DNA of 64,000 nt from NCBI RefSeq assembly GCF_033100135.1, contig NZ_CP136920.1, positions 744,001 to 808,000 of the forward strand, given 5' to 3'. The notes below the pieces were generated by a model. That model saw only the letters and a program-made list of their open reading frames with translations. It had not been told where the DNA came from and made no database searches. The position numbers and the translations under genes were made by a program. The stretch comes from Rubellicoccus peritrichatus (lineage in GTDB: Bacteria; Verrucomicrobiota; Verrucomicrobiia; Opitutales; Cerasicoccaceae). Below are positions 1 through 64,000 of this stretch, one piece after another. The stretch's first letter is position 1; every line of letters begins with the position of its first letter.

Positions 1-1
1 C

Positions 2-850
2 CAGGGGACTTTGGAAACCTCTGCCGTAGGAGCCCTTGCCACCCTTAAAGCAGGTTTACCATGCTTAAGCTACATACCACTGGCTCATAGCTTCCGTGAG
101 CTGGGCAGTAATCGAGCCTTCCGACGGGATCTGTTTAATAGCTACCTTGCGAAAACCCCTACGCGGTGGCTCACAAACGGAAAAGCTCAAGTCAACCGCT
201 TAAAAGAACGTGGTGCAAATCAGCCTATTGATTTTCTACCAAACCTTGTGGAAATTGCCAATCCACTTCCAGCCGGTGAAGCAAAACAGAGGCTAGGGTT
301 TGCTCAAAGCGATCTCGTTATTGGGATGTGCGGAAGGATGGATAAGCAACAGAAAGGCTGTGACATTTTCATTGATGCTGTCAGGCGTGCCCCAAAGGAC
401 AGCCTCTTGAGGCAGGCACGTCTCCTTTTCATTGGTGATGGCCCATACTGGGTTAAGATGAAAGAAGACCTCAACAACGATGGATGGGTTGACTCAATAA
501 AGCATGTGGGGTGGACAGACAAACCAGAAAACTACTACTCCGCTTTTAGTCTTATGGTTATACCATCACGTTTTGAAGGGTTACCTGTCGCCATGCAGGA
601 GGCCATCCTCTGCGACGCCCCTGTCGCAGCAACAGCCGTCGATGGAATGGCGGACTTCCTTCCTGCGAATTGGACATGCAAACCGAAAGATCCAAGTGCG
701 TTGCTTCGACTGATTGAAAGCTATATTGAAAACCCGAAAGGCTATCGCGCACCATTGGAAAAACTGAAGGCAACCATAAGGACAGAATACAATCACGAAG
801 CTTTTGAAGAAGCTCTCATTAGTTCGATCGATAACACCCTTAGGTCTTAA
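2..850 (+). CDS. Glycosyltransferase family 4-like protein, 5'-truncated
   Basis: The reading frame is already open at the window edge, so this is the C-terminal ~282 residues of a longer protein. What is visible is the C-terminal Rossmann half of a GT-B glycosyltransferase: the 'GMCGRMDKQQKGCDIFIDA' stretch (start of the nucleotide-sugar-binding half), 'LLFIGDGPY', and the family motif 'PSRFEGLPVAMQEAILCDAPV', whose Glu residues contact the donor sugar in GT4 enzymes. The family transfers sugars to lipids, polysaccharides or proteins on the cytoplasmic side of the membrane. The acceptor cannot be read from this fragment. It converges on the BNR protein gene with a gap of about 29 bases. Confidence 0.85.
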   Translation, partial: QGTLETSAVGALATLKAGLPCLSYIPLAHSFRELGSNRAFRRDLFNSYLAKTPTRWLTNGKAQVNRLKERGANQPIDFLPNLVEIANPLPAGEAKQRLGFAQSDLVIGMCGRMDKQQKGCDIFIDAVRRAPKDSLLRQARLLFIGDGPYWVKMKEDLNNDGWVDSIKHVGWTDKPENYYSAFSLMVIPSRFEGLPVAMQEAILCDAPVAATAVDGMADFLPANWTCKPKDPSALLRLIESYIENPKGYRAPLEKLKATIRTEYNHEAFEEALISSIDNTLRS

Positions 851-879
851 GAATCCTATCCGAAAAGTGACTCATGCCT

Positions 880-3771
880 TCAAAGCTCGCGCACATCAAT
901 TCGGATAAACAATGGATCACCTTGTTCATTCAAAGGTAGAGGGATTGAGTACATTGATGGATTTTCACTATCTGCCTCTAGATTATACTCGGGATCAACG
1001 GTGTTTGGCAGCCCACCTCCACGTATAGTCGCAATATCCTCCCAACTATCCGAAGCAAGACTTGGTGAGGCCTGCACCACTGATTCAACACCTGTACGGC
1101 TTGGGAGATGCGGGAAGGAATATTTGCCATCAATAATCCCAGGCAAAGCCATATCCGTCCCATCCATCGGATTACTGCCCAGTGCATATTCGGCCAGGTC
1201 GGACAAGGCATCAAAATCGGAATTGGCACTGGCAAGTACACCATCAAGCCCATATGCTGATTGCCAGGCAGCAAATGGTTCTTTGACTTCATCGAAAATT
1301 CCCAGAACCTGACAGTCGTAATTCTGATACGTTGTGTAGTCGCCATAGAACCAGAGCAAATGCCTCGTTCGTCCATGATTCTCCGGAACTATAGGGCGCA
1401 AGTTATCTTTTTCCGAATCACTGGTTACTGGCGTCCACTCAAACGTCAATCCACCATCAGCGGTAAAACCACGATAGATTTCATATCGCCTGTTAGTATT
1501 CACCGGAACATTCGTGATACTCGAAAGATCAAATGGATTTGCAGCATTTGATGAAATATAAACAATCCGTGGATCTTCGGGATCCAAGGTCATACCACCA
1601 CCATAATCACGCTGCTGATTGTAAATCCCATGGCCTGCATGTGCAATGAAACGGCGCTGCCACTCCGTCCCCGTCCAGCGTGCATAATAATAATAAATAC
1701 GGTCTCCAGTCCAGCCGCTACCAACCACATCGTTTTTCTGGACCTGAAAAACGCAGACAGGATTACCATCAGAACCATAACAGATATCCCATGTCCAGCC
1801 ACGCCCGCCGGGAATCCAGTCATCTGGTCCATCTTCGGAGCCCCAAGCGGAAGCAGTATATGGATACACAACGGTACCACGTTCACCTGCATTATGATCT
1901 ATAGGCAAGTCTGCAAATGAACTAAGCAATGCTCCATCGGACTTGCGAAAATTTCCACCTTGATAAAACATGTGATAAACAGAGCAACTTGTATCAAGTG
2001 GATGGCCATCGGTGTAGATCAAATCAACGCGATCATCATAGTTCGTACAGTATCTTGGATATGGTCGCTGGTACTGATTGCCTGCATTGATAAAATGTGT
2101 CGGGGAACCCCAAGTTTCACCATTATCAGTAGAGATTGAAATAGTGGGGTCGAAATTAATATTACGATGAAAAGAATATATTTTATCAGATTCTCCAGGC
2201 AAACGATAGGTGTTCGCGTATGTATTGCTGGCATTTAATCCCTTCACCTTTTCGTCATTCCAGTCGGATAAAGTTGATGGTGTTGGCACTTTTGAAGTTC
2301 GATAGTAAAACTCCCATCGGCTGTTGTGCCGCGAATAGACAACCAGTAAGCGATCATCCGGCAGCACAGTGATGGAACAATTATTGTGGTCATCGCGCTC
2401 TTGTGACTGAGCGGTGCTCAACTGCACGTGCTTGGAAATGCCTGTTTCCGGATCATAACGGGTCAAGCCAACATGACCATCCCGGCGAACGTAACCTGAA
2501 TAAAGATATCCCTGATGAAAAATAGCACGCTCATCATTGAACCAGGTCCATGCCCCATCCGGCGCAACCTCAATCGCACCTCCGGGTAAAGGTGGCGGTT
2601 CTGGCAAATCGAAAGGTGCTCCGACACCCACGCCCTCATACCAGGAACGGGAGCTATTTGCAGTCCCCTCACCATCATCAATGTAGACCACAATCGTCCC
2701 ATCCGGAGCCGCAGTCTGATTGGCTATAAAACCAATATACTGGTTGCGATTCGAGTTCGCCACCGAAGTTTGTCCAAGATCCGTAACCCGGTCTGAATCC
2801 GATGTTGGACTAAAGGTAATCAATTCACCAGAAGTAAGCCCAGCCTGTATCTGCCAGCTCTCCGTTGGCACAGAAATAAAGCAAACATAAACACCATACT
2901 CCTGACCTGGATTCAGGCCACTGATTGTTGTTTCAAGTGGAGTTGCATCACCAACGCCAGCCGTTGTATCTTTCTCATAAATTTCGGCATTGCCATTAAT
3001 ATCGAACCCAAAACCAGTGCGCTTACGCCATAGATTGCCCGTACTCTCTGAAGATGTCGAAAACGGTGAAGGCGAACCACCAGAGGCAACGGTGTTTGAT
3101 TCGTTGGCATCCACATAAATACTCACCTTGGCCGAAGAGTCTGAGATTAATTCATATCCAACGCCATCATACCAGGAACGACGGCCGTTGTTACCTTCGA
3201 GTGAGTTATCAATAAACACCTCGACCTCTCCATCAACTGCGACAGCAGTACCAAGACTGGCATAATACAAATCACGGTCATTTCCGAGAAACGTATCCAC
3301 TGCGGAATCGAAAACCAGTCCGGAAGCAAGTTCACCAACTGCAGTGATTGAATTGGTAGAACTCGGTCCAGTGTAGCTCGAAAGGGCATTCGAAGCCAAA
3401 CCAGCATCAAGAGTCCACGCTTGAGTAGGATCCTGGGAATCCCAGAAAAAAGCATAAATCCGATAAGATTGCCCAGAGACCAGCCCGGAGATAGTCGTGG
3501 TTAACTCCTGGAAACCACCACTCGCATTTCTTGCCTGTAGGATATCTCCATCATTGCCAAAAGCAGCATCCGTACGTCTGGCCCAATCCGAATTATCACT
3601 CAAGCCACCGTTAGGCTCATACCAAAGGCTTAACGGGTCTCCACTGGTTGCCACCGTGTTTACAGTGCCAAGCGATGGATCTGCAACTGCATCGATATAA
3701 GTGACCGCTGCATTTGCATGCACAAGCATTGCGATAAAGCCAGTGCACACATGGATCTTAAACAAATTCAT
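880..3771 (-). CDS. Secreted BNR_4-type beta-propeller protein, possible polysaccharide lyase
   Basis: 963 residues. An N-terminal signal peptide (hydrophobic segment ending 'VHANAA') suggests export. Two related beta-sandwich-like modules follow (roughly residues 22-210 and 213-390), each containing 'TTISGL..GQ.Y' and ending 'RSWY(D/E)GVG'. The catalytic-looking part (about 395-820) has features of the BNR_4 family (PF15892): '[13 protein letters not shown]', '[14 protein letters not shown]' and 'RDDHNNCSI...[11 protein letters not shown]'. The same propeller with a DHN motif occurs in ulvan-lyase-like enzymes, so a polysaccharide lyase role is plausible but inferred. The C-terminus ('[22 protein letters not shown]') is the tail type common on secreted verrucomicrobial proteins. 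A XylR-like regulator and a PEP-CTERM protein lie just upstream. Confidence 0.75.
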
Positions 3772-3845
3772 AGGGCTTTCTTTATGTAAAACTATTTACG
3801 GGCAGCAGTTCCCAGTGCTATTCGATCGATACATTTTTAGAAAAA

Positions 3846-3875
3846 AAGTCGCCACTGAACATGCAGCGACGACTT
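3846..3875 (-). terminator. Intrinsic terminator of the PEP-CTERM gene
   Basis: Read on the minus strand, AAGTCG and GCGACTT arms enclose a loop with a small bulge and are followed by a run of seven T. It sits 28 bases past the stop of the PEP-CTERM gene and before the BNR gene, separating the two transcripts. Confidence 0.65.
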
Positions 3876-3903
3876 CAGCAAAATCAGGACTTACTTCGAT
3901 GCC

Positions 3904-4833
3904 TTAAGCATTCATTTTACGTCTACGGAAAGCCAGGAATCCAACTCCCATGGCAATCAACAGTCCATATACGGACGGTTCTGGAATTGCACTTACCGAC
4001 AATGCCCCTGTGCCTTGATCAAATTGATAGATAACACCATTGGCAGACTGACTCCACAAGCCACCACCATCATCACTAAAACCAGCAACAGTAAAAGTGC
4101 CTCCATAAGTTTCGGTCAAAGAAGAGTTATCCACCAAGAGCCAGCTATCTCCCACGCCAGTGCCTGCACCGCTTAAGTCCAGATTGAGTGATCCATCCAA
4201 ATTGAGCGTTCCACCACCTCCGATTGAATTGTTCACACCATTGGCACCAATATCAAATGACCAACTGCTGGTGTCAGAAAACGTACTGGGACCATTTACG
4301 GTGAAATTACCGGTGTATGTATTGGCGGCGCTGAATGTTATGCCAAAAGGGTCCGATAGAACTTCTAGATCGCCTGTTCCCGACAAAACGGCAGAAACAA
4401 CCATTGGAGTTCCATTCGCATCAAACTGAGAACCTGTGCCGTTTACAGTGAAATTTCCTCCGTAGCGGGAGACCAGAGTTGAACCCAGACCGGTATCAAT
4501 CAGTCCACCATTCAAAGTTAGGTTATTGATCGTGACAACGGCAGTGCTGGAAATAACTTTATTGATTAGTCGCCCACCGGCATTAATCGTCAACGAATCT
4601 CCACCAAAAGTTATGTCAGCGTTCGCCTCAGGGGTTCTGAGGAGAAAACCTGTGACGAAGTAGTCGTTACCCGCCGAAGGTGCAGCGGCATCACTCCAAT
4701 TTCCCGCCGCATTGAATGAGGAAGTTCCAAAAGCATCGTTGGCAGTCAAGTTAACGTCTGCACCAAAAGCTGTTGGTGCTGTAATAAAACTCACAAATGA
4801 TGTGAGTGTTGCGATAAGCTGTAGCTTTTTCAT
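3904..4833 (-). CDS. PEP-CTERM sorting-domain protein, autotransporter-like beta-helix
   Basis: 309 residues. A signal peptide (residues 1-24, 'LTSFVSFITAPTAFGA') is followed by a Gly/Asn/Thr-rich region of short beta strands ('TINAGGRL', 'INNLTLNGG', 'GTGDLEVLS', 'GGGTLNLDGSLNL') like passenger-domain beta-helices. The C-terminus carries a complete PEP-CTERM signal: 'IPEPS', a hydrophobic helix 'VYGLLIAMGVGFLAF' and the basic end 'RRRKMNA'. In known systems this signal is processed by an exosortase and the protein goes to the cell surface or matrix. No exosortase gene is in the window. No Shine-Dalgarno sequence precedes the ATG. Function beyond surface location is unknown. Confidence 0.85.
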   Translation of the reverse strand: MKKLQLIATLTSFVSFITAPTAFGADVNLTANDAFGTSSFNAAGNWSDAAAPSAGNDYFVTGFLLRTPEANADITFGGDSLTINAGGRLINKVISSTAVVTINNLTLNGGLIDTGLGSTLVSRYGGNFTVNGTGSQFDANGTPMVVSAVLSGTGDLEVLSDPFGITFSAANTYTGNFTVNGPSTFSDTSSWSFDIGANGVNNSIGGGGTLNLDGSLNLDLSGAGTGVGDSWLLVDNSSLTETYGGTFTVAGFSDDGGGLWSQSANGVIYQFDQGTGALSVSAIPEPSVYGLLIAMGVGFLAFRRRKMNA

Positions 4834-5025
4834 GATTTTGAGGGCTTGTTGAGATTTGATGTATTAAAAATACAAGGGGTTATTAAACTGAGCTGTTCTT
4901 TTACAAAGTCTTAGCATCATTATATAAATATAGCCTCAAATTGGCCATACCATATGACGTAGTTTTATCTACCTTTTTGCGTCACATTCGCAGCAGAGTG
5001 CCTTAAGCTCTTCCCTGCTCAATGC

Positions 5026-6165
5026 TCATCGCAATGAAACACGTTTCCTGTATTGCGAAGGGCTCTCGCCTCGCACAGTAATAAAGAAGCGGGTCAAATG
5101 AGAGGCTTCTGAGAAGCCAGATTGCTCGGCAATCTCTTCGAGATTCAATCGAGTTTCTCGTAAAATCTTTTCAAGGCGTTCTGCCCGGGCTTCACGACAA
5201 TAGTCACTGATCGAACGGGACAAATGTTCACGGAAACGCCGCTCAAGGCTACGGCGAAACAAGCCGCTTGCCCGCGCCACTTCATCTACCTTCACCGCCC
5301 TATGAGCATTCTGTTGAATAAACCTCAAAGCCTTGGACACAGCTGCATCCTCCACTGCAATGATGTCCGACGACTGCCTGACAATCAGTTCGCCCACCTG
5401 GGCAGTCACAACCAGATTCTTGGGCGGTTTGCCTTTCATCATCTTATCCAGCATGGCCGCAGCATCATAACCAGCCTGATACTGGTCGATCTTCACACTT
5501 GATAAAGGAGGATTACTCATCCCGCAGATAAGCGGATCATTATCCACACCGATAATCGCACAATCATCTGGGACCCGTAGATCCGCCTCCTGACACAACC
5601 CCACAAGCCTCCGGCCAAGGTCATCATTCGTAGCCATGAGAGCAGTACGGTGCGGAAGCGATTCCAGCCATTGTATAATTTCAAGGTTATCAGTTCCGCC
5701 CCATGAATCAGAAGGAATCCAGAAATTATTAACCGCATAATCCGCCTTTTGGAGCCATGCGGTAAAATGCTTCCCGCGATCGATTGACCAGGGCCGATCT
5801 TTATAACCACAGTAGGCAAAATTTCTGAAACCACGTTGAAGAAAATGCTCCGCAATGGTTTTGCTCACAGCCTGGTCATCAGTATTTGCCCACCCTGCTC
5901 CTTTGCTTATTGCTTTGCTGAAAGTAAAATCGATTGCGGGAACTCCCGCTTTGATCGAAGCCGGCACACCTGCCATGTCCCTGACCATCATACCATCCAG
6001 TTTTATCCCTTCAAGCGGCGCTTCAAGACTTCCCAGCCCCAATGGATGCCAATGAAAGTTCCACGGGCCAAAATGCCGCGCATAATCTGCCAAGCCCGCA
6101 ATCAGTTGCCTCCCGGATTCACGAGAGGACTCAATCATTACCAAAACATCCCGTTTGGAACTCAT
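5026..6165 (-). CDS. XylR-like AraC-family transcriptional regulator with LacI-type sensor domain
   Basis: 379 residues from the ATG at 6165; the frame also allows an upstream TTG at 6201, which I consider less likely. Residues ~5-275 resemble the periplasmic-binding-protein sensor of LacI regulators ('VLVMIESSRESGRQLIAGLADYA', 'ALMATNDDLGRRLVGLCQEA', 'AIIGVDNDPLICGMSNPPLSSVKID'). The last ~105 residues are two AraC helix-turn-helix motifs ('VDEVARASGLFRRSLERRF' and 'LEEIAEQSGFSEASHLTRFF', ending 'SPSQYRKR'). This architecture is that of XylR, which activates sugar-use genes on binding a pentose. The real ligand is unknown. It lies upstream of the PEP-CTERM and BNR genes on the same strand, so control of those genes is a reasonable guess. 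Confidence 0.88.
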   Translation of the reverse strand: MSSKRDVLVMIESSRESGRQLIAGLADYARHFGPWNFHWHPLGLGSLEAPLEGIKLDGMMVRDMAGVPASIKAGVPAIDFTFSKAISKGAGWANTDDQAVSKTIAEHFLQRGFRNFAYCGYKDRPWSIDRGKHFTAWLQKADYAVNNFWIPSDSWGGTDNLEIIQWLESLPHRTALMATNDDLGRRLVGLCQEADLRVPDDCAIIGVDNDPLICGMSNPPLSSVKIDQYQAGYDAAAMLDKMMKGKPPKNLVVTAQVGELIVRQSSDIIAVEDAAVSKALRFIQQNAHRAVKVDEVARASGLFRRSLERRFREHLSRSISDYCREARAERLEKILRETRLNLEEIAEQSGFSEASHLTRFFITVRGESPSQYRKRVSLR

Positions 6166-6416
6166 GTCGGTAACAAGCAACTCCTCATCTTCTTTTTCCA
6201 AGAAATGACCAATGCTCTGTCAATCAAAGACTGAAATATGGGTAGCATGTAACGACATAAAAGGAGAACTTCTCCAGGCAGCTTCACAGACTCGTAACCA
6301 AAGGCTCCTTGACCTGATGAAGCCAGTCGGCATTCTATATAATAGGGAGGACTTCTGTGAGTGCAGTTGAGCCTCAAGAAATCAAAAACCAAGGTATTTT
6401 CACGACTTGAAAGATT

Positions 6417-7163
6417 ATGCAGATTATCGCACACCGGGGAGCATCCGCTCAAGCACCAGAAAACACAATTGCCAGCATCCGACGGGCCTGGGAGTTGGGT
6501 GCCGATGGTATTGAGATCGATATTCTGCTGACCAAGGACAACGTGCCAGTGGCCATACACGACAGCCACACTGGACGCGTCGGTGACCTCAAACTAACGA
6601 TCAAAGACTCCACCCTGGCAGAATTGAAACAGGTGGACGTAGGCTCAAAGTTCAGCAGCGAGTTTGCCGGTGAGCGCATTCCAACCCTTGAAGAGGTCAT
6701 GGCGGAGATCCCCGAGCGAAAGTATCTTTTTATAGAGGCCAAGGAAGCCCATGCATCCAATCTCGCCAAAGCCCTGATTCCATTATTTAGCCAACACCTG
6801 GACTGGATAGCGGGCAGGCAGATGGTTTTTATGAGCTTCTTTCCAGATTTACTTTGGACCATGGCGGCCAAGTTCCCCGATCTCACCTCTTTGCTCTTAC
6901 TCGATAATGCTCGCCGCCTTCCCCGCAAAATCCCGACAAACCTGCCAAGTGATTCACTGCCAGTTCATGGACTTGGCCTTTCAAGCAAGATTACCCTGCC
7001 GGACGAACAACGCGAAGCATTGATCGCTGCAGGAGCCATCCTCAATGTCTGGACCGTCAATAACCCCGATGACGAAGACAAGTGGGCAGACGCAGGATTC
7101 GATTTCCTGACGACAGACTTTCCCGAACTGTTCCTCGCCAAACGAAACGAAACCACGACTTAG
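6417..7163 (+). CDS. Glycerophosphodiester phosphodiesterase
   Basis: 248 residues, normal for small cytoplasmic members of the GDPD family (PF03009). The family cleaves glycerophosphodiesters to glycerol 3-phosphate and an alcohol. The active-site set is visible: H6-R7 in 'AHRGAS', E15-N16-T17 in 'PENT', E33 and D35 in 'GIEIDI' (metal ligands) and H48-D49 in 'AIHDSH' (second catalytic His). The C-terminus has the expected 'NVWTVNNPDDEDKWADAGFDFLTTDFPE'. No signal peptide is seen, so a cytoplasmic location is likely. It is divergent from the XylR-like gene. Confidence 0.93.
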   Translation: MQIIAHRGASAQAPENTIASIRRAWELGADGIEIDILLTKDNVPVAIHDSHTGRVGDLKLTIKDSTLAELKQVDVGSKFSSEFAGERIPTLEEVMAEIPERKYLFIEAKEAHASNLAKALIPLFSQHLDWIAGRQMVFMSFFPDLLWTMAAKFPDLTSLLLLDNARRLPRKIPTNLPSDSLPVHGLGLSSKITLPDEQREALIAAGAILNVWTVNNPDDEDKWADAGFDFLTTDFPELFLAKRNETTT

Positions 7164-7188
7164 TTCCTTCTTCCGGCAGATGCCTGTT

Positions 7189-7271
7189 GCCACAAAAATG
7201 CAAAAAACACGAAAAAGAAAGTGTTAGATTTTGCTGTACCTTTTTTGTGAATTCTTGTGCTTTTTCGTGGC
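7189..7271. repeat. Low-complexity imperfect palindrome
   Basis: The left part starts GCCACAAAAATGCAAAAAAC and continues ACGAAAAAG; the right part ends CTTTTTCGTGGC. The arms are imperfect reverse complements. The element is of the same general kind as those at 37242, 45866 and 51491. It could fold in RNA, but it has no clear T-tract and I do not call it a terminator. Confidence 0.55.
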
Positions 7272-7320
7272 TAAAAAAATCCCGTAGTTGAGTTACTATG
7301 TCGAATCGGTAAATTCAAAA

Positions 7321-8010
7321 ATGAACGAAGCACCAAAACGAATCTTGATTACCGGTGTCACACGTGGATTGGGACGTGCGATGGCAGACGGCTTCATCCA
7401 ACGTGGACATACCGTGATAGGCTGTGGTCGCAACCATACGGCAATCGATGAACTCAATCAGGCTCATCCAAAGCCTAATAAGTTTTTCGCTTGCGATGTC
7501 GTAGATGACAATGCGGTGAAAGCATTCGCAGATGAAGTCATCAAAGCATCCGGGCCTCCGGATTTACTAATCAACAATGCGGCCTTACTCAACAAACCCG
7601 CCAAACTTTGGGATGTACCAGAAGCGGAGTTCTCGCAAGTAATCGACGTAAACATCAAAGGAGTCGCTAACATAATCCGGCATATTGTCCCATCCATGGT
7701 TAAACGTAACTCGGGTATTATTGTGAACTTGAGTTCCGGCTGGGGACGCAGCACCGCTCCTGAAGTCGCACCCTATTGCGCAACGAAATGGGCCATCGAG
7801 GGCCTAAACCAAGCCATGTCACAAGAGCTGCCAAACGGAATGGCTTGCGTTGCACTGAATCCTGGCATCATTGATACAGATATGCTCCGCACAGCCTTTG
7901 GTGAAGAAGCTTCCAGCTCATACCACGGAGCAGAAGAATGGGCAGAAAAGGCAATGGATGATATACTAAGTTACGGCCCCGCCGATAATGGCATGCAACG
8001 CAGCATCTGA
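7321..8010 (+). CDS. Short-chain dehydrogenase/reductase
   Basis: 229 residues from the ATG at 7321; the frame extends back to a TTG at 7288 but the added residues do not fit the family. Classical SDR layout: NAD(P)-binding 'TGVTRGLG' at residues 11-18, 'NNAA' (start of strand 4 region), a Ser in 'IVNLSSGWG' and the catalytic 'YCATK' (Tyr and Lys of YxxxK). 'LNPGIIDTDM' after the active site is the typical SDR C-terminal segment. The substrate cannot be told from sequence. It converges with the TPR-C39 gene. Confidence 0.92.
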   Translation: MNEAPKRILITGVTRGLGRAMADGFIQRGHTVIGCGRNHTAIDELNQAHPKPNKFFACDVVDDNAVKAFADEVIKASGPPDLLINNAALLNKPAKLWDVPEAEFSQVIDVNIKGVANIIRHIVPSMVKRNSGIIVNLSSGWGRSTAPEVAPYCATKWAIEGLNQAMSQELPNGMACVALNPGIIDTDMLRTAFGEEASSSYHGAEEWAEKAMDDILSYGPADNGMQRSI

Positions 8011-8039
8011 ACTACTGATGCAAATTAGAAAGCAAAAAC

Positions 8040-11000
8040 CTACTCGGCATTAATCTGACTTATATATTTCCGGTCATTAATTGTATGCTTTCTTGCAAGA
8101 AACAAAGCAGCACGCCGACCATAACCTGGTTCATTTATATTAAAGCATATTGACCTAAAATACACCCACCATAATCGTCGAGCCCCTTTTGGATCAGGCT
8201 CAGTCCCATCCAGCCCATTGGCAAGAGTACGCATCTCAGCAAGGTCCTTATACTGCCTGAGAATGCCACCGATAGCATCAGTATCCACACGCTTAAGCTG
8301 CGAAGCATAGCGCATCACTATTTCTGTCCTGGGCTCAAACAAACAGACATACACGATGAGGCGATCATAAGTATGATCCGGAATCACTTGATAGCAACGA
8401 TCGAGGAGTTCGTAAAGGTCGGCAAAGCGACGCTTTATCGCCATCGCCAAACCAATATTGAGAAGAAACCATAGCTCCAAGTCTTGACGTTCAGCCCAGC
8501 CAGATGCCCACTTAACAGTGGCGCCATACATTCTTACAGAACTTAAAGCATAAGTGACCGCACCATACAGAACCTTATTCTCATAGTAATAATCCCGATT
8601 AAGATAAAGAGCTAATCGGATCATATATCTCCGCTGTTTCTCCCCACAGGTTTCCAGTAATTGAATATGCGTGTAAACAGTCGTAATATTCTGTGGAGGG
8701 AACTTACGAGCACGATACAATGTGCGCAAAACTCCCGCTTTCTCCATTGAACAAAGAGCCCAGAAGCGACCAAGCGAATTAGGAAGTTGTTGTTCCTGCT
8801 GAAGGCAAACGCGACTCTTCTTCTCGAACCATTTTTTCCCAAAACTCTTTTTCAACTTATCAAACGCACTATCCATGCATGAGCAATAGGGATCTGAAAT
8901 CAGGACTTCAAAAGCGGCCCACGCCTGCTCCTGTTCTTTTCGATGGCAGTAAAGCGAAACCTCGTAGTATGCATAATCCGTACTGCCACCGACCTGTTTG
9001 AGCCGTTCGATAACTTCCAAGGCCGCAGCTTCATCCTTGGCTTTCAAGCAATTATCAAAGTACTGAATAGTCCCGTATAGATAGGTTGGGTCTAACTGGT
9101 GTGCTCTCTTAAATGCTCGCTTTGCTTCATCGGGTAAATGTATCGAGTCACATGCTGCCCCCAGGTGACCGAAAGCCACTGCATTCTCAGGCTCTAATTC
9201 CGTCCATGTCGTTGCGGCCTTATAGTATTCTCTTTTCTTACTCTTTTCATAACATTCAGTAAGATTCTTCGCAGCAACAATATTTAAAGCATCAAGTTTA
9301 AGAATCTCCTTAAAAGACCGGGCTGCTCTTTCCCAATCTCCACTGTGCTTTTCAATCAAACCACGGCGCATTGCGAGCTGAGTCTTTTCCTGGAAATTTC
9401 CCTCTTCATAGTCACAGCACTTCAACGCTTCTTCGTAGTGGCCAAGCTCAGTTAGATAATACCCCTTCAAGTCACGTGCATCGACGGAATCCGGAGCCAG
9501 CTCAAGCGTCTTATTGATTGCAGTAAGAGCATCTGACCAAAGCTGCACTCGCCCAAAGATGACTGCGAGATTCAAATATTTATCCGCAGATGGTGGATCT
9601 TCTTGAGACTCTGTAATGAAAAATTCGATCAATTCACGATAACGATCACGCTTCTGAAATTCACCGATAAGCTGGTTCCTTGCCCAATGGTAAAGAGGAT
9701 CGATCTTGATCGCTTTGAACAAGGAATCAATAGCCTGCTCATCATCATTATTACGAAAAAGCGCAATAGCGAGATAACCATGGTTCATCGCAACATCTGA
9801 TTGCTTCTCTACAAGCGTGCGTGCCAGTTGAGTGGCTTCCTCAAGATCATTGCGATTCAGCAAACAATCTACAAGCATCCGACTGGCATAATAATACTCC
9901 GGTGCTAATTTGATCGCTTCGCGCAAAGCTTCAATCGCTTCATCAAGCATGCCTTGTGACTCATAATACTCTGCAGCGATTTGATACATGCGCGGAATAT
10001 GCCCATGAAGCTCCAAGGCCTCACTAATCAATAAAGCAAGCTCATCATACAAAGCCTGACGCTTTAACTCCAGGATAAGGGCTGCCCAGCTCTGCCAAAG
10101 ATCCGGGCGTGCTTCCTTGATCTTACGTAATTGCTCAAGAAGATCATCCGATTCAATGATACGCGGAGCAAGCTCAGCGAATGTAAGAATGGCACTGCCG
10201 TAATTAACCTGTTGAATGATTTCTCTTCTCAGGAAATCAAATGCATTTTTGTATTCTTCCTGAGTCTCACAACAATCCAGTAGCAGTAAAATATTATCTT
10301 CAGAATCGATCCGGATCTCTAGAATTGAATACAGCGTCGAACGGGCCTGATCAAAGATGCGCTGTTGCCGATAACCATCAGCACAGTACCAGTAACTATC
10401 GTCACTAAGAGGATTGATGCGGATCATCTCCTCCGCTGATCTTATCTCCTCCTTGAAGTCTTGTTGCTTTTTATAAAGCTCTGCAAGGTTTTGCCAGGCA
10501 CGATATTCATTGGGATCCTCTTCAGCACACTGTTTGAAAAGCCGAATTGCCTCCAGAGCATTACCACGATTTCGTTCTATTAAGCCATGACGAATACTGA
10601 GAGTCATAGCATGGCCATAAGGCAGTCCCGAAACCTCAGTTGCAGCAATCGCCTCTTCGTAACGCTCAATTTTATCGAGTAAAAAAGCTTTCCAATCAAT
10701 TAAATCAAAACATGTGGGAAATCTTTCAAGGGCCTCATTGCAAGCATCAAGGGCAGACTCATTGCCTTCGAGATCATAAAGAAAATTAATCAGGCAAATA
10801 TGCGCATGTTCATTCCAAGACTTCTTTTCAATCAGAGAGCGAACCCAATCGATGATCTCCTCTTTGTTCATACAACGTTTTGCTGCATGAAGCAAACGCT
10901 CTCGTGCCCATCCATAGGCAGGATTGATCGAGACGGCATATTTTAAGTTATCAATCGATTCCTGAAGGCGACCATCCCGGGCATAAAAGTTACCAATAAA

Positions 11001-14000
11001 TCCATAATTCGTTTCATTTAATGGTTCCTTACGAATCTGTCGCTTAAGTAAGTCGTAAGCTTTTTCCTTCTGCTGGGTATTACGTAACTTCTCGGACAAC
11101 TCCCGAATTGCGAACCCATAACCTGGGTTCCGCTCAACAGTGAGTTGGAGCATGGCAAGCCCTTTATCATTCTGGTGAAGAGTCTCATAGCAGGAAGACA
11201 ACCGATAACTTATCGGCCCCACATAAGGAAAGCGCTCGAAAGCTCTATTGGCATACTCCAAGGCTTTTGCAGGTTGATTGATACCAAGGTAGAGTTCGAT
11301 CACAGCATCCCAAGCCTGCCAGAGGTCGGGTCGTGCTTCGACGAGTGATTCCATGAGCGAAAGTGCATCGCTCAATGGAAGAACCTGGACAATCTGTTTT
11401 CCGAACGCAGAGATGCCTGCACCATAGTTTACCTGCCTTTGGATTTCATCACTGATAAAGCGACAAGCTTCGATCCTTTCTTCCATTGAAGCACAGGCAT
11501 CCAGTAGGCCATGAATGGAATCTTCGCTGTCAATATCAAGACAGATCGCCTCACGATAGAGCTTACGAGCCTTATCGAGATCTTTTTCCATAACTGCGAT
11601 ATCGCCTGCGACCTGTAGATTGAAAGCATTTCTAGGTTCAATTTTCTTTAGGTGCTCAAGTAGCTCACATGCAGTTATGAAATCATTCCGACTTTTTGCG
11701 CATAAAGCTGCTTCACGTTCAATCCAAGGGCGGTCGGGAAACAGTTTGCGTGCCTCCATCAGACCACTCCAATGGGCTTCCGGATCATGGCGCAGACTGA
11801 TAAGATAATCCACAAGTATGGAAAAATTTCTTGGATGCTCAGCTACCTGCTCTTTCAAGAAAGCCTGTTTTTGTTCAATGTCTGTCAGGCATTCAGTCAA
11901 GTGTGCGATACTACTGATGGCATTACGATCACCAGATGTTTGGCCTAACACTTCTTTCCATAGTAGCAGTGCCTTATCAAGGTGGCCTTCAGCTGCTTCT
12001 AAATTTGCCTGCTCTGCTTTCCAAATTTTGGATTTCAATACATCTCGAGAAGTTTTTAAAAGCGAAAAGGCGGATTCCATTTCTCCATTGTTATAAAGAG
12101 CACGTATAGAATAAGTGAGCAGGTTTTCATCATTAGGATTCAGCTCCATACCCTTGCGGATAGTTTCAAGCATCGTCTCGTGCTTGTTCAGGCATGCGTA
12201 TGCATCTGCGAGAGTCACCCAAGGCTTCCCGGATTTATCACCAAGTTTATCGACTCGCTTTACAAGGTACTCAAGACAGTGTGTATGGTTGCCATTTCTC
12301 CGTGACTTATTAAAGTACGCTTCAGCATAGTACTCGTCATAATAGCTGATAGTGGAAGCAAATCGAGTCGCCTCTTCTGCTCCATTAAAGTCCTCCATAT
12401 CCGTAAGCAAATTGCCTAAAATCCAATAAGCTTGTGAATTGTAACTGGACATCGTTTGAATACGGCGCAGCAGACGCCACGTTTCTCCACGATAGCGGTG
12501 GTCAGAAGCAATACTTTCAGCCAACATCAACCGTAAGTGAAAAGGCAATGAGTTAACTTCATCGTCATCCTGAAGTATTGATCTTAGCAGGCCATGGCTC
12601 TCTTCCTGCCTTCCAAGGCTTCGCAGACACCATGCTTTCTGATGTATATAATAGGGATCATTCGGTGCAATGGCTAATAAATCGTCAATTGCTTCAATCT
12701 GAGCCACGAGGTCTTCGTTGTATTGAGCCAAACGGATACGAGCCAAACAGCAAAGTCGTGGTGATTCATTTAGAGTTTTTAATGCATCAGCAAGCTCCAC
12801 CGCCTGATTTACATCATGCTTAAGGAGCGCCTGGTGAAACTGAAAAAGTAAATCATAGCTACCCTCTTCCGGAAGACTTACATCCCTGACCGGATCTTCC
12901 ATACCCGGAGGTAAAATCAGAATGCCGCGGAGGCCATTGGTCTTGTAACGCTCCTCCGATTCCCTCGCAAGCCACTCAAATTTCAACGGACTCCCTGGCT
13001 CACGTATGTAATAAATTCCTTGTGCCGCGTCATAACCAATGACTGCTTGCATATGAGAACTATACAGATCTCGAGTAGTTAGTGCGAAGGGAAGATTGTT
13101 ATCAATCAAAGTGCGAGTGATCTCCCAAGTAACCGCGAACTCTCGCACTCTCCATCCATGATCTTCCAGCCACTTGCGTTCTGTTGAATCTGGAGTCCCA
13201 TCATAAGTCAGAGCATCGGTAATCGTTTTCTGATCGATGGGATGGTCAAAGAATATAGAAAGCGCCGAAATACTGGCAGGAACACAGGTCAAATGATCTT
13301 GTTTGATAAAAGGCACATCGAGGACCTTGCGTGGCGAATCATCATCTGACTTCGCTACATTCTCGCTCCAAATTTTAAAAAAGAGTCGAGAAGACTTACG
13401 AGCTGCTTCAACTGCCTCATTGCGCCTTCCCTGATGGAAATGAATCTCCGCTTCGATTTCAGCAGTATTTTCGATAACTCGATTCTCAGAAAGTGGACCA
13501 AGAGCCTTCAGTGCATCCAGTTGCCCGGCTGCTTTTACATATTCTTCTTGTTCAATGAGTATCCGAATATATCGATAAGTAATGTAACGAGCCTGAGTGT
13601 TTTGATTCAGCTCATCATACAATTTCAGCGTCCGCTCTATTTCTCTACGCTCATAATACGATTCCGCCAGTCGAACTCCGGCGATAGCGGAATTCGGGAC
13701 AAGCTTTGCCGCTTCCACTAAAAGCTCATGTGCTTCATCTGCTCTATCTTGCCCCTTTAGCAGGTCTGCTTTGAGCAGGAGCTCCTTTTCTTTAGAGATA
13801 CCAGCAGCATGTGCGCTAGTGATTGCAATTTCCGTAAGCTCGAAATCACGAAGGCTTGTCAATATTTGAGCCCGTTTTTGATGAAGGCGTGCTAAAGAAT
13901 CCGAATCAACGGTACCTTCAGGAACAGATCGAATCAATTGCCAAGCCCCCCAAAGCCCACGGTGGCGGGCGACCGGCGAAACAGCGGCTATTCGGAAAGT

Positions 14001-14216
14001 TAAGTTGTCTGTACTATTTCGATAGGCACGCAGAACAATACTGTCGGCAAGGCGAGGAGATCCAATTTGCCGCAATGTTTCGGCTGCTTCAATTTTCAGC
14101 GGACCATCTTCCCATTGCTGAACAGGTTTTTCTGCCTGAATCAAATCATAGGCATCAAGATAGCGACTGGATTGGTTGAGAAATCTTAGGTTAACAATAT
14201 CGATGGCTTCTGACAT
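8040..14216 (-). CDS. Giant tetratricopeptide-repeat protein with embedded C39-like peptidase domain
   Basis: 2058 residues with no signal peptide or membrane segment, so probably cytoplasmic. Residues 1-290 are TPR-like helices. Residues ~295-430 look like a papain-fold C39-type domain: Gln-Asp before Cys311 ('KQDHLTCVPASISAL'), His388 in 'SSHMQAVIGYD' and Glu406 in 'YYIREPGSP', where Asp or Asn is usual. From ~440 to the end is a long TPR solenoid ('AIKLAPEYYYASRMLVDCLL' and similar). An internal duplication with a period of 408 residues is visible (Val929 and Val1337 start matching 'VNYG' segments). TPRs normally bind partner proteins; the C39 fold usually cleaves peptides after double Gly. 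Whether it is an active peptidase or a binding module here is unknown. Confidence 0.85.
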   Translation of the reverse strand: MSEAIDIVNLRFLNQSSRYLDAYDLIQAEKPVQQWEDGPLKIEAAETLRQIGSPRLADSIVLRAYRNSTDNLTFRIAAVSPVARHRGLWGAWQLIRSVPEGTVDSDSLARLHQKRAQILTSLRDFELTEIAITSAHAAGISKEKELLLKADLLKGQDRADEAHELLVEAAKLVPNSAIAGVRLAESYYERREIERTLKLYDELNQNTQARYITYRYIRILIEQEEYVKAAGQLDALKALGPLSENRVIENTAEIEAEIHFHQGRRNEAVEAARKSSRLFFKIWSENVAKSDDDSPRKVLDVPFIKQDHLTCVPASISALSIFFDHPIDQKTITDALTYDGTPDSTERKWLEDHGWRVREFAVTWEITRTLIDNNLPFALTTRDLYSSHMQAVIGYDAAQGIYYIREPGSPLKFEWLARESEERYKTNGLRGILILPPGMEDPVRDVSLPEEGSYDLLFQFHQALLKHDVNQAVELADALKTLNESPRLCCLARIRLAQYNEDLVAQIEAIDDLLAIAPNDPYYIHQKAWCLRSLGRQEESHGLLRSILQDDDEVNSLPFHLRLMLAESIASDHRYRGETWRLLRRIQTMSSYNSQAYWILGNLLTDMEDFNGAEEATRFASTISYYDEYYAEAYFNKSRRNGNHTHCLEYLVKRVDKLGDKSGKPWVTLADAYACLNKHETMLETIRKGMELNPNDENLLTYSIRALYNNGEMESAFSLLKTSRDVLKSKIWKAEQANLEAAEGHLDKALLLWKEVLGQTSGDRNAISSIAHLTECLTDIEQKQAFLKEQVAEHPRNFSILVDYLISLRHDPEAHWSGLMEARKLFPDRPWIEREAALCAKSRNDFITACELLEHLKKIEPRNAFNLQVAGDIAVMEKDLDKARKLYREAICLDIDSEDSIHGLLDACASMEERIEACRFISDEIQRQVNYGAGISAFGKQIVQVLPLSDALSLMESLVEARPDLWQAWDAVIELYLGINQPAKALEYANRAFERFPYVGPISYRLSSCYETLHQNDKGLAMLQLTVERNPGYGFAIRELSEKLRNTQQKEKAYDLLKRQIRKEPLNETNYGFIGNFYARDGRLQESIDNLKYAVSINPAYGWARERLLHAAKRCMNKEEIIDWVRSLIEKKSWNEHAHICLINFLYDLEGNESALDACNEALERFPTCFDLIDWKAFLLDKIERYEEAIAATEVSGLPYGHAMTLSIRHGLIERNRGNALEAIRLFKQCAEEDPNEYRAWQNLAELYKKQQDFKEEIRSAEEMIRINPLSDDSYWYCADGYRQQRIFDQARSTLYSILEIRIDSEDNILLLLDCCETQEEYKNAFDFLRREIIQQVNYGSAILTFAELAPRIIESDDLLEQLRKIKEARPDLWQSWAALILELKRQALYDELALLISEALELHGHIPRMYQIAAEYYESQGMLDEAIEALREAIKLAPEYYYASRMLVDCLLNRNDLEEATQLARTLVEKQSDVAMNHGYLAIALFRNNDDEQAIDSLFKAIKIDPLYHWARNQLIGEFQKRDRYRELIEFFITESQEDPPSADKYLNLAVIFGRVQLWSDALTAINKTLELAPDSVDARDLKGYYLTELGHYEEALKCCDYEEGNFQEKTQLAMRRGLIEKHSGDWERAARSFKEILKLDALNIVAAKNLTECYEKSKKREYYKAATTWTELEPENAVAFGHLGAACDSIHLPDEAKRAFKRAHQLDPTYLYGTIQYFDNCLKAKDEAAALEVIERLKQVGGSTDYAYYEVSLYCHRKEQEQAWAAFEVLISDPYCSCMDSAFDKLKKSFGKKWFEKKSRVCLQQEQQLPNSLGRFWALCSMEKAGVLRTLYRARKFPPQNITTVYTHIQLLETCGEKQRRYMIRLALYLNRDYYYENKVLYGAVTYALSSVRMYGATVKWASGWAERQDLELWFLLNIGLAMAIKRRFADLYELLDRCYQVIPDHTYDRLIVYVCLFEPRTEIVMRYASQLKRVDTDAIGGILRQYKDLAEMRTLANGLDGTEPDPKGARRLWWVYFRSICFNINEPGYGRRAALFLARKHTINDRKYISQINAE

Positions 14217-14328
14217 AAATCATTCTTTACGACAACGAAGCACATAAAAAGCCACCTGGAAAGATAAAATTGTTTAGAATCCATATCCTGGCTCAAACGC
14301 AGAAGTGATGGACCAATGCCAAAGGACT

Positions 14329-15729
14329 TTAATAATCCTTCTCGTATTCGACGCTGTAGGGATCTTCAAAAGTCAACACACCAAGATCCTGATCAAAGGC
14401 AGTCCAACGGATCTGTAGCCGCGGATTAACAATCTCCCCAATACGATACTTCTCACCTTCTAAGATCATCATACCGCGACCGATGCTACTTGGGCGCATG
14501 GCTTCAATCCAATCGCGAACCGCTGGATCACCCGTAAGCCTGACAACTTTCGATTTTGGAACGGGATTGACTTTAATAACATTGCTTTTCGGATCCTCAT
14601 TAGAAGTCACTTCAGATTTTGGCTCAGATTCTGTCGGTGCAGGGCTCTCGCCAGCAAGCTCTTCAGCAAAATCGGTAACTGCCTCGGTCGATGATTTCTC
14701 ATTTACCAAAGCAACGGTCTCCTTGGTCTTTCCAATAATTCCCTTGGGTGGTTCCTCTTCTGCAGGTGGCGGTGGTGGTGCTTCTTCAACAATCTCTACC
14801 ACTTCAGCCTCACCAACGGCATCCGCCGTATCGTCACTCGCAAACATCCCCATGATGCCTGTAATAATGGACGCAATGCCACCAACCAAAAAGAGCAGGA
14901 TGAGAACAGCCAGGAAAACACTCTTGATGCTCTTGCCTTTGCTTTTTTTGCCGGAATCTTCATCGATGACCTCGGACATCAAATCAGTGGGAGGCAACTT
15001 CGGTGGCGGGGCTGCTCCTTTGTCAACAGGGGTCGAAGGATCGTCACCACTTTTCACTTTCATCCCAGGAGGTGGGATCGGAGGGCGCGACCCTTGAGGC
15101 CGATCTACAGGCATGGGAGGGCGCGACATTTTCGGCATCGGAGGTGGGGTCACATCCGACTTCTTCTCCTCATTGGATGGAGGCGGTGCGAAATCAATCG
15201 GAACCTTTCCTGCTTCAGCTGAGTCTGGTATCGGTGGAGGCCCTGACGGTTCGGTTGGTTCGACCGGTTTTTTCAAACCCAAACTCGGCTTAACGACTTC
15301 CTCCTGCTTGGGTTCGACTTCGGGCTCAGGTTCTGGCTCAGGCTCAGGAGGCGGGTCAGGCATCTCCTGCTCTTCCTCCTTTTTCTTAAAACTCATACGA
15401 ATCGGCTTTGCCGGTGCCTCTTCTGCGGGCGGAGTCGATGGCGCAGGCTCTTCAGTCGATTCTTTCTTCGGCTTGAGCCTTGGTGCCAGCCTGGGGGGAC
15501 CATCTGCTTGAGGTTCCGGGGGGGCCTCCTGAGGCGAAGGCTCGGAAACCGACTCGGGCTCCTTCTTGGGTGCAAGCTTGGGCGTCGGGGTAGACTGTGG
15601 CTCAGGTGTAGATTTCTGAGACGATGACTCAGCAGCAGAGCTGCCTGATCCTGCACCCTTTTTTTTCAACGACAGCTTTTTCTTTGGCTTATCGTTGGAA
15701 TTGTTTTCGGTATTGGATTCCTGACTCAT
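14329..15729 (-). CDS. Proline-rich single-pass membrane protein with GspB/PilP-like C-terminus
   Basis: 466 residues from the ATG at 15729; two TTG codons precede it in frame. The N-terminal ~265 residues are a low-complexity Pro/Glu/Lys/Ser region. One transmembrane helix follows ('VFLAVLILLFLVGGIASIITG', about residues 271-291). The last ~75 residues form a small folded domain: 'VRLTGDPAVRDWIEAMRPSS', then 'YRIGEIVNPRLQI' and 'LGVLTFEDPYSVEYEKDY'. That end resembles the end of the upstream GspB-like protein. The gene overlaps the upstream gene by 41 bases and closes a three-gene operon. I infer a role in the same envelope machine; no precise family is recognised. Confidence 0.8.
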   Translation of the reverse strand: MSQESNTENNSNDKPKKKLSLKKKGAGSGSSAAESSSQKSTPEPQSTPTPKLAPKKEPESVSEPSPQEAPPEPQADGPPRLAPRLKPKKESTEEPAPSTPPAEEAPAKPIRMSFKKKEEEQEMPDPPPEPEPEPEPEVEPKQEEVVKPSLGLKKPVEPTEPSGPPPIPDSAEAGKVPIDFAPPPSNEEKKSDVTPPPMPKMSRPPMPVDRPQGSRPPIPPPGMKVKSGDDPSTPVDKGAAPPPKLPPTDLMSEVIDEDSGKKSKGKSIKSVFLAVLILLFLVGGIASIITGIMGMFASDDTADAVGEAEVVEIVEEAPPPPPAEEEPPKGIIGKTKETVALVNEKSSTEAVTDFAEELAGESPAPTESEPKSEVTSNEDPKSNVIKVNPVPKSKVVRLTGDPAVRDWIEAMRPSSIGRGMMILEGEKYRIGEIVNPRLQIRWTAFDQDLGVLTFEDPYSVEYEKDY

Positions 15730-16561
15730 CAACAAACAGTATTTCGTTAGGCTGTATTTCGGTAATGCGCAGCTTGGTTTCGGGCTGGACGATGGAGTCT
15801 GTTTTGAAGACCTGATTATTCATCAAAACCCGACTTTGCTTCCCAGCGACTTTGATTCCAGTGATACGCGAACTCTCTAAAAAGGCCAGCACTTTCGGGT
15901 CAGGCTCGGCACCGGGAATCGGCTCATCCGGCGGTGGTGGTTCCGGTTTTTCATCTTCCGCTTTACCAATTTTCACAGGCTGCTGAGAAACTTGGGGTGG
16001 CTTGGAAGTTGCCGCTGGTTCAGGCGAAGAAACAGGCGTGCTCGGAGGAGCTTCACTGGCCGCAACGACCGTTGGCGTAGGTGCCGGAGGAGATGGTGGT
16101 GCCGCTTCAGGTGTTTTAGGTGCAGCTGTCGGCGTTGGAGCAACGGCAGCAGTTTCATTAACAGTTGTTTGAACCGGCGATTCCACTTGAGCAGTCGTCT
16201 GTGGAGCAGGAGGCGCAGGATTCGATTGAACTACAGGTGCTGGTTGTGGATTCTGAACAACAGGGACTTCCGCAGCGGGAGCTTGTAACGTAACCCGAAC
16301 ACCTAATGGCTCTTCCTCTGGAACTTGTACTGCCTGTGGCTTTGGACTCATCAGAACAATGGTCAACGCAACCGCTGCAACGATACCTGCAATAAGAATA
16401 CCGCCTCCCACAACCCAATAGAGCAACTGGTAACCGGGTTGTGTCTCTGCATGGGTTGGGCGAAATGCGGTAGGTTCAGGCTGAGGCCGCACAGGTTGCT
16501 CAACCGGTGCCGGATCTCCGCCACGCTGCCTTTTCTTAAGTGCCTGATTGATTAAAGACAT
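15689..16561 (-). CDS. GspB-like secretion/pilus assembly protein
   Basis: 290 residues from the ATG at 16561, the only start giving the family N-terminus 'MSLINQALKKRQR', which matches the 'LDALKKAE' N-terminal motif of GspB/ExeB proteins. A transmembrane helix lies at about 51-75 ('LYWVVGGGILIAGIVAAVALTIVLM'). A Pro/Ala-rich linker reaches ~residue 215, and the last ~70 residues form a GspB C-terminal-type domain ('RITGIKVAGKQSRVLMNNQVF', 'ILFVDESGIQYRKQF'). GspB pairs with the GspA ATPase to insert or position the type II secretion secretin in the envelope. The ATPase gene ends two bases upstream of this ATG, so translation is probably coupled. Confidence 0.82.
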   Translation of the reverse strand: MSLINQALKKRQRGGDPAPVEQPVRPQPEPTAFRPTHAETQPGYQLLYWVVGGGILIAGIVAAVALTIVLMSPKPQAVQVPEEEPLGVRVTLQAPAAEVPVVQNPQPAPVVQSNPAPPAPQTTAQVESPVQTTVNETAAVAPTPTAAPKTPEAAPPSPPAPTPTVVAASEAPPSTPVSSPEPAATSKPPQVSQQPVKIGKAEDEKPEPPPPDEPIPGAEPDPKVLAFLESSRITGIKVAGKQSRVLMNNQVFKTDSIVQPETKLRITEIQPNEILFVDESGIQYRKQFQR

Positions 16562-16563
16562 GG

Positions 16564-17373
16564 TTATAATCTCGTGATATCCCGAACCGCCTTCCTGACA
16601 TCCCACCAGGTTACGTTATCAGAATCTCGAACATATGCCGCGAGCAAGGATTTGTCACAAAGATTATTGATAAGCCGAGGTGTCCCATGGGTTTTTTTAT
16701 AAATTTTTCGCAAGGCCCATGGTGTGAAACGAGGGCGACCATTGCTTCCTGCCAGAGTCAGCCGATGCTGGATATAAGCCTCGGTTTGAACTCGCGTTAA
16801 GGCAGAGAGGTCATAGTAGACCAACACCCGCTGACGGAACTGCCGCAACCGCTTTTCCTGCAACTTGGCCTTTAGTTCTGGCTGCCCCATAAGGATAATC
16901 TGCATCAGCTTCTGGTCATCCGTCTCCAGATTAGAGAGCAGCCGAATCTGCTCCATGACTTCGAAGCTGAGATTCTGGGCCTCGTCAACGATCATGACGA
17001 TCTCCCGGCCAGCCTCAATCCGCTCCATCAAGGCATCGTTCAATCGGCCGGTCAAATCAGCCTTACTCCGCTTGGGCACTGCCTCTCCAAGCTCTCTCAG
17101 GATTGCCGCAATGAGCTGTTGCTCGGATATACGCGGGTTTAGAATAAGAATAGTCTCAAATCGCTCATCGTCCATTTCATCTAGCAGCGTGCGGCAAAGC
17201 GTGGTCTTGCCACAGCCCACTTCGCCAGTCAGGACGATAAACCCCTTACGCTCGGCGATGCCGTAACGCAGGTGCGAAAGCGCTTCTTCATGGGCTGGAC
17301 TCAAGTATAGGAACTTGGGATCCGGCGTGATGTTGAAGGGCATCTCTTTGAGGCCGTAGTATTCTTGATACAT
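16564..17373 (-). CDS. ExeA/GspA-like AAA ATPase
   Basis: 269 residues from the ATG at 17373; earlier in-frame residues do not match the family. The N-terminus 'MYQEYYGLKEMPFNITPDP' is the ExeA/MshM signature ('yy.l.e.PF....dp.fly'). Walker A is 'LTGEVGCGKTTLCR', Walker B is 'IVMIVDEAQNL', and an arginine-rich sensor region ends in 'THGTPRLINNLCD'. GspA/ExeA uses ATP to help build the secretin channel; MshM-like relatives act in type IV pili. There is no PilZ or C-terminal peptidoglycan-binding domain, so it is the short form. It is first of the three-gene run with the GspB-like gene. Confidence 0.9.
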   Translation of the reverse strand: MYQEYYGLKEMPFNITPDPKFLYLSPAHEEALSHLRYGIAERKGFIVLTGEVGCGKTTLCRTLLDEMDDERFETILILNPRISEQQLIAAILRELGEAVPKRSKADLTGRLNDALMERIEAGREIVMIVDEAQNLSFEVMEQIRLLSNLETDDQKLMQIILMGQPELKAKLQEKRLRQFRQRVLVYYDLSALTRVQTEAYIQHRLTLAGSNGRPRFTPWALRKIYKKTHGTPRLINNLCDKSLLAAYVRDSDNVTWWDVRKAVRDITRL

Positions 17374-17510
17374 TCCGGAAAATTCCGCTTGGGTGCGGGA
17401 GCAGATATAAATTGAAAGCACCTATAAATAGGGGACAGGCAACCATTGCGAGAATTTTTCCCTTTTCATCCGGTGGATTGAAGATTACCAAAATCGAACG
17501 TAAGTAATTG

Positions 17511-17828
17511 ATGGACATACCTGAAACAAGCCGAATTAACCAACGCACGATCTATCGTGCAGTACTTGGTGTGCTTGCTTTTATCTTCATCGGCGTCTGC
17601 ATCCTGTTTGCCATAGCGCTGAGCAACACCTGGCGTGAGTATCAGGCGTTTGAAGACCGTGAAGCCACTTACCGCCAAAAACTGGCCGATTTACGGGCTG
17701 AAAAAGCACAACGTGAAGCCTATTTAAGGAAACTCCTCGATGACCCGGAGTTCCTTGACCGCGTAGTCAGAGAGCGCCTGGGATACTCACGAGAAGACGA
17801 AATCATCTTCAAATTCGAGTCCGATTAA
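17511..17828 (+). CDS. FtsB/DivIC-family cell division protein
   Basis: 105 residues from the ATG at 17511 (a TTG lies directly before it). One transmembrane helix (~residues 14-38, 'AVLGVLAFIFIGVCILFAIAL') is followed by a short coiled coil ('YRQKLADLRAEKAQREAYLRK') and the family end motif 'DDPEFLDRVVRERLGYSREDEIIF'. FtsB/DivIC proteins bind FtsL and FtsQ and help activate septal peptidoglycan synthesis. Length and layout are normal. It is divergent from the GspA-like gene with about 140 bases between them. It is not next to eno or ispD, its common neighbours in proteobacteria. Confidence 0.9.
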   Translation: MDIPETSRINQRTIYRAVLGVLAFIFIGVCILFAIALSNTWREYQAFEDREATYRQKLADLRAEKAQREAYLRKLLDDPEFLDRVVRERLGYSREDEIIFKFESD

Positions 17829-17954
17829 TCACCTGTCGCGCTTCCATCGATCATTCTTTTCAACGTACTACAACGTGTATCGATAGAAATAATTTTCATT
17901 TATTTCGCCGACTTGGCCTTGCAAAGCACACAAACTGCTCCAATTTGAAATCCA

Positions 17955-19112
17955 ATGAGCCGCGATACGACACAAGCTACTGGCAGTGAAGCAGTTTCAG
18001 CTGAGACAACTTCACCGGAGGATGATCTGCTAAGCCAGTTTTTCTCTCTCGAAGAGAATCTCAATGCTTGCATGACAGTCTCGCTTAAAGAGCTGGAAGA
18101 CCGCTTTACTCCCTACCCTGCTCTACGCCCGGTGTGGCAACCGCTCAAGGCCTTTTTAAGGAAACGCGGCAAGCGGGTTCGCCCCATGCTCTTTCTCTTA
18201 AGCTACCGTCTTTTTGACCAAGATTCCGAGATCCCGCCAATGGCGGCCTTCCGCGCAGCTGCTGCACTTGAAATCTTTCATGCTTTCGCCCTCGTTCACG
18301 ATGACATCATTGATGCGTCTCATTCACGTAGGGGAGAACCTACACTACACATCCGACTGGCAAGTGATGCCCAAGTAAGCTCTAAAAATGGCGAAAACCT
18401 CGCCCTGGTCCTGGGCGATATTCTATTTGGCTTTGCGATGGAGAGGTTTCTTGATCCGGGCTTCGACTCTGGGAGAGCTTCCCGCGCAATGCGCTTTTTC
18501 CTGAAAGTTGCCCAGGATACCGGCCTCGGGCAGGCCGTTGAAATAGCCCACCTGGAAGAGTCTCTTGGCTCGGTTTCAGAGGAAGAAATTCTGCGGACCT
18601 ATTTCCTGAAAACCACACGCTACACTGTCGAAAGCCCACTGATTCTCGGAGCGATCCTAGCTGGTGCGAACCACAATACTGAAAAGACACTTTGCAATTT
18701 TGCGAACCCACTGGGCCTCGCATTTCAGATTGAAAACGATCTGCACGAAGTAAGCCAACTGGCAGCTGGTGATTCAGACTTGGCTTACGACCTTCATGCC
18801 GGGGTTAAAACATTGTTTCTGAAAAAACTACATACCCGACTCGATGCTAAAGGCAAAGCAGAGATGGAACTACTTCTACGCGAAGGCGCGGCACTGGAAT
18901 TGGCAGCAATGGTCAAATCGCCCGTCGCCGCCGAAGTCAGCAATGCTTTGCGTAACGAAGTGAGCGATTACTTCAAGGAAGCGCGTGCAGTCCTTCGACG
19001 TTCCAATTTGAGCAAAACACAACGCGAGGGGTTACTTGGGTTTGCAGAATTCATCAGTATGAACAGCCACCACTCCGAAGCTGAGGAGTCCAGATTTGAA
19101 GCATCAGCTTAA
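17955..19112 (+). CDS. Polyprenyl synthetase (isoprenyl diphosphate synthase) with unusual second Asp motif
   Basis: 385 residues, somewhat longer than usual (about 300-350). Trans-prenyltransferase features: 'KRGKRVRPMLFLLSYRLF' (pyrophosphate-binding 'GKRxRP'), the first Asp-rich motif in 'ALVHDDIIDASHSRRGEPTLH', 'LGDILFGFAMERFL', and 'FLKTTRYTVESPLILGAILAG'. The second motif, normally DDxxD, reads 'FQIENDLHEVSQ', so the first Asp is Glu and the last is Glu. The family condenses isopentenyl diphosphate onto allylic diphosphates. An enzyme with changed activity or product length is possible. The N-terminal ~40 residues are acidic and not conserved. Confidence 0.87.
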   Translation: MSRDTTQATGSEAVSAETTSPEDDLLSQFFSLEENLNACMTVSLKELEDRFTPYPALRPVWQPLKAFLRKRGKRVRPMLFLLSYRLFDQDSEIPPMAAFRAAAALEIFHAFALVHDDIIDASHSRRGEPTLHIRLASDAQVSSKNGENLALVLGDILFGFAMERFLDPGFDSGRASRAMRFFLKVAQDTGLGQAVEIAHLEESLGSVSEEEILRTYFLKTTRYTVESPLILGAILAGANHNTEKTLCNFANPLGLAFQIENDLHEVSQLAAGDSDLAYDLHAGVKTLFLKKLHTRLDAKGKAEMELLLREGAALELAAMVKSPVAAEVSNALRNEVSDYFKEARAVLRRSNLSKTQREGLLGFAEFISMNSHHSEAEESRFEASA

Positions 19113-19135
19113 CGCCCAAAGGGTCATAGCGAAAT

Positions 19136-20737
19136 TCAGAATTTGATGTCAGATGTGTGCTTCAAAATGTAATCGTTGATATCACCCAGCTGCTCATACT
19201 CGCCCAAAAGTCGCAAGGTTAGCTCCTTTTGAAATTCAGTTCCCGGGTAATTGCGTAATGCGCGAACTTGTGCCTCGCGCGATTGGCACAATCTTCTGAA
19301 ATACGCATGTTGCTGAGTGACCTCCTGCAAGTAACCATTCGCGAATACCTGCACATCTTCTTCTGATCTGTTTGAAGCATTCAAGTTATCGGTCAAAGTC
19401 TTCACCTGTTGATTCCGATTGTTAATCCAGCCGCGCAGGATGGAGTTGCTGATTCCATCGGTGCTTAGTTGTTGATTTGGCGAATTAGCGATACGCATCA
19501 TGACGTCGGTGCATTCCGCCAAAAACAACTCATGCTCGTGATACTTGCGGTTTGCATTATGAAGCTGCTTCAAATCCGCTGGAATCCATTCAATATCTGA
19601 ATCAACGATTTCCGCAACTCGCCTTGGCTTGGCAAAGCGAGTGCCCTTGCTGGCGAGGTCGAACTCGCTTCCCAACTGCTCAATGTAGCTGGCAACTCCT
19701 ATTACCAAACCATCACTTTTCGCTACCAGAGCACTACCGCTGTTCCCGGATGTGAAGCCTGCGTTTGTTTCAACTTCATCTTCACTGATACCAGTGACTT
19801 TTCCATCCAGCGTGGTAATGCGACCTCGGCCTTGAGAATTCCCCTTAACGTACAGTTCTTCATCTAATTTCGGGCGACGATATCCAGCCAATGCTGGAGG
19901 ACAGTTAGCGACCAGCATACGGGCAATATCACGCTTATTTGCGACTTCCAGGGTAAGTGGTTTGATCGTCGTCCCGTTTAGAAGTCGGATAACCGGATCA
20001 GGCGAGCGCATGCCGTCAATGACATGAAATGCAGTGTAACAATAAACATTATTGCCCTCCCGCATGAGAAAACCTGTTCCTGAACCAAGGTCACCTTCAA
20101 TCAAGCACGCATAGTCTTCAGCAGCCTCCGCGATTTCAATATCCGCGCATTCGTTTTGCATGCCTAGTTCAGCAATTACTTTGGCGAGATCTTTCTCCCG
20201 TGATCCACTAGATTCAGATGAAGCCGATTTGCTGGCACCTGCCTTGGCTTTAATAACAAAATAGGATTTAGGAAATGCATATGATTCAACAGGGCTGAAT
20301 GCCGGCATAGCTAAAGTGATCTTATCTTTTTCGTGCTCCAGCACTTCGTAAGATTCACCAGGCTTAAATATAACATAGTATTTGGGGACCTTAATCTTGA
20401 TAGCCTGAACCGGACGATAACTGGAATCCGTCACAACCCCAAGAGGGTTTCCGTTATGCTCTTTGATAACAGCAATGATACGATCCGCTTCACCAATCCT
20501 GACTTTGAGGTAGTAGCGATCCGCTTTCTCATAAACGACGAGATAATCACTGCTGGGTGAAAGAATAAATGATTCAGCTTCGGGAAGCGGGAAACCAGCA
20601 ACAAACGCCTGGCGTGGTTGCGCATGCCAGGCCAATTCACCTTTTGCCCAATGTGTCGCCATAAGCAACGTGGATAAAAGCACTGTGATGCAAAGATACC
20701 TGTTTCTAGTGTATGGCGTATTCACGATATATCCCAT
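19136..20737 (-). CDS. Exported trypsin-like serine protease with unrecognised flanking regions
   Basis: 533 residues from the ATG at 20737 (a TTG at 20758 is the only earlier option). A signal peptide is likely ('YLCITVLLSTLLMATHWAKG'). Residues ~35-190 are not recognised. The protease domain begins near 'SGTGFLMREGNNVYCYTAFHVIDGM' (catalytic His), continues with 'NKRDIARMLVAN' (catalytic Asp) and has the nucleophile Ser in 'TSGNSGSALVAKSDGLVIGVASYI'. All three triad residues are present. The last ~150 residues are helical and polar with no known match. No PDZ domain is seen, unlike DegP. Likely periplasmic or surface exposed. It converges on the polyprenyl synthetase. Confidence 0.82.
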   Translation of the reverse strand: MGYIVNTPYTRNRYLCITVLLSTLLMATHWAKGELAWHAQPRQAFVAGFPLPEAESFILSPSSDYLVVYEKADRYYLKVRIGEADRIIAVIKEHNGNPLGVVTDSSYRPVQAIKIKVPKYYVIFKPGESYEVLEHEKDKITLAMPAFSPVESYAFPKSYFVIKAKAGASKSASSESSGSREKDLAKVIAELGMQNECADIEIAEAAEDYACLIEGDLGSGTGFLMREGNNVYCYTAFHVIDGMRSPDPVIRLLNGTTIKPLTLEVANKRDIARMLVANCPPALAGYRRPKLDEELYVKGNSQGRGRITTLDGKVTGISEDEVETNAGFTSGNSGSALVAKSDGLVIGVASYIEQLGSEFDLASKGTRFAKPRRVAEIVDSDIEWIPADLKQLHNANRKYHEHELFLAECTDVMMRIANSPNQQLSTDGISNSILRGWINNRNQQVKTLTDNLNASNRSEEDVQVFANGYLQEVTQQHAYFRRLCQSREAQVRALRNYPGTEFQKELTLRLLGEYEQLGDINDYILKHTSDIKF

Positions 20738-20916
20738 CGCTCTGATGTCCGGTTTCAACTAAACTCAATCAGTGATATTCAATATTAAAATTGCTACCAG
20801 CCAAATCACTGAACGTCTAGTACAAATATCCACATCCTGCAGGACGCTAAGCCTGCAAAAGAATCAGGATCACACGAAAGGTGCGATCACTCTCAATTAA
20901 GTCATGCTGGCAGTGA

Positions 20917-21495
20917 TCAGGACCCGGGCTTTACCGCAGGCGTCCCAGCCAGTTCTGGTGGGAGCTTGTCTGCCTCGTATGTCGGGAAGCTGAACTCAAC
21001 AAGTGACGTCAATGGCACTTCGAAGGAAGTTTTGCCTTCGGAGCGATCGACCAAAACAGCGACACCGGTGCAGTTTCCTTCGTTGGCTTTTACGATATCC
21101 AGCGCTTCACGTACTCTTCCACCCCGGGTAATGACATCCTCAACAATCAGGATTTTCTCTCCCGGTTTGATGACGAAGTTCCTTCTTAAGGCCAGCTTGT
21201 CATCCACTTTCTCAACGAAGAGAAAACGTGCACCCGCCTGACGAGCGACTTCCTGGCCGAGCACAAGACCGCCCATCGCAGGCGCCACCACAGTATCAAA
21301 GCTACCAGAATCAATGCGTTCCAAGAGTAATTCCGCCAGACGAGTAACCATATCCAGTCGCTCGCAAACACGTGCGCACTGAAAGAAATGTCCACTATGC
21401 AGCCCAGAGCGCAGCAAAAAATGCCCTTCTAGCAAAGCACCGGATTCACGAAAAATACTGAGGATCTCCTCTTGGGTGGATTCGTTATCAGCCAT
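20917..21495 (-). CDS. pyrE: Orotate phosphoribosyltransferase
   Basis: 192 residues from the ATG at 21495 (an upstream in-frame TTG is rejected). The enzyme joins orotate to PRPP to give orotidine 5'-phosphate in pyrimidine synthesis. Family features: 'GALLEGHFLLRSGLHSGHFFQCARV' at the N-terminus, 'VVAPAMGGLVLGQEVAR', a Lys/Arg pair in 'FVEKVDDKLALRRNFVI' (catalytic loop) and the PRPP-binding 'ILIVEDVITRGGRVREALDIV'. Length is normal. It sits alone between two protease genes with no other pyr gene nearby. Confidence 0.96.
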   Translation of the reverse strand: MADNESTQEEILSIFRESGALLEGHFLLRSGLHSGHFFQCARVCERLDMVTRLAELLLERIDSGSFDTVVAPAMGGLVLGQEVARQAGARFLFVEKVDDKLALRRNFVIKPGEKILIVEDVITRGGRVREALDIVKANEGNCTGVAVLVDRSEGKTSFEVPLTSLVEFSFPTYEADKLPPELAGTPAVKPGS

Positions 21496-21567
21496 GCCCA
21501 AAGAATTGACGGCATGGATTGTGGTGCAAGCGTCAATCGCACCTTTTGCGATCTGTTGCCAAAAGAG

Positions 21568-22803
21568 TTATTCCGTGAATGAAAAGAATACGCCCCACTG
21601 CCCCGTGCTTTGCTGAAAAGCCCATGGCAGGAAGTCCTGCTGTGTCCAGTGCCAGCTGCCTGTGTTGTTTCCGTAGAACCACATACCGCTTTCGATGCCC
21701 GTTGTGGGAAATATCCAGCCTCCTGTCTCGTGGTAAAGCCATGAGGGTGAGCCCACGTAGAACAAACCAGCGTTCTGCTTCCAGGCCCAGCCGTTGGTGG
21801 CATCGAAAGTCTGGCCCAGCTTGTCCTCCCAAATCATCGGCAGGATCCATCCAGCGAAGTTCGCAACACGTGTGGCAATGGAGATATCCCCATACACTTC
21901 ATCTTCCTGATTCCCATAAGACTCAACACCAACCACTTTCCATTCCCGTCCAAAACGCATTAGCCATGGGCCGCCACTGTCGCCTCCTGTCGGCGTGCCC
22001 TCAAGGGCCTGGGGAATAGAAAGACTGGAACCGTCACCAAGGTAGCGAACATCAATACCATCAGGCCCCGGCGCTTCAATAAACCCATTTAAGGTGTTCG
22101 CCATTCTATCCGGATTATCAAAGTCGAGGGCGATTTGGCCTCCACGCAAACTCTCGTATCCCGGAATCGTGACTTCGATACTGGAAAGGATGCGATCGGC
22201 ATTATTTTGAACCGAACGTTTGATTTCATCATTTTCCAAGCGCCCCTGTGTGCCGGTTCCATAAACCCCATAGCCACTGGTATAAAGAAGCCCGCTCAAT
22301 GTCTCGGATTGATTGATATTGATCGAGCTTAACGGCACATCATTCACAGCTTCAGACAGCTTGACCAAAGCGATGTCCACTCCCTGGCGAAACAGCTGTT
22401 CTTCAACAATGCTCCCATCCAAGGCCTTTATCCAGGCTGGGTGCATAATGATTTTCTCAACCTGAATCGTCCGGTCAAAATTGCCACCTCCAGCACCAAA
22501 GCGAACCACAAAGTGGCCTGCTTCAGGATTTTCTGCCGGATCCTCCTTAATCACATGCGCCGCAGTCAGGATCCATCTTGGATGGATCAAAGCGCCGGAA
22601 CCATGCGTGTTCTCAGAAATATTTTCCACCATGGCAACGCCAGCAAAGTCAGGGTAGCGAAACCCAGCCGCGTATTCGCCTTCGTTGTTGGCCAAAGCCT
22701 GGTAGGTTGCATCGGGAACATCATCCCGGATGGACGAGCCATGGGTTAGGACAGTGCCTAAGGTGATTGATAGAGCGAAGGGGAGAGTGAGGAGAATACG
22801 CAT
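21568..22803 (-). CDS. Secreted S1 trypsin-like protease with aromatic-repeat C-terminus
   Basis: 411 residues from the ATG at 22803, chosen because a GGAG Shine-Dalgarno sequence lies six bases upstream and a signal peptide ('MRILLTLPFALSITLGTVL') then begins the protein. The triad is complete: His in 'WILTAAHVIKEDP', Asp in 'GVDIALVKLSEAV' and Ser in 'TPTGGDSGGPWLMRF', so it belongs to the chymotrypsin/trypsin S1 family. The last ~75 residues are a Trp/Tyr/Phe-rich repeat ('SWLYHETGGWIFP', 'MWFYGNNTGSWHWTQQDFLPW') shared with two other exported proteins in the window. It is divergent from smc. Confidence 0.9.
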   Translation of the reverse strand: MRILLTLPFALSITLGTVLTHGSSIRDDVPDATYQALANNEGEYAAGFRYPDFAGVAMVENISENTHGSGALIHPRWILTAAHVIKEDPAENPEAGHFVVRFGAGGGNFDRTIQVEKIIMHPAWIKALDGSIVEEQLFRQGVDIALVKLSEAVNDVPLSSININQSETLSGLLYTSGYGVYGTGTQGRLENDEIKRSVQNNADRILSSIEVTIPGYESLRGGQIALDFDNPDRMANTLNGFIEAPGPDGIDVRYLGDGSSLSIPQALEGTPTGGDSGGPWLMRFGREWKVVGVESYGNQEDEVYGDISIATRVANFAGWILPMIWEDKLGQTFDATNGWAWKQNAGLFYVGSPSWLYHETGGWIFPTTGIESGMWFYGNNTGSWHWTQQDFLPWAFQQSTGQWGVFFSFTE

Positions 22804-22910
22804 AAGTAACTCCAAACATTGAGCCATGAAAGAGCAAGTTATTCCCAGTCGTTTAAAAAACATTGCTCGAAACGCGATGGGCAGCTTTCCTCCAATGTTT
22901 TGTCTAACCT

Positions 22911-25900
22911 ATGCATCTGCGAGAAGTTGTTATCAACGGTTTTAAAAGCTTTGCTGATCGAACAGTTGTTCGTCTGGACCCAGGTGTAACCTGTATTGTA
23001 GGTCCAAACGGCTGCGGCAAAAGTAACATCGTTGACGCGATTCGCTGGGTACTCGGTGAGCAGAGCGCAAAAGCGCTGCGTGGCACGAAGATGCATGACG
23101 TCATTTTTCAGGGCACGGACAAGCGCAAGCCGCTCCAATCCTGCGAGGTCTCGCTCGTCTTCACCAACTGCGAAAAGCAACTCGGCACCCAGTTTAACGA
23201 AGTCGAGATCATGCGTAAGGTCGACCGTGAGGGCGGTGGAGACTATTTCCTCAATGGCAAACGCTGTCGCCTGAAGGATATTCAACGACTCTTCATGGAC
23301 ACTGGTGTGGGACGCGCCTCCTACTCGTTCATGATGCAGGGGCAGATCGACCAAATCCTCTCCAGCAATCCCCAGGAACGCCGGACGATCTTTGAAGAAG
23401 CCGCCGGCATCACCCGCTACAAGGCCCAACGCAAAGAGGCCCTGAGCAAGCTCACACTCGTTGACCAGAACCTTTCCCGCGTTACAGACGTGATCGAGGA
23501 AGTGGGCCGTCAAATCGGCTCACTCAAACGACAGGCCAGCAAGGCGCTTCGCTACAAACGCTTTAAACATCGCCTGACCCACCTCGACCTCGCTTTCAAC
23601 GGCTATAGTTATTCACAACGCAAGGGTGTTCTGGATTACCTCGACCGTGAAGTCACACGTTTGCGCAAGGAGGTGGAAACCGGCAACACCTCACTCAAAG
23701 CTGAGGAAAGCCTGGTCGGTGAATTGCGCTCCAAGCGCGGCGAAACCAGTGCCAGGGTCCAGGAAGCACAACAAGCTGTGTTTGAGCTCCGCTCAGAAAA
23801 AGAGAATTCAACCAAGCAGGCGGACTTCTCAGATGTTCGCCGAAAAGACCTGATCGAACGGGTTGACGCTATTCGCAAGGAAGTTGAAGGCCTCCGCAGC
23901 CAGAAAGACGAACTCTCCAATAAAGCCGAAGACGCCGCACGCAGTAAGGAGGAAGCCTCTGGCCTGGTTGAATCTTCTGACTCAGCTTTCCGCGAGAGAA
24001 ATGAGGCCTTTCAATCAGTTGTTGCACGCCTGGCAGACACCGAACGGCGCTTGCAGCAGGAACGCCAGGACTCCCTCGTCAAGGAGGGTGGGATTTCACG
24101 CCTGCGTTCGCAATGCACCTCCTTTGAGGTCGATCTCAAGTCTTTTCAGGTCAAGCGAACTGGCTTTGCTGACGCCTTGCATGAGATCAAAGAACAGCAT
24201 GCATCACTTGAGCAGAGCTTTAACGCCATCGTAGAAACTCGGGAGATCCGAGAGAAGGACAATGCTGATGCCGAAACGGCGGTCAACGACGCCAAAGAGG
24301 CCGAAAGAGAGCTCAATCTGAAGTTTCGCGAGCTCCAGGTTCAGATTCAGGATGCGGACCGCGAGCTAGCCCGTGAAGCTGCCCGGCTCAGCACACTGGA
24401 AGACCTGCAGGCCCGCTTTGAAGGATTCTCTGAAGGAGCCAAAGCCATTCTTCAGGGGAAACTTGGTGACATCCTTCCGGCCAAGCAAGCGAAGCCATTC
24501 TCCTCCCTGATTGAACTGAAGGACGAGACTTGGACAGGAGCGATTGAGACCTTGCTGGGTGCAGCTGGCGAAGCAATCTCTCTTGAACATGTTGACACGC
24601 TTTCAGCAGTCACTGCAGCCCTAGAGAGTGAGAATCTGGGACGTGCCTGCCTCCAATTTCCAGTTGGCGGACAAAATGCCGAAGGCCAGGCTCCAGGAGA
24701 TGGCATCATTTTGGCGGCAAGTATCGTGAATGCGAAAAAGCCTGAGATGGCCGACTCCGTTAGTCACTTTTTCAAAGGATGCTATCTTTGCAATGACCTC
24801 GAAGGTTTCCTTACCTTCTGGAAAGAAAATCCAAGTTTCAGCTTCAGTCTTGTCGCCACGATGAACGGCGAACTCATCGATGGACGCGGGCTCGTCTATG
24901 CCGGGCGGACCAAGAAGGGCAAAAAGGAAAGCAGTTTCATCCAAAGAGAAGCTGAAATCAAACGCCTCAAAAGCAGCATTGCCGAGAAAAACGAGATCCT
25001 GACTCAGCTCAATGAGCAGGCGATGGGCCTCCAAAGCGAGATTGAACAAGCTGGTCTGGCCGTCGAAGAGAAACGTCAGCGACTCGTTGAGATCGGACAG
25101 GAACTTTCCAGTCTCAAGAGTGAGCACCGCACAGCCGAACAGGCTTTGCGTGATAACCTCGCTGCCAGCGAAAGACAACAGCGCCAACTCGACGATCTTG
25201 AACAAACACGAGTAGATTTGGAGTCTCGACTCGAAAAGGCCAAAGAAGCCCTGAGTGCAGCCGAGAAGGCTGTGGAAGACAGCAAGGCGACTGTTGTTGC
25301 CACTGAAGAGAGCATTAAAGCATTGCGCGAAGAGGTGGACTCCCATCGGGATGGCCTCGCAGAAGTCAGATTGGATCTGGCTGAGAAACGTCAGCGACTT
25401 GAGCTGCTTGATCGTGGCTTGAATGAAACTGAAATTCAGCGACGCGAGCTGGAAGAACGGGCCTTACGCCGCAGCCAGGAAGCCGACACCCTGACAGAAC
25501 AAATTGGTGGCCTCGAAACGGAAGCCCAGCAATGCCGCGAGCGCGCGGCCGAAATCGAAATCACCCTCGAGACAACGACCGAAAATCTCAAGCAAACCAA
25601 AGAAACCCTGACCGCGATCGAACAGCAGATTTCCACCAAAGAGGAATCCCTCGACGGCGTCCGTAAGATTCAGCGGGATCAGGAAAACGAACTTTCATCC
25701 AAGGAGATCAAGCTCGCCGAAGAGCGTTCACAGACCAACTTCATCATGGAGAAGGTCAGGACCGAATACGAGCGTGAGGTAACAGACATCGAATGGCAGA
25801 TGGAGCTCTGGCATGCCGATGAGGAATTTGAAACCAAGATTCGCCTCGACGATCTTGATGAAGAGGATGACGTCACACCACGAGCCAAGAAAGAGCGCGG

Positions 25901-26636
25901 CGACCCAACAGAAGAAGACCTGGCTGAGATGAATCAGACTGATTGGGATCTGATCGAAAAGGAGATTAAAAATCTGCGGGATCGCATCGGCAGCCTTGGA
26001 GCGGTCAATCTGGTTGCGATCGAAGAGTATGCTGAACTGAAGGAACGCTTTGACTTTCTCACCAGCCAAAGCGAAGACCTCTGGAAGTCAAAAGAAGAAC
26101 TGCTACAGGCCATTGACGAAATCAATACGACCTCGAAAACGATGTTCCAGGACACCTTTGAGCAAATCCGCAAGAACTTCATCTTCACCTTCGAAAAGCT
26201 CTTTGCTGGTGGCACCGCTGATCTCAAACTGATCGAAGCCGAAGATGTCCTCGACAGCGGGATCGAAATCATTGCACGACCTCCGGGAACAAAGCTTCAA
26301 ACTCTCTCCCTTCTCTCCGGTGGTCAGCGCACCATGACAGCGGTTGGTCTACTCTTCGCCATCTATATGGTCAAGCCGAGTCCGTTTGCTGTTCTGGACG
26401 AACTGGATGCTCCTTTGGACGACGCCAACATCGGTCGCTTTACCGACATGGTAACTCAATTTGTGAAGTACTCCCAATTCCTGATCATCACCCACAACAA
26501 GCGAACCGTTGCTGCCGCCGATACCATTTACGGTGTGACCATGCAGGAACGTGGTGTGACCAAGCTGGTATCAATGCGTTTTGACAAGGATAAGGGTGAT
26601 ACTGAAGAACTGGAAGAAGACGGAGCGGGTATCTAG
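22911..26636 (+). CDS. smc: Chromosome segregation protein SMC
   Basis: 1241 residues, a normal length. Walker A 'GPNGCGKS' is at residues 31-38, followed by 'WVLGEQSAKALRG' and the Q-loop region. Long coiled-coil arms (about 170-500 and 670-1020) flank a hinge (~505-655, 'SLIELKDETWTGAIETLLGA'). The C-terminal head has the ABC signature 'LSGGQ' (1135-1139) and Walker B 'FAVLDELDAPLDD' (Asp1163, Glu1164). SMC dimers with ScpA/ScpB organise and separate the chromosome. No scpA or scpB is nearby. The ATG follows 'CTAACCT', with no Shine-Dalgarno sequence. Confidence 0.97.
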   Translation: MHLREVVINGFKSFADRTVVRLDPGVTCIVGPNGCGKSNIVDAIRWVLGEQSAKALRGTKMHDVIFQGTDKRKPLQSCEVSLVFTNCEKQLGTQFNEVEIMRKVDREGGGDYFLNGKRCRLKDIQRLFMDTGVGRASYSFMMQGQIDQILSSNPQERRTIFEEAAGITRYKAQRKEALSKLTLVDQNLSRVTDVIEEVGRQIGSLKRQASKALRYKRFKHRLTHLDLAFNGYSYSQRKGVLDYLDREVTRLRKEVETGNTSLKAEESLVGELRSKRGETSARVQEAQQAVFELRSEKENSTKQADFSDVRRKDLIERVDAIRKEVEGLRSQKDELSNKAEDAARSKEEASGLVESSDSAFRERNEAFQSVVARLADTERRLQQERQDSLVKEGGISRLRSQCTSFEVDLKSFQVKRTGFADALHEIKEQHASLEQSFNAIVETREIREKDNADAETAVNDAKEAERELNLKFRELQVQIQDADRELAREAARLSTLEDLQARFEGFSEGAKAILQGKLGDILPAKQAKPFSSLIELKDETWTGAIETLLGAAGEAISLEHVDTLSAVTAALESENLGRACLQFPVGGQNAEGQAPGDGIILAASIVNAKKPEMADSVSHFFKGCYLCNDLEGFLTFWKENPSFSFSLVATMNGELIDGRGLVYAGRTKKGKKESSFIQREAEIKRLKSSIAEKNEILTQLNEQAMGLQSEIEQAGLAVEEKRQRLVEIGQELSSLKSEHRTAEQALRDNLAASERQQRQLDDLEQTRVDLESRLEKAKEALSAAEKAVEDSKATVVATEESIKALREEVDSHRDGLAEVRLDLAEKRQRLELLDRGLNETEIQRRELEERALRRSQEADTLTEQIGGLETEAQQCRERAAEIEITLETTTENLKQTKETLTAIEQQISTKEESLDGVRKIQRDQENELSSKEIKLAEERSQTNFIMEKVRTEYEREVTDIEWQMELWHADEEFETKIRLDDLDEEDDVTPRAKKERGDPTEEDLAEMNQTDWDLIEKEIKNLRDRIGSLGAVNLVAIEEYAELKERFDFLTSQSEDLWKSKEELLQAIDEINTTSKTMFQDTFEQIRKNFIFTFEKLFAGGTADLKLIEAEDVLDSGIEIIARPPGTKLQTLSLLSGGQRTMTAVGLLFAIYMVKPSPFAVLDELDAPLDDANIGRFTDMVTQFVKYSQFLIITHNKRTVAAADTIYGVTMQERGVTKLVSMRFDKDKGDTEELEEDGAGI

Positions 26637-26711
26637 AGCTCAGGCAGAAGGTGCCATTTGCATTCAAAGGACGCGATTACTCCGTTTTAGAAAACTCAGA
26701 GCGCACAAAAA

Positions 26712-26735
26712 AGCTCCAACGAATCCGCTGGAGCT
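26712..26735 (-). terminator. Intrinsic terminator after rpmA
   Basis: On the minus strand AGCTCCAGC pairs with GTTGGAGCT (one G-T pair) around a six-base loop, followed by TTTTTT. It lies 27 bases past the rpmA stop and ends the rplU-rpmA transcript. Confidence 0.85.
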
Positions 26736-26762
26736 AATGACTGAAAAGTAACTTAAGAAAAG

Positions 26763-27017
26763 TTACGCAACGGCAGTTTCAACAACTGATACCTTACGGT
26801 GCTCCTTGTCCCAAGCAACCTTACCGTCCTTGAGTGCGTAAAGAGTGTAATCGCGGCCAAGGCCAACATTGTCGCCTGGACGCATGCGGGTACCGCGCTG
26901 ACGCATCAGAATGGTTCCAGCGAGAACGCTTTCACCTGCGTAACGCTTGATGCCGAGCATCTTTGGATTACTGTCGCGACCGTTACGGGAAGTTCCCTGT
27001 CCTTTTTTATGTGCCAT
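26763..27017 (-). CDS. rpmA: 50S ribosomal protein L27
   Basis: 84 residues. Characteristic L27 sequence: '[19 protein letters not shown]' at the N-terminus, '[20 protein letters not shown]', then '[21 protein letters not shown]' and 'GKVAWD'. The N-terminal arm reaches the peptidyl transferase centre in known ribosomes. It starts directly with the mature MAHKKG form, with no cleaved leader as found in Firmicutes. It follows rplU by 25 bases, the usual L21-L27 pairing. obgE, often next, is absent. Confidence 0.97.
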
Positions 27018-27042
27018 GGGTCAAAAATATTTACGGGTGTGC

Positions 27043-27357
27043 TTATCCGTTGATTGATTCGATTTTAATAACTGAAAGCTCCTGACGATGACCACGGCGT
27101 GTTTGTGTGCGCTGACGTGGGCGCTTGCGAATGGACATCACCTTTTTGCCACGCTTGTTTTCAAGCACCTTAGCAGTTACGCTTGCACCATCAACAAAAG
27201 GGGCACCAAACTTAGCAGCATCGCCTTCGCCAACGGTCAATACGGTATCGATAGTTACGGAGTCGCCTGCAGCGGTTTTTGGGTAGCGGTTGACAAAGAG
27301 AACATCGCCCTCTGTAACCACAAATTGTCTGCCCTGTGTTTTGATTGTCGCTTTCAT
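27043..27357 (-). CDS. rplU: 50S ribosomal protein L21
   Basis: 104 residues, typical L21. '[20 protein letters not shown]' opens the protein, and the conserved C-terminal part reads '[25 protein letters not shown]', corresponding to the family 'KRRKNYRRKqGHRQ' segment that contacts 23S rRNA. It is co-transcribed with rpmA. The ATG is preceded by 'GCGCTTTTTCCC', with no Shine-Dalgarno sequence. Confidence 0.96.
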
Positions 27358-27486
27358 GGGAAAAAGCGCAGGATGAAAGCAGTTTTTCTTAAGCTTGCAA
27401 GGGGAAAGTAAGAAAAATGCGCCCTACGCGAAAAAAACATTGTTAAGAAGCTATTTGCCTCAGGTTTTCTGCAATATTTGAAAAAA

Positions 27487-27517
27487 ATTCCTCACTGCCA
27501 CCGGAGCAGTGAGGAAT
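27487..27517 (-). terminator. Strong intrinsic terminator of the 243-residue unknown gene
   Basis: A perfect 12-base inverted repeat (ATTCCTCACTGC / GCAGTGAGGAAT) with a seven-base loop. On the minus strand it is followed by a run of seven T overlapping the stem end. It begins 23 bases after the stop of the 27541 gene and insulates it from rplU's upstream region. Confidence 0.93.
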
Positions 27518-27540
27518 CGAAAGTATTCTTATCTTGCTTA

Positions 27541-28272
27541 CTACTGAGCCTTCTCTGACTGCTGGAAATCATCCAGTGTCGGCAGCTCGTCACCAAGAGA
27601 GATATCCCAAGGATCACTGCTGGCCACAGCTTCGCCACCACCGGCAGCAGCCCCTTCAGAAGACGAGGTAAGCTCCATGATGTGACGGGTAAGCTCACGA
27701 TCGATGTAGTTCTCAGCCCAGTATCCGTTACGAAGTTCGTAGTCGTCCGGCTCATAGCCGTATTTCTCAAGTACTTCCAAAATCACGGAAGAATCTGGAG
27801 TTCCACCAGTGGCACCGATCAAGCCCTTCTCCTCATGGACACGAATGCACTCATGAATGATGAAAGGAGGGAGCTTGTGCTCGTAGGATGGATGAATCTG
27901 GTGGTTCTTCGCCCAGCTTGACCATTTGTCCCGATCAATTGAGCGTTCGCTCTTGGTTAGAGCTTCCATGTAGTAGACGCGACGCTTCGAGGTCTTCGTA
28001 ACCAGGGCGACAAGCGACATACCATCCTGAGCGATTTCAAGCCAATCACGTGGACGAGGCTTATCGACAGGATTCCGCGTGCATGAGATGTCTTCAGGCG
28101 CTTCGATGAACTTGACACCCAATGCACGTGAAAACCTTGTTTCAGTTTTCGCGTCTTTGTCTAACGACAATTCGCCGCGTCGGATACGTTCATCGTGGAA
28201 TTTGGCAGCATCCTCTGGTGAATCTGCCCAAATGTAGCTGGTGAGTTGAGTAGCGACTTTATATTTTCTCAT
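27541..28272 (-). CDS. Unrecognised soluble protein, 243 residues
   Basis: No family is recognised. The ATG at 28272 is supported by AAGAGG nine bases upstream. The protein is hydrophilic with no signal peptide or membrane segment. It starts 'MRKYKVATQLTSYIWADSPED', which looks like a small beta-alpha unit in which 'W(A/S)DSPEDA' resembles segments of proteins that read gene-position or sensory data, but this is not diagnostic. It ends in a Ser/Gly/Ala-rich acidic tail ('SSSEGAAAGGGEAVASSDPWD') after a helical region. It has its own strong terminator and is divergent from the ParA gene cluster, with a 472-base region between them. A functional link is possible only by position. Confidence 0.75.
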   Translation of the reverse strand: MRKYKVATQLTSYIWADSPEDAAKFHDERIRRGELSLDKDAKTETRFSRALGVKFIEAPEDISCTRNPVDKPRPRDWLEIAQDGMSLVALVTKTSKRRVYYMEALTKSERSIDRDKWSSWAKNHQIHPSYEHKLPPFIIHECIRVHEEKGLIGATGGTPDSSVILEVLEKYGYEPDDYELRNGYWAENYIDRELTRHIMELTSSSEGAAAGGGEAVASSDPWDISLGDELPTLDDFQQSEKAQ

Positions 28273-28744
28273 GTAATGTACCTCTTGTAAGGGGGGTTCA
28301 AGATGCTGCCTCAGCGATGAGACACAGATGTTCGAGTCTATGATTAAGTATGACTATAATTTTGTATAGGGTTTACATCTTAGTTACAATTTGAGCAATA
28401 AAGCAACAGAAAATGGTCACACTAAAATTCTACGAATTAACGGCACCTGGAAGCATATTTTTTCTATGATGCTCCAGCACTATACGAATACTAGTTTTTT
28501 TGAATAAACAACAAAACCAATGATTACCCCCTAAAGAAATACCTGATCTTACCTAGGTCGACTAAGGCTTCAGTGCTATTGCGAACTTGAGCTTGCCATG
28601 AGATCATTCTTTCGCTGACTTAACCTGCTAACTAACTCAATGAAAACTGGGCCGACGGTAGAGTGTGATAGACAAAAAAGACAAATGCTTGCACTGCAGG
28701 CATTAAGTCTTTGCATTCACGCCCGATAAGCTTCCTTCAGTTGT
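28273..28744. other. Divergent intergenic region with no gene seen (472 bases)
   Basis: AT-rich compared with its neighbours and without a convincing open frame or RNA gene. It must hold the promoters for the 27541 gene (minus) and the ParA cluster (plus). Next to the minus-strand ATG there is a CCCCCCTT stretch and an AGAGG ribosome-binding site. I could not pick a promoter with confidence. Its length is large for this gene-dense window, so an operator or small RNA could be present. Confidence 0.6.
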
Positions 28745-29635
28745 ATGCCTCGAAAAATTTGCTTCATCAATTACAAAGGTGGCGTCGGTAAGACGTCACT
28801 AATCGTCAACACCGCCGCTAGTCTGGTCCAAAAAGGCAAGCGTGTCCTTTTGGTAGACCTGGATACCCAGTCCAACGCGAGTATCTGGCTTATGCGTCTG
28901 GACAGGTGGAATAAGCTAAATGTCACCGGCAAAGGCTCCATCTACTCGCTCTTCTTTCAAAGTGACGATAAGCTCAAAGATATTATTGTTAAAGATGTAG
29001 TTGAAGACAAAGCCGGCGCATCAATCCTGCCTGGTCTCGATATTGCACCGACTACCTTTAATCTGGTCGACCTGGAAAGCGAATATGATGAAGCGGAATC
29101 GAAGCCGCACTACCTCACTTTTTACGAACAAATTAAAGAGATTGAGAATGATTACGACTACATCCTCTTTGATTGCCCGCCTAACATCCTGAAAGCCTCC
29201 CAACTCGGGGTCTTCAGCGCTAATGAAATTTATGTTCCGGCCAACCCGGATGCACTAAGCCTAATCGGCTTCACTCTGCTCGTGGAAAAGCTGCTGTTAT
29301 TTCACAAACGTTCGGCCAGCTTCCGTCAGTCCGGCATGGGTGCTGCAGCAGCGGCAAAGGGTATTATTTTCAATTCCATTAAAGCAAATGTGGACATTGA
29401 AGTCCCTAAAATGCGCATGCAACTTCGCCTGAATCAATTCAGGAACCAAAAGCGTGTCCACCCTGCTGCTAAGATTTTCGAATCACAGATTCGTGATGCT
29501 ACTGTTGTTAGAAGAGCTGTTACGTTAGGGCTTCCAGTTGGCCTGGTTGGCCAGGTTGCCCAAGAAGAAGATAGTGTCGCTACAGATTATCGTAGATTAG
29601 CAACAGAGATTGACCGCCACACAGATATGATCTAA
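28745..29635 (+). CDS. Orphan ParA/MinD-family ATPase
   Basis: 296 residues. It has the deviant Walker A 'NYKGGVGKTS' (signature Lys11 and Lys16), Walker A' 'LLVDLDTQSNAS' and Walker B-like 'YDYILFDCPPN', so it should be a nucleotide-dependent dimer that binds DNA or membrane. No parB gene or HTH DNA-binding N-terminus is present, which sets it apart from chromosome ParA (Soj). It contains an insert 'VDLESEYDEAESKPHYLTFYEQ'. The next two genes follow at 26 and 19 bases. Such orphan ParAs usually position cargo (carboxysomes, chemoreceptors, plasmids); the cargo here is unknown. Confidence 0.9.
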   Translation: MPRKICFINYKGGVGKTSLIVNTAASLVQKGKRVLLVDLDTQSNASIWLMRLDRWNKLNVTGKGSIYSLFFQSDDKLKDIIVKDVVEDKAGASILPGLDIAPTTFNLVDLESEYDEAESKPHYLTFYEQIKEIENDYDYILFDCPPNILKASQLGVFSANEIYVPANPDALSLIGFTLLVEKLLLFHKRSASFRQSGMGAAAAAKGIIFNSIKANVDIEVPKMRMQLRLNQFRNQKRVHPAAKIFESQIRDATVVRRAVTLGLPVGLVGQVAQEEDSVATDYRRLATEIDRHTDMI

Positions 29636-29661
29636 TCTGGGCGGTCAAATAGAGATTCATC

Positions 29662-30627
29662 ATGCCAAAAGAAGCATCGACCGGCAAATATTCCGCAAGA
29701 GACTGGGACGAAACACGCCTGAAGTTTTCCACTTCCTTAATGGTCGATACATCATTGATCAGCCTGTCCCAAAATGCCGAATTGCGCGCATGGCCGATCA
29801 AAGGTGATAACGAAAACCCTTCCAAATATATCGACTTCAACTGGGAAGAGTTGAATGAGATTTCAGGTCTGGCAGACAACCCCAGAAACCTGGATCTACT
29901 TATCGACATCCTGAAAGAGACCATGTCCTTTGATGAACCATTTGGGGATATGGTCAGCACAGTGGAGGAGAACTCTGTCGATGATACCATCGAGAAGAAT
30001 CTCGAGAAACTCAAAATTCCAGAAGACTTCCCACTGCGACTCGGTTCAGTCTCGAAAGATACTCTGGAGTTCTGCAAAAGTGAAAAAATCGAGACCATTG
30101 GTGAATTTGCAGCCTTCTCCCAACGTGTTGCGCAGAACATCATTGTCGGTGGAGACTTCAAGGCACTACTCAATTGCCTGGTCCACTCGGATGAAAAAGG
30201 CATCGCCAAATTTTTACCTTTCAGACCCCACCATACGGGCCTTCATCTGGAGGAAGCAATGGGCATACTCATCTCACAATTGAGTGAGACCGAATTGATG
30301 TCTCTCCTCAAAAGGTATGGGCGGCATCTTTCAGACGAAGATTCCAAGAAAGCACGCCTTTCCAAAGATCAGGCCAAGCAGCTTGAGGATATCCTCCAAC
30401 AACGCACAGAAGAATTGGTCAAATTCTTTACGGATGACTATGCCACATTCCAGAAAAAGCTCAAGTCAGGCACGACAGCCGAACGCTTATTCATCGTGCT
30501 GAATGACGAGAATCGGGAAATCGTCTGTGCACAAACCCTAAAACGCTATTTGAAGGTCGATGTCGGTGGCGACATAAAGCCGGAAAAGAAGGGTGGTTTC
30601 TTCAAAAAGATATTTGGTCGCCGTTAA
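29662..30627 (+). CDS. Unrecognised protein in ParA cluster, 321 residues
   Basis: No family is recognised. It is soluble and acidic over most of its length. The segment 'LGSVSKDTLEFCKSEKIETI' followed by 'GEFAAF' looks like a helix-hairpin-helix of the kind in RNA polymerase alpha C-terminal domains; this is a weak resemblance. A second helical part (~195-265) has 'LSKDQAKQLEDILQQRTEELVKFF'. The tail 'KKGGFFKKIFGRR' is short, basic and aromatic, like an amphipathic membrane- or nucleic-acid-binding tip. Tight spacing between the ParA and coiled-coil genes suggests it works with them, perhaps as an adaptor. Confidence 0.8.
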   Translation: MPKEASTGKYSARDWDETRLKFSTSLMVDTSLISLSQNAELRAWPIKGDNENPSKYIDFNWEELNEISGLADNPRNLDLLIDILKETMSFDEPFGDMVSTVEENSVDDTIEKNLEKLKIPEDFPLRLGSVSKDTLEFCKSEKIETIGEFAAFSQRVAQNIIVGGDFKALLNCLVHSDEKGIAKFLPFRPHHTGLHLEEAMGILISQLSETELMSLLKRYGRHLSDEDSKKARLSKDQAKQLEDILQQRTEELVKFFTDDYATFQKKLKSGTTAERLFIVLNDENREIVCAQTLKRYLKVDVGGDIKPEKKGGFFKKIFGRR

Positions 30628-30646
30628 CCAATTCTCAACATAAAGT

Positions 30647-31276
30647 ATGGCGAAAGTCCCTATCCCGCCTAAGCGCAAACTCTCACTCAGACCTGAACAC
30701 CGTAAGGCAGCTGAGGTTTCTCTTGAGTCGCGAGACAAAATCAACGAATTTGTAAAAAGGACGAGAAATCCATTTGGAGAACCATTGCAGTTAAAAGCCA
30801 CAGATCTTGATGAGCTCGAAAGTAATCTGCGCGAGCTGGAAAAACAATTACTGCATCGCGAACGTGCTGTCCAAGATCTTGAAGCCAGTTTGGCAGAACG
30901 TGAACGCGTCGTTTGGGAAACTGAAGCACTGCTGACAGCAAGAGAAGCCCTGATGCAGGCCCAGGAAGAAAAGATTTCCAAAGAATCTGAAGCATCGCAA
31001 GGAACCCTTTCGCAGGCTGAACACGACGCCCTGCTCCAGCTCAAAACTGAAGTTGAAAAGCAGCAAAATAGCTTGGCCGAACAAAAACGTATCATCAAGG
31101 AACGCGAAGAGTTTCTCGATAAGAGCGAGAAAATGCTCTTTGAAAAAACCATGGATCAACAGGAACAGGAAACTCTGATTGAGCAGCGAATAGATGAGTT
31201 GAATGCCAGAGAACGTCGACTTGACGAAGCTGAGGGCAAGCCACCTCCTCCGGAAGAGCCCAAAGAAGTACTCTGA
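30647..31276 (+). CDS. Coiled-coil protein in ParA cluster, 209 residues
   Basis: The N-terminal ~50 residues are basic ('MAKVPIPPKRKLSLRPEHRK'). Residues ~54-195 are an almost unbroken coiled coil rich in Glu, Leu, Gln and Arg ('DELESNLRELEKQLLHRERA', 'IIKEREEFLDKSEKMLFEK', 'IDELNARERRLDEAEG'). The end is a proline-acidic tail 'KPPPPEEPKEVL'. No signal peptide or membrane helix is seen. It could be a scaffold or the partner that stimulates the ParA ATPase, since many ParA partners pair a basic N-terminus with a coiled coil. This is inferred from position and shape only. A 123-base gap follows before the nitroreductase gene. Confidence 0.82.
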   Translation: MAKVPIPPKRKLSLRPEHRKAAEVSLESRDKINEFVKRTRNPFGEPLQLKATDLDELESNLRELEKQLLHRERAVQDLEASLAERERVVWETEALLTAREALMQAQEEKISKESEASQGTLSQAEHDALLQLKTEVEKQQNSLAEQKRIIKEREEFLDKSEKMLFEKTMDQQEQETLIEQRIDELNARERRLDEAEGKPPPPEEPKEVL

Positions 31277-31399
31277 AAAACGATTTCAATTCTTGGCCAC
31301 AAAGCGCCCAAAGAATTCCCCGGTGGATTCTATATAAAAGATGCCGTGAAGGAATAGGGATAGTTTGCAAATGGATAAAAAGCGAATAACACCATTTGT

Positions 31400-32020
31400 A
31401 TGGAAAATCCCATTAAACGCGCCGAACCTTCCCATTCCATCCTGCCTCAGCTAACCGAACGATACAGCCCCTATGTCTACGAGCCCAAGGCAGTCGAACA
31501 AGAGAAGCTACTGCGTATTCTCGAGGCAGCTCGATGGGCAGCATCCAGTTTCAATGAACAACCCTGGCGCTACATATTAGCCGAGCGAACGGATGAGACC
31601 GCCTTCGCCAACGCGCTAGAATGCCTCGTAGATGCCAATCAGGATTGGGCTAAGAATGCAGGAGCATTACTGCTCTGCTGCACTGGGAAAAACTTTAGCT
31701 ACAACAAAAAACCCAATCGCGTCAATGAACACGACCTGGGACTCGCAGGGGCAAATCTTACAATTCAAGCCGTTCATGAAGGACTACAAGTTCATATGAT
31801 GGGAGGCATCGTCCCCTCCAAAATCCGCCAGGTGTATAAAGTTCCGGAAGAGTTTGAACCGCTTACCGCTATAGCGATTGGCTATGCTGCCAAACCCGAC
31901 TCCGGGCATGTCGACCAAAGTATCGCTGATCGTGACACGACGAAACGCGAACGCCTACCACTTGGAGAATTTGTTTTCGGAACCACCTGGGGAGAATCTG
32001 CTGCCCAGGTTCAAAGCTAG
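31400..32020 (+). CDS. Nitroreductase-family flavoprotein
   Basis: 206 residues, normal for the family (PF00881). Visible features are the N-terminal FMN-binding 'RWAASSFNEQPWRYILAER', the central 'LLLCCTGKNF' strand, the helix 'HDLGLAGANLTIQAVHEGLQ' and 'GGIVPSKIRQVYKVPEEFEPLTAIAIGY'. Such enzymes reduce nitro, quinone or enone groups with NAD(P)H; the natural substrate is unknown. Cytoplasmic. It converges with the metallo-hydrolase gene 20 bases away. Confidence 0.93.
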   Translation: MENPIKRAEPSHSILPQLTERYSPYVYEPKAVEQEKLLRILEAARWAASSFNEQPWRYILAERTDETAFANALECLVDANQDWAKNAGALLLCCTGKNFSYNKKPNRVNEHDLGLAGANLTIQAVHEGLQVHMMGGIVPSKIRQVYKVPEEFEPLTAIAIGYAAKPDSGHVDQSIADRDTTKRERLPLGEFVFGTTWGESAAQVQS

Positions 32021-32040
32021 ATTACTTTGACTGAATTCAA

Positions 32041-32676
32041 TCAACCCTGGACATACGGGTTACTTGCCTTTTCACGGGCAACTGTCGTTTCCGGGCCATG
32101 CCCGGGATAGAGCGTTGTTTCGTCAGGCAGGGTATAGATTTGCTCTTTAATTGATTTCTCGAGCACTTCAAAACTCCCCCCCGGAAGATCGGTTCGCCCT
32201 ACGCTACCAGCAAAAATAGCATCTCCGACAAAAGCACATTGCTCATCTGGCAGATAGATCACGATGTTACCTTCGGCATGACCAGGCACACGACGAATCT
32301 CTGCTGGTCGGCCGAGCAGCTCGAGAGACGAACCATCTTCCAGCCAAGTATCTATCGTTGGTTGAACAAACGGTGAATCCATTCCAAAAAATGTCATCTG
32401 CTGCGACAAGGCATCAAACATCAGCTTGTCCGCTTGATGCAGGCTAAGCGGAATCATGTTATCATTCAGTGTAGACGCACCAAGAACATGATCGAAATGG
32501 GCATGCGTTAGCACACAGGCTTCAAGTATCAAACTCTCTTCCTGCAGGATGGGAGATATCGTCTCCCAAACTCCCTGTGGAGCATCAATTAAAACTGCTT
32601 TGCCGCTAGAGGCGTCGGAAAGCAAAAATGCATTTGTCTGAACAGGAGGAAGTGGAAAACTGCGAATTTGAAGCAT
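32041..32676 (-). CDS. Metallo-beta-lactamase-fold hydrolase (glyoxalase II-like)
   Basis: 211 residues. The metal-binding motif HxHxDH is present as 'THAHFDH', with the later ligands in 'VPGHAEGN' (His), 'AFVGDAIFAG' (Asp) and 'LYPGHGPETTV' (His). Size and motif order match the glyoxalase-II-like hydroxyacylglutathione hydrolase subgroup that lacks the C-terminal substrate domain. It cleaves a thioester or similar bond, but the true substrate is not evident. 'GRTDLPGGS' is typical of this subgroup. It may form an operon with the upstream epimerase gene, 23 bases away on the same strand. Confidence 0.92.
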   Translation of the reverse strand: MLQIRSFPLPPVQTNAFLLSDASSGKAVLIDAPQGVWETISPILQEESLILEACVLTHAHFDHVLGASTLNDNMIPLSLHQADKLMFDALSQQMTFFGMDSPFVQPTIDTWLEDGSSLELLGRPAEIRRVPGHAEGNIVIYLPDEQCAFVGDAIFAGSVGRTDLPGGSFEVLEKSIKEQIYTLPDETTLYPGHGPETTVAREKASNPYVQG

Positions 32677-32699
32677 GAATAATATTTTAGGTGAAATGT

Positions 32700-34115
32700 T
32701 TACTCACTTTCAGCGATGTGTGCAACCCCACGAACCATTGCGCTGAAAATATACTTATGTATCAAATATAAACTGTACCAATAAATGACTCCCGGAAAAC
32801 CCTGGGGGCGAAAAAGTGCACACTGGACCAATCGAGTCCCTTCGCCTTCCTCCCATGCTTCCCACTGAAGCCAGGCGCGACCCGGCACTTTCATCTCAGC
32901 TCGTAATCGCAAAATCTTAGGCGACCTCACTTCCTCAACACGCCAAAAGTCAAGTGGCTCCCCCGGAAGGAGCTCTACCGGATCACGTCTTCCACGCCTT
33001 AATCCAGGCCCACCGGATAGTTTGTCCATCCATCCGCGCACCTTCCAGGCCCAGTCCATGGCAAGCCATCCTCGCTCGCCCCCAAGACTGCAAAATGCAC
33101 GGAATGTCGCCTCCGGGCTCGCTTTGACATGAATCGTTCGCTCTTCGCGAATGGTTCCTTCCCAATCAGACAAGCGATACGTTGAACCACTTCCAAGAGC
33201 CCCACTCCAGCGTGTTTCGACTTCGCGATGCGTGATTTTGATCAACGCATATTCAACAGCCTCATCATAACCAATAGGCTCAATTTTAGGGAACAACTTT
33301 TGTGCCCTGGCAACATCTGCAACCACTGGATGAACCACACCTTCAATCAAAGGAACTGCGAGCGAATTTGGAATCGGCGTAACAAACCCAACCCAGCGCG
33401 CCGCCAGGCCAGGTGTCAGAACAGGCAATGGATAAATCCAGCGACTAAGTCCACGGGAGCTGGCATATCCCAACATCATCTCCTTGAATGTAATTGGCTC
33501 CGGAATACCGATTTCCACAACCCCGAGCGGCTCCTTATCCAGAGCAGCTATTAAATAAGCAAGAACATCTCGCACCGCAATTGGCTGAACAAGATTTGCC
33601 ACCCACTTGGGCGTTACCATGATTGGTAGACGCTCAGTCAGATAACGAACCATTTCAAAGCTAGCCGACCCCGATCCGATAATTGGGCCAGCCCGAAACT
33701 CTGTCACTGCTAACTGTTGCCGTAAAGTCTCCCCGGTTTCTGCACGGCTCGTTAAATGCCTTGAGACTTTATCACTTTTTGGAAGGAGGCCTCCAAGATA
33801 AATTGTGTGCGGAATACCCTTTGCCGCCTGGCAAAAGTTACTTGCAGCCTGAACATCCAAATTCTGAAAATCGCCTCCTCCACTCATCGAATGGACAAAA
33901 TAATATGCAGCATCAAAACCAACCAGCTTTTGCATCCATTCTCCATCACGATCCAGTAGATCACCTACGATAACTTCAACGGCATGAAACCAATCACGGC
34001 CTTCAATTCGCCTGGGGTCACGCACAAGGACAGCAACAGAATGCCCCTTGCCCAAAAGCCGCGGAATCATTCGTCCACCAATGTAACCAGTAGCTCCGGT
34101 AACCAGTATGCGCAT
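32700..34115 (-). CDS. NAD(P)-binding epimerase-like protein with DUF2867 domain
   Basis: 471 residues. The N-terminal ~310 residues are an atypical/extended SDR: 'MRILVTGATGYIGGRMIPRLL' with the Gly-rich dinucleotide motif, 'VIVGDLLD' and 'AAYYFVHSMSGGGDF'. The C-terminal ~155 residues match DUF2867 ('VKASPEATFRAFCSLGGERGWLAMDWAWKVRGWMDKLSGGPGLRRGRRD'), a SRPBCC-like fold. The fusion is widespread in bacteria but its reaction is not established. No membrane segment is obvious apart from a C-terminal hydrophobic stretch 'VIYWYSLYLIHKYIF'. Confidence 0.9.
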   Translation of the reverse strand: MRILVTGATGYIGGRMIPRLLGKGHSVAVLVRDPRRIEGRDWFHAVEVIVGDLLDRDGEWMQKLVGFDAAYYFVHSMSGGGDFQNLDVQAASNFCQAAKGIPHTIYLGGLLPKSDKVSRHLTSRAETGETLRQQLAVTEFRAGPIIGSGSASFEMVRYLTERLPIMVTPKWVANLVQPIAVRDVLAYLIAALDKEPLGVVEIGIPEPITFKEMMLGYASSRGLSRWIYPLPVLTPGLAARWVGFVTPIPNSLAVPLIEGVVHPVVADVARAQKLFPKIEPIGYDEAVEYALIKITHREVETRWSGALGSGSTYRLSDWEGTIREERTIHVKASPEATFRAFCSLGGERGWLAMDWAWKVRGWMDKLSGGPGLRRGRRDPVELLPGEPLDFWRVEEVRSPKILRLRAEMKVPGRAWLQWEAWEEGEGTRLVQCALFRPQGFPGVIYWYSLYLIHKYIFSAMVRGVAHIAESE

Positions 34116-34203
34116 TCAAAAGAGTTAAACCACTATGCACTATTTTGCAACTGGTTCGACTTAGACTTAAGATCAAAGCCAATGCATAGAAAGATAAGCT
34201 CGG

Positions 34204-35421
34204 CTAGGAAGCATCGCTGCCTATGATCGTTGTCTGACCATCAAGCGAAAAGATAAAAAAGAACTCGTCATCTGCATCACTGGCTTCACCGGCAAAGTAC
34301 CACCAGTTTAGGAACTGGCCAGAAGGCTGTCCGTAGAACCAGCCATCAGTCTCTTCGGCAATCCAGAACCAAGTCAACAAACGCGGGTGAAGTGCATAAA
34401 ACCAACTGCTTTCGTTACTGTTTCCATCAGCTCCGGCATAGAACCAACCGATATCAACCTGGAAAACCCAGGGCCAGGCATTAACGTTTACGGTGCCCAT
34501 CCATGAGTCATACCAACCATCTCCATAATCGGTATAGCCATCAACGAGATAGCGTCGTCCTGTGACAATAATCTCTTCATCCGTACCATCTGACGGGATT
34601 CGAACTTCGATAAAATTGCTGAGATTATTGGTTTCACGTTCTTCGGAAAACTCTTCATCCGCATCTGCGAAAACCATGAGAAAATAGGTCTGTCCAGCAA
34701 CCACATCATCCGGCACATTCACTGTGGTTTTCTCAGGAGAATCTCCTCCAGCCGTTAATATCCCTAACGGCTCGCGATCAAGAATAACATCATCTTCTGA
34801 ATATATTGTGTCATTTGACCATATGACAGCTTGTTGCGAGAAGTTGAGAAGGCTACTTGATCTACTACCTCGATTATAAGCAGTCCAACTCAGCTCGAGC
34901 TCATCACCAGGTGACACAGTTATGGGAGCCAAAGGCTGTGATCGCTCAATATTAGTGACCTCAAGGTCTTCGGCAGTAAGATCAGGCCCGCGAACCGTAA
35001 TCTGAATGGCATTACTACCGTTATTCCCATCGTCGTCTTCGTCAACTTCCTCCAGGTAATCCGCCCAGGCGCGAATATAATAGGTCCGACCAGGCTCAAG
35101 GTCATCCGGAAGCTTAACCGTCGCTACCTCTTTCGTAGTCTCAAAGAAAAAGCCTCCCAGCTTACCTAAAGGCTCCGTCCCGATCAGGTCTCCTCCTCGG
35201 TTACGCCCTATGCTATCATTATCTCCAATATAAATACCCTGGGTCGATGAATCGACGAATTTATCATCCACAGCTTCCGCTGTCCAGGTAAGCGTTATTA
35301 AATCACCTGGATCAGGTGTCAGGTCGTTCGATGTTAGACCGGAGAGTTTGAGATCTCCCGCTTGAAGCAGTACAGGAGAAAATACCAAAATCGGAGCAAT
35401 GTAACGTAACAGTTTTTTCAT
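34204..35421 (-). CDS. Secreted CARDB-domain protein with aromatic-repeat C-terminus
   Basis: 405 residues from the ATG at 35421, giving a signal peptide 'MKKLLRYIAPILVFSPVLLQAG'. Two CARDB-type immunoglobulin-like modules follow: 'DLKLSGLTSNDLTPDPGDLI' to 'NGSNAIQITV' and 'DLTAEDLEVTNIERSQPLAPITVSPGDELELSWTAYNRG' to 'ETNNLSNFIEV'. The end is a Trp/Tyr/Phe-rich repeat region of ~90 residues ('WPWVFQVDIGWFYAG', 'SWFYALHPRLLTWFWIAEETDGWFYGQPSG'), the same type as in the S1 protease and acid phosphatase of this window. CARDB modules commonly mediate adhesion. Role unknown; likely cell surface or secreted. Confidence 0.82.
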   Translation of the reverse strand: MKKLLRYIAPILVFSPVLLQAGDLKLSGLTSNDLTPDPGDLITLTWTAEAVDDKFVDSSTQGIYIGDNDSIGRNRGGDLIGTEPLGKLGGFFFETTKEVATVKLPDDLEPGRTYYIRAWADYLEEVDEDDDGNNGSNAIQITVRGPDLTAEDLEVTNIERSQPLAPITVSPGDELELSWTAYNRGSRSSSLLNFSQQAVIWSNDTIYSEDDVILDREPLGILTAGGDSPEKTTVNVPDDVVAGQTYFLMVFADADEEFSEERETNNLSNFIEVRIPSDGTDEEIIVTGRRYLVDGYTDYGDGWYDSWMGTVNVNAWPWVFQVDIGWFYAGADGNSNESSWFYALHPRLLTWFWIAEETDGWFYGQPSGQFLNWWYFAGEASDADDEFFFIFSLDGQTTIIGSDAS

Positions 35422-35721
35422 TAGTTCAAATATAGAGCAGTTTAAGAAAAATGTATTCCATACCATAAGACATTACTTTCCATTACCGTGCAAACGGAAA
35501 GTAAAACGCGAGCCTTCTGCCCGCCATCGGAACATAACATTCAAACTCGCGACATTGTCGTGGCAGAGCGCAATAACCACCTAGCCTGCATCAGAGTTCA
35601 GATACATTGTAACCAGGATAGCGGATCAATAACGTGCGCTAAATTAATGTAAAAACACAAACCTGCCTAACGCATGCCACGCAACGGACATGAACCCACA
35701 TAACAGTGTTACCCAGAAGAG

Positions 35722-37197
35722 CTACTCCAAAGCCTTACGGAACAACTTCTGAACTTCTGCAGGGTTTGCCTTGCCTTGTGTTGCTTTCATCACCGGACCG
35801 ACCATCGAATTCAGCGCCTTGGCATTACCTTCACGGAACTGCCCAATAGCTTTGGCATGCTTGGGATCAGCAATCACCTCGGCAATGATCGCTTCAAGTC
35901 CATCGTCTCCACCTGGCTCCTGAGCCAGGCCTTTTTCTTCGACAATGGTTGAAGGCATCAGACCACTTTTTGACATCTCCGCCCAAACCTCCCGACCAAT
36001 CTGTTTGGTAATAACACCCTCTTCTGTGATACGAACCAGCTCACCAATATGAGCCGGTGAAATCACACTTTCGGACAGAGGGACACGTCCTTCGCCTTCG
36101 CCGGCGGAAAGATCACGTAAAAGCTCATTGACGATCAGGTTAGCAACCGCCTTGGCAGTTCCTTTTCCATCAGTAGAAGCCAATGCTTCCTCAAAAAACT
36201 CTGCCAGCTCACGATCCGGGCAAAGCACAGATGTAATCGTGTAAGGCAAATCGTACTGTTCCATGTATCGACGCTGACGATCGAAAGGCATCTCGGGAAG
36301 CTCTGCTTTTACCGCCTCGATATACTCCGGTGAAATCTCGACCGGCATCAGGTCAGGATCAGGAAAATAACGGTAGTCATGGGACTCTTCCTTCATCCGC
36401 ATAGACTGAGTAACCTGCTGAACCGGGTCCCAGCGTCGCGTTTCCTGAACAATTGTCTCACTGCCGGTCTTCATCGCAAAAGTCTGGCGCTTGATTTCAT
36501 AAGCGACTGCATTGCGAACACCAGAAATACTGTTCATGTTTTTTAACTCAACTTTTGTGCCGAGCTTTGACTCGCCAACTGGACGAACAGAAATGTTGGC
36601 ATCACAACGCATCTGCCCCTTCTCCATGTCGCAGTCCGACAATCCAGCTCCGACAATCGCATTACGGATAGCTGTCATGAATGCAAACACCTCTTCTGCG
36701 GAATGCATATCCGGCTCGGACACAATTTCGCATAAAGGCGCACCGGCGCGGTTGTAGTCGACCAGACTGTCATTAGCAAAGTGCGTCAGCTTACCAACAT
36801 CTTCTTCGAGGTGAATACGCGTCAGCTTAACCGTGCGATGATCGCCCATGACATTGCGAGACGCACCAAGCATCTCAATCTCAACACCGCCACCCAGGCA
36901 AAGTGGTTGATCAAATTGTGAGATTTGGTAATTTTTTGGACTATCGGGATAAAAGTAGTTCTTGCGGTCCCATTTGCAAACCGGTGCAATCTCGCACCCC
37001 AGCAACAAACCCAAGGCAACACTCTTGCGAACTGCCTCTGCATTCATAACCGGCAACACTCCGGGCAAAGCCAGCACAACAGGATCCGTCAGTGTATTCG
37101 GCTCATGCCCATAGGCATAAGGCGCACGAGTAAACATCTTTGACTGCGTTTTTAACTGAACGTGAACTTCTAAACCAATGACTGCTTCGTATTCCAT
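35722..37197 (-). CDS. gatB: Asp-tRNA(Asn)/Glu-tRNA(Gln) amidotransferase subunit B
   Basis: 491 residues from the ATG at 37197 ('MEYEAVIGLEVHVQL', the usual GatB start). GatB binds the misacylated tRNA and activates its carboxylate. Conserved segments include 'ALPGVLPVMN', 'NYFYPDSPKNYQISQFDQPLC', 'EDVGKLTH' and 'VDYNRAGAPLCEIVSEPD', plus the C-terminal YqeY-like helical tail ('NALNSMVGPVMKATQGKANP' region). Together with gatA and gatC upstream it makes the GatCAB complex. The bacterium therefore probably uses indirect synthesis of Gln-tRNA and/or Asn-tRNA. Confidence 0.97.
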   Translation of the reverse strand: MEYEAVIGLEVHVQLKTQSKMFTRAPYAYGHEPNTLTDPVVLALPGVLPVMNAEAVRKSVALGLLLGCEIAPVCKWDRKNYFYPDSPKNYQISQFDQPLCLGGGVEIEMLGASRNVMGDHRTVKLTRIHLEEDVGKLTHFANDSLVDYNRAGAPLCEIVSEPDMHSAEEVFAFMTAIRNAIVGAGLSDCDMEKGQMRCDANISVRPVGESKLGTKVELKNMNSISGVRNAVAYEIKRQTFAMKTGSETIVQETRRWDPVQQVTQSMRMKEESHDYRYFPDPDLMPVEISPEYIEAVKAELPEMPFDRQRRYMEQYDLPYTITSVLCPDRELAEFFEEALASTDGKGTAKAVANLIVNELLRDLSAGEGEGRVPLSESVISPAHIGELVRITEEGVITKQIGREVWAEMSKSGLMPSTIVEEKGLAQEPGGDDGLEAIIAEVIADPKHAKAIGQFREGNAKALNSMVGPVMKATQGKANPAEVQKLFRKALE

Positions 37198-37241
37198 TTG
37201 AGATATATTTTTTGACGGAATTAACAGAATATTAAATATTT

Positions 37242-37304
37242 GCCACAGAGACACAGAGAACACTGAGGTTGATCTTCTCTGTGCTCTCAGTGTCTCTGTG
37301 GTGG
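37242..37304. repeat. CACAGAGA-type imperfect palindrome between gatA and gatB
   Basis: The left arm (GCCACAGAGACACAGAGAAC and ACTGAG) and right arm (CTCAGTGTCTCTGTGGTGG) are near reverse complements about ten bases apart. The same motif appears between pheS and rplT at 45866-46003 and in a single-arm form near 44755. The element lies in the gatA-gatB gap. Function is unknown. Confidence 0.8.
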
Positions 37305-37346
37305 ATGATCATCTTTATTTTTAAGGGACTAATTCGTGCTTTGCGG

Positions 37347-38816
37347 TTAACCAATCGTCGGTGACTTCCTGGCCCAGTCGTGGGCTTGTTCGTATTTCTT
37401 GGCAACGGCGAGAAGGTTCGCTTCCTGGAAGGCCTGGCCGATGACTTGCAGGCCGATTGGCAAACCACTGCTTGATAAACCGCAAGGCAAACTCAACGCA
37501 GGGATGCCGGCAAGGTTGACATTGATGGTGAAAATGTCGCTGAGATACATCGCGAGTGGATCATCCGTTTTCTCACCAAACTGAAACGCAGGCGTTGGCG
37601 TCGTTGGTGTAAGCAAGGCATCGCATTTCGCAAAGGCATCATTGAAATCGTTACGGATGAGTGTGCGGACTTTTTGAGCCTTTAAATAGAAAGCGTCGTA
37701 GTAACCGCTGGAGAGTGCATAAGTACCAAGTATGATCCGGCGCTTCACCTCCGGGCCAAAACCCTCGGCCCGACTCTTGTAATAAATATCGATCGCGTCT
37801 TTCGCCTCCTTGCTGCGATGAGTATAACGAATGCCATCGTAACGAGAGAGATTTGAGGACGCCTCAGCCGGAGCGATAATGTAATAAACCGGCACCGCCA
37901 ACTCTGTCGTCGGCAAAGAGACTTCCACGATTTCACAGCCGTTGGCAGCGTACCAGTCAATCGCGCCCTGCACCGCAGCACGGACTTCCGGGTCGAGACC
38001 ATCGCCGAAGTATTCCTTTGGAACGCCAAGAGTAAATTTACGATCCGCGGCATCAGCGATAGACTTACTGTAATCCGGGACCTCTCTCTTGAACGAAGTT
38101 GAATCCCGGCGATCATGCCCGACAATTGCCTGCAACAGCAGGGCCGCATCATCCACGGTATGTGCAAACGGTCCGATCTGATCGAGCGATGATGCAAAGG
38201 CGATCAAACCATAGCGCGACACCAGCCCGTAGGTTGGCTTCATCCCAACCACACCACAAAAGGCCGCAGGTTGACGAATCGAGCCTCCCGTATCACTGCC
38301 AAGCGATAGAGGCACTTCACCAGCTGCAACGCAGGCCGCACTACCACCGCTGCTGCCACCCGGCACACAATCGGTATTCCATGGATTGCGCGACGGCTCA
38401 AAGCCACTGTTTTCCGTTGAAGAACCCATTGCAAACTCGTCCAGATTGCAACGACCGGTCAGGACAACACCCTGCCCTTTCAACTGCTCTGTGACATGTG
38501 CATCGTAGGGTGAAACAAAATCCTTCAGCATCTGACTCGACGCCGTCAAGGGCTGGCCTTTTTCTGCAATCACATCCTTCAACGCAACCGGAATACCATC
38601 GAGCGGGCCCAACACCTTTCCATCCTTTCGCCGATGGTCACTTGCATTTGCCTGAGCCAGGACATGCGCCTGGTCCAGGGAATTAAAAGCCTGCACCTTC
38701 GGCTCGACCTGCTCGGAACGAGTCAGGAATGCTTTTGCTATCTCAACCGAAGATGATTCGCCTGCGGCAAGCAGCGCGGAAAGTTCGGTGGCTGTTTTGG
38801 AAATTAAATCGCTCAC
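37347..38816 (-). CDS. gatA: Asp-tRNA(Asn)/Glu-tRNA(Gln) amidotransferase subunit A
   Basis: 489 residues if started at the GTG at 38816 ('VSDLISKTATELSALL'); a TTG at 38837 is the alternative, and no ATG is near. GatA is an amidase-signature enzyme that releases ammonia from glutamine. The Ser-cisSer-Lys triad is visible: Lys in 'GIPVALKDVIAEKGQ', and the Ser residues in 'GGSSGGSAACVAAGEVPLSLGSDTGGSIRQPA'. Length is standard. The gene begins about 30 bases past the gatC stop. Confidence 0.96.
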   Translation of the reverse strand: MSDLISKTATELSALLAAGESSSVEIAKAFLTRSEQVEPKVQAFNSLDQAHVLAQANASDHRRKDGKVLGPLDGIPVALKDVIAEKGQPLTASSQMLKDFVSPYDAHVTEQLKGQGVVLTGRCNLDEFAMGSSTENSGFEPSRNPWNTDCVPGGSSGGSAACVAAGEVPLSLGSDTGGSIRQPAAFCGVVGMKPTYGLVSRYGLIAFASSLDQIGPFAHTVDDAALLLQAIVGHDRRDSTSFKREVPDYSKSIADAADRKFTLGVPKEYFGDGLDPEVRAAVQGAIDWYAANGCEIVEVSLPTTELAVPVYYIIAPAEASSNLSRYDGIRYTHRSKEAKDAIDIYYKSRAEGFGPEVKRRIILGTYALSSGYYDAFYLKAQKVRTLIRNDFNDAFAKCDALLTPTTPTPAFQFGEKTDDPLAMYLSDIFTINVNLAGIPALSLPCGLSSSGLPIGLQVIGQAFQEANLLAVAKKYEQAHDWARKSPTIG

Positions 38817-38843
38817 GATAAAAAAGTAAAATGACAACTAAGA

Positions 38844-39137
38844 TTACGCGTCTTCGACGACCTTGGGCACAACAAACTGCTGATCACGCTGCTCTGGTGC
38901 ATTCTGCAAGGCGGCTTCAGGTGAAAGCGGTTCCCGGGCCTCGTCGGCCTCCAGCACATTTGTCAGCGAAAAAGCATGGGCCATCGGCTCAACTCCATCA
39001 ATATTGACGGCGTTGAGTTTATCCATGTGGCCAAGCACTTGCTCCAGCTGTTTGGCGTAGGTAACTTTTTCATCATCAGTCAGCTCCAGCCGGGCAAGGC
39101 GGGCGACATCGTCGATATTGAGATCGGTTTCTGACAT
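38844..39137 (-). CDS. gatC: Asp-tRNA(Asn)/Glu-tRNA(Gln) amidotransferase subunit C
   Basis: 97 residues from the ATG at 39137, which has AAGG six bases upstream ('GAAGGCACCATG'). The family N-terminus is present ('DLNIDDVARLARLELTDDEK') and the C-terminal half ends in 'LREDEV'-type sequence ('LEADEAREPLSPEAALQNAPEQRDQQFVVPKV'). GatC stabilises the GatA-GatB contact. Operon order is gatC-gatA-gatB on the minus strand. Confidence 0.95.
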   Translation of the reverse strand: MSETDLNIDDVARLARLELTDDEKVTYAKQLEQVLGHMDKLNAVNIDGVEPMAHAFSLTNVLEADEAREPLSPEAALQNAPEQRDQQFVVPKVVEDA

Positions 39138-39353
39138 GGTGCCTTCTACCCAATGACTCAATCGCAAACAGGCAAAACCTAAATGCAGCTTCTTTCAGGA
39201 TGGTTTTGAGCAAAAACATGGGGTTTATGGCCATTGCAAGCCTCACGCGCCCCCAGCCAGTATCCCGTGGCTCCTGAGTAACAAAATTTTCACATAGGGA
39301 ATAAACCTCAGGTTTGACCATCTAATCCATATCGCTTATTGGTTTCACTCACT

Positions 39354-40808
39354 ATGAAAAGGAAAATCCTGCTGATCGCGCTCTTTGGAGCACTTTTCTC
39401 ACTCAACGCAAAAGCACAACTCTGGTCCGGAGCCGGCGGAGACCCCAATGGCTGGAAATATGTCAGCTGGTTCGGCTGGTTCTGGAGCGAAAACGAAGAT
39501 GCCGGATGGCTCTACCATGAAACTTTGGAATGGATGTATGCCTCCAGCCAAAGTCAGGACGATATCTTCTTCTGGACGAACGATCTGGAGTGGATGTTCT
39601 CAGGCAACGGCACCTATCCCGCCTTCTACTCCGACTCGCTTAAGAAGTGGTTTCTATACCAAACGGAAGACATATCGGTTTACTCGGTTTATCCGCTACA
39701 GTGGTGGGATTTCGATGCGAACCTCTACATTTCACGCGACAATTTAGCTTTCCAGGTTCAACCAACCAACCCTCTCGGCAACGACTACACACTGGAAAAG
39801 ACGCTCGTACTTATCCGACATGGGCAACGCTATCCCATACAAAACACGACTAACGGCAAACAGTGGACCATGACCGGTGAGTTAACCACTACTGGTAAAA
39901 TGGAAGAGCAATACCTTGGGAGTATTTTCAAGGACAAGCTGGCGGCATTATCCCTCACCACGCAAAACACATACATAACCGCCGATGGCAACAAGTCTGC
40001 CACACCACCAAGTCGGACCGTGCAGAGTGCTGAATACTTTACCGTAGGCCTGGGGCTCTACTCAACTGCTGACGATGTCCCGATCACATCTCCAAGTGAA
40101 TCAAACGATCCATTTAAAGGGAGGTTATATTGTGATAACACAACTGCCAACAATTTAGTTTCAGCAGCTATGTCATCAAGTGCATGGGCCACACTGGAAT
40201 CCAGCTTTACGAATACCTATCAGCAACGCTGGCAAACCGATTCTGGTCTTAGCACTGTTACTTTCTATAACTCTCCCTGTAACAGTTCAACTAGTAATGA
40301 TACTGCTACTTCCATATGCATGTATAATCTGGCCGATTACTTACAATTTAACTGGATCAACGGCGATTCCCTTCCACAAGGATTCACGACTCAGGATATC
40401 GTCCAGTCATGGAACTTCTTCAATTCAACCGAAAATCTCATATACAGCCATCCATTCGTCGGATGGTGGCAATCGAAACCTCTGCTTGAAGTCTTCAACA
40501 ATGCTTTAAGTGGAAAAGACCCGATGGGCTCGGGAAGCGATAACGATGATGTGTTCTTCCTTTTCGGCGGTCATGACGGCAACATTTGGCCAGTCGTCAG
40601 CGCATTGGGAACCGGACTACCCCAGAATCCCATTTTTGCTTCGTTTGTCGAAATCTCAGTTTACGACAAGGGAGGAGATAAATTCGTCTACGCGTCTTAC
40701 AATGGCAATGCCCTGGATCTTTCGTCGATCTCGGGCAATTCCGATCCATGCCCACTCGCAACTTTTCAGCAATACCTGACCAACGGTCCCTCTACTACGA
40801 GCCAATAG
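39354..40808 (+). CDS. Secreted histidine acid phosphatase with N-terminal aromatic-repeat domain
   Basis: 484 residues from the ATG at 39354, giving a signal peptide 'MKRKILLIALFGALFSLNAKAQ'. The next ~105 residues are a Trp/Tyr-rich repeat ('GWLYHETLEWMYASSQS', 'LEWMFSGNGTYPAFYSDSLK'). The phosphatase domain follows: 'LVLIRHGQRYP' (RHGxRxP, His156 phospho-acceptor) and 'GGHDGN' (His407-Asp408, the HD proton donor). This places it in branch 2 of the histidine phosphatase superfamily, like acid phosphatases and phytases. It would act in the periplasm or outside the cell to release phosphate. Here the aromatic repeat sits at the N-terminus, not the C-terminus. Confidence 0.9.
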   Translation: MKRKILLIALFGALFSLNAKAQLWSGAGGDPNGWKYVSWFGWFWSENEDAGWLYHETLEWMYASSQSQDDIFFWTNDLEWMFSGNGTYPAFYSDSLKKWFLYQTEDISVYSVYPLQWWDFDANLYISRDNLAFQVQPTNPLGNDYTLEKTLVLIRHGQRYPIQNTTNGKQWTMTGELTTTGKMEEQYLGSIFKDKLAALSLTTQNTYITADGNKSATPPSRTVQSAEYFTVGLGLYSTADDVPITSPSESNDPFKGRLYCDNTTANNLVSAAMSSSAWATLESSFTNTYQQRWQTDSGLSTVTFYNSPCNSSTSNDTATSICMYNLADYLQFNWINGDSLPQGFTTQDIVQSWNFFNSTENLIYSHPFVGWWQSKPLLEVFNNALSGKDPMGSGSDNDDVFFLFGGHDGNIWPVVSALGTGLPQNPIFASFVEISVYDKGGDKFVYASYNGNALDLSSISGNSDPCPLATFQQYLTNGPSTTSQ

Positions 40809-40847
40809 GCAACTCTTACTTCTACCACACGCTCACTACTGACTGCT

Positions 40848-40875
40848 GAGGCGCATCTTGCAAAAGATGCGCCTC
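40848..40875. terminator. Perfect hairpin with GCAA loop downstream of phosphatase gene
   Basis: A perfect 12-base stem (GAGGCGCATCTT / AAGATGCGCCTC) closes a four-base loop GCAA, a GNRA tetraloop. It sits 39 bases after the phosphatase stop. The following CACTTATTATA is not a T-tract, so it may be a stability hairpin or a non-canonical terminator rather than a classical one. Confidence 0.7.
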
Positions 40876-41066
40876 ACTTATTATACGACACTTTATAATA
40901 CCGACGCACAGGTAACTCTTCCCTACGCGGACGATGCTTGATTTTTGAGCCCGAAGAAAGACAAGCATTTTTCCGAAGAAATCTATTATAATCAAAAAGC
41001 TCTTGTCACTCGAACACTGTCAGGACTACTCTAACGACAGTGTCTCAACCTGAACCATCCTACAAT

Positions 41067-41723
41067 ATGAACAAAAAAAGAATCTTCCGCTTACTCCTGA
41101 CTGGACTCATCCTCGGCCTGATTTGCTCAGTGGGAGCTATCCTCATTTCACGCCAGATCATCGATACAGTATCGGACAAAAAGACTTTTTCAGATGCAAA
41201 CTTTTTGCCCAAATCAGACGTAGCCCTTGTTCTGGGCTGCTCAAGATATCTGTCTGACGGACGTGAAAACTTGTTTTTCAGGAATCGCATCAACGCGGCC
41301 GTTGACGTTTTCAAATCCGGCAAAGTCGAATTCATTCTGGTTAGTGGAGACAACCATCGCATCGACTATGATGAACCCACTGACATGAAAGGCGCCCTCA
41401 TCGAAAAAGGTATACCAGCAGGGCGCATCTATTGCGATTATGCTGGCTTTAGTACGCTCGATTCCATCGTGCGGGCAAAAGAAGTATTTGGCCAAAGCCA
41501 GGTCGTTGTCATATCTCAGGAATTTCACAATAAGCGAGCGATTTTCATAGGCGAACAACGCGGGCTCGACGTCTATGGTTACAACGCCGCCGAAGTCGGC
41601 ACTTTCATATCATTCAAAACAAAAGCCCGCGAAGAACTCGCCAAAGTCAAAGCAGTCATCGACGTCTGGGTGCTCGGACGTGAACCCAGGTTTTTGGGAG
41701 AGGCTGTTGAGATTGGTGCTTGA
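41067..41723 (+). CDS. SanA-like DUF218 membrane protein
   Basis: 218 residues from the ATG at 41067; a GTG at 41040 would add nine residues. One N-terminal membrane helix ('LLLTGLILGLICSVGAILIS') anchors the DUF218 domain outside the cytoplasm. Family features are 'DVALVLGCSRY', 'FRNRINAAVDVFKSGKVEFILVSGDN', 'EPTDMKGALIEKGIP', 'STLDSIVRAKEVFGQ' and 'VISQEFHNKRAIFIG'. SanA in Escherichia coli affects envelope permeability to vancomycin at high temperature; the mechanism is unclear. An unrecognised gene begins 34 bases after the stop. Confidence 0.9.
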   Translation: MNKKRIFRLLLTGLILGLICSVGAILISRQIIDTVSDKKTFSDANFLPKSDVALVLGCSRYLSDGRENLFFRNRINAAVDVFKSGKVEFILVSGDNHRIDYDEPTDMKGALIEKGIPAGRIYCDYAGFSTLDSIVRAKEVFGQSQVVVISQEFHNKRAIFIGEQRGLDVYGYNAAEVGTFISFKTKAREELAKVKAVIDVWVLGREPRFLGEAVEIGA

Positions 41724-41757
41724 GGAACATTTGTATTTGAGGGCCACTGACTTTCTC

Positions 41758-42231
41758 ATGTTAAGATATAACTATTGCCCGCGAGATGAGATCGCTCACA
41801 GCATGTTGGCACCACTGTTTGAAGATTACGTTCGCGAGGCGACAGGGCCACAGCGTTATAAAGCAACAGGAGGACTATCAGATTCCTTTAAGATAGTTGA
41901 CTTGGAGAATGACGCAGTTGTGGCAACAGAGAAGAAAGATGGATTAGGAAAATGGACCCTAAGAATCAATACCAGCAAAGGTGACGCTGAATCAACTTTT
42001 CTCGTAAGCCGTAGCCTTTTAGGTCAATACAAATGGGGAACAGGAAAAAAGGATATGGAATTCAACCTCGTTGACGATGTTCGTTCTTTTGAATCTGGGC
42101 AGTTCAAAGTCTCACATCGAGATTACCAGAATCGACTGGAAATATCCGCGAAGGACGAAAGCGCCCTGCTATCTGCGATATGGTTTTGTTTTTGGTACTG
42201 GCAGCGCTTTAACTATACCAGCTCTGACTAG
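41758..42231 (+). CDS. Possible LURP-one/tubby-fold protein, 157 residues
   Basis: The ATG at 41758 is the first plausible start after sanA; a TTG at 41731 is an alternative. The frame stays open back into sanA, but that part is not conserved-looking. The content alternates beta strands ('FKIVDLENDAVVATEKKDG', 'WTLRINTSKGDAESTFLVS') and ends in a hydrophobic helix 'SALLSAIWFCFWYWQRF'. That pattern (barrel closed by a central C-terminal helix) fits the tubby/LURP-one/scramblase fold. The match is by pattern, not by clear motif. No function is assigned. Confidence 0.6.
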   Translation: MLRYNYCPRDEIAHSMLAPLFEDYVREATGPQRYKATGGLSDSFKIVDLENDAVVATEKKDGLGKWTLRINTSKGDAESTFLVSRSLLGQYKWGTGKKDMEFNLVDDVRSFESGQFKVSHRDYQNRLEISAKDESALLSAIWFCFWYWQRFNYTSSD

Positions 42232-42265
42232 TCGATTCGTGGAATGCTAATAATATGAACTGCCA

Positions 42266-44680
42266 CTACTCCCTGATTGCGTAACCTGCGTCTTTCATTT
42301 CGGTCTGGATTTTATCGAAGGCAGTGTTGACTTCTTTCTCCTTTAACGTGCGATCTGCAGCGCGGAATGCGATGGAGAGCCCGAGGCTTTTCTTACCCTC
42401 GGGTAAACCCTTGCCTGAATAGACGTCAAAGACTGCGACCTTCTCGGCAGTGAATGCATCACCAGCGGCGGCTTGAGCAGCGGCTTCAAACCTGGTTACA
42501 ACATCAACCGCAGGCTCTGCTTGATCCACCACAAGTGCCAGGTCACGTTCGGAAGCCGGATAATCACTAAAAGGCTGAAAATGTGCTGTCGATGACGTGG
42601 TATCTTTGAGTGATTCATTGTTGAAAATGATCTCACCGGCGAGGACGAGTCCTTCAATGTTTTGCGCCTTCAACATCTCAATCGAAAGCAAACCGGCTTT
42701 AACCTGCACACCATCGGACTGAGCTTCGGCAGCATGCCCATCTTGCCAATAAGTGCTATCAACGAGGGACTTCCAACCAAGTTCAGACACACCAGTCAAA
42801 GTTGCGACTTCGTCCACTAGTGACTTAGCCGTAAAGAAATCCGGTTTCTCACGCTCAAGCCATGTGCGCTCCGGCTCATCCACCGCAATGAGAAAAGCAA
42901 CTGAACCCAGCTCGGTCAGCTCACCTTCTCCACCACGGAATACCTGACCCGTTTCAAATAAACGGCGCACTACATTGCCACGGGAACGGTTGAGGCGAAG
43001 TGCATTAAGCAATCCAGGAATCAATGACGAACGGATATGACTCATTTCACTCGTCAATGGATTGGCCAAGGAAAGTGACTTCTCTTCGGCATCCGAACTG
43101 CCGGATGTTTTTAACTGGTCCGCATCACAAAGACTGTAGTGACAGCATTCTTGAAACTGTTTGGCAGACAATAAGTCCTGCGCCTTGTGATTGAAGACGG
43201 CGAGTGGCGCATCATGGCGATGTAGCCCGGTAGCCTTGACTGGTCTTGCCGGAATATTCCGTGTGCCATGGATGCGAACAAACTCTTCAACAAGATCAAT
43301 CGGGCGATCCACTTCCGGGCGGAACGACGGAACAGTCACTGCCCAGCCACCTGACTTACGATCACGGACAACGAAACCAAGCGAAGTGAAGACTTCAACA
43401 ATCTGTTCTTCAGTGGCATCATACCCACAGACACGACGAACATACGCAGCATCAATTTCAATCACACGGTCACCTCGTGGAGCTTCCCCATGAACGAGGC
43501 ACGGACCAGAAACCTCACCGCCTGCAAGTTGCAAAATTAAATCAATCGCACGACGGCCCCACAGGTCAACACCTGCCGGATCCACATCGCGGGCAAAACG
43601 GTAAGAGCTGTCAGTATGGATGTTATGACGACGACTCGTTCCGCGAACTGAACCTGGTTTGAACCACGCACTTTCCAAAACGACATCAGTCGTCGTGTCA
43701 TCCACCTCGGCGGCCAGACTGCCCATCACACCGGCAATGACAAGAGGCTTTTCCGTGTCCGCGATAACCATATCACGCTCGTCCAGTTTGTGCTCCTTCT
43801 CGTCCAGGGTTGTGATTTTTTCAGCAGCAGTTGCCTGGCGAACAATGAGCTTACCACCCGCAATCTTTTTGGAATCAAACGCATGCAAAGGCTGCCCTGT
43901 TTCCATTAGAACATAGTTGGTGACGTCGACCACATTGTTAATCGGACGCAAGCCAACAGCTTCGAGACGACGCTTCAGCCAGCCCGGGCTTTCAGTGATT
44001 TTAACACCACGAATACTCCAGACAGTGTAATACGGGCAATTATCCGTGGAAACATCAACACCACTGATCAAGCCTTCGCCTTCAGCAACATGTGCTGCGA
44101 CCTGTGGAAGCGCGACTTCAAGGTCGAAGTAAGCTGCCAGATCACGGGCGACGCCGATCTGCCCGAGGCAGTCTCCACGATTGGCGGTTAGCTCGATTTC
44201 AAAAACAGTGTCATTATCCGGAAAGACTTCATTCATCGGAGTGCCGATTTCCGGACGGTCGCTAAGAATGAGCAAACCCTCGTGATCATTGCCCAGGCCG
44301 AGCTCCTTGGCTGAGCACATCATGCCATGGCTTTCCACTCCGCGCAGTTTGCTTTTCTTGATCTTGAAATCACCAGGCAAACGACACCCAGGAAGAGCCA
44401 CCGGTATGCGATCACCCACCTTATAATTGGTCGCACCGCAAACAATCTGACGCGGTTCCTCATCTGCAGATGTCTTGACCTGACAAACCCCGAGACGGTC
44501 GGCATTCGGGTGTTGCTCACGCGATAGTACCTCGCCCACAACGAGATTTTCCATTGGCGGCATACCGAATTGTTCCGTTGCCTCAACTTCAAGACCAAGC
44601 ATGGGGAGTGCCTCAGCGACTTCCTCTGCCGTGGCAGTGAGTGATATATAGTCTTTAAGCCAGTTAAGTGAAATTTTCAT
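42266..44680 (-). CDS. pheT: Phenylalanine-tRNA ligase beta subunit
   Basis: 804 residues, normal. Domain order: N-terminal 'MKISLNWLKDYISL', an EMAP-like tRNA-binding domain (~residues 40-150, 'VVGEVLSREQHPNADRLGVCQVK', 'SKLRGVESHGMMCSAKELGL'), the B3/B4 editing region with 'NVVDVTNYVLMETGQPLHAFD', a B5 domain ('VRRVCGYDATEEQIVEVFTSLGF'), the catalytic-like core and a C-terminal ferredoxin-like anticodon-binding domain ('FQPFSDYPASERDLALVVD'). It pairs with PheS as an alpha2-beta2 enzyme. The two genes are 111 bases apart, so co-transcription is likely but not tight. Confidence 0.97.
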   Translation of the reverse strand: MKISLNWLKDYISLTATAEEVAEALPMLGLEVEATEQFGMPPMENLVVGEVLSREQHPNADRLGVCQVKTSADEEPRQIVCGATNYKVGDRIPVALPGCRLPGDFKIKKSKLRGVESHGMMCSAKELGLGNDHEGLLILSDRPEIGTPMNEVFPDNDTVFEIELTANRGDCLGQIGVARDLAAYFDLEVALPQVAAHVAEGEGLISGVDVSTDNCPYYTVWSIRGVKITESPGWLKRRLEAVGLRPINNVVDVTNYVLMETGQPLHAFDSKKIAGGKLIVRQATAAEKITTLDEKEHKLDERDMVIADTEKPLVIAGVMGSLAAEVDDTTTDVVLESAWFKPGSVRGTSRRHNIHTDSSYRFARDVDPAGVDLWGRRAIDLILQLAGGEVSGPCLVHGEAPRGDRVIEIDAAYVRRVCGYDATEEQIVEVFTSLGFVVRDRKSGGWAVTVPSFRPEVDRPIDLVEEFVRIHGTRNIPARPVKATGLHRHDAPLAVFNHKAQDLLSAKQFQECCHYSLCDADQLKTSGSSDAEEKSLSLANPLTSEMSHIRSSLIPGLLNALRLNRSRGNVVRRLFETGQVFRGGEGELTELGSVAFLIAVDEPERTWLEREKPDFFTAKSLVDEVATLTGVSELGWKSLVDSTYWQDGHAAEAQSDGVQVKAGLLSIEMLKAQNIEGLVLAGEIIFNNESLKDTTSSTAHFQPFSDYPASERDLALVVDQAEPAVDVVTRFEAAAQAAAGDAFTAEKVAVFDVYSGKGLPEGKKSLGLSIAFRAADRTLKEKEVNTAFDKIQTEMKDAGYAIRE

Positions 44681-44694
44681 TTTTTAAATTCAGT

Positions 44695-44790
44695 AAGAAG
44701 TTAGAAGTAAGAAGGCAGAAGTGGCTTTGACATCTCTTGAAAGCACTCGAAAAAGTGTCTCTCAATTCACTGCCTCTGTGGCAAAAATAC
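44695..44790. repeat. Purine-rich AGAAG-type repeat and CTCTGTGG arm between pheS and pheT
   Basis: Contains GAAGTTAGAAGTAAGAAGGC followed by AGAAGTGGC, similar to the segment after argG at 51491, and then GTGTCTCTCAATTCACTGCC and TCTGTGGC, similar to one arm of the elements at 37242 and 45866. No full palindrome is formed. Confidence 0.5.
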
Positions 44791-44791
44791 G

Positions 44792-45844
44792 TTAGGCAAA
44801 CTGCTTGAGGAATCTGAGGTCGTTCTGGTAAAAATGGCGAATATCATCGATCCCATGTTGGATCATTGCGATACGCTCAATCCCCATGCCAAATGCATAG
44901 CCGGACCACACTTCAGAATCGATGCCAACGGCCTTGAGCACTTCAGGGTCAACAATGCCGCACCCCATGATCTCCATCCACTTGTTGGAAAGCTTGCCTA
45001 AGTTAGCGGAGCGAATGTCCATTTCAAAACTCGGCTCGGTGAATGGGAAGAAGCTGGGACGAAGACGAGTCTCCACCTTGTCGCCAAAAATCTCGCGAAC
45101 AAAATGGTCCAGAACGGCCTTCAAATCGACCACGCTGACATTGCGATCAATATAAAGACCCTCGAACTGGTGAAAGTTCGCACTGTGGGTTGCGTCTACC
45201 GTGTCACGACGGAAAACACGACCAGGCGCCACGATGCGTAAAGGTGGCTCTTCGGCCAGCATAGTGCGAATCTGCACGCTACTGGTGTGAGTACGCAGCA
45301 CGTAGGCTTCCTTCGAAGGATCATCCCCATGACGACTTACATTGGTGACTGCTGTCTCCTTGTTCAAAAAGAGTGTATCCTGGGCATCGCGGGCAGGATG
45401 ATCATCTGGCGTGTTGAGCGCATCAAAGCAGAACCATTCTGTCTCCAGCTCAGGCGACTCAGCTACGGTAAAACCAATTTTCCGAAAGATATCGACCACG
45501 CGGCGGCGGGTTTGAGTCAAAGGATGCAAACCACCAGGTGCGCGATCCGGTGCCGGCAAAGTAGGATCAATCGCTGGCCCAAGTCGGGCTGCCATCTCGG
45601 CCTGCTCAATCCGGGAGAGTGTATTCTCGTAGTGCTCCTCGATTGCCTGCTTTGTCTCGTTGATCAGCTTACCAATAGCGGGCTTGGCCTCCTTCGGGAC
45701 ATCGCGCATGCCCTTCATCGCCTCAGTCAACTTCCCCTTCGGACCGGAAATCGTCGCTTTGAAGGATTCAAAAGCCGGGCGTAAATGGATCTCTCCTACC
45801 GATTTTTGCACTTCGGCAAGAATTTCTTCGAGTTGTTCTTTCAT
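44792..45844 (-). CDS. pheS: Phenylalanine-tRNA ligase alpha subunit
   Basis: 350 residues. An N-terminal coiled-coil arm (~1-90) leads to the class II catalytic core: 'LHPLTQTRRRVVDIFRKIGF', 'DALNTPDDHPARDAQDTLFL', motif 2 'LRIVAPGRVFRRDTVDATHSANFHQFEGL', 'SFFPFTEPSFEMDI' and motif 3 'SGYAFGMGIERIAMIQHGIDDIRHFYQNDLRFLKQF'. The small-residue Ala in the Phe pocket ('GYAFG') is as usual. It follows rplT by 224 bases, with a terminator and a long inverted repeat in the gap. The ATG lacks a Shine-Dalgarno sequence. Confidence 0.97.
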   Translation of the reverse strand: MKEQLEEILAEVQKSVGEIHLRPAFESFKATISGPKGKLTEAMKGMRDVPKEAKPAIGKLINETKQAIEEHYENTLSRIEQAEMAARLGPAIDPTLPAPDRAPGGLHPLTQTRRRVVDIFRKIGFTVAESPELETEWFCFDALNTPDDHPARDAQDTLFLNKETAVTNVSRHGDDPSKEAYVLRTHTSSVQIRTMLAEEPPLRIVAPGRVFRRDTVDATHSANFHQFEGLYIDRNVSVVDLKAVLDHFVREIFGDKVETRLRPSFFPFTEPSFEMDIRSANLGKLSNKWMEIMGCGIVDPEVLKAVGIDSEVWSGYAFGMGIERIAMIQHGIDDIRHFYQNDLRFLKQFA

Positions 45845-45865
45845 GGAATTATCTGTAAATTGATT

Positions 45866-46003
45866 TTGGACACAGAGAACGCAGAGGAGGCACAGAGAAC
45901 GCAGAGTTTTGATTCAAATATTATGCAATAGTAAATAGCCGAAAAACTCTCCTTCATGATAACTCTATGTTCTCTGTGCCTCCTCTGTGAGCTCTGTGTC
46001 CAA
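45866..46003. repeat. Long CACAGAGA-type inverted repeat between rplT and pheS
   Basis: The left arm (45866-45907, TTGGACACAGAGAACGCAGA followed by GGAGGCACAGAG) and right arm (45961-46003, CTCTGTGCCTCCTCTGTGAG followed by CTCTGTGTCCAA) are near-perfect reverse complements about 53 bases apart. It adjoins the terminator at 46016. The same motif occurs at 37242. Confidence 0.85.
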
Positions 46004-46015
46004 TAAAATAAAAAA

Positions 46016-46035
46016 GGCGGCCATGCTGGGCCGCC
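46016..46035 (-). terminator. Intrinsic terminator after rplT
   Basis: On the minus strand GGCGGCC pairs with GGCCGCC around a six-base loop, followed by TTTTTTATTTTATT. It lies 33 bases past the rplT stop and separates rpmI-rplT from pheS-pheT transcription. Confidence 0.9.
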
Positions 46036-46068
46036 TCCGTAGATGGGTCAAATAATTTGTCGTCGACT

Positions 46069-46428
46069 TTAGGCCTCAAGTGCGGCACGGGCCTTGCCGA
46101 CCAATGCAGTAAAGGCTGCTTCATCATGAATCGCGATTTCGCTAAGTGACTTGCGATCAAGCTCGATCCCGGCCTTCTTCAGACCGTTCATGAAGCGGCT
46201 GTAAGCCATTCCATTTGCGCGGCATGCCGCGTTGACGCGGACGATCCAGAGCTGACGAAATTCGCTCTTCTTTTTACGACGATCGCGGAACGCGAAACGC
46301 TCAGACCGCTTCAAAGCATCATTTGCATAGCGATAGAGACGTGATTTATTACCAAAGTAGCCTTTGGTTTTCTTAAGGACGCGCTTACGACGCGCCTTGG
46401 TTGCTGGTCCGTTTGTTGCTCTAGGCAT
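46069..46428 (-). CDS. rplT: 50S ribosomal protein L20
   Basis: 119 residues. 'MPRATNGPATKARRKRVLKK' and 'GYFGNKSRLYRYANDALKRSERFAFRDRRKKKSEFRQLWIVRVNAACR' are the L20 N-terminal rRNA-binding arm, followed by 'YSRFMNGLKKAGIELDRKSLSEIAI'. L20 is needed for early 50S assembly. This ATG has a clear Shine-Dalgarno sequence (AAAGGA, five to six bases upstream), unlike most genes here. It follows rpmI by about 80 bases. Confidence 0.97.
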   Translation of the reverse strand: MPRATNGPATKARRKRVLKKTKGYFGNKSRLYRYANDALKRSERFAFRDRRKKKSEFRQLWIVRVNAACRANGMAYSRFMNGLKKAGIELDRKSLSEIAIHDEAAFTALVGKARAALEA

Positions 46429-46508
46429 GTTTTTCCTTTCTGGATTCTTAGAACGGGCAAGGTCGCCTGATTTGTTTCACCCGCCGTTCAGCGTTAATGT
46501 GTAAGCAC

Positions 46509-46706
46509 TTAGAAGTGATTTGGCATCGCGCGGCGGACGTGCTCGGAAAAGCCCTTGGATACTTGTTGATCCTGGCCAGAGCGACGACGTTGCTTCGTCG
46601 ATTTCTTACGAAGCAAGTGCCTGCGATTAGGGCTGCGGCGCATTACTTTGCCGGAACCTGTCACCTTGAAGCGCTTGGTGAATGCTTTGCGTGTTTTTGC
46701 ACTCAT
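46509..46706 (-). CDS. rpmI: 50S ribosomal protein L35
   Basis: 65 residues from the ATG at 46706; the frame is open further upstream but 'MSAKTRKAFTKRFKVTGSGK' is the family start. It continues 'VMRRSPNRRHLLRKKSTKQRRR', typical L35, a small basic protein of the large subunit. rpmI-rplT order is normal, but infC, usually directly upstream, is replaced by a PEP-CTERM gene. No Shine-Dalgarno sequence precedes the ATG. Confidence 0.95.
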   Translation of the reverse strand: MSAKTRKAFTKRFKVTGSGKVMRRSPNRRHLLRKKSTKQRRRSGQDQQVSKGFSEHVRRAMPNHF

Positions 46707-46858
46707 AGTTTGTGAAAAAGCGGGAAAGAAAAGCGGAAAATGCCCCACCTGTAAAGGATGATTTTGCTTTTTCTTCGAATGATAGACTTGGTTACCATTA
46801 ACCAACAAAGCCCCACAGAGGGAGGCCTTTGCTAAATATCGGAATGAAATATGGCGGT

Positions 46859-47524
46859 CTATGCAACCTGCCTGGACTTACGCCAGCGACGGAGCCCGGC
46901 AGCACCCAGAGCGAGAGCGCCAAGGCCGGTGGCGACGGTTGCAGGCTCAGGGATGGGAGTTTGGATATTGGCACCCGTATCTTCATAGGCCCATTGAACG
47001 ATTTCAACTGTGCCCGAATTACCACCATCAGTGAGAATGACTTCAGCCCAGCCATAGAGCACAAGCGAACCTGACGGGTTGAATTGGAAGCCCAGATAAC
47101 CGCTTTCACCGCTGTTAAAGCCAGACACACTGGCGCCAAGGCTGCCACTGCTCATTAAGAGGGCAGAAACAGCATTGAAATCGCCTGAGTTAACTTCGGC
47201 ATTCGCGCCAAGATTCAGTGCTCTGTTTGTATAAGCGGTCGCCACTCTCTCAGAGAAACCGTTAGTAAGGCCCTGAAAATAAACAAGATATAAGCCGATT
47301 GCTGTCACACTTATGCTCGCTACATTGACTTCCGCGGCTCCGGAGTTGTCGATATTCCAGGCAGCACTGCCACTGCCATTGCCTACAGTAAAACCAGGCA
47401 AACCCAAGTCCGTATTGGTAACGATAGCACCATCCAGGCTGGATGTTCCAATCAGCGCAGTGATTGAAGCAGCACCAGTTCCTAATACGGTCTTTGTCGC
47501 AGAAGTAGCATTACTTGATTTCAT
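46859..47524 (-). CDS. PEP-CTERM protein, 221 residues
   Basis: Starting at the ATG at 47524 ('MKSSNATSATKTVLGTGAAS') gives a signal-like hydrophobic N-terminus followed by a Gly/Ser/Asn-rich beta-strand region ('GLPGFTVGNGSGSAAWNIDNSG', 'YLGFQFNPSGSLVLYGWAEVILTDGG'). Such LEPR-XLL-like or PEP-CTERM beta domains are seen on matrix proteins. The end has the sorting signal: 'IPEPATVATGLGALALGAAGLRRWRKSRQVA', with PEP, a hydrophobic helix and an Arg cluster. An exosortase elsewhere in the genome should process it. Cargo function is unknown. Confidence 0.85.
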   Translation of the reverse strand: MKSSNATSATKTVLGTGAASITALIGTSSLDGAIVTNTDLGLPGFTVGNGSGSAAWNIDNSGAAEVNVASISVTAIGLYLVYFQGLTNGFSERVATAYTNRALNLGANAEVNSGDFNAVSALLMSSGSLGASVSGFNSGESGYLGFQFNPSGSLVLYGWAEVILTDGGNSGTVEIVQWAYEDTGANIQTPIPEPATVATGLGALALGAAGLRRWRKSRQVA

Positions 47525-47616
47525 GCCGAAGAAATAAGGCATATACACTACACCAAGGCAAGCCTAAAGCATTCTGAGGAAGATCAAGCCTGATTGTAAT
47601 TTGCCCACAACCGTGA

Positions 47617-48174
47617 TCAATCTTCCAGAATCAAAGTATAGGAGCCGCCACTGGCCACACCTTGTTGAAACACTCCAGTTCCCAAGTTACCATCATCCAA
47701 TGTCGCATCCAATCGCCGGAGGAACTCTGTATCCGCATTGGAGCCAACCACGGTGATGCCTGCTTCAAACCCGAAAGCACCCGGACCATCCCAGTCCCAT
47801 TGACCATCCATGATGGTTGGATCTTCAAATTTGTCAGCTGCGACATATCCATCCATGACAACCGGTAACGTTCCTGGACCTCCGTCTGCAGGCCATTCCC
47901 CGGTATCGAGAGCATATGTTTCAAAGGCACCTTTGAATTGACGAAAGTCATTGGTAAGACGTGACTTATAAGACCCTTCACGGGCCTTTTCGAGTGCCGG
48001 CATAGCCAAAACGGCCAGGAGACCAATAATCACAACGAGTATCATCATTTCAACCAAAGTGAATGCCGAACGTGTATGGTTGAGGTTTGAAAAGGGCAAA
48101 AAGCCCACTGATTTTTTAGGACTTTCAGAGCAGGGATCCCTGCCTAAATGCCCAAAGGGGATTACTGTTTTCAT
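47617..48174 (-). CDS. Prepilin-like / type II secretion pseudopilin protein
   Basis: 185 residues with a class III signal: after a long 36-residue leader comes 'SAFTLVEMMILVVIIGLLAVLAMPALEKA', with Phe at +1, Glu at +5 and a hydrophobic helix. The residue before the expected cut is Ala, not the usual Gly, so processing by PilD is likely but not certain. The globular part has 'FETYALDTGEWPADGGPGTLPVVMDGYV' and 'GAFGFEAGITVVGSNADTEF', as in many verrucomicrobial GspG/H-like proteins. A hairpin (TGGGGG/CCCCCA) lies at 48210-48227 upstream of the ATG. No pilus assembly genes adjoin it. Confidence 0.83.
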   Translation of the reverse strand: MKTVIPFGHLGRDPCSESPKKSVGFLPFSNLNHTRSAFTLVEMMILVVIIGLLAVLAMPALEKAREGSYKSRLTNDFRQFKGAFETYALDTGEWPADGGPGTLPVVMDGYVAADKFEDPTIMDGQWDWDGPGAFGFEAGITVVGSNADTEFLRRLDATLDDGNLGTGVFQQGVASGGSYTLILED

Positions 48175-48209
48175 GATAAGCGATTTTATGAGTTATGATA
48201 TTCGAGCAG

Positions 48210-48227
48210 TGGGGGAATGAGCCCCCA
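48210..48227. promoter_or_regulatory. GC hairpin upstream of the prepilin gene
   Basis: A six-base stem TGGGGG/CCCCCA with a six-base loop, 36 bases before the prepilin start, in the probable 5' untranslated region. It has no T-tract. A role in message stability or control is only a guess. Confidence 0.4.
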
Positions 48228-48442
48228 TATTTATTATGGATGAAGAACCCCACCATAACTCTATCTTCTGTTGCTTATCAATCGTGTCTTCTCAATTGAG
48301 GATTCAATGCACTCAAACCGGAGGCGTCAAACCCACAAGCCGCTTATTATCAATAGCTTACACAGTTGTAAACGATGAATGAAAATATACTACGGGAAAT
48401 CCCGTAAAACGATGACAATTATCCTGTATTGATCTAAGCTTT

Positions 48443-48463
48443 TTCCGGGTAGACCACCCGGAA
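48443..48463. terminator. Hairpin immediately after the PpiD-like gene
   Basis: A perfect eight-base stem (TTCCGGGT/ACCCGGAA) with a five-base loop AGACC, four bases past the stop. On the minus strand it is followed by AAAGC, not T, so it is not a classical terminator, though its position suggests a 3'-end role. Confidence 0.5.
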
Positions 48464-48467
48464 TGCC

Positions 48468-50114
48468 TTAGAATTCCTCAGGTCTGGCGTTTGCTTCGCC
48501 AATTGTAATGAGGTCATTGATGATACCCTGAGCCGTGAGACGTGAGCTCATGGAAGCCAGCTGCTCGATATTCTCAACCACTTCTGGTGCATCCAATGGA
48601 TACTCGGGCACCGTCTTTGTCTCAACATAAACAAATGTGCTCAGGTCACTGAAACTCTGCATGTCAGATAGCTCGCCCTGATCCATGTTTTGCAAAGTTG
48701 AGAGGACAAAGTAATCGAGTCCCTGCGGCGGACTCATCATGGTGAAGTCAGCATAGTTGCTAACCGTGAGACCAGCAGTCTCGGCAGCTTCCTTGAAAGA
48801 CTTTCCTTCATCCAAAGCTGCAGTGAGTTCCTTTTTCAACTCAACGGCTTTCAAATTAAACTGACGCTCGCCCTCTTCTTTAGAGTAATCTGCAGCTACC
48901 TGGATACGAACATCTTCCAAAGGAGGAACCGTCGTGGGTAGCTCTTCTTTCAGGAAAAGGACTGTGGCACCGTCGTCACTAGGCACGGCATCCGTATAAA
49001 AACGGCGCTCATTTAGAGACGCAGCCAAAGTCGCGGCAGAGTTATTGATGAAGGGGGTGTTCGTACTGACAAGCGCGGAAATGTTGTTACGAGGAAATGC
49101 TTGAAGCACTTTCTCCGTCAGGCCCTGTTTCTTCAAAAAGGCGGCAATAGATTCAGGGTTGTAGGTAAGTTCACCTGAGTCTGTTGCTTCAAATACGACA
49201 ACTGCGAGCTCGTTGGCCTTGGCAGTCGCAATGTCCTCGGCTTGCTCGAGTTTCCAGGCGCTGGCCACTTCATCACGAATATCTGCCAAAGGCTTGGTTT
49301 TACCTTCTTCATCCTTTGGCCATTTGGTGCGATTCGAATTATAGTAAGTGGTAAGGTCGGCTTCGGTAGGATCTTTGACTTCACCAACAAAGTCAGCCGC
49401 TGGAAATTCAACATAACTAACTACAATCTTTGGACCGCTTTCGTAACGAAATTGATTCTGCTCGTAAAACTCCTGCAGGGCTTCAGGAGTCGCTTCAACT
49501 GCTGGCGTAAAAGCAGCTTTATCCATACTCGCCACATCAATCGTCCACTTGGTGTTACGCTGTTCGAGCTCACGCATTGCCATGTAAGGAAGGACGTAAC
49601 CAGGACCACCCAGCCCATCCATGACCTTCTGAATACGATAGTCCTGAATCAAAACGATGCTGAGGTTTTCCTCCCCATTGGGCGTGCTCTGGGCACTATC
49701 GATGGCCTTGGTATATAGGTCGCGACTGAAGGCTTTTGTCTGAGGATCCTGAAAAGCGGGAACATCTCGCAAGAACTCGGCAAATTGCTGCTCACCCGGA
49801 CCTGGGATATTCATCTGGTCGGCCAGGTAAAGCGCCACGGCGCGCTGCAGCATAGCTCCTTCCTGATTGCGAGGTGAAATACGGCGTTGCATCAGGTTTG
49901 CGCTAATGCTGGTCCATTGCCCAAGGTTATTCATGTCCTTGGGAGAATTCAGATTGATGCCGTAGAATTCACGTCGAACATCGGCAGGGTTTCCTGAGCC
50001 AAAACCGCCTGTGTTACCAATCGTGAAAACGAACGCCACGATGATCACAGCGAGAAGAATACTGAAGAGCCACTTGTAGTGACGCTGCATGACTGTTTGA
50101 AGCCAGGTAAACAT
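48468..50114 (-). CDS. PpiD/SurA-like membrane-anchored periplasmic chaperone
   Basis: 548 residues. An N-terminal helix ('WLFSILLAVIIVAFVFTIGN') anchors the protein. It is followed by a SurA_N-like chaperone region ('MQRRISPRNQEGAMLQRAVALYLADQM' to 'YVLPYMAMRELEQRN', ~residues 70-200). After 'YVEFPAADF', where PpiD proteins continue into a PPIC rotamase domain, I see instead a helical stretch and 'VPPLEDVRIQVAADYSKEEGERQFNLKAVELKKELTAAL', i.e. no clear peptidyl-prolyl isomerase core. It may fold outer-membrane proteins by holding rather than isomerising. It lies after argG on the same strand, with about 107 bases between. Confidence 0.82.
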   Translation of the reverse strand: MFTWLQTVMQRHYKWLFSILLAVIIVAFVFTIGNTGGFGSGNPADVRREFYGINLNSPKDMNNLGQWTSISANLMQRRISPRNQEGAMLQRAVALYLADQMNIPGPGEQQFAEFLRDVPAFQDPQTKAFSRDLYTKAIDSAQSTPNGEENLSIVLIQDYRIQKVMDGLGGPGYVLPYMAMRELEQRNTKWTIDVASMDKAAFTPAVEATPEALQEFYEQNQFRYESGPKIVVSYVEFPAADFVGEVKDPTEADLTTYYNSNRTKWPKDEEGKTKPLADIRDEVASAWKLEQAEDIATAKANELAVVVFEATDSGELTYNPESIAAFLKKQGLTEKVLQAFPRNNISALVSTNTPFINNSAATLAASLNERRFYTDAVPSDDGATVLFLKEELPTTVPPLEDVRIQVAADYSKEEGERQFNLKAVELKKELTAALDEGKSFKEAAETAGLTVSNYADFTMMSPPQGLDYFVLSTLQNMDQGELSDMQSFSDLSTFVYVETKTVPEYPLDAPEVVENIEQLASMSSRLTAQGIINDLITIGEANARPEEF

Positions 50115-50221
50115 TGGAAATTCTAGGAGTTATTTAAAATCGTCTAAGAAAAATAGCCGAGGATCATGTCGCCGGAACATAGACCATGTCAATTCAGGAT
50201 ATGATGAAGGTAAATCGACGC

Positions 50222-51475
50222 CTATTCACGGGTCAACTTGCTCTGGCGAGCAATAACCGGGCCGCCCTGTGACTTGGCTCGAGCCCGCAAACGAAGTCCC
50301 TGCAAGCGGATGAAACCACTGGCATCGTCCGGGTTGTAATCGCTCTCAACACCTTCCATCGAGGCAATGTTTTCATCGTACAAGGACACAGGCGACTTCC
50401 GACCAACCGTGGTAATGTTGCCCCTGTAGAGCTTCAAACGAACCGTTCCGGAAACATTCTTCTGACTGTCATCGATCAGAGCCTGCAGGGCCTCGCGCTC
50501 GGGAGCATACCAAAAACCGTAATAAACCAGCTCGGCATACTTCGGTATCAGACTGTCACGGAGATGCTGAAGATCGCGATCCATGGTGAGACTTTCGACC
50601 TGCTGATGGGCACTGAGCAGAATTGCCCCACCAGGCGTTTCGTAAACGCCACGGCTCTTCATACCGACGAAGCGGTTTTCGACTAAATCCACGCGACCAA
50701 CACCGTGTTTGCCGCCCAGGGCATTCAGTTTTTTCATGACACCGGCTGGTGTCAAAGCTTCGCCATTAACAGCAACACAATCGCCTTTCTCAAACTCCAG
50801 CTCGACGTATTCTGCTTCAGCAGGAGCATCTTCGGGAGCCGTTGACAGTTTAAACATGCCTTTGTTCTCATCCGTCGTCGGATCAAACCATGGGTCCTCC
50901 AAAATACCCGCTTCATAAGAAATATGGAGAAGATTCCTATCCATCGAATAGGGCTTGGAAGCACTGGCCTCGACGTCGACACCATTTGCGCGGCACCAAT
51001 CAATCATCTCGGTCCGCCCAGGAAACATTTCGCGGAAGACAGGCATACGCCACGGAGAAATAATTTTAATATCCGGAGCAAGGGCCGCGTAGGTTAACTC
51101 AAAACGAACCTGATCATTACCCTTGCCCGTAGCACCATGCGCGACAGCTCCGGCACCTTCTGCTTTCGCAATATCCAACTGTGCTTTGGCGATCAATGGG
51201 CGGGCAATCGATGTCCCCAGCATGTACTGGCTTTCGTAAATCGCGTTGCCACGCATCATTGGGTAAATGAAATCCGAGGCGAACTCCTCAACCAGATCGA
51301 CGGTATAGTGAGCAACTGCCCCGGTCGCTTTGGCCTTCTCAGCCAGACCATCGAGCTCCTCTTCCTGGCCAACGTCAGCCGCGAACGTAACAATCTCCGC
51401 AGAGTAATGATCTTTGAGCCACCGGACCAAAACGGAAGTGTCGAGGCCACCTGAATATGCCAGAATGATTTTCAT
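50222..51475 (-). CDS. argG: Argininosuccinate synthase
   Basis: 417 residues. The ATP-pyrophosphatase loop '[16 protein letters not shown]' opens the protein. Others are '[36 protein letters not shown]', '[18 protein letters not shown]' and '[29 protein letters not shown]'. It joins citrulline and aspartate with ATP, the penultimate arginine step. The C-terminal ~15 residues are a short extension. It is the last gene of the argC-J-B-D-F-G run. argH is not in the window. An AGAAG-type palindrome lies in the gap to argF. Confidence 0.97.
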
Positions 51476-51490
51476 GATTTAAAGTTATGT

Positions 51491-51596
51491 GAGAAGTAAG
51501 AAGAGTGAAGGCAGAAGATAAAGAATGAATTTAATCAAAAAGGAGAAGTGAAGAGGACTGACTGCCGCCTTCTCGCTTCTATCTTCTGGCTCCTAT
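51491..51596. repeat. AGAAG-type imperfect palindrome between argF and argG
   Basis: Left arm GAGAAGTAAGAAGAGTGAAG plus GCAGAAG; right arm CTTCTCGCTTCTATCTTCTG. The arms are purine- and pyrimidine-rich partial reverse complements with an AT-rich centre. It resembles the segment at 44695. Confidence 0.6.
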
Positions 51597-52529
51597 TTAA
51601 GTTACGAGTTCACCGAGAATCGCTTTCTGAACGTGTAGGCGGTTTTCGGCTTGGTCAAAAATGATTGAAGCAGGACTATCCAGCACTTCCTGCGTTACCT
51701 CCTCATCGGGATGCGCTGGAAGGCAGTGCATGAAATAAGCATCCGTTTTAGCCGCAGCCATGAGTTCAGCTGTCACTGCGTAAGGTTTCATTTCAGCGAG
51801 TCGTGCTTCAGCTTCCGCCTCATCACCCATACTAACCCAGACATCCGTGTAAAGAACATCCGCGTCTTTGACTGCTTCCAGTGGATCACTGGAAAAAGTG
51901 AAGCGATCTTCCAAACCTTCTTTTTTCAACAGAGCGAGAATCTCTTCGCCTGGTTCGTATCCAGCCGGACCGCCAAGAGAAATCTCCATACCAAGGTGTG
52001 CACCACCCAACAACCAGGAATTGGCCATGTTGGAAGCCGTATCACCCAGGAAGGCTAGTTTTTTCCCAGCAAGACTCTCAACCAGATCATAGCTGCCACC
52101 AGACCAGCGTTCTGCCAGAGTGAACATATCCGTGTAAATCTGACATGGGTGGAGAAAGTCTGTCAGGGCGTTGACGACGGGAACCGACCCTTCGGCCGCA
52201 AAGTCTTCAAGAACGGAATGGTCAAAACACCGAATGACCAACCCATGCAAGTAACGCGAAAGCACCTTTGCGGTATCGGCCGTCGATTCACCACGCTTGA
52301 TCTGCATGTTGCCGACATTGAGGATGACCGGATGAGCACCCAACTCATGAATGCCAACCTCGAAAGACACCCGAGTCCGCGTGCTGTTCTTATAAAAGAG
52401 CATCCCCCAGGATTCGCGATCCAGCAGGTTTGGAGTTTCCGCCCGGTTCACTTTCATTTCAAGTGCCTGCGCGAAAATCCGCTGGATCGCTTCCTTGTCA
52501 AAATCTGTTTCCTTTAAAAAATGGGGCAT
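51597..52529 (-). CDS. argF: Ornithine carbamoyltransferase
   Basis: 310 residues. Carbamoyl-phosphate motif 'YKNSTRTRVSFEVG' (SxRTR), 'HCLPAHPDEEV' (HCLP, ornithine site) and 'LAFLGDTASNMANSWL' are present. It converts ornithine plus carbamoyl phosphate to citrulline. N-terminal 'MPHFLKETDFDKEAIQRIFAQAL' is family-like. Length is normal. It follows argD by 48 bases on the same strand. Confidence 0.96.
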   Translation of the reverse strand: MPHFLKETDFDKEAIQRIFAQALEMKVNRAETPNLLDRESWGMLFYKNSTRTRVSFEVGIHELGAHPVILNVGNMQIKRGESTADTAKVLSRYLHGLVIRCFDHSVLEDFAAEGSVPVVNALTDFLHPCQIYTDMFTLAERWSGGSYDLVESLAGKKLAFLGDTASNMANSWLLGGAHLGMEISLGGPAGYEPGEEILALLKKEGLEDRFTFSSDPLEAVKDADVLYTDVWVSMGDEAEAEARLAEMKPYAVTAELMAAAKTDAYFMHCLPAHPDEEVTQEVLDSPASIIFDQAENRLHVQKAILGELVT

Positions 52530-52577
52530 CGTATTATTGTTAGAATTCTATGTTCTCATTTATGATGGCGTGAGCCC

Positions 52578-53810
52578 TCAGGCCATCGTTTTTGTTTTCC
52601 CCAAAACGTCTTCGAGGATATCCATGGCGGCACTCAGGTCTTCTGGTGTCGCGATCAGTGGTGGTAGCATACGTAGCGCATTAGATCCTGCGGCAACAAC
52701 AAGAAGACCGGCTTCCCGTGCTGCGACCATGACATCGAGTGGTGCAATCTTCATACCGATGCCGATCATGTAGCCAGCTCCCCGAATCTCAGCGACAAGC
52801 TGAGGGAACTTGCCCGGAAGCTCATTCAAACGTGCATGCCAGGCCTCCACGTTCTCACTCACCTTTGCGAGCAAGTTGTCACTTTCCATAACATCTAAAA
52901 CGGCCAGTGCGGCTGCACAAGCCAGCGGGTTGCCACCAAAAGTCGTGCCATGCGAACCCGGTGTGAAAAGCTTATGATAAGCTTCAGCAATCCAAATGGC
53001 ACCAATGGGAAAACCTCCACCAAGCCCTTTGGCCATGCCAATGGCATCGGGTTGAATACCCGCTTTTTCGAAGGCAAAGAAGGTACCAGTCCGTCCCGCT
53101 CCGCACTGAACTTCATCCAGCATGAGTAACAACCCGTGCTCATCGCAAAGCTTACGTAAACCCTGAAGAAATTCAGGTGTCGCCGGATGGATGCCACCTT
53201 CACCTTGAATGGTTTCAATAAAGATCGCAGCAGTCTGGTCGTCAATCAACGCCTCAAAGCTCGCCAAGTCATTGAGTTTTCCAAAAGAGAAACCATCCAG
53301 TAAAGGAGCAAAGCCATTCTGAATCTTGACCTGCGGCGTGGCACTCATACCGCCATAAGTCCGCCCATGAAAGGCCTGCTCAGCACAAATCACTTTGTAG
53401 CGCTGGCCTTCCTTGCCTGCAATGGACTGGCCGTACAACCGAGCCAGTTTGAGCAAGCCTTCGTTTGCCTCTGCTCCACTGTTACAGAAAAACATCCGCC
53501 CTGGTCCGGTTTTCTCAATCAGTTTCTGTGCAAGTAACCCCTGGGTTTCGTTGGCAAAAAGATTGCTGACATGCGCGAGCTTCGCGGCCTGATCCTGAAC
53601 GGCAGCAACCCAATGAGGGTGACTGTGCCCTAATGCGGTTACAGCGATACCACTTCCAAAATCGAGGTAGCGTTTGCCTTCATCATCCCACACATGCACG
53701 CCATCACCACGCACAAAAGTCACTGACGGCTGTCCGTAATTTCCCAAGACATACTGGGCGTAAAGATCTTTGGTTGATGCGCTCATAGTTGCGACAGGTG
53801 ACTCACTCAT
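52578..53810 (-). CDS. argD: Acetylornithine aminotransferase
   Basis: 410 residues, class III PLP aminotransferase. 'QYVLGNYGQPSVTFVRGDGVHVWDDEGKRYLDFGSGIAVTALGHSHP', 'FFCNSGAEANEGLLKLAR', 'FHGRTYGGMSATPQVKIQNGFAPLLDGF', 'LLMLDEVQCGAGRTGTFFAFEKAGI' (LDEVQ) and the PLP lysine region 'GMAKGLGGGFPIGAIW' are visible. It transfers an amino group from glutamate to N-acetylglutamate semialdehyde. A GABA-aminotransferase is the usual alternative, but position among arg genes makes ArgD much more likely. It starts 14 bases after argB. Confidence 0.95.
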   Translation of the reverse strand: MSESPVATMSASTKDLYAQYVLGNYGQPSVTFVRGDGVHVWDDEGKRYLDFGSGIAVTALGHSHPHWVAAVQDQAAKLAHVSNLFANETQGLLAQKLIEKTGPGRMFFCNSGAEANEGLLKLARLYGQSIAGKEGQRYKVICAEQAFHGRTYGGMSATPQVKIQNGFAPLLDGFSFGKLNDLASFEALIDDQTAAIFIETIQGEGGIHPATPEFLQGLRKLCDEHGLLLMLDEVQCGAGRTGTFFAFEKAGIQPDAIGMAKGLGGGFPIGAIWIAEAYHKLFTPGSHGTTFGGNPLACAAALAVLDVMESDNLLAKVSENVEAWHARLNELPGKFPQLVAEIRGAGYMIGIGMKIAPLDVMVAAREAGLLVVAAGSNALRMLPPLIATPEDLSAAMDILEDVLGKTKTMA

Positions 53811-53824
53811 AATTGATGATTGAT

Positions 53825-54736
53825 TCAGACGTTAACGATTTCGGTACCGATCCCCCGGTCCGTGAAAATTTCCAATAAAATGCTGTGCGACTGACGCCCA
53901 TCAACGAAGTGGACGCGATGCACGCCGTTGTGCAATGCATTGACTGCGCTATCGACTTTTGGAAGCATCCCGGCACCAATGACACCGTCTTCCTTAAGCT
54001 TCTCAACTTCGTCCACCCGAAGCGTGGATATCAAAGAGTCCGGATCAGACGGATCTGAAAGTAATCCGGGAACATCACTCAGATAAACCAAGCGCCGAGC
54101 CCGCAAGGCCGAAGCCACAGCGGATGCAGCAACGTCTGCATTGGTGTTGTAAGGATGGCCATCGTCATCAACTGCAATAGGAGAAATGATTGGCGTGTAT
54201 CCATCGGTCAAAGCCTTCTTGATCAACTTCGATTTCACAAAGCGAATCCGCCCGACATAGCCAAGATCGATTGGATTGCCATCCGCATCTTTCGACTCCA
54301 TCTGGTCACAGAGGAAAACCGAGTTCCCGGGAAGCCCCCTGGGCCGACCTGACTTTGCCTGAATCAATTCGCAGATATCGAGGTTGACGGCCCCATTCAG
54401 TGTTTTCTCAACAATTCTTACAGTATCCTCATCCGTAACCCGGAGTCCGTTTTTGAAAACAGGTTCCAATCCGGCCTCAGCCATCGACCGACTGATCGCT
54501 TTTCCACCGCCATGAACCACAACAACATTGATCCCGACGGCAGCCAGAAAAACAATATCCGTTGCTACCCGAATTCGGGTTTCCGGATCAGGGTCATCCA
54601 TGAAGCTGCCACCATATTTGACAACAAAAGTAGCCCCCCGAAACCGCTGAATATACGGCAGTGCCTCAAGCAGCACCTTGGCCTTGGTGGTGACGTCGAT
54701 CTGGTCAGGATGAATACTGGCAGCACTTATAGACAT
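53825..54736 (-). CDS. argB: Acetylglutamate kinase
   Basis: 303 residues, amino acid kinase fold. '[14 protein letters not shown]' holds the N-terminal phosphate-binding Lys and Gly pair; '[13 protein letters not shown]' is the second conserved Gly-rich motif; '[31 protein letters not shown]' is the ADP-binding end. It phosphorylates N-acetylglutamate. '[11 protein letters not shown]' region is normal for arginine-sensitive forms, so feedback by arginine is possible but not shown. It follows argJ by three bases. Confidence 0.96.
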
Positions 54737-54739
54737 GGT

Positions 54740-56002
54740 TTATTCAGATTTATTAAAATCAACATAACCCTCGGATAAATCCGTGGAGTAGAGTGTAAAC
54801 TTTTCGGAGCCGAGATTCAGGTTCAGGTGAATGGTAAATTCTTTTTCTGAAACGATTTCTTTCCATTGGGATAGATTATCGTCCTGCGGCTGTCCTTGAG
54901 TTAAAGCAGGAACCGAGCCTTCAAACGCACCTGACATTGGAATACCCGGCACGTAAGCTAGATCAATTTTCTCCTCAATGATTCCCACCCGGGCGTAGCC
55001 TGCAGCATCCAGCAGCCGCCCCCAATTTGGATCGCTACCGTACCAGGATGTCTTGACCAGAAGCGAGTTACCAATAGCCCGGGCAACCTTCTCCGCGGAT
55101 GAGACATCCTTGGCTCCTTCAACAATCACTTGAACAAGCTTCGTGATCCGCTCGCCGTCACCAGCAATCTTAAGAGCAAGGTCTTTGCAGACAGCTTTAA
55201 CTGCTTCGATAAAAAGCTCAGCCAACTCAGCATTCTGGCTTGTGATTTCAACACCACTTTCGCCATTAGCCAAAAAAAGGACGGTGTCATTTGTGCTCAT
55301 ATCACCATCAACCGTGATGGCGTTAAAGGAAGTGGTGTTAGCCGACTTCAAAGAAGCCGAAAGTAATGCGTGACTGACTTTTGCATCAGTCGCAATGAAA
55401 GCCAGCATCGTTGCCATGTTTGGCTCTATCATGCCTGCACCTTTTGCCATACCTGCAACTGTGATCGTTTCACCTTCCCAATCGAATTGAGCCGTAACGG
55501 TCTTTGACCGCGTATCCGACGTAAGAATTGCTTCGGCAGCAGCCTTGCTTTGCGCGGCAGAGTCATCGAGAACAGTCGCTGCCTCATCAATGCCCCGAAG
55601 AACATTTTCCATTGGCAACACACGTCCAATTCTACCCGTAGAACAGACAAAAAAGCTTTTTTCCGGCGCACCACAAACTGCTTCTGCTTTTTCAAGCATG
55701 GCCCTGGCGTCAGCCATTCCCTGTGTGCCGGTGCAGGCATTGGCGTTTCCGCTGTTGATGACAATACCGTGAAAGTCTCCTCCACCAGCCAACAATTCCT
55801 GATCAAGAACCACGGGAGCCGCCTTGATGTCGTTCGTTGTAAAAACACCTGCCGCCGTGCAAGGCGTTTTCGAATAAACTAAAGCAAGATCAAGGCGACT
55901 ATCATCATTGCACCGAACATCACAGGCCACGCCTGCGCAGTGGAACCCCGGAACATCAGCAATGCCAGGAGAATGAGGAGTGATTGTGATGTCGCTTGTC
56001 AT
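54740..56002 (-). CDS. argJ: Arginine biosynthesis bifunctional protein (ornithine acetyltransferase)
   Basis: 420 residues. ArgJ recycles the acetyl group from acetylornithine to glutamate and may also make acetylglutamate from acetyl-CoA. The self-cleavage site is present in 'KGAGMIEPNMATMLAF', with the nucleophile Thr after 'NMA'. 'GFHCAGVACDVR', 'VVINSGNANACTGTQGM' and 'WGRLLDAAGYARVG' are family segments. Having argJ explains why no argE is needed. It begins six bases past argC. Confidence 0.96.
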   Translation of the reverse strand: MTSDITITPHSPGIADVPGFHCAGVACDVRCNDDSRLDLALVYSKTPCTAAGVFTTNDIKAAPVVLDQELLAGGGDFHGIVINSGNANACTGTQGMADARAMLEKAEAVCGAPEKSFFVCSTGRIGRVLPMENVLRGIDEAATVLDDSAAQSKAAAEAILTSDTRSKTVTAQFDWEGETITVAGMAKGAGMIEPNMATMLAFIATDAKVSHALLSASLKSANTTSFNAITVDGDMSTNDTVLFLANGESGVEITSQNAELAELFIEAVKAVCKDLALKIAGDGERITKLVQVIVEGAKDVSSAEKVARAIGNSLLVKTSWYGSDPNWGRLLDAAGYARVGIIEEKIDLAYVPGIPMSGAFEGSVPALTQGQPQDDNLSQWKEIVSEKEFTIHLNLNLGSEKFTLYSTDLSEGYVDFNKSE

Positions 56003-56008
56003 GATGGT

Positions 56009-57043
56009 TTAGAAAAGCCCTTCGGTTTCCTTCAGACCAAACCAAAGGTTCATAATCTGAACAGCCTGGCCGCTAGCGCCTTTGACAAGATTATCCTCGG
56101 CGGAAGTGATGACGAAGTTACCGGTCCGCTCGTCATAAACCGCTGACATGTCAACCCGGTTTGTGCCAACGGTATGCGCCGTATCAGGAGTCTGCCCAGT
56201 AGGCAAGATGCCAACACAGGCCCGTCCTTCGAATGCACTTTCCCAAACTGAATAGAGTGCTTCAATCTCCGGCTTGGCCGCAGGAACGGTGATTGTCGAT
56301 GCGATGCCCCGCCGCATGGGCGCAAGGTGAGGATTGAAATTGATCACGACACTTTCGCCAGCAGCGTCAGACAACTGTTCTTCAATTTCGGAAAGGTGCC
56401 GGTGCTTGGGCAAACCGTAGGCTTTGACCGATTCTGCTCTTTCCGCAAAAAGCAGATGTTCCGCTGTCTTCCGGCCAGCACCGCTGATTCCGCTGAGGCT
56501 GTTGGCAACAATCCCAGTCGTCTTAATAATCCCGTTTTTAAGTAAAGGATACAAAGGCGTAATGATGCTCGTCGGATAGCACCCGGGAGATGCAATCAGA
56601 GGCGCACTCTGCCAACCGTCGGGCGTCACCTCCGGGATCACATAAGCTGCTTTTTCCAACAACTCGGGTTCCGGATGCGGTTTGCCGTAGTACTCCTCAT
56701 AAAGCTTTGGACACCCCAGCCGGAAGTCTGCACTCAGGTCGATCACCTTTTTGCCAGCCGCGACGAGAGTCACTGCATACTCGGCAGCAACACCGTGCGG
56801 AAGGGCCAGAAAAATAACGTCCAGAGACGCATCGGCGGTCAGTGCCTCCGCATCGGAAGCGGTAAAGCAAAGATCAGCCGGGACTAGACCACGAAACTGC
56901 GGCATCTGCTCGATGAGTGGCTTTCCGGCCAGACTCCGCGAAGTCACCGCTGCCAAGTCAACCTGAGGGTGTCCCGCCAGCAACCGGATCAACTCCTCAC
57001 CGGAGTAGCCGGATGCACCTACGATTGCCGCTTTTAGTTTCAT
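56009..57043 (-). CDS. argC: N-acetyl-gamma-glutamyl-phosphate reductase
   Basis: 344 residues. Rossmann start 'AAIVGASGYSGEELIRLLAGHPQ', 'VIFLALPHGVAAEYA', 'VIDLSADFR' and the catalytic Cys in 'LIASPGCYPTSIITPLYPLL'; 'SGISGAGRKTAEHLLFAER' matches the family. It reduces the acyl phosphate to N-acetylglutamate semialdehyde with NADPH. It is the first gene of the arg run; 249 bases separate it from rpsI, containing a terminator and AT-rich DNA where an arg promoter should lie. Confidence 0.96.
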   Translation of the reverse strand: MKLKAAIVGASGYSGEELIRLLAGHPQVDLAAVTSRSLAGKPLIEQMPQFRGLVPADLCFTASDAEALTADASLDVIFLALPHGVAAEYAVTLVAAGKKVIDLSADFRLGCPKLYEEYYGKPHPEPELLEKAAYVIPEVTPDGWQSAPLIASPGCYPTSIITPLYPLLKNGIIKTTGIVANSLSGISGAGRKTAEHLLFAERAESVKAYGLPKHRHLSEIEEQLSDAAGESVVINFNPHLAPMRRGIASTITVPAAKPEIEALYSVWESAFEGRACVGILPTGQTPDTAHTVGTNRVDMSAVYDERTGNFVITSAEDNLVKGASGQAVQIMNLWFGLKETEGLF

Positions 57044-57228
57044 GGAAAATTAAGTTAGGATAATTGTTAAACAGAAAGAACGGAAAGCTTGTCAGAAGAA
57101 TACTCTTAAAGGGCCAGTTTCCCGCTCTTTCCGATCTTCCTATTTGGATCTGTGCTTTTATAGAAGAAGTGATTGAAATATGAAAAATAACAGTTTTTTC
57201 GGTTACGTTCTTGTGTCGGGAAACAAAA

Positions 57229-57264
57229 AGGCCCCCTAGGTCGTAGACAACCGGTAGAGGGCCT
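57229..57264 (-). terminator. Intrinsic terminator after rpsI
   Basis: On the minus strand AGGCCCTCTA pairs with the AGGGGGCCT arm (one mismatch) and is followed by TTTTTG. It starts 28 bases past the rpsI stop and ends the rplM-rpsI unit. Confidence 0.8.
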
Positions 57265-57292
57265 CAAAAAGCTGTAGAGCCTCGTTGGTTGT

Positions 57293-57691
57293 TTAACGCT
57301 TAGAGAACTGGAAGCGCTTACGTGCACCAGGTTGACCGGACTTCTTACGTTCCTTCATACGAGGATCGCGAGTCATCAGGCCAGCCTTCTTGAGGGCTGG
57401 ACGAAGCTCTGGGTCACTCTTCTGAAGAGCACGCGCGAGACCAAGCGAAATGGCTCCTGCCTGACCAACCGGGCCACCGCCCATTACTTTAACAACGATA
57501 TCAAACTGCCCCTGCTTTTCAGCAACAACAAGCGGGAGTGCCGCTTTCTTCGCCAAAAGCTCGGTGTAGCAATATTCTTCGAGGTCACGGCCATTGACGG
57601 TGAACTTACCTTCGCCAGCTGTGATGCGCACGCGGGCCGATGCTGTTTTGCGGCGGCCGACTGCGGTAAAAACGGTGGTATCTTCGCTCAT
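57293..57691 (-). CDS. rpsI: 30S ribosomal protein S9
   Basis: 132 residues. 'AVGRRKTASARVRITAGEGKFTVNGRDLEEY' and the diagnostic C-terminus 'MTRDPRMKERKKSGQPGARKRFQFSKR' (the Lys-Arg tail that contacts P-site tRNA) are complete. It is directly downstream of rplM with a nine-base gap, the usual pairing. Confidence 0.97.
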   Translation of the reverse strand: MSEDTTVFTAVGRRKTASARVRITAGEGKFTVNGRDLEEYCYTELLAKKAALPLVVAEKQGQFDIVVKVMGGGPVGQAGAISLGLARALQKSDPELRPALKKAGLMTRDPRMKERKKSGQPGARKRFQFSKR

Positions 57692-57700
57692 AGGAAAAAA

Positions 57701-58126
57701 TTAAACTTCGTATGGAATTGGGTTCTGGGCTTCGTGCGGATGCTCGGCCTCAGCATAGATTTTCAACTTGCTCATCATCTGGCGACCAAGCTTATTGCGA
57801 GGCATCATGCCTTTAACAGCGTGCTCGATAATGAATGCAGGATTCTTTTCGCGGAAATGTGCTGCTGAACGATAACGCTCATTACCAACCCATCCGGTGT
57901 AAAACATGTACTGCTTGTTTTCGTTCTTCTTACCAGTCAACTTGACCTTCTTGGCATTAATAACGACCACATGATCACCTGCATCGATGTGCGGTGTATA
58001 AATAGGCTTGTGGCGCCCGCGGAGGATGTTGGCGATTTTAACGGACATCCGGCCCAGCGTCTCGCCATCAGCGTCTATAATGTACCACTGCTTGGCTGCA
58101 CCTTGCTTTGCTAAAGTTGTCTTCAT
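57701..58126 (-). CDS. rplM: 50S ribosomal protein L13
   Basis: 141 residues from the ATG at 58126 ('MKTTLAKQGAAKQWYIIDAD'); the frame is open upstream but those residues do not belong to L13. Family parts are 'GRMSVKIANILRGRHKPIYTPHIDAGDHVVVINA', 'KYYFHTGYP'-like 'QYMFYTGWVGNERYRSAAHF' and 'AVKGMMPRNKLGRQMMSKLKIYAEAEHPHEAQNP'. It is divergent from the TonB gene. Confidence 0.96.
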   Translation of the reverse strand: MKTTLAKQGAAKQWYIIDADGETLGRMSVKIANILRGRHKPIYTPHIDAGDHVVVINAKKVKLTGKKNENKQYMFYTGWVGNERYRSAAHFREKNPAFIIEHAVKGMMPRNKLGRQMMSKLKIYAEAEHPHEAQNPIPYEV

Positions 58127-58210
58127 TGCTTTCAGAGAAAAGGCGAGGACGCTACTTAGCTGAAACGCCATGTCAATGGCTTTTTCATAAAGAAGCGCAA
58201 AAACCTGACT

Positions 58211-58251
58211 ATTTGCCATTTTTCATTCGTCATTTGGCACTTTTCATTCCG
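58211..58251. repeat. Short tandem direct repeat in the rplM-tonB gap
   Basis: ATTTGCCATTTTTCATTCGT is followed directly by CATTTGGCACTTTTCATTCC, two imperfect copies of a ~20-base unit. It lies 43 bases before the TonB ATG. It is of the low-complexity intergenic kind seen elsewhere here. Confidence 0.6.
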
Positions 58252-58293
58252 AAAATACCCCAACGACTGCTTCAATCGCGATATAACAGCACA

Positions 58294-58968
58294 ATGCACG
58301 ACAATTCCCACAGCCCTACTGAACCCGTTCTGGGGCGTCCATCCGTCATTGTCATGCTTCTGGCCGCGGTGATTACCGGTCTGGTCTTCGTTTTATTGCC
58401 CGTTGCGGGTGAATTAACCAAAGAACCTCCGGCAGACGTAACAGTCCGCAGTGTTGACCTAATCACCCTCCCCGAGCCACCAGAAGAAGTCGTTCCACCG
58501 GAGCCTAAAAAAACGGAGATTTTTGCCGCAGAACCAACTCCAGCATTTGAGAAAAAGGAAACATCGGTCGATTTGAAGCCCCTTGAGGTCGAGTCTAAAA
58601 CTGCCGTGCCTTCAATTCCGTCAGCCGACTTTGCCCTGCCAGAATTCTCGTTGGCCCAAATGCCGTCAGCAATGCCCGAGGTCTTTTCGATTGAAGAAGT
58701 AGATCATCCGCCGGTACCAATTTCACGAATAGCCCCGCAATATCCCTGGGAACTTCGCCGCTCGAAAACTGAAGGTAAGGTTGTTATAGTAATGATCATC
58801 GACGCGAATGGAGCGGTTTCCAAAGTGGAGGTGGAATCTTCAACTCACAGTGGCTTTGAGCAGCCCAGTATCGAAGCTGTTCTTAAATGGCGATTTGAAC
58901 CCGCACGAATGAATGGAAAATCCGTTTCCTGCATCAGGAAGATACAAATCCCGTTTCAACTACGATAG
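58294..58968 (+). CDS. tonB: TonB-like energy transducer
   Basis: 224 residues from the ATG at 58294. A transmembrane helix (~19-41, 'VIVMLLAAVITGLVFVLLPVAG') is followed by a Pro/Glu-rich spacer ('ITLPEPPEEVVPPEPKKTE') and a C-terminal TonB domain ('PPVPISRIAPQYPWELRRSKTEGKVVIVMIIDANGAVSKVEVESSTHSGFEQPSIEAVLKWRFEPARMNGKSV', with the usual 'P.YP....' and 'EG.V'). TonB passes proton-motive energy to outer-membrane transporters. No exbB/exbD is next to it. Gene symbol follows the domain; there may be several tonB copies in the genome. Confidence 0.88.
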   Translation: MHDNSHSPTEPVLGRPSVIVMLLAAVITGLVFVLLPVAGELTKEPPADVTVRSVDLITLPEPPEEVVPPEPKKTEIFAAEPTPAFEKKETSVDLKPLEVESKTAVPSIPSADFALPEFSLAQMPSAMPEVFSIEEVDHPPVPISRIAPQYPWELRRSKTEGKVVIVMIIDANGAVSKVEVESSTHSGFEQPSIEAVLKWRFEPARMNGKSVSCIRKIQIPFQLR

Positions 58969-58979
58969 GAATAGAAAAA

Positions 58980-59008
58980 GCCCTGGATCCCCATGTGTAA
59001 TCCAGGGC
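58980..59008 (-). terminator. Intrinsic terminator between tonB and the GQLK-repeat gene
   Basis: A perfect nine-base stem (GCCCTGGAT/ATCCAGGGC) with an 11-base loop. On the minus strand it is followed by TTTTTC, fitting the end of the 59033 gene. On the plus strand only CTTTGAG follows, so help for tonB is weaker. Confidence 0.85.
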
Positions 59009-59032
59009 CTTTGAGCTATTTAGTAAATAAAG

Positions 59033-60166
59033 CTACTTCGTTACTGAACTCCGAGGAATCTGTTGAGGTTCAGACACAGACAATGCACTCAGCGCAGCAA
59101 ACCCTTGAGGCGCTTGTACGGGAGAGGTAATTGTCGCCTCATTGGTATTGAAATCATAAATGAGTTTACCCATTTCGCTTCCATCAATATCACCGCTCTG
59201 CTGGAGTTGGGTATTTCTGTTAACGATGATTTGGTCTACCAACTGACCACCTGAGTTAACGAAATCAAAGCCAACTTGATTCATTGTGCCCCCTTGATAG
59301 GTCTCAAATTCGATCTGTAAATTTCCAGAAACAAGCGACCCATACCAAAATGCCCGCAGTCGGACTTCTATCGTATTTACACTCGGATTGTCCGCACGAA
59401 GCTTCTGGAGATCAAAAAGGACAGCTTCAACGCCATCATCCCGATTATCACCACCATGAGCTAAATAGGGTTCGGAGGCCGCTGCTCCAGAATTGGGCAC
59501 CGTCGAGCCACGAGCCCATCCAACATCGATAATAGCTGGATTGTCGTAAAAAGACGGATCCAAGGCTGGTTGAATAATAGCAGTCCTCGTATCCAAATCG
59601 TCACCTCCTGCTGCCGTCCAACGATAGCGTATAATCGCAAAATCAAACTCGTCCAAGACCACAGGCAACTCCCAGCTGAAGAGGTACTTCATCTGGCCAA
59701 TACTCGCGGCTGTGTTGTCATTATCGCTTGCGCCGGGAACATTCCAAGCTGCAAGCAATGCACTCGGCTTGGTGTTGTTATCACCAGCTGTTAGGGGCTC
59801 ATCGTTACCAGACGCAACCAGTTCAGCGAATACCAAACTGGCAATGTATTTTACCTGACCAATACTCATGGCAGTCGTATCATCCAAATCAGGATGTGCC
59901 GCAGTCCAGCTTGAGAGCAAAGTCGTTAGCTCTACCCCTGCCCCACCCGACAGCTTTTCATTGAGCTCATCAATTGCCTTAGCGGTAACATGTTTCAGTT
60001 GTCCCTGGCTTAGCATTGCGGAGTCTTCCTCCACGGCACCAGCATCAATAACTCCACGAGCATTCCACCAGTCCGGTGTCGCCTGAAGCATGACTGCCGA
60101 AAGAAATACAAAAGCAGCCAGCACCCCCGATCTGATAGAGGGTAGATGAAAAATAATTATTTTCAT
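59033..60166 (-). CDS. Exported GQLK-repeat protein, 377 residues
   Basis: A signal peptide ('GVLAAFVFLSAVMLQA') precedes 'TPDWWNARGVID'. Three short repeats of the kind seen in Verrucomicrobiota surface proteins follow: 'LSQGQLKHVTAKAIDELN', 'MSIGQVKYIASLVFAELV' and 'ASIGQMKYLFSWELPV', spaced about 60 residues apart and each preceded by a hydrophilic Asp/Asn-rich linker. The C-terminal ~190 residues are beta-rich ('NTIEVRLRAFWYGSLVSGNLQIEFETYQGG') with no known match. Location is probably the cell surface. Function is unknown. It follows the 60203 gene by 36 bases on the same strand. Confidence 0.78.
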   Translation of the reverse strand: MKIIIFHLPSIRSGVLAAFVFLSAVMLQATPDWWNARGVIDAGAVEEDSAMLSQGQLKHVTAKAIDELNEKLSGGAGVELTTLLSSWTAAHPDLDDTTAMSIGQVKYIASLVFAELVASGNDEPLTAGDNNTKPSALLAAWNVPGASDNDNTAASIGQMKYLFSWELPVVLDEFDFAIIRYRWTAAGGDDLDTRTAIIQPALDPSFYDNPAIIDVGWARGSTVPNSGAAASEPYLAHGGDNRDDGVEAVLFDLQKLRADNPSVNTIEVRLRAFWYGSLVSGNLQIEFETYQGGTMNQVGFDFVNSGGQLVDQIIVNRNTQLQQSGDIDGSEMGKLIYDFNTNEATITSPVQAPQGFAALSALSVSEPQQIPRSSVTK

Positions 60167-60202
60167 TGGTAAATCCAGTTAATGTTCCAGTCAGCCAGCA
60201 GC

Positions 60203-61756
60203 TTACGGTGCCGGTGTGAACATTGGGATATCTCCCTGGGCTTCAGCGATAACAACCCGCCCCTTCAGCAAGGTATGTCCATCGACCACCAATGCATTAC
60301 CTGCCGAAGATTCGTCTTCGGGAGTAAGGAGATCGGGGTCCGCCGGTATGGTTGTCGGATTTACTGAATCCCAGTACCGATTGGTCAAGGTGCTTTGCCC
60401 GTTTTTTTGGACAGCAAGAGCATTGGACGGATTCGTTCCATCTATTCCATTCCCAACGATCAGCAGATCATCACTATCAATCCATTGAGTACTGTTTCCC
60501 TGAGCAATATTATTAAGTCCGATGACAAATTGATGAGAGCCTTGAGCTTGTAAGTTTTCTCCAAAAGCAGAAGTATGATCTCCAGAAGCATTTATCGAAA
60601 GACCAGATACAAAAGTATCATTACCACTAGCAGTTATGCCAGCACCAAAGACAAATGAGCGGTAGCCGGTAGCCCCTGAATATTGACCGAATATAAAGGA
60701 ATGATCAGCTCCTGGGGCTGTACTCACACTCTGGCCAAAAGCTAAGGAATGATCGCTGTTAGCAGTTGATGACCCAAACGCGGCAGAATTAATGCCAATC
60801 GCCGAAGAGTTCCCAACAGAAAGTCGACCGGAAATATCCGTATCGCCATTTTTCTTTACCACGAAAGCGTTGGATCGATTAGTACTATCAACGCCATTCC
60901 CAATGATCAGCAGGTCATCACTATCAATCCATTGAGTATTGTCTCCCTGAGCGATATTATTACGTCCGATAACAAACTGATGAGAGCCTTGAGCTTGTAA
61001 GTTTTCTCCAAAAGCAGAGGTATGATCTCCAGAAGCATTTATTGAAAGACCAGATACAAAAGTATCATTACCACTAGCAGTTATGCCAGCACCAAAGACA
61101 AATGAGCGGTAGCCGGTAGCCCCTGAATACTGACCGAATATAAAGGAATGATCAGCTCCTGGGGCTGTACTCACACTCTGGCCAAAAGCTAAGGAATGAT
61201 CACTGTTCGCAGCTGATGATCCAACCACAACTGAATTCGTGCCAGTGCCTGCAGCGACAGGAATATCCGAAGAAAGGTACGGTGCCACTCCACTGCTCGT
61301 GGTTAAAACGTCTTCTCCATTAATGGAAATGCTCGGCGTGGTTCCATCAGGATCAATTGTAATCATGGCCCCGTATGGTGAAGTTGGGTTATAAAGTACC
61401 AGTTTATTATTTGCGTCGATGATCATACGCAAATTACCCAGAGCTCCACCAACAACGTGACCATCGCGCCATTCAATAATCGTATCATTCCTGACAGACC
61501 CCAACGTAAAGGTGGAGAGACCATCAACATAAGCATTGCTGATTGCTGGTGAAAAAACACCAGGACTGACTTCCGTCAGGCCAAATTCAAAGTTGCCATC
61601 CACATCCAGGTTTTGGCTTATGATCGTGCTTTGATTGACGGTTAGATTTCCATCAATGACGTGATCCCCACTCAGGGTCGTTTGCGCATCAATTGCTGAA
61701 TGAATGACAATAGCGCCAATCAAGGTAAGAATACTTTTCTTTAGTTCAGTTTTCAT
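60203..61756 (-). CDS. Secreted YadA/Hep_Hag-type head-repeat protein with near-identical tandem blocks
   Basis: 517 residues. A signal peptide ('SILTLIGAIVIHSAIDA') leads to 'QTTLSGDHVIDGNLTVN'. The middle is made of 14-residue-like left-handed beta-roll repeats ('SLAFGQSVSTAPGADHSFIFG', 'SFVFGAGITASGNDTFVSG', 'TSAFGENLQAQGSHQFVIG'), like the heads of trimeric autotransporter adhesins. A 149-residue block occurs twice, nearly identical in DNA (60448-60777 and 60895-61224). There is no YadA membrane anchor; the end 'LLKGRVVIAEAQGDIPMFTP' is a beta-strand cap. Surface attachment or trimer formation is possible but unproven. Confidence 0.82.
   Translation of the reverse strand: MKTELKKSILTLIGAIVIHSAIDAQTTLSGDHVIDGNLTVNQSTIISQNLDVDGNFEFGLTEVSPGVFSPAISNAYVDGLSTFTLGSVRNDTIIEWRDGHVVGGALGNLRMIIDANNKLVLYNPTSPYGAMITIDPDGTTPSISINGEDVLTTSSGVAPYLSSDIPVAAGTGTNSVVVGSSAANSDHSLAFGQSVSTAPGADHSFIFGQYSGATGYRSFVFGAGITASGNDTFVSGLSINASGDHTSAFGENLQAQGSHQFVIGRNNIAQGDNTQWIDSDDLLIIGNGVDSTNRSNAFVVKKNGDTDISGRLSVGNSSAIGINSAAFGSSTANSDHSLAFGQSVSTAPGADHSFIFGQYSGATGYRSFVFGAGITASGNDTFVSGLSINASGDHTSAFGENLQAQGSHQFVIGLNNIAQGNSTQWIDSDDLLIVGNGIDGTNPSNALAVQKNGQSTLTNRYWDSVNPTTIPADPDLLTPEDESSAGNALVVDGHTLLKGRVVIAEAQGDIPMFTPAP
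60448..60777. repeat. Head-repeat block copy A
   Basis: Near-identical to 60895-61224 at a distance of 447 bases, i.e. 149 codons, with only a few mismatches across about 330 bases. High DNA identity suggests recent duplication or gene conversion. Confidence 0.9.
60895..61224. repeat. Head-repeat block copy B
   Basis: Second copy of the 447-base-period repeat of the 60203 gene, nearest the N-terminus of the protein. Confidence 0.9.
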
Positions 61757-62229
61757 TTCAACAGGCTTAATGGTTAATTTATGATACTATCAACAAGACA
61801 ACATCTCCCCAGGACAGCCCAGGTTAGGCTTACAAAAACCGACACCAATCCTACTTTGGCTACAGATAGCAGTGGATGGACGGCGTAAAGGTAAGATTGA
61901 GATGGGTCATCGAGATTTCAGTTTTCTTTACACGTTAAAGACAATCTGAGCATCCTTTTGATTCTGCAAGTTAAAAAATTAATTTTCTACATTTTAGATA
62001 ATTTAAAATCTAAAGGATATCAAAAATAAATTCACAACATTTTGATTATCAAACATCAATAGATTTGAAACAATTTCAGCACAGATTACCGATGCCACAT
62101 GACATCCAACAACTTAAGGGAAAGCAACTAGTAGCACACTTAGGCCCATTACTTTACTCATGTACATCATCAAAGAGCAACTAAACTTAAAGCAGTTAAA
62201 AAGAACTACCTATTACAGGTTAACGCCCA
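61757..62229. other. AT-rich intergenic region with no gene seen (473 bases)
   Basis: Lies between the ald stop and the start of the 60203 gene, both on the minus strand. It is notably AT-rich (for example 61970-62060), holds a weak AT hairpin near 61993-62016, and has no convincing open frame, tRNA or intrinsic terminator. It must contain the promoter of the 60203 gene. Confidence 0.6.
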
Positions 62230-63348
62230 TTAACTCTCGCTGAAATGTGGAAAATCCTCAAGCGTGAGCTTGAGGTCACGAGCAATAACCTGATGGACAA
62301 GGTTTCCCTTATAGATATTCAAGCCCTTCTGGAGGATGGAATGTTGGCGCAAGGATTCACCAACGCCCAACCTTGCAATCGTCCGAACATAGTCGAAGGA
62401 AACGTTCGTCAGCGCATAAGTGGCAGTACGAGCGACGACCCCAGGAATATTGCTGACGCAATAGTGAATGACACCATCGACAACATAACTCGGCTCAGCA
62501 TGGCTTGTTGGATGGCAGGTTTCAATACAGCCTCCCTGATCAACAGCAATATCGATAACGACACTGCCGGGTTCCATTTGGGCAATCATTGAACGGGTCA
62601 CCAGAACAGGAGCCCTTGATCCCGGAACCAATACGGTGCCAATGACGACATCGGAACTAACCACGGCTTTGAGAATATTATCCGGAGTCGACTGCAGGAC
62701 AGTAATACACTCTCCGAACCTTTCAGCAAGTTCCTCCAGACGCGGGGCTGACACATCAATTGCAGTTACGTGCGCCCCCAAGCCGATTGCCACTTCGATT
62801 GCATTGGTCCCGGCAGCACCACAGCCAATTACGGTCACTCGGCCCGATGGTGCACCCGAAACACCTCCCAGTAAAACACCCTTTCCTCCGTGGTCTTGTT
62901 GCAAATACTGCGCCCCGACTTGTGCCGCCATTCTGCCCGCAACAACAGACATGGGCGTAAGCAAAGGAAGCAAACCGCCATCGTCCTGCATGGTTTCCAT
63001 CGCAATGTAAGTTGCGCCTGTTGCCAGCAACTGTTCCGTCAGCGCTTTATCCGCTGCCAAATGGAGAAAACCGAAAATGGTATGGTGGGGTTGATGAAGA
63101 GCAATTTCATCCTCCTGCGGTTCTTTTACTTTTAAAATCAGTTCTGCTCCATCGAAAACTCCTTGGGGACTATCAACAATCACCGCGCCAGCCGCTTCGT
63201 ACTCTTGGTCAGTAATGGCGATTCCGATTCCAGCATGCGTTTCAACAATCACCTGATGGCCGTCATCAACCAACTGCCTAACCCCGTCCGGGACCAGAGC
63301 CACACGATGCTCACTCTGTTTGGTTTCCCGTGGAACACCGACCTTCAT
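62230..63348 (-). CDS. ald: Alanine dehydrogenase
   Basis: 372 residues. It oxidises L-alanine to pyruvate and ammonia with NAD. Family features: 'MKVGVPRETKQSEHRVALVPDGVRQLV', the substrate-binding Lys in 'LILKVKEP', His in 'FGFLHLAADK' (usual 'LHLA'), NAD-binding 'VTVIGCGAAGTNAIEVAIGLGAHVTAID' and the catalytic Asp in 'VIDIAVDQGGC', ending with 'HYCVSNIPGVVARTATYAL'. The close relative NAD(P) transhydrogenase alpha subunit is ruled out by length and by these active-site motifs. Stand-alone gene. Confidence 0.95.
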   Translation of the reverse strand: MKVGVPRETKQSEHRVALVPDGVRQLVDDGHQVIVETHAGIGIAITDQEYEAAGAVIVDSPQGVFDGAELILKVKEPQEDEIALHQPHHTIFGFLHLAADKALTEQLLATGATYIAMETMQDDGGLLPLLTPMSVVAGRMAAQVGAQYLQQDHGGKGVLLGGVSGAPSGRVTVIGCGAAGTNAIEVAIGLGAHVTAIDVSAPRLEELAERFGECITVLQSTPDNILKAVVSSDVVIGTVLVPGSRAPVLVTRSMIAQMEPGSVVIDIAVDQGGCIETCHPTSHAEPSYVVDGVIHYCVSNIPGVVARTATYALTNVSFDYVRTIARLGVGESLRQHSILQKGLNIYKGNLVHQVIARDLKLTLEDFPHFSES

Positions 63349-63455
63349 TCAGACTGACCTCCATTTTTCGGCATCTACGGATACTACCGGCACAGCCCTT
63401 TTTTCACAAGTATTCAGTTTAAAATCACTGAATCCTGCTCGCGCAAAAAAAAGCG

Positions 63456-64000
63456 TCACTGGATAAACCGGTCAAGCACCTTGGCGGATGATATCACACC
63501 CGGCATACCAGCACCCGGATGCGTTCCCGCACCAACAAAGTAAAGGTCTTCGACATCTTCACTACGATTATGCGGGCGGAACCAGGCACTTTGTGTCAAC
63601 AAGGGTTCAAACTGGAAAGCACTGCCCTGAAAAGCATCCAGACGATCGTGGAAATCCTGCGGAGTGAAAAGCAGCTTGCTGACAATGTGCTTTCGCAAAT
63701 CAGGCAATAGGTAATCCTTTTCCAATGAAGCAAAAATGCGATCGGCATATTCTTCCTTCAACCCGGCCCAGTCCTGACCACCACCAAGATGCGGAACCGG
63801 ACTTAAAACGTAAAAGCCATCACAACCCTCTGGCGCGAGACTTGGATCGGTCGCAGTTGGCCGGTGCAAGTAGAGTGAAAAATCCTCGGCTACGATTTTC
63901 TTATCAAAAATATCAGTTAGCAGCCCTTCATATCGTGGCCCCAGAACAATGCTGTGATGCGGAACATTGTCGTATTTGCGATCCGTCCCGAAGTAAGCCA
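63456..64000 (-). CDS. crtI: Phytoene desaturase-type carotenoid enzyme, C-terminal part (cut by window end)
   Basis: The frame stays open to the window edge, so the N-terminal part lies outside. Visible sequence includes 'TDRKYDNVPHHSIVLGPRY', 'FDKKIVAEDFSLYLHRPTATD', 'DPSLAPEGCDGFYVLSPVPHLGG' and the end 'DLYFVGAGTHPGAGMPGVISSAKVLDRFI', the last being the FAD-contacting C-terminus of CrtI. CrtI-family enzymes desaturate phytoene to coloured carotenoids; which product is made here cannot be told. It points to a pigmented organism. The ald gene begins 107 bases downstream. Confidence 0.93.
   Translation of the reverse strand, partial: AYFGTDRKYDNVPHHSIVLGPRYEGLLTDIFDKKIVAEDFSLYLHRPTATDPSLAPEGCDGFYVLSPVPHLGGGQDWAGLKEEYADRIFASLEKDYLLPDLRKHIVSKLLFTPQDFHDRLDAFQGSAFQFEPLLTQSAWFRPHNRSEDVEDLYFVGAGTHPGAGMPGVISSAKVLDRFIQ

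Follow-up and report, generated by a model that had tools for sequence, protein, structure and literature searches.

We report here a conserved module of three adjacent genes that encode a ParA-type ATPase and two partner proteins, ADAP and COIL. The module is real and conserved, and on balance it probably works as a ParA/MinD-type system that organises itself to position a cargo, in which the activator would resemble PomX and the hub would be anchored in the membrane. The window, i.e., the whole stretch of 64,000 nucleotides that was analysed, corresponds to positions 744001 to 808000 of a single-contig genome of 5.8 Mb and has a GC content of 45 to 53% in 2-kb steps. The relevant features are listed below by position in the window.

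27541-28272, - strand: 243-aa protein of the F238 family, encoded divergently from the trio; candidate fourth component
28745-29635, + strand: ParA-type deviant Walker A ATPase, 296 aa (open reading frame, with Pfam/NCBIfam and PDB sequence matches)
28775-28795, + strand: KGGVGKT (Walker A) of ParA, signature lysine kept
29662-30627, + strand: ADAP, a 321-aa protein, modelled as all-helical, with no family or fold match
30586-30624, + strand: C-terminal tail of ADAP, KKGGFFKKIFGRR, MinD-like; putative membrane anchor
30647-31276, + strand: COIL, a 209-aa protein with a basic N-terminus followed by a coiled coil; likely activator or scaffold
30647-30781, + strand: basic N-terminal segment of COIL, containing PPKRKLSLR
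31100-31189, + strand: most conserved motif of COIL, EREEFLDKSEKMLFEKTMDQQEQETLIEQR, common to receiver-domain proteins and a WW-type protein

The initial annotation of this region had described a full ParA/MinD-type ATPase with a KGGVGKT motif, followed by a 321-residue protein with a basic aromatic tail and by a 209-residue protein combining a coiled coil with a basic N-terminus, both partners being of unrecognised family. This description was borne out. The ORF map of the + strand agrees with the reported sizes and with the intergenic gaps of 26 bases (ParA-ADAP) and 19 bases (ADAP-COIL), the Walker A motif and the ADAP tail are present, and COIL has no proline and two glycines between residues 50 and 197, preceded by 12 K/R versus 6 D/E in its first 45 residues. 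ParA is the one member of the trio that reaches known families (Pfam, NCBIfam, PADLOC and PHROGs). Its PADLOC matches cover only the P-loop and were dismissed. For ADAP and COIL, nothing was found at 0.001 in PADLOC or PHROGs, and both stayed short of every curated cut-off of the Pfam and NCBIfam libraries. Weak matches were led by Tad5 (0.15) and LA_2219 (0.026) for ADAP and an SMC-like coil model (0.002) for COIL. Moreover, none of 41 ADAPs matched Pfam at 0.01.

By its sequence, the window ParA belongs to the ParA/MinD (A/D) ATPases, as judged from the deviant Walker A motif, the signature lysine and a match to Pfam AAA_31 (1.9e-34). The Soj sequence in PDB also matches it (5.2e-14). KGGxGKTS was observed in 67 of the 69 ParA frames longer than 270 aa from the window and the 80 named loci. 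The C-terminus of the window ParA reads TEIDRHTDMI, with no membrane-type tail.

We then examined the distribution of the module in 132 genomes from 68 genera of one Verrucomicrobiota order. ADAP (E<=0.001) was found in 41 genomes and 27 genera, and ParA, at a limit of E<=1e-45 chosen to exclude general ParAs, was found in the identical set of 41 genomes. The COIL profile (E<=1e-8) matched 39 genomes, all of them inside the 41; G002 and G022 have no COIL match, and the matches in G063 and G057 are other COIL-motif proteins. The trio contig of G063 is short, and the in-operon coil of G057 has diverged. Thus, the ATPase is accompanied by partner genes of its own, as expected for an orphan ParA, in the same 41 of 132 genomes, and the co-occurrence of all three genes with no adjacent parB, which the initial annotation had proposed as a test, was recovered. 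In a phylum sample of 387 genomes, the ADAP profile matched 41 and ParA (E<=1e-50) matched 43; the 40 genomes common to both all fall in the same order as above. The exceptions are G470, with ADAP only, and G328, G393 and G440, with ParA only (46-50% identical). An initial scan of genome contigs with the single ADAP sequence returned no relative. Scanning 84,980 species with one degenerate pattern yielded 84 ADAP relatives, of which 80 were kept, all with titles naming Verrucomicrobiota or its subgroups (e.g., Cerasicoccus, Coraliomargarita, Opitutus, Lacunisphaera, Puniceicoccaceae, Opitutales, Opitutia and Verrucomicrobia).

Gene order is conserved as well. An ADAP frame is present at 77 of the 80 named loci; the neighbouring gene is ParA on the upstream side at 70 of these and COIL on the downstream side at 62, and all three genes are together at 60. 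Fifteen of the 77 loci have no adjacent COIL, some of them being contig ends. Seven have no adjacent ParA, including L105, a contig end, and L133 and L171, where over-long frames overlap ParA. At the other four (L170, L175, L176 and L177), and also at L060, ADAP stands without a ParA match alongside, flanks included. The recurrence of the trio is more than chance. Moreover, COIL is retained in four genomes of family f11 (G033, G049, G090 and G112) at a position not adjacent to ParA-ADAP, and it therefore appears functionally tied to these genes, contrary to hitch-hiking.

Overall dN/dS was 0.02-0.26 in the computable pairs, whose dS of 1.0-2.7 is near saturation, the remaining pairs being saturated. 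By gene, we obtained 0.018-0.049 for ParA (4 pairs), 0.023 and 0.138 for ADAP, 0.027 and 0.261 for COIL and 0.025-0.137 for F238 (3 pairs). Comparison of the ParA and ADAP trees, the only two compared, showed 39 of 68 splits in common over 71 loci, with a rank correlation of distances of 0.75.

An alternative reading is a DNA-partition system, either a domesticated plasmid par locus or one auxiliary to the chromosome, in which COIL or ADAP would be the ParB analogue and thus a centromere-binding protein of unrecognised type. The window ParA matches PHROG 164, a ParA-like partition protein (7.6e-40), as well as NCBIfam partition models, the latter far below their cut-offs, and it shares family and Walker motifs with the ParA of ParABS. 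Nevertheless, we consider such a system unlikely. Unlike in ParABS, the locus has neither parB nor parS: as the initial annotation had noted, no parB adjoins the trio, parS-like sites in the window are at chance level (1 observed versus 0.78 expected), and a search of the surroundings of the trio gave no centromere-like repeat array. At ~2.90 Mb, the genome encodes a distinct Soj-like ParA next to an RNase III-like gene (both named by eye), and a ParB is found at ~4.84 Mb; chromosome segregation therefore has its own candidates. ADAP was unmatched in 72,556 plasmid records, it carries a membrane-type tail, and 35 of the 41 genomes have one ADAP match only. The partial agreement of the ParA and ADAP trees also speaks against partition.

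We next considered ADAP. An AlphaFold2 model built from 41 sequences showed helices throughout (mean pLDDT 88.5), with low confidence over the last ~20 residues, which end in the conserved basic-aromatic tail. Foldseek comparison of this model with PDB returned nothing below E 2.4; re-examined matches reached Z 3.4 at most and were rejected as fold relatives. The window ADAP ends in PEKKGGFFKKIFGRR; translation of the E. coli MinD record gives a C-terminus of EEKKGFLKRLFGG. Among 76 distinct ADAPs from the window and the named loci (excluding five loci where the frame is cut or broken), 67 combine a net charge of at least +2 in the last 20 residues with four or more bulky hydrophobics within the final 14, and 44 fit a strict MinD-like tail pattern. 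Of the nine ADAPs outside the 67, eight retain a hydrophobic C-terminal tail, with FG close to the terminus. The tail is missing in one paralogue group (L063-L066) and in L068. A MinD-like anchor, as recognised from these C-termini, thus sits on the partner ADAP instead of on the ATPase. Because of this tail, ADAP looks like a membrane-anchored hub. ADAP has also diverged ~2.7 times as far as ParA (mean distances 2.25 versus 0.83), and the same pattern, with PomX and PomY diverging faster than PomZ, is described in PMC7993993.

The evidence that COIL forms a coiled coil depends on the residues counted. When only bulky hydrophobics were counted, 1 of 1000 shuffles reached the coiled-coil period, and 7 did so in a windowed version; this better result was obtained with a second choice of residues after a non-significant first test. 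That initial heptad test, with alanine included, was matched by 441 of 2000 shuffles; the period with alanine included was likewise not significant (221 of 1000 shuffles; windowed, 165), and that of the family average was matched by 68 of 1000. The positively charged N-terminus expected of an orphan-ParA partner was found in COIL: of 69 distinct COILs, 60 have a net charge of at least +2 over their first 60 residues, with mechanically called starts of which several are clearly wrong. A narrow motif pattern occurred in just 53 of the 69. Opitutaceae-type COILs have a proline-rich N-terminus with an LPRR or KRKLSL-like element. At L161 and L168, the coil protein adjoining ADAP has an acidic start, which misfits an activator role.

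A positively charged N-terminus is a common activating feature of diverse ParA/MinD partners (PMC7993993, PMC10241942), and PomX has such a terminus together with a coiled coil and a stretch rich in Pro and Ala (PMC7993993). Because of its PomX-like layout (basic N-terminus, coiled coil) and of the charged N-termini known elsewhere, we assign the activator role to COIL: by this analogy COIL, not ADAP, is likely the ATPase activator. The 321-residue protein had been proposed as the adaptor of the trio; it now reads as a membrane-anchored hub, with the activating function more likely placed on COIL.

The closest counterpart among known systems is PomX/PomY/PomZ of Myxococcus xanthus, which likewise joins a ParA-type ATPase to two co-occurring, faster-diverging partners, and the proline-rich N-terminal stretch of Opitutaceae-type COILs recalls that of PomX (PMC7993993). 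The likeness between COIL and PomX, a basic N-terminus with a C-terminal coiled coil, is one of layout only, with a period that is non-significant when alanine is counted. Unlike in PomXYZ, the second partner here has a MinD-like tail and no PDB fold match, and the COIL motif is common to response regulators. MinCDE similarly uses an ATPase of the ParA/MinD superfamily and a membrane-type C-terminal tail of the same character; here, however, the tail is on the partner and none is on the ATPase, and MinC was found in 0 of the 132 order genomes (6 of 14 matched in a control set). By the features tested, the module is thus neither ParABS nor MinCDE. We also compared orphan ParA systems that position other cargoes. 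McdAB and PpfA/TlpT resemble the module in having a ParA-like ATPase and a dedicated partner with a basic N-terminus (PMC7993993, PMC10241942), and ParC/ParP is a further system of this kind; the partners here, in contrast, are unrecognised by the family libraries used. An Mcd model was absent among the 25 of 29 NCBIfam matches listed for ParA. Among the literature matches listed (titles and abstract starts, subscription papers mostly outside), there was no description of the module.

In the model that we favour, ParA-ATP dimers would bind the nucleoid, as in other members of the family, and COIL would self-assemble through its coiled coils into a cluster. Through its basic N-termini, COIL would contact ParA and raise ATPase activity, and the cluster would in this way follow, or centre in, the ParA gradient, as its PomX-like layout suggests. 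The tail of ADAP would tether the cluster to the inner membrane, and ADAP would link it to the cargo. Other COIL-motif proteins, including response regulators, might join or control the cluster via the same coiled-coil interface. A bolder version of this model, which we regard as a tentative possibility, would make the module a new class of ParA positioning system. In this version, the MinD-type anchor would have moved from the ATPase to ADAP, a cluster bound to the membrane would be steered by a gradient on the nucleoid, and the motif ERExFLExSExxLFEK would dock several clients, phospho-regulated response regulators among them; a single ParA could then serve numerous cargoes or inputs that can be switched. 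Much of the interior of bacterial cells is organised by ParA/MinD systems, and because of the diversity of their partners many such ATPases are referred to as orphans (PMC10241942). The module provides a conserved orphan ParA with a partner set defined by co-occurrence, a possible phosphorelay input and candidate residues for each proposed role, namely the basic N-terminus, the membrane tail and the shared coiled-coil motif.

The proteins that share the COIL motif were overlooked earlier, as was the divergent F238 gene (27541-28272, - strand). The strongest block of COIL, ERExFLExSExxLFEKxQxQQExETELEQ, recurs in other proteins of module-bearing genomes. Twenty loci retrieved for COIL-profile matches comprised nine receiver-domain proteins with a long coil, three receiver-AAA+-coil proteins, three proteins with an N-terminal WWVAIDGEV-like element, one 522-residue protein with no Pfam match and four non-adjacent COILs; the receiver and AAA+ domains were assigned with Pfam for four examples and by eye for the others. 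The receiver-coil proteins carry a second, weaker copy of the motif at their end. A loose version of the motif gave 140 matches in 84 distinct frames within 2.47 Mb of sequence, a count that is no background rate because the loci are biased to module neighbourhoods. All 84 frames are also matched by the COIL profile, and they correspond to 12 receiver proteins, 3 WW proteins, 58 COILs with the basic element and 11 that we read as COIL or diverged forms. In the window, COIL is the sole match, despite the presence of a long-coil SMC protein. As a better control, the COIL profile at 1e-8 matched 0 of the 91 module-less order genomes. At least one COIL-profile match beyond the trio-type COIL was counted from the match table in 22 of the 41 genomes, some of them inspected. 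Thus, within the sample, the occurrence of the COIL motif in other proteins is restricted to genomes with the module.

The cargo was sought among known macromolecular assemblies, namely bacterial microcompartments (BMC), chemoreceptor arrays and PHA granules. BMC shell genes are present in 36 of the 41 module-bearing genomes versus 19 of the 91 others, and the genome studied here has BMC genes itself, at ~0.18 Mb and with no ParA match near them. However, the trio, unlike McdAB, lies ~0.6 Mb away from these genes, BMC are absent in 5 module-bearing genomes and present without the module in 19, and the association may reflect genome size and kinship, for which the counts are uncorrected. CheW was found in 21 of the 41 module-bearing genomes, and thus absent in 20, versus 23 of the 91 others, while PhaC_N matched in 2 of the 132 genomes. 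BMC and CheW therefore track the module only loosely, in contrast to McdAB and chemoreceptor-type systems. With phyletic patterns that show no strict match to the module (size and kinship uncorrected), we rejected BMC, CheW and PhaC as obligatory cargo, and a known assembly of this kind as the cargo seems improbable to us. Coraliomargarita akajimensis is described as spherical and non-motile (PMC3035286), and ParA-ADAP is present in another Coraliomargarita strain (L135); flagella are therefore disfavoured as a general cargo.

A search for the cargo by neighbourhood, in which 12 window ORFs were blasted against the flanks of 111 other loci, gave no candidate; beyond the trio, F238 recurred at 14 loci, the gene at 31400 at 2 and the gene at 32041 at 1. 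AlaS, LytB/IspH, a TonB-like protein and a 433-residue protein recur in Opitutaceae-type loci in what looks like local synteny, and the listed neighbours of paralogous ParAs without an ADAP match (L229-L237) gave no cargo hint. These neighbours, named by eye, included a trehalose gene, a CvfB-like gene and lipid genes.

ParA-like ATPases can also regulate an envelope enzyme or a secretion process, as BcsQ and TadZ do. For the present ATPase, a role of this kind that moves no cargo appears quite improbable, somewhat more so than the alternatives above. It would fit the 433-residue protein, which by eye has an outer-membrane look, occurs in 32 of 112 compared loci (named and unnamed sets that overlap) and, where mapped, is encoded after COIL on the same strand. 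It would also fit three genomes of one genus in which a gene that by eye is PilC/GspF-like immediately precedes the receiver-AAA+-coil gene, a hint of pili or secretion in that lineage only. Neither neighbour, however, is found near the window trio or beyond its own lineage in the compared loci, and Pfam gave nothing at E<=1 for the 433-residue protein. Returning to a positioning system, our best guess for the cargo is placement of the division site or of an envelope machine, in view of the membrane-side anchor and of the failure to find MinC in the order sample; in this MinC-less sample, the module is a candidate for either task. The main text of PMC12283558 mentions neither MinC nor the Min system.

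The proposal of a cargo-positioning trio thus held in part: the module is conserved and its architecture fits ParA/MinD positioning, whereas the system seems larger than a trio, with the motif proteins described above and F238. F238 was found in 15 of the 132 order genomes, all 15 among the 41 module-bearing ones, and is a possible fourth component of the system. Sequence identity between the window protein and its relatives is 47-75% for 11 of them and 38% for one more, and none of the 13 members matched Pfam. Its structural model is weak (mean pLDDT 65), with weak KOW/PWWP-like matches (best E 0.085), and perhaps represents a small SH3/KOW-like barrel. F238 has a conserved C-terminal LPT-x-D motif. 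In the window, the gene is divergent from the trio, with 472 bases between it and ParA. It takes a different place at L067 and in the second copies that family f11 carries (L063-L066), where it immediately precedes ParA and ADAP on the same strand.

The motif that forms the most conserved block of COIL, the 209-residue coiled-coil protein of the module (ERExFLExSExxLFEK type), was also found in proteins of other architectures, listed here by locus with local coordinates.

Proteins with the COIL motif outside the module
L250:3854-4951 (R. peritrichatus, at about 1.296 Mb): response regulator, receiver domain and long coiled coil
L252, L254, L255, L256, L262, L263, L264, L266: response regulators of the same class
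L248:2057-3634; L249:3820-5397; L261:4329-5915: NtrC-like receiver-AAA+ protein, motif at its end
L251:4582-5349; L253:4037-4678; L267:3848-4486: small protein, N-terminal WWVAIDGEV-like element and motif

Each receiver-coil response regulator carries one strong and one weak copy of the motif, and in the sample of 132 Opitutales genomes this class was restricted to those bearing the module. In L248, L249 and L261 the gene immediately upstream of the NtrC-like one is, judged by eye, PilC/GspF-like, and the WWVAIDGEV-type gene is preceded by a tRNA thiouridylase-like gene (also by eye) in L251 and L253, the two loci whose neighbours were read.

In the same sample, BMC shell genes were far commoner with the module (36 of 41 genomes) than without it (19 of 91), as raw counts uncorrected for kinship and size.

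The 243-residue F238 family (window 27541-28272, minus strand), a possible fourth component, had no match in Pfam. An LPT(L/I/M)D motif is conserved at its C-terminus, following a low-confidence linker, and the protein possibly contains a KOW/SH3-like barrel.

ADAP, the 321-residue protein, occurred without an adjoining ParA match in L170, L175, L176, L177 and L060, from Puniceicoccaceae-type genomes (L170 and L176 being one genome). Both ParA and ADAP are fragmented in the L241 genome, through either decay of the module or assembly errors. In many Opitutaceae-type loci, COIL is closely followed by a protein of 433 residues whose start is signal-like (e.g., L115:9766-11067), and a TonB-like gene lies upstream.

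Further ParA paralogues (L229 to L237; 43 to 57% identical) from several genomes of the order had no adjoining ADAP match. The Soj-like ParA and ParB genes of R. peritrichatus (L036:3273-4055 and L207:991-2040) are not neighbours, lying about 1.9 Mb apart, and a third ParA-like ATPase (L037:3353-4099) adjoins genes judged by eye to be CHAD- and CYTH-like.
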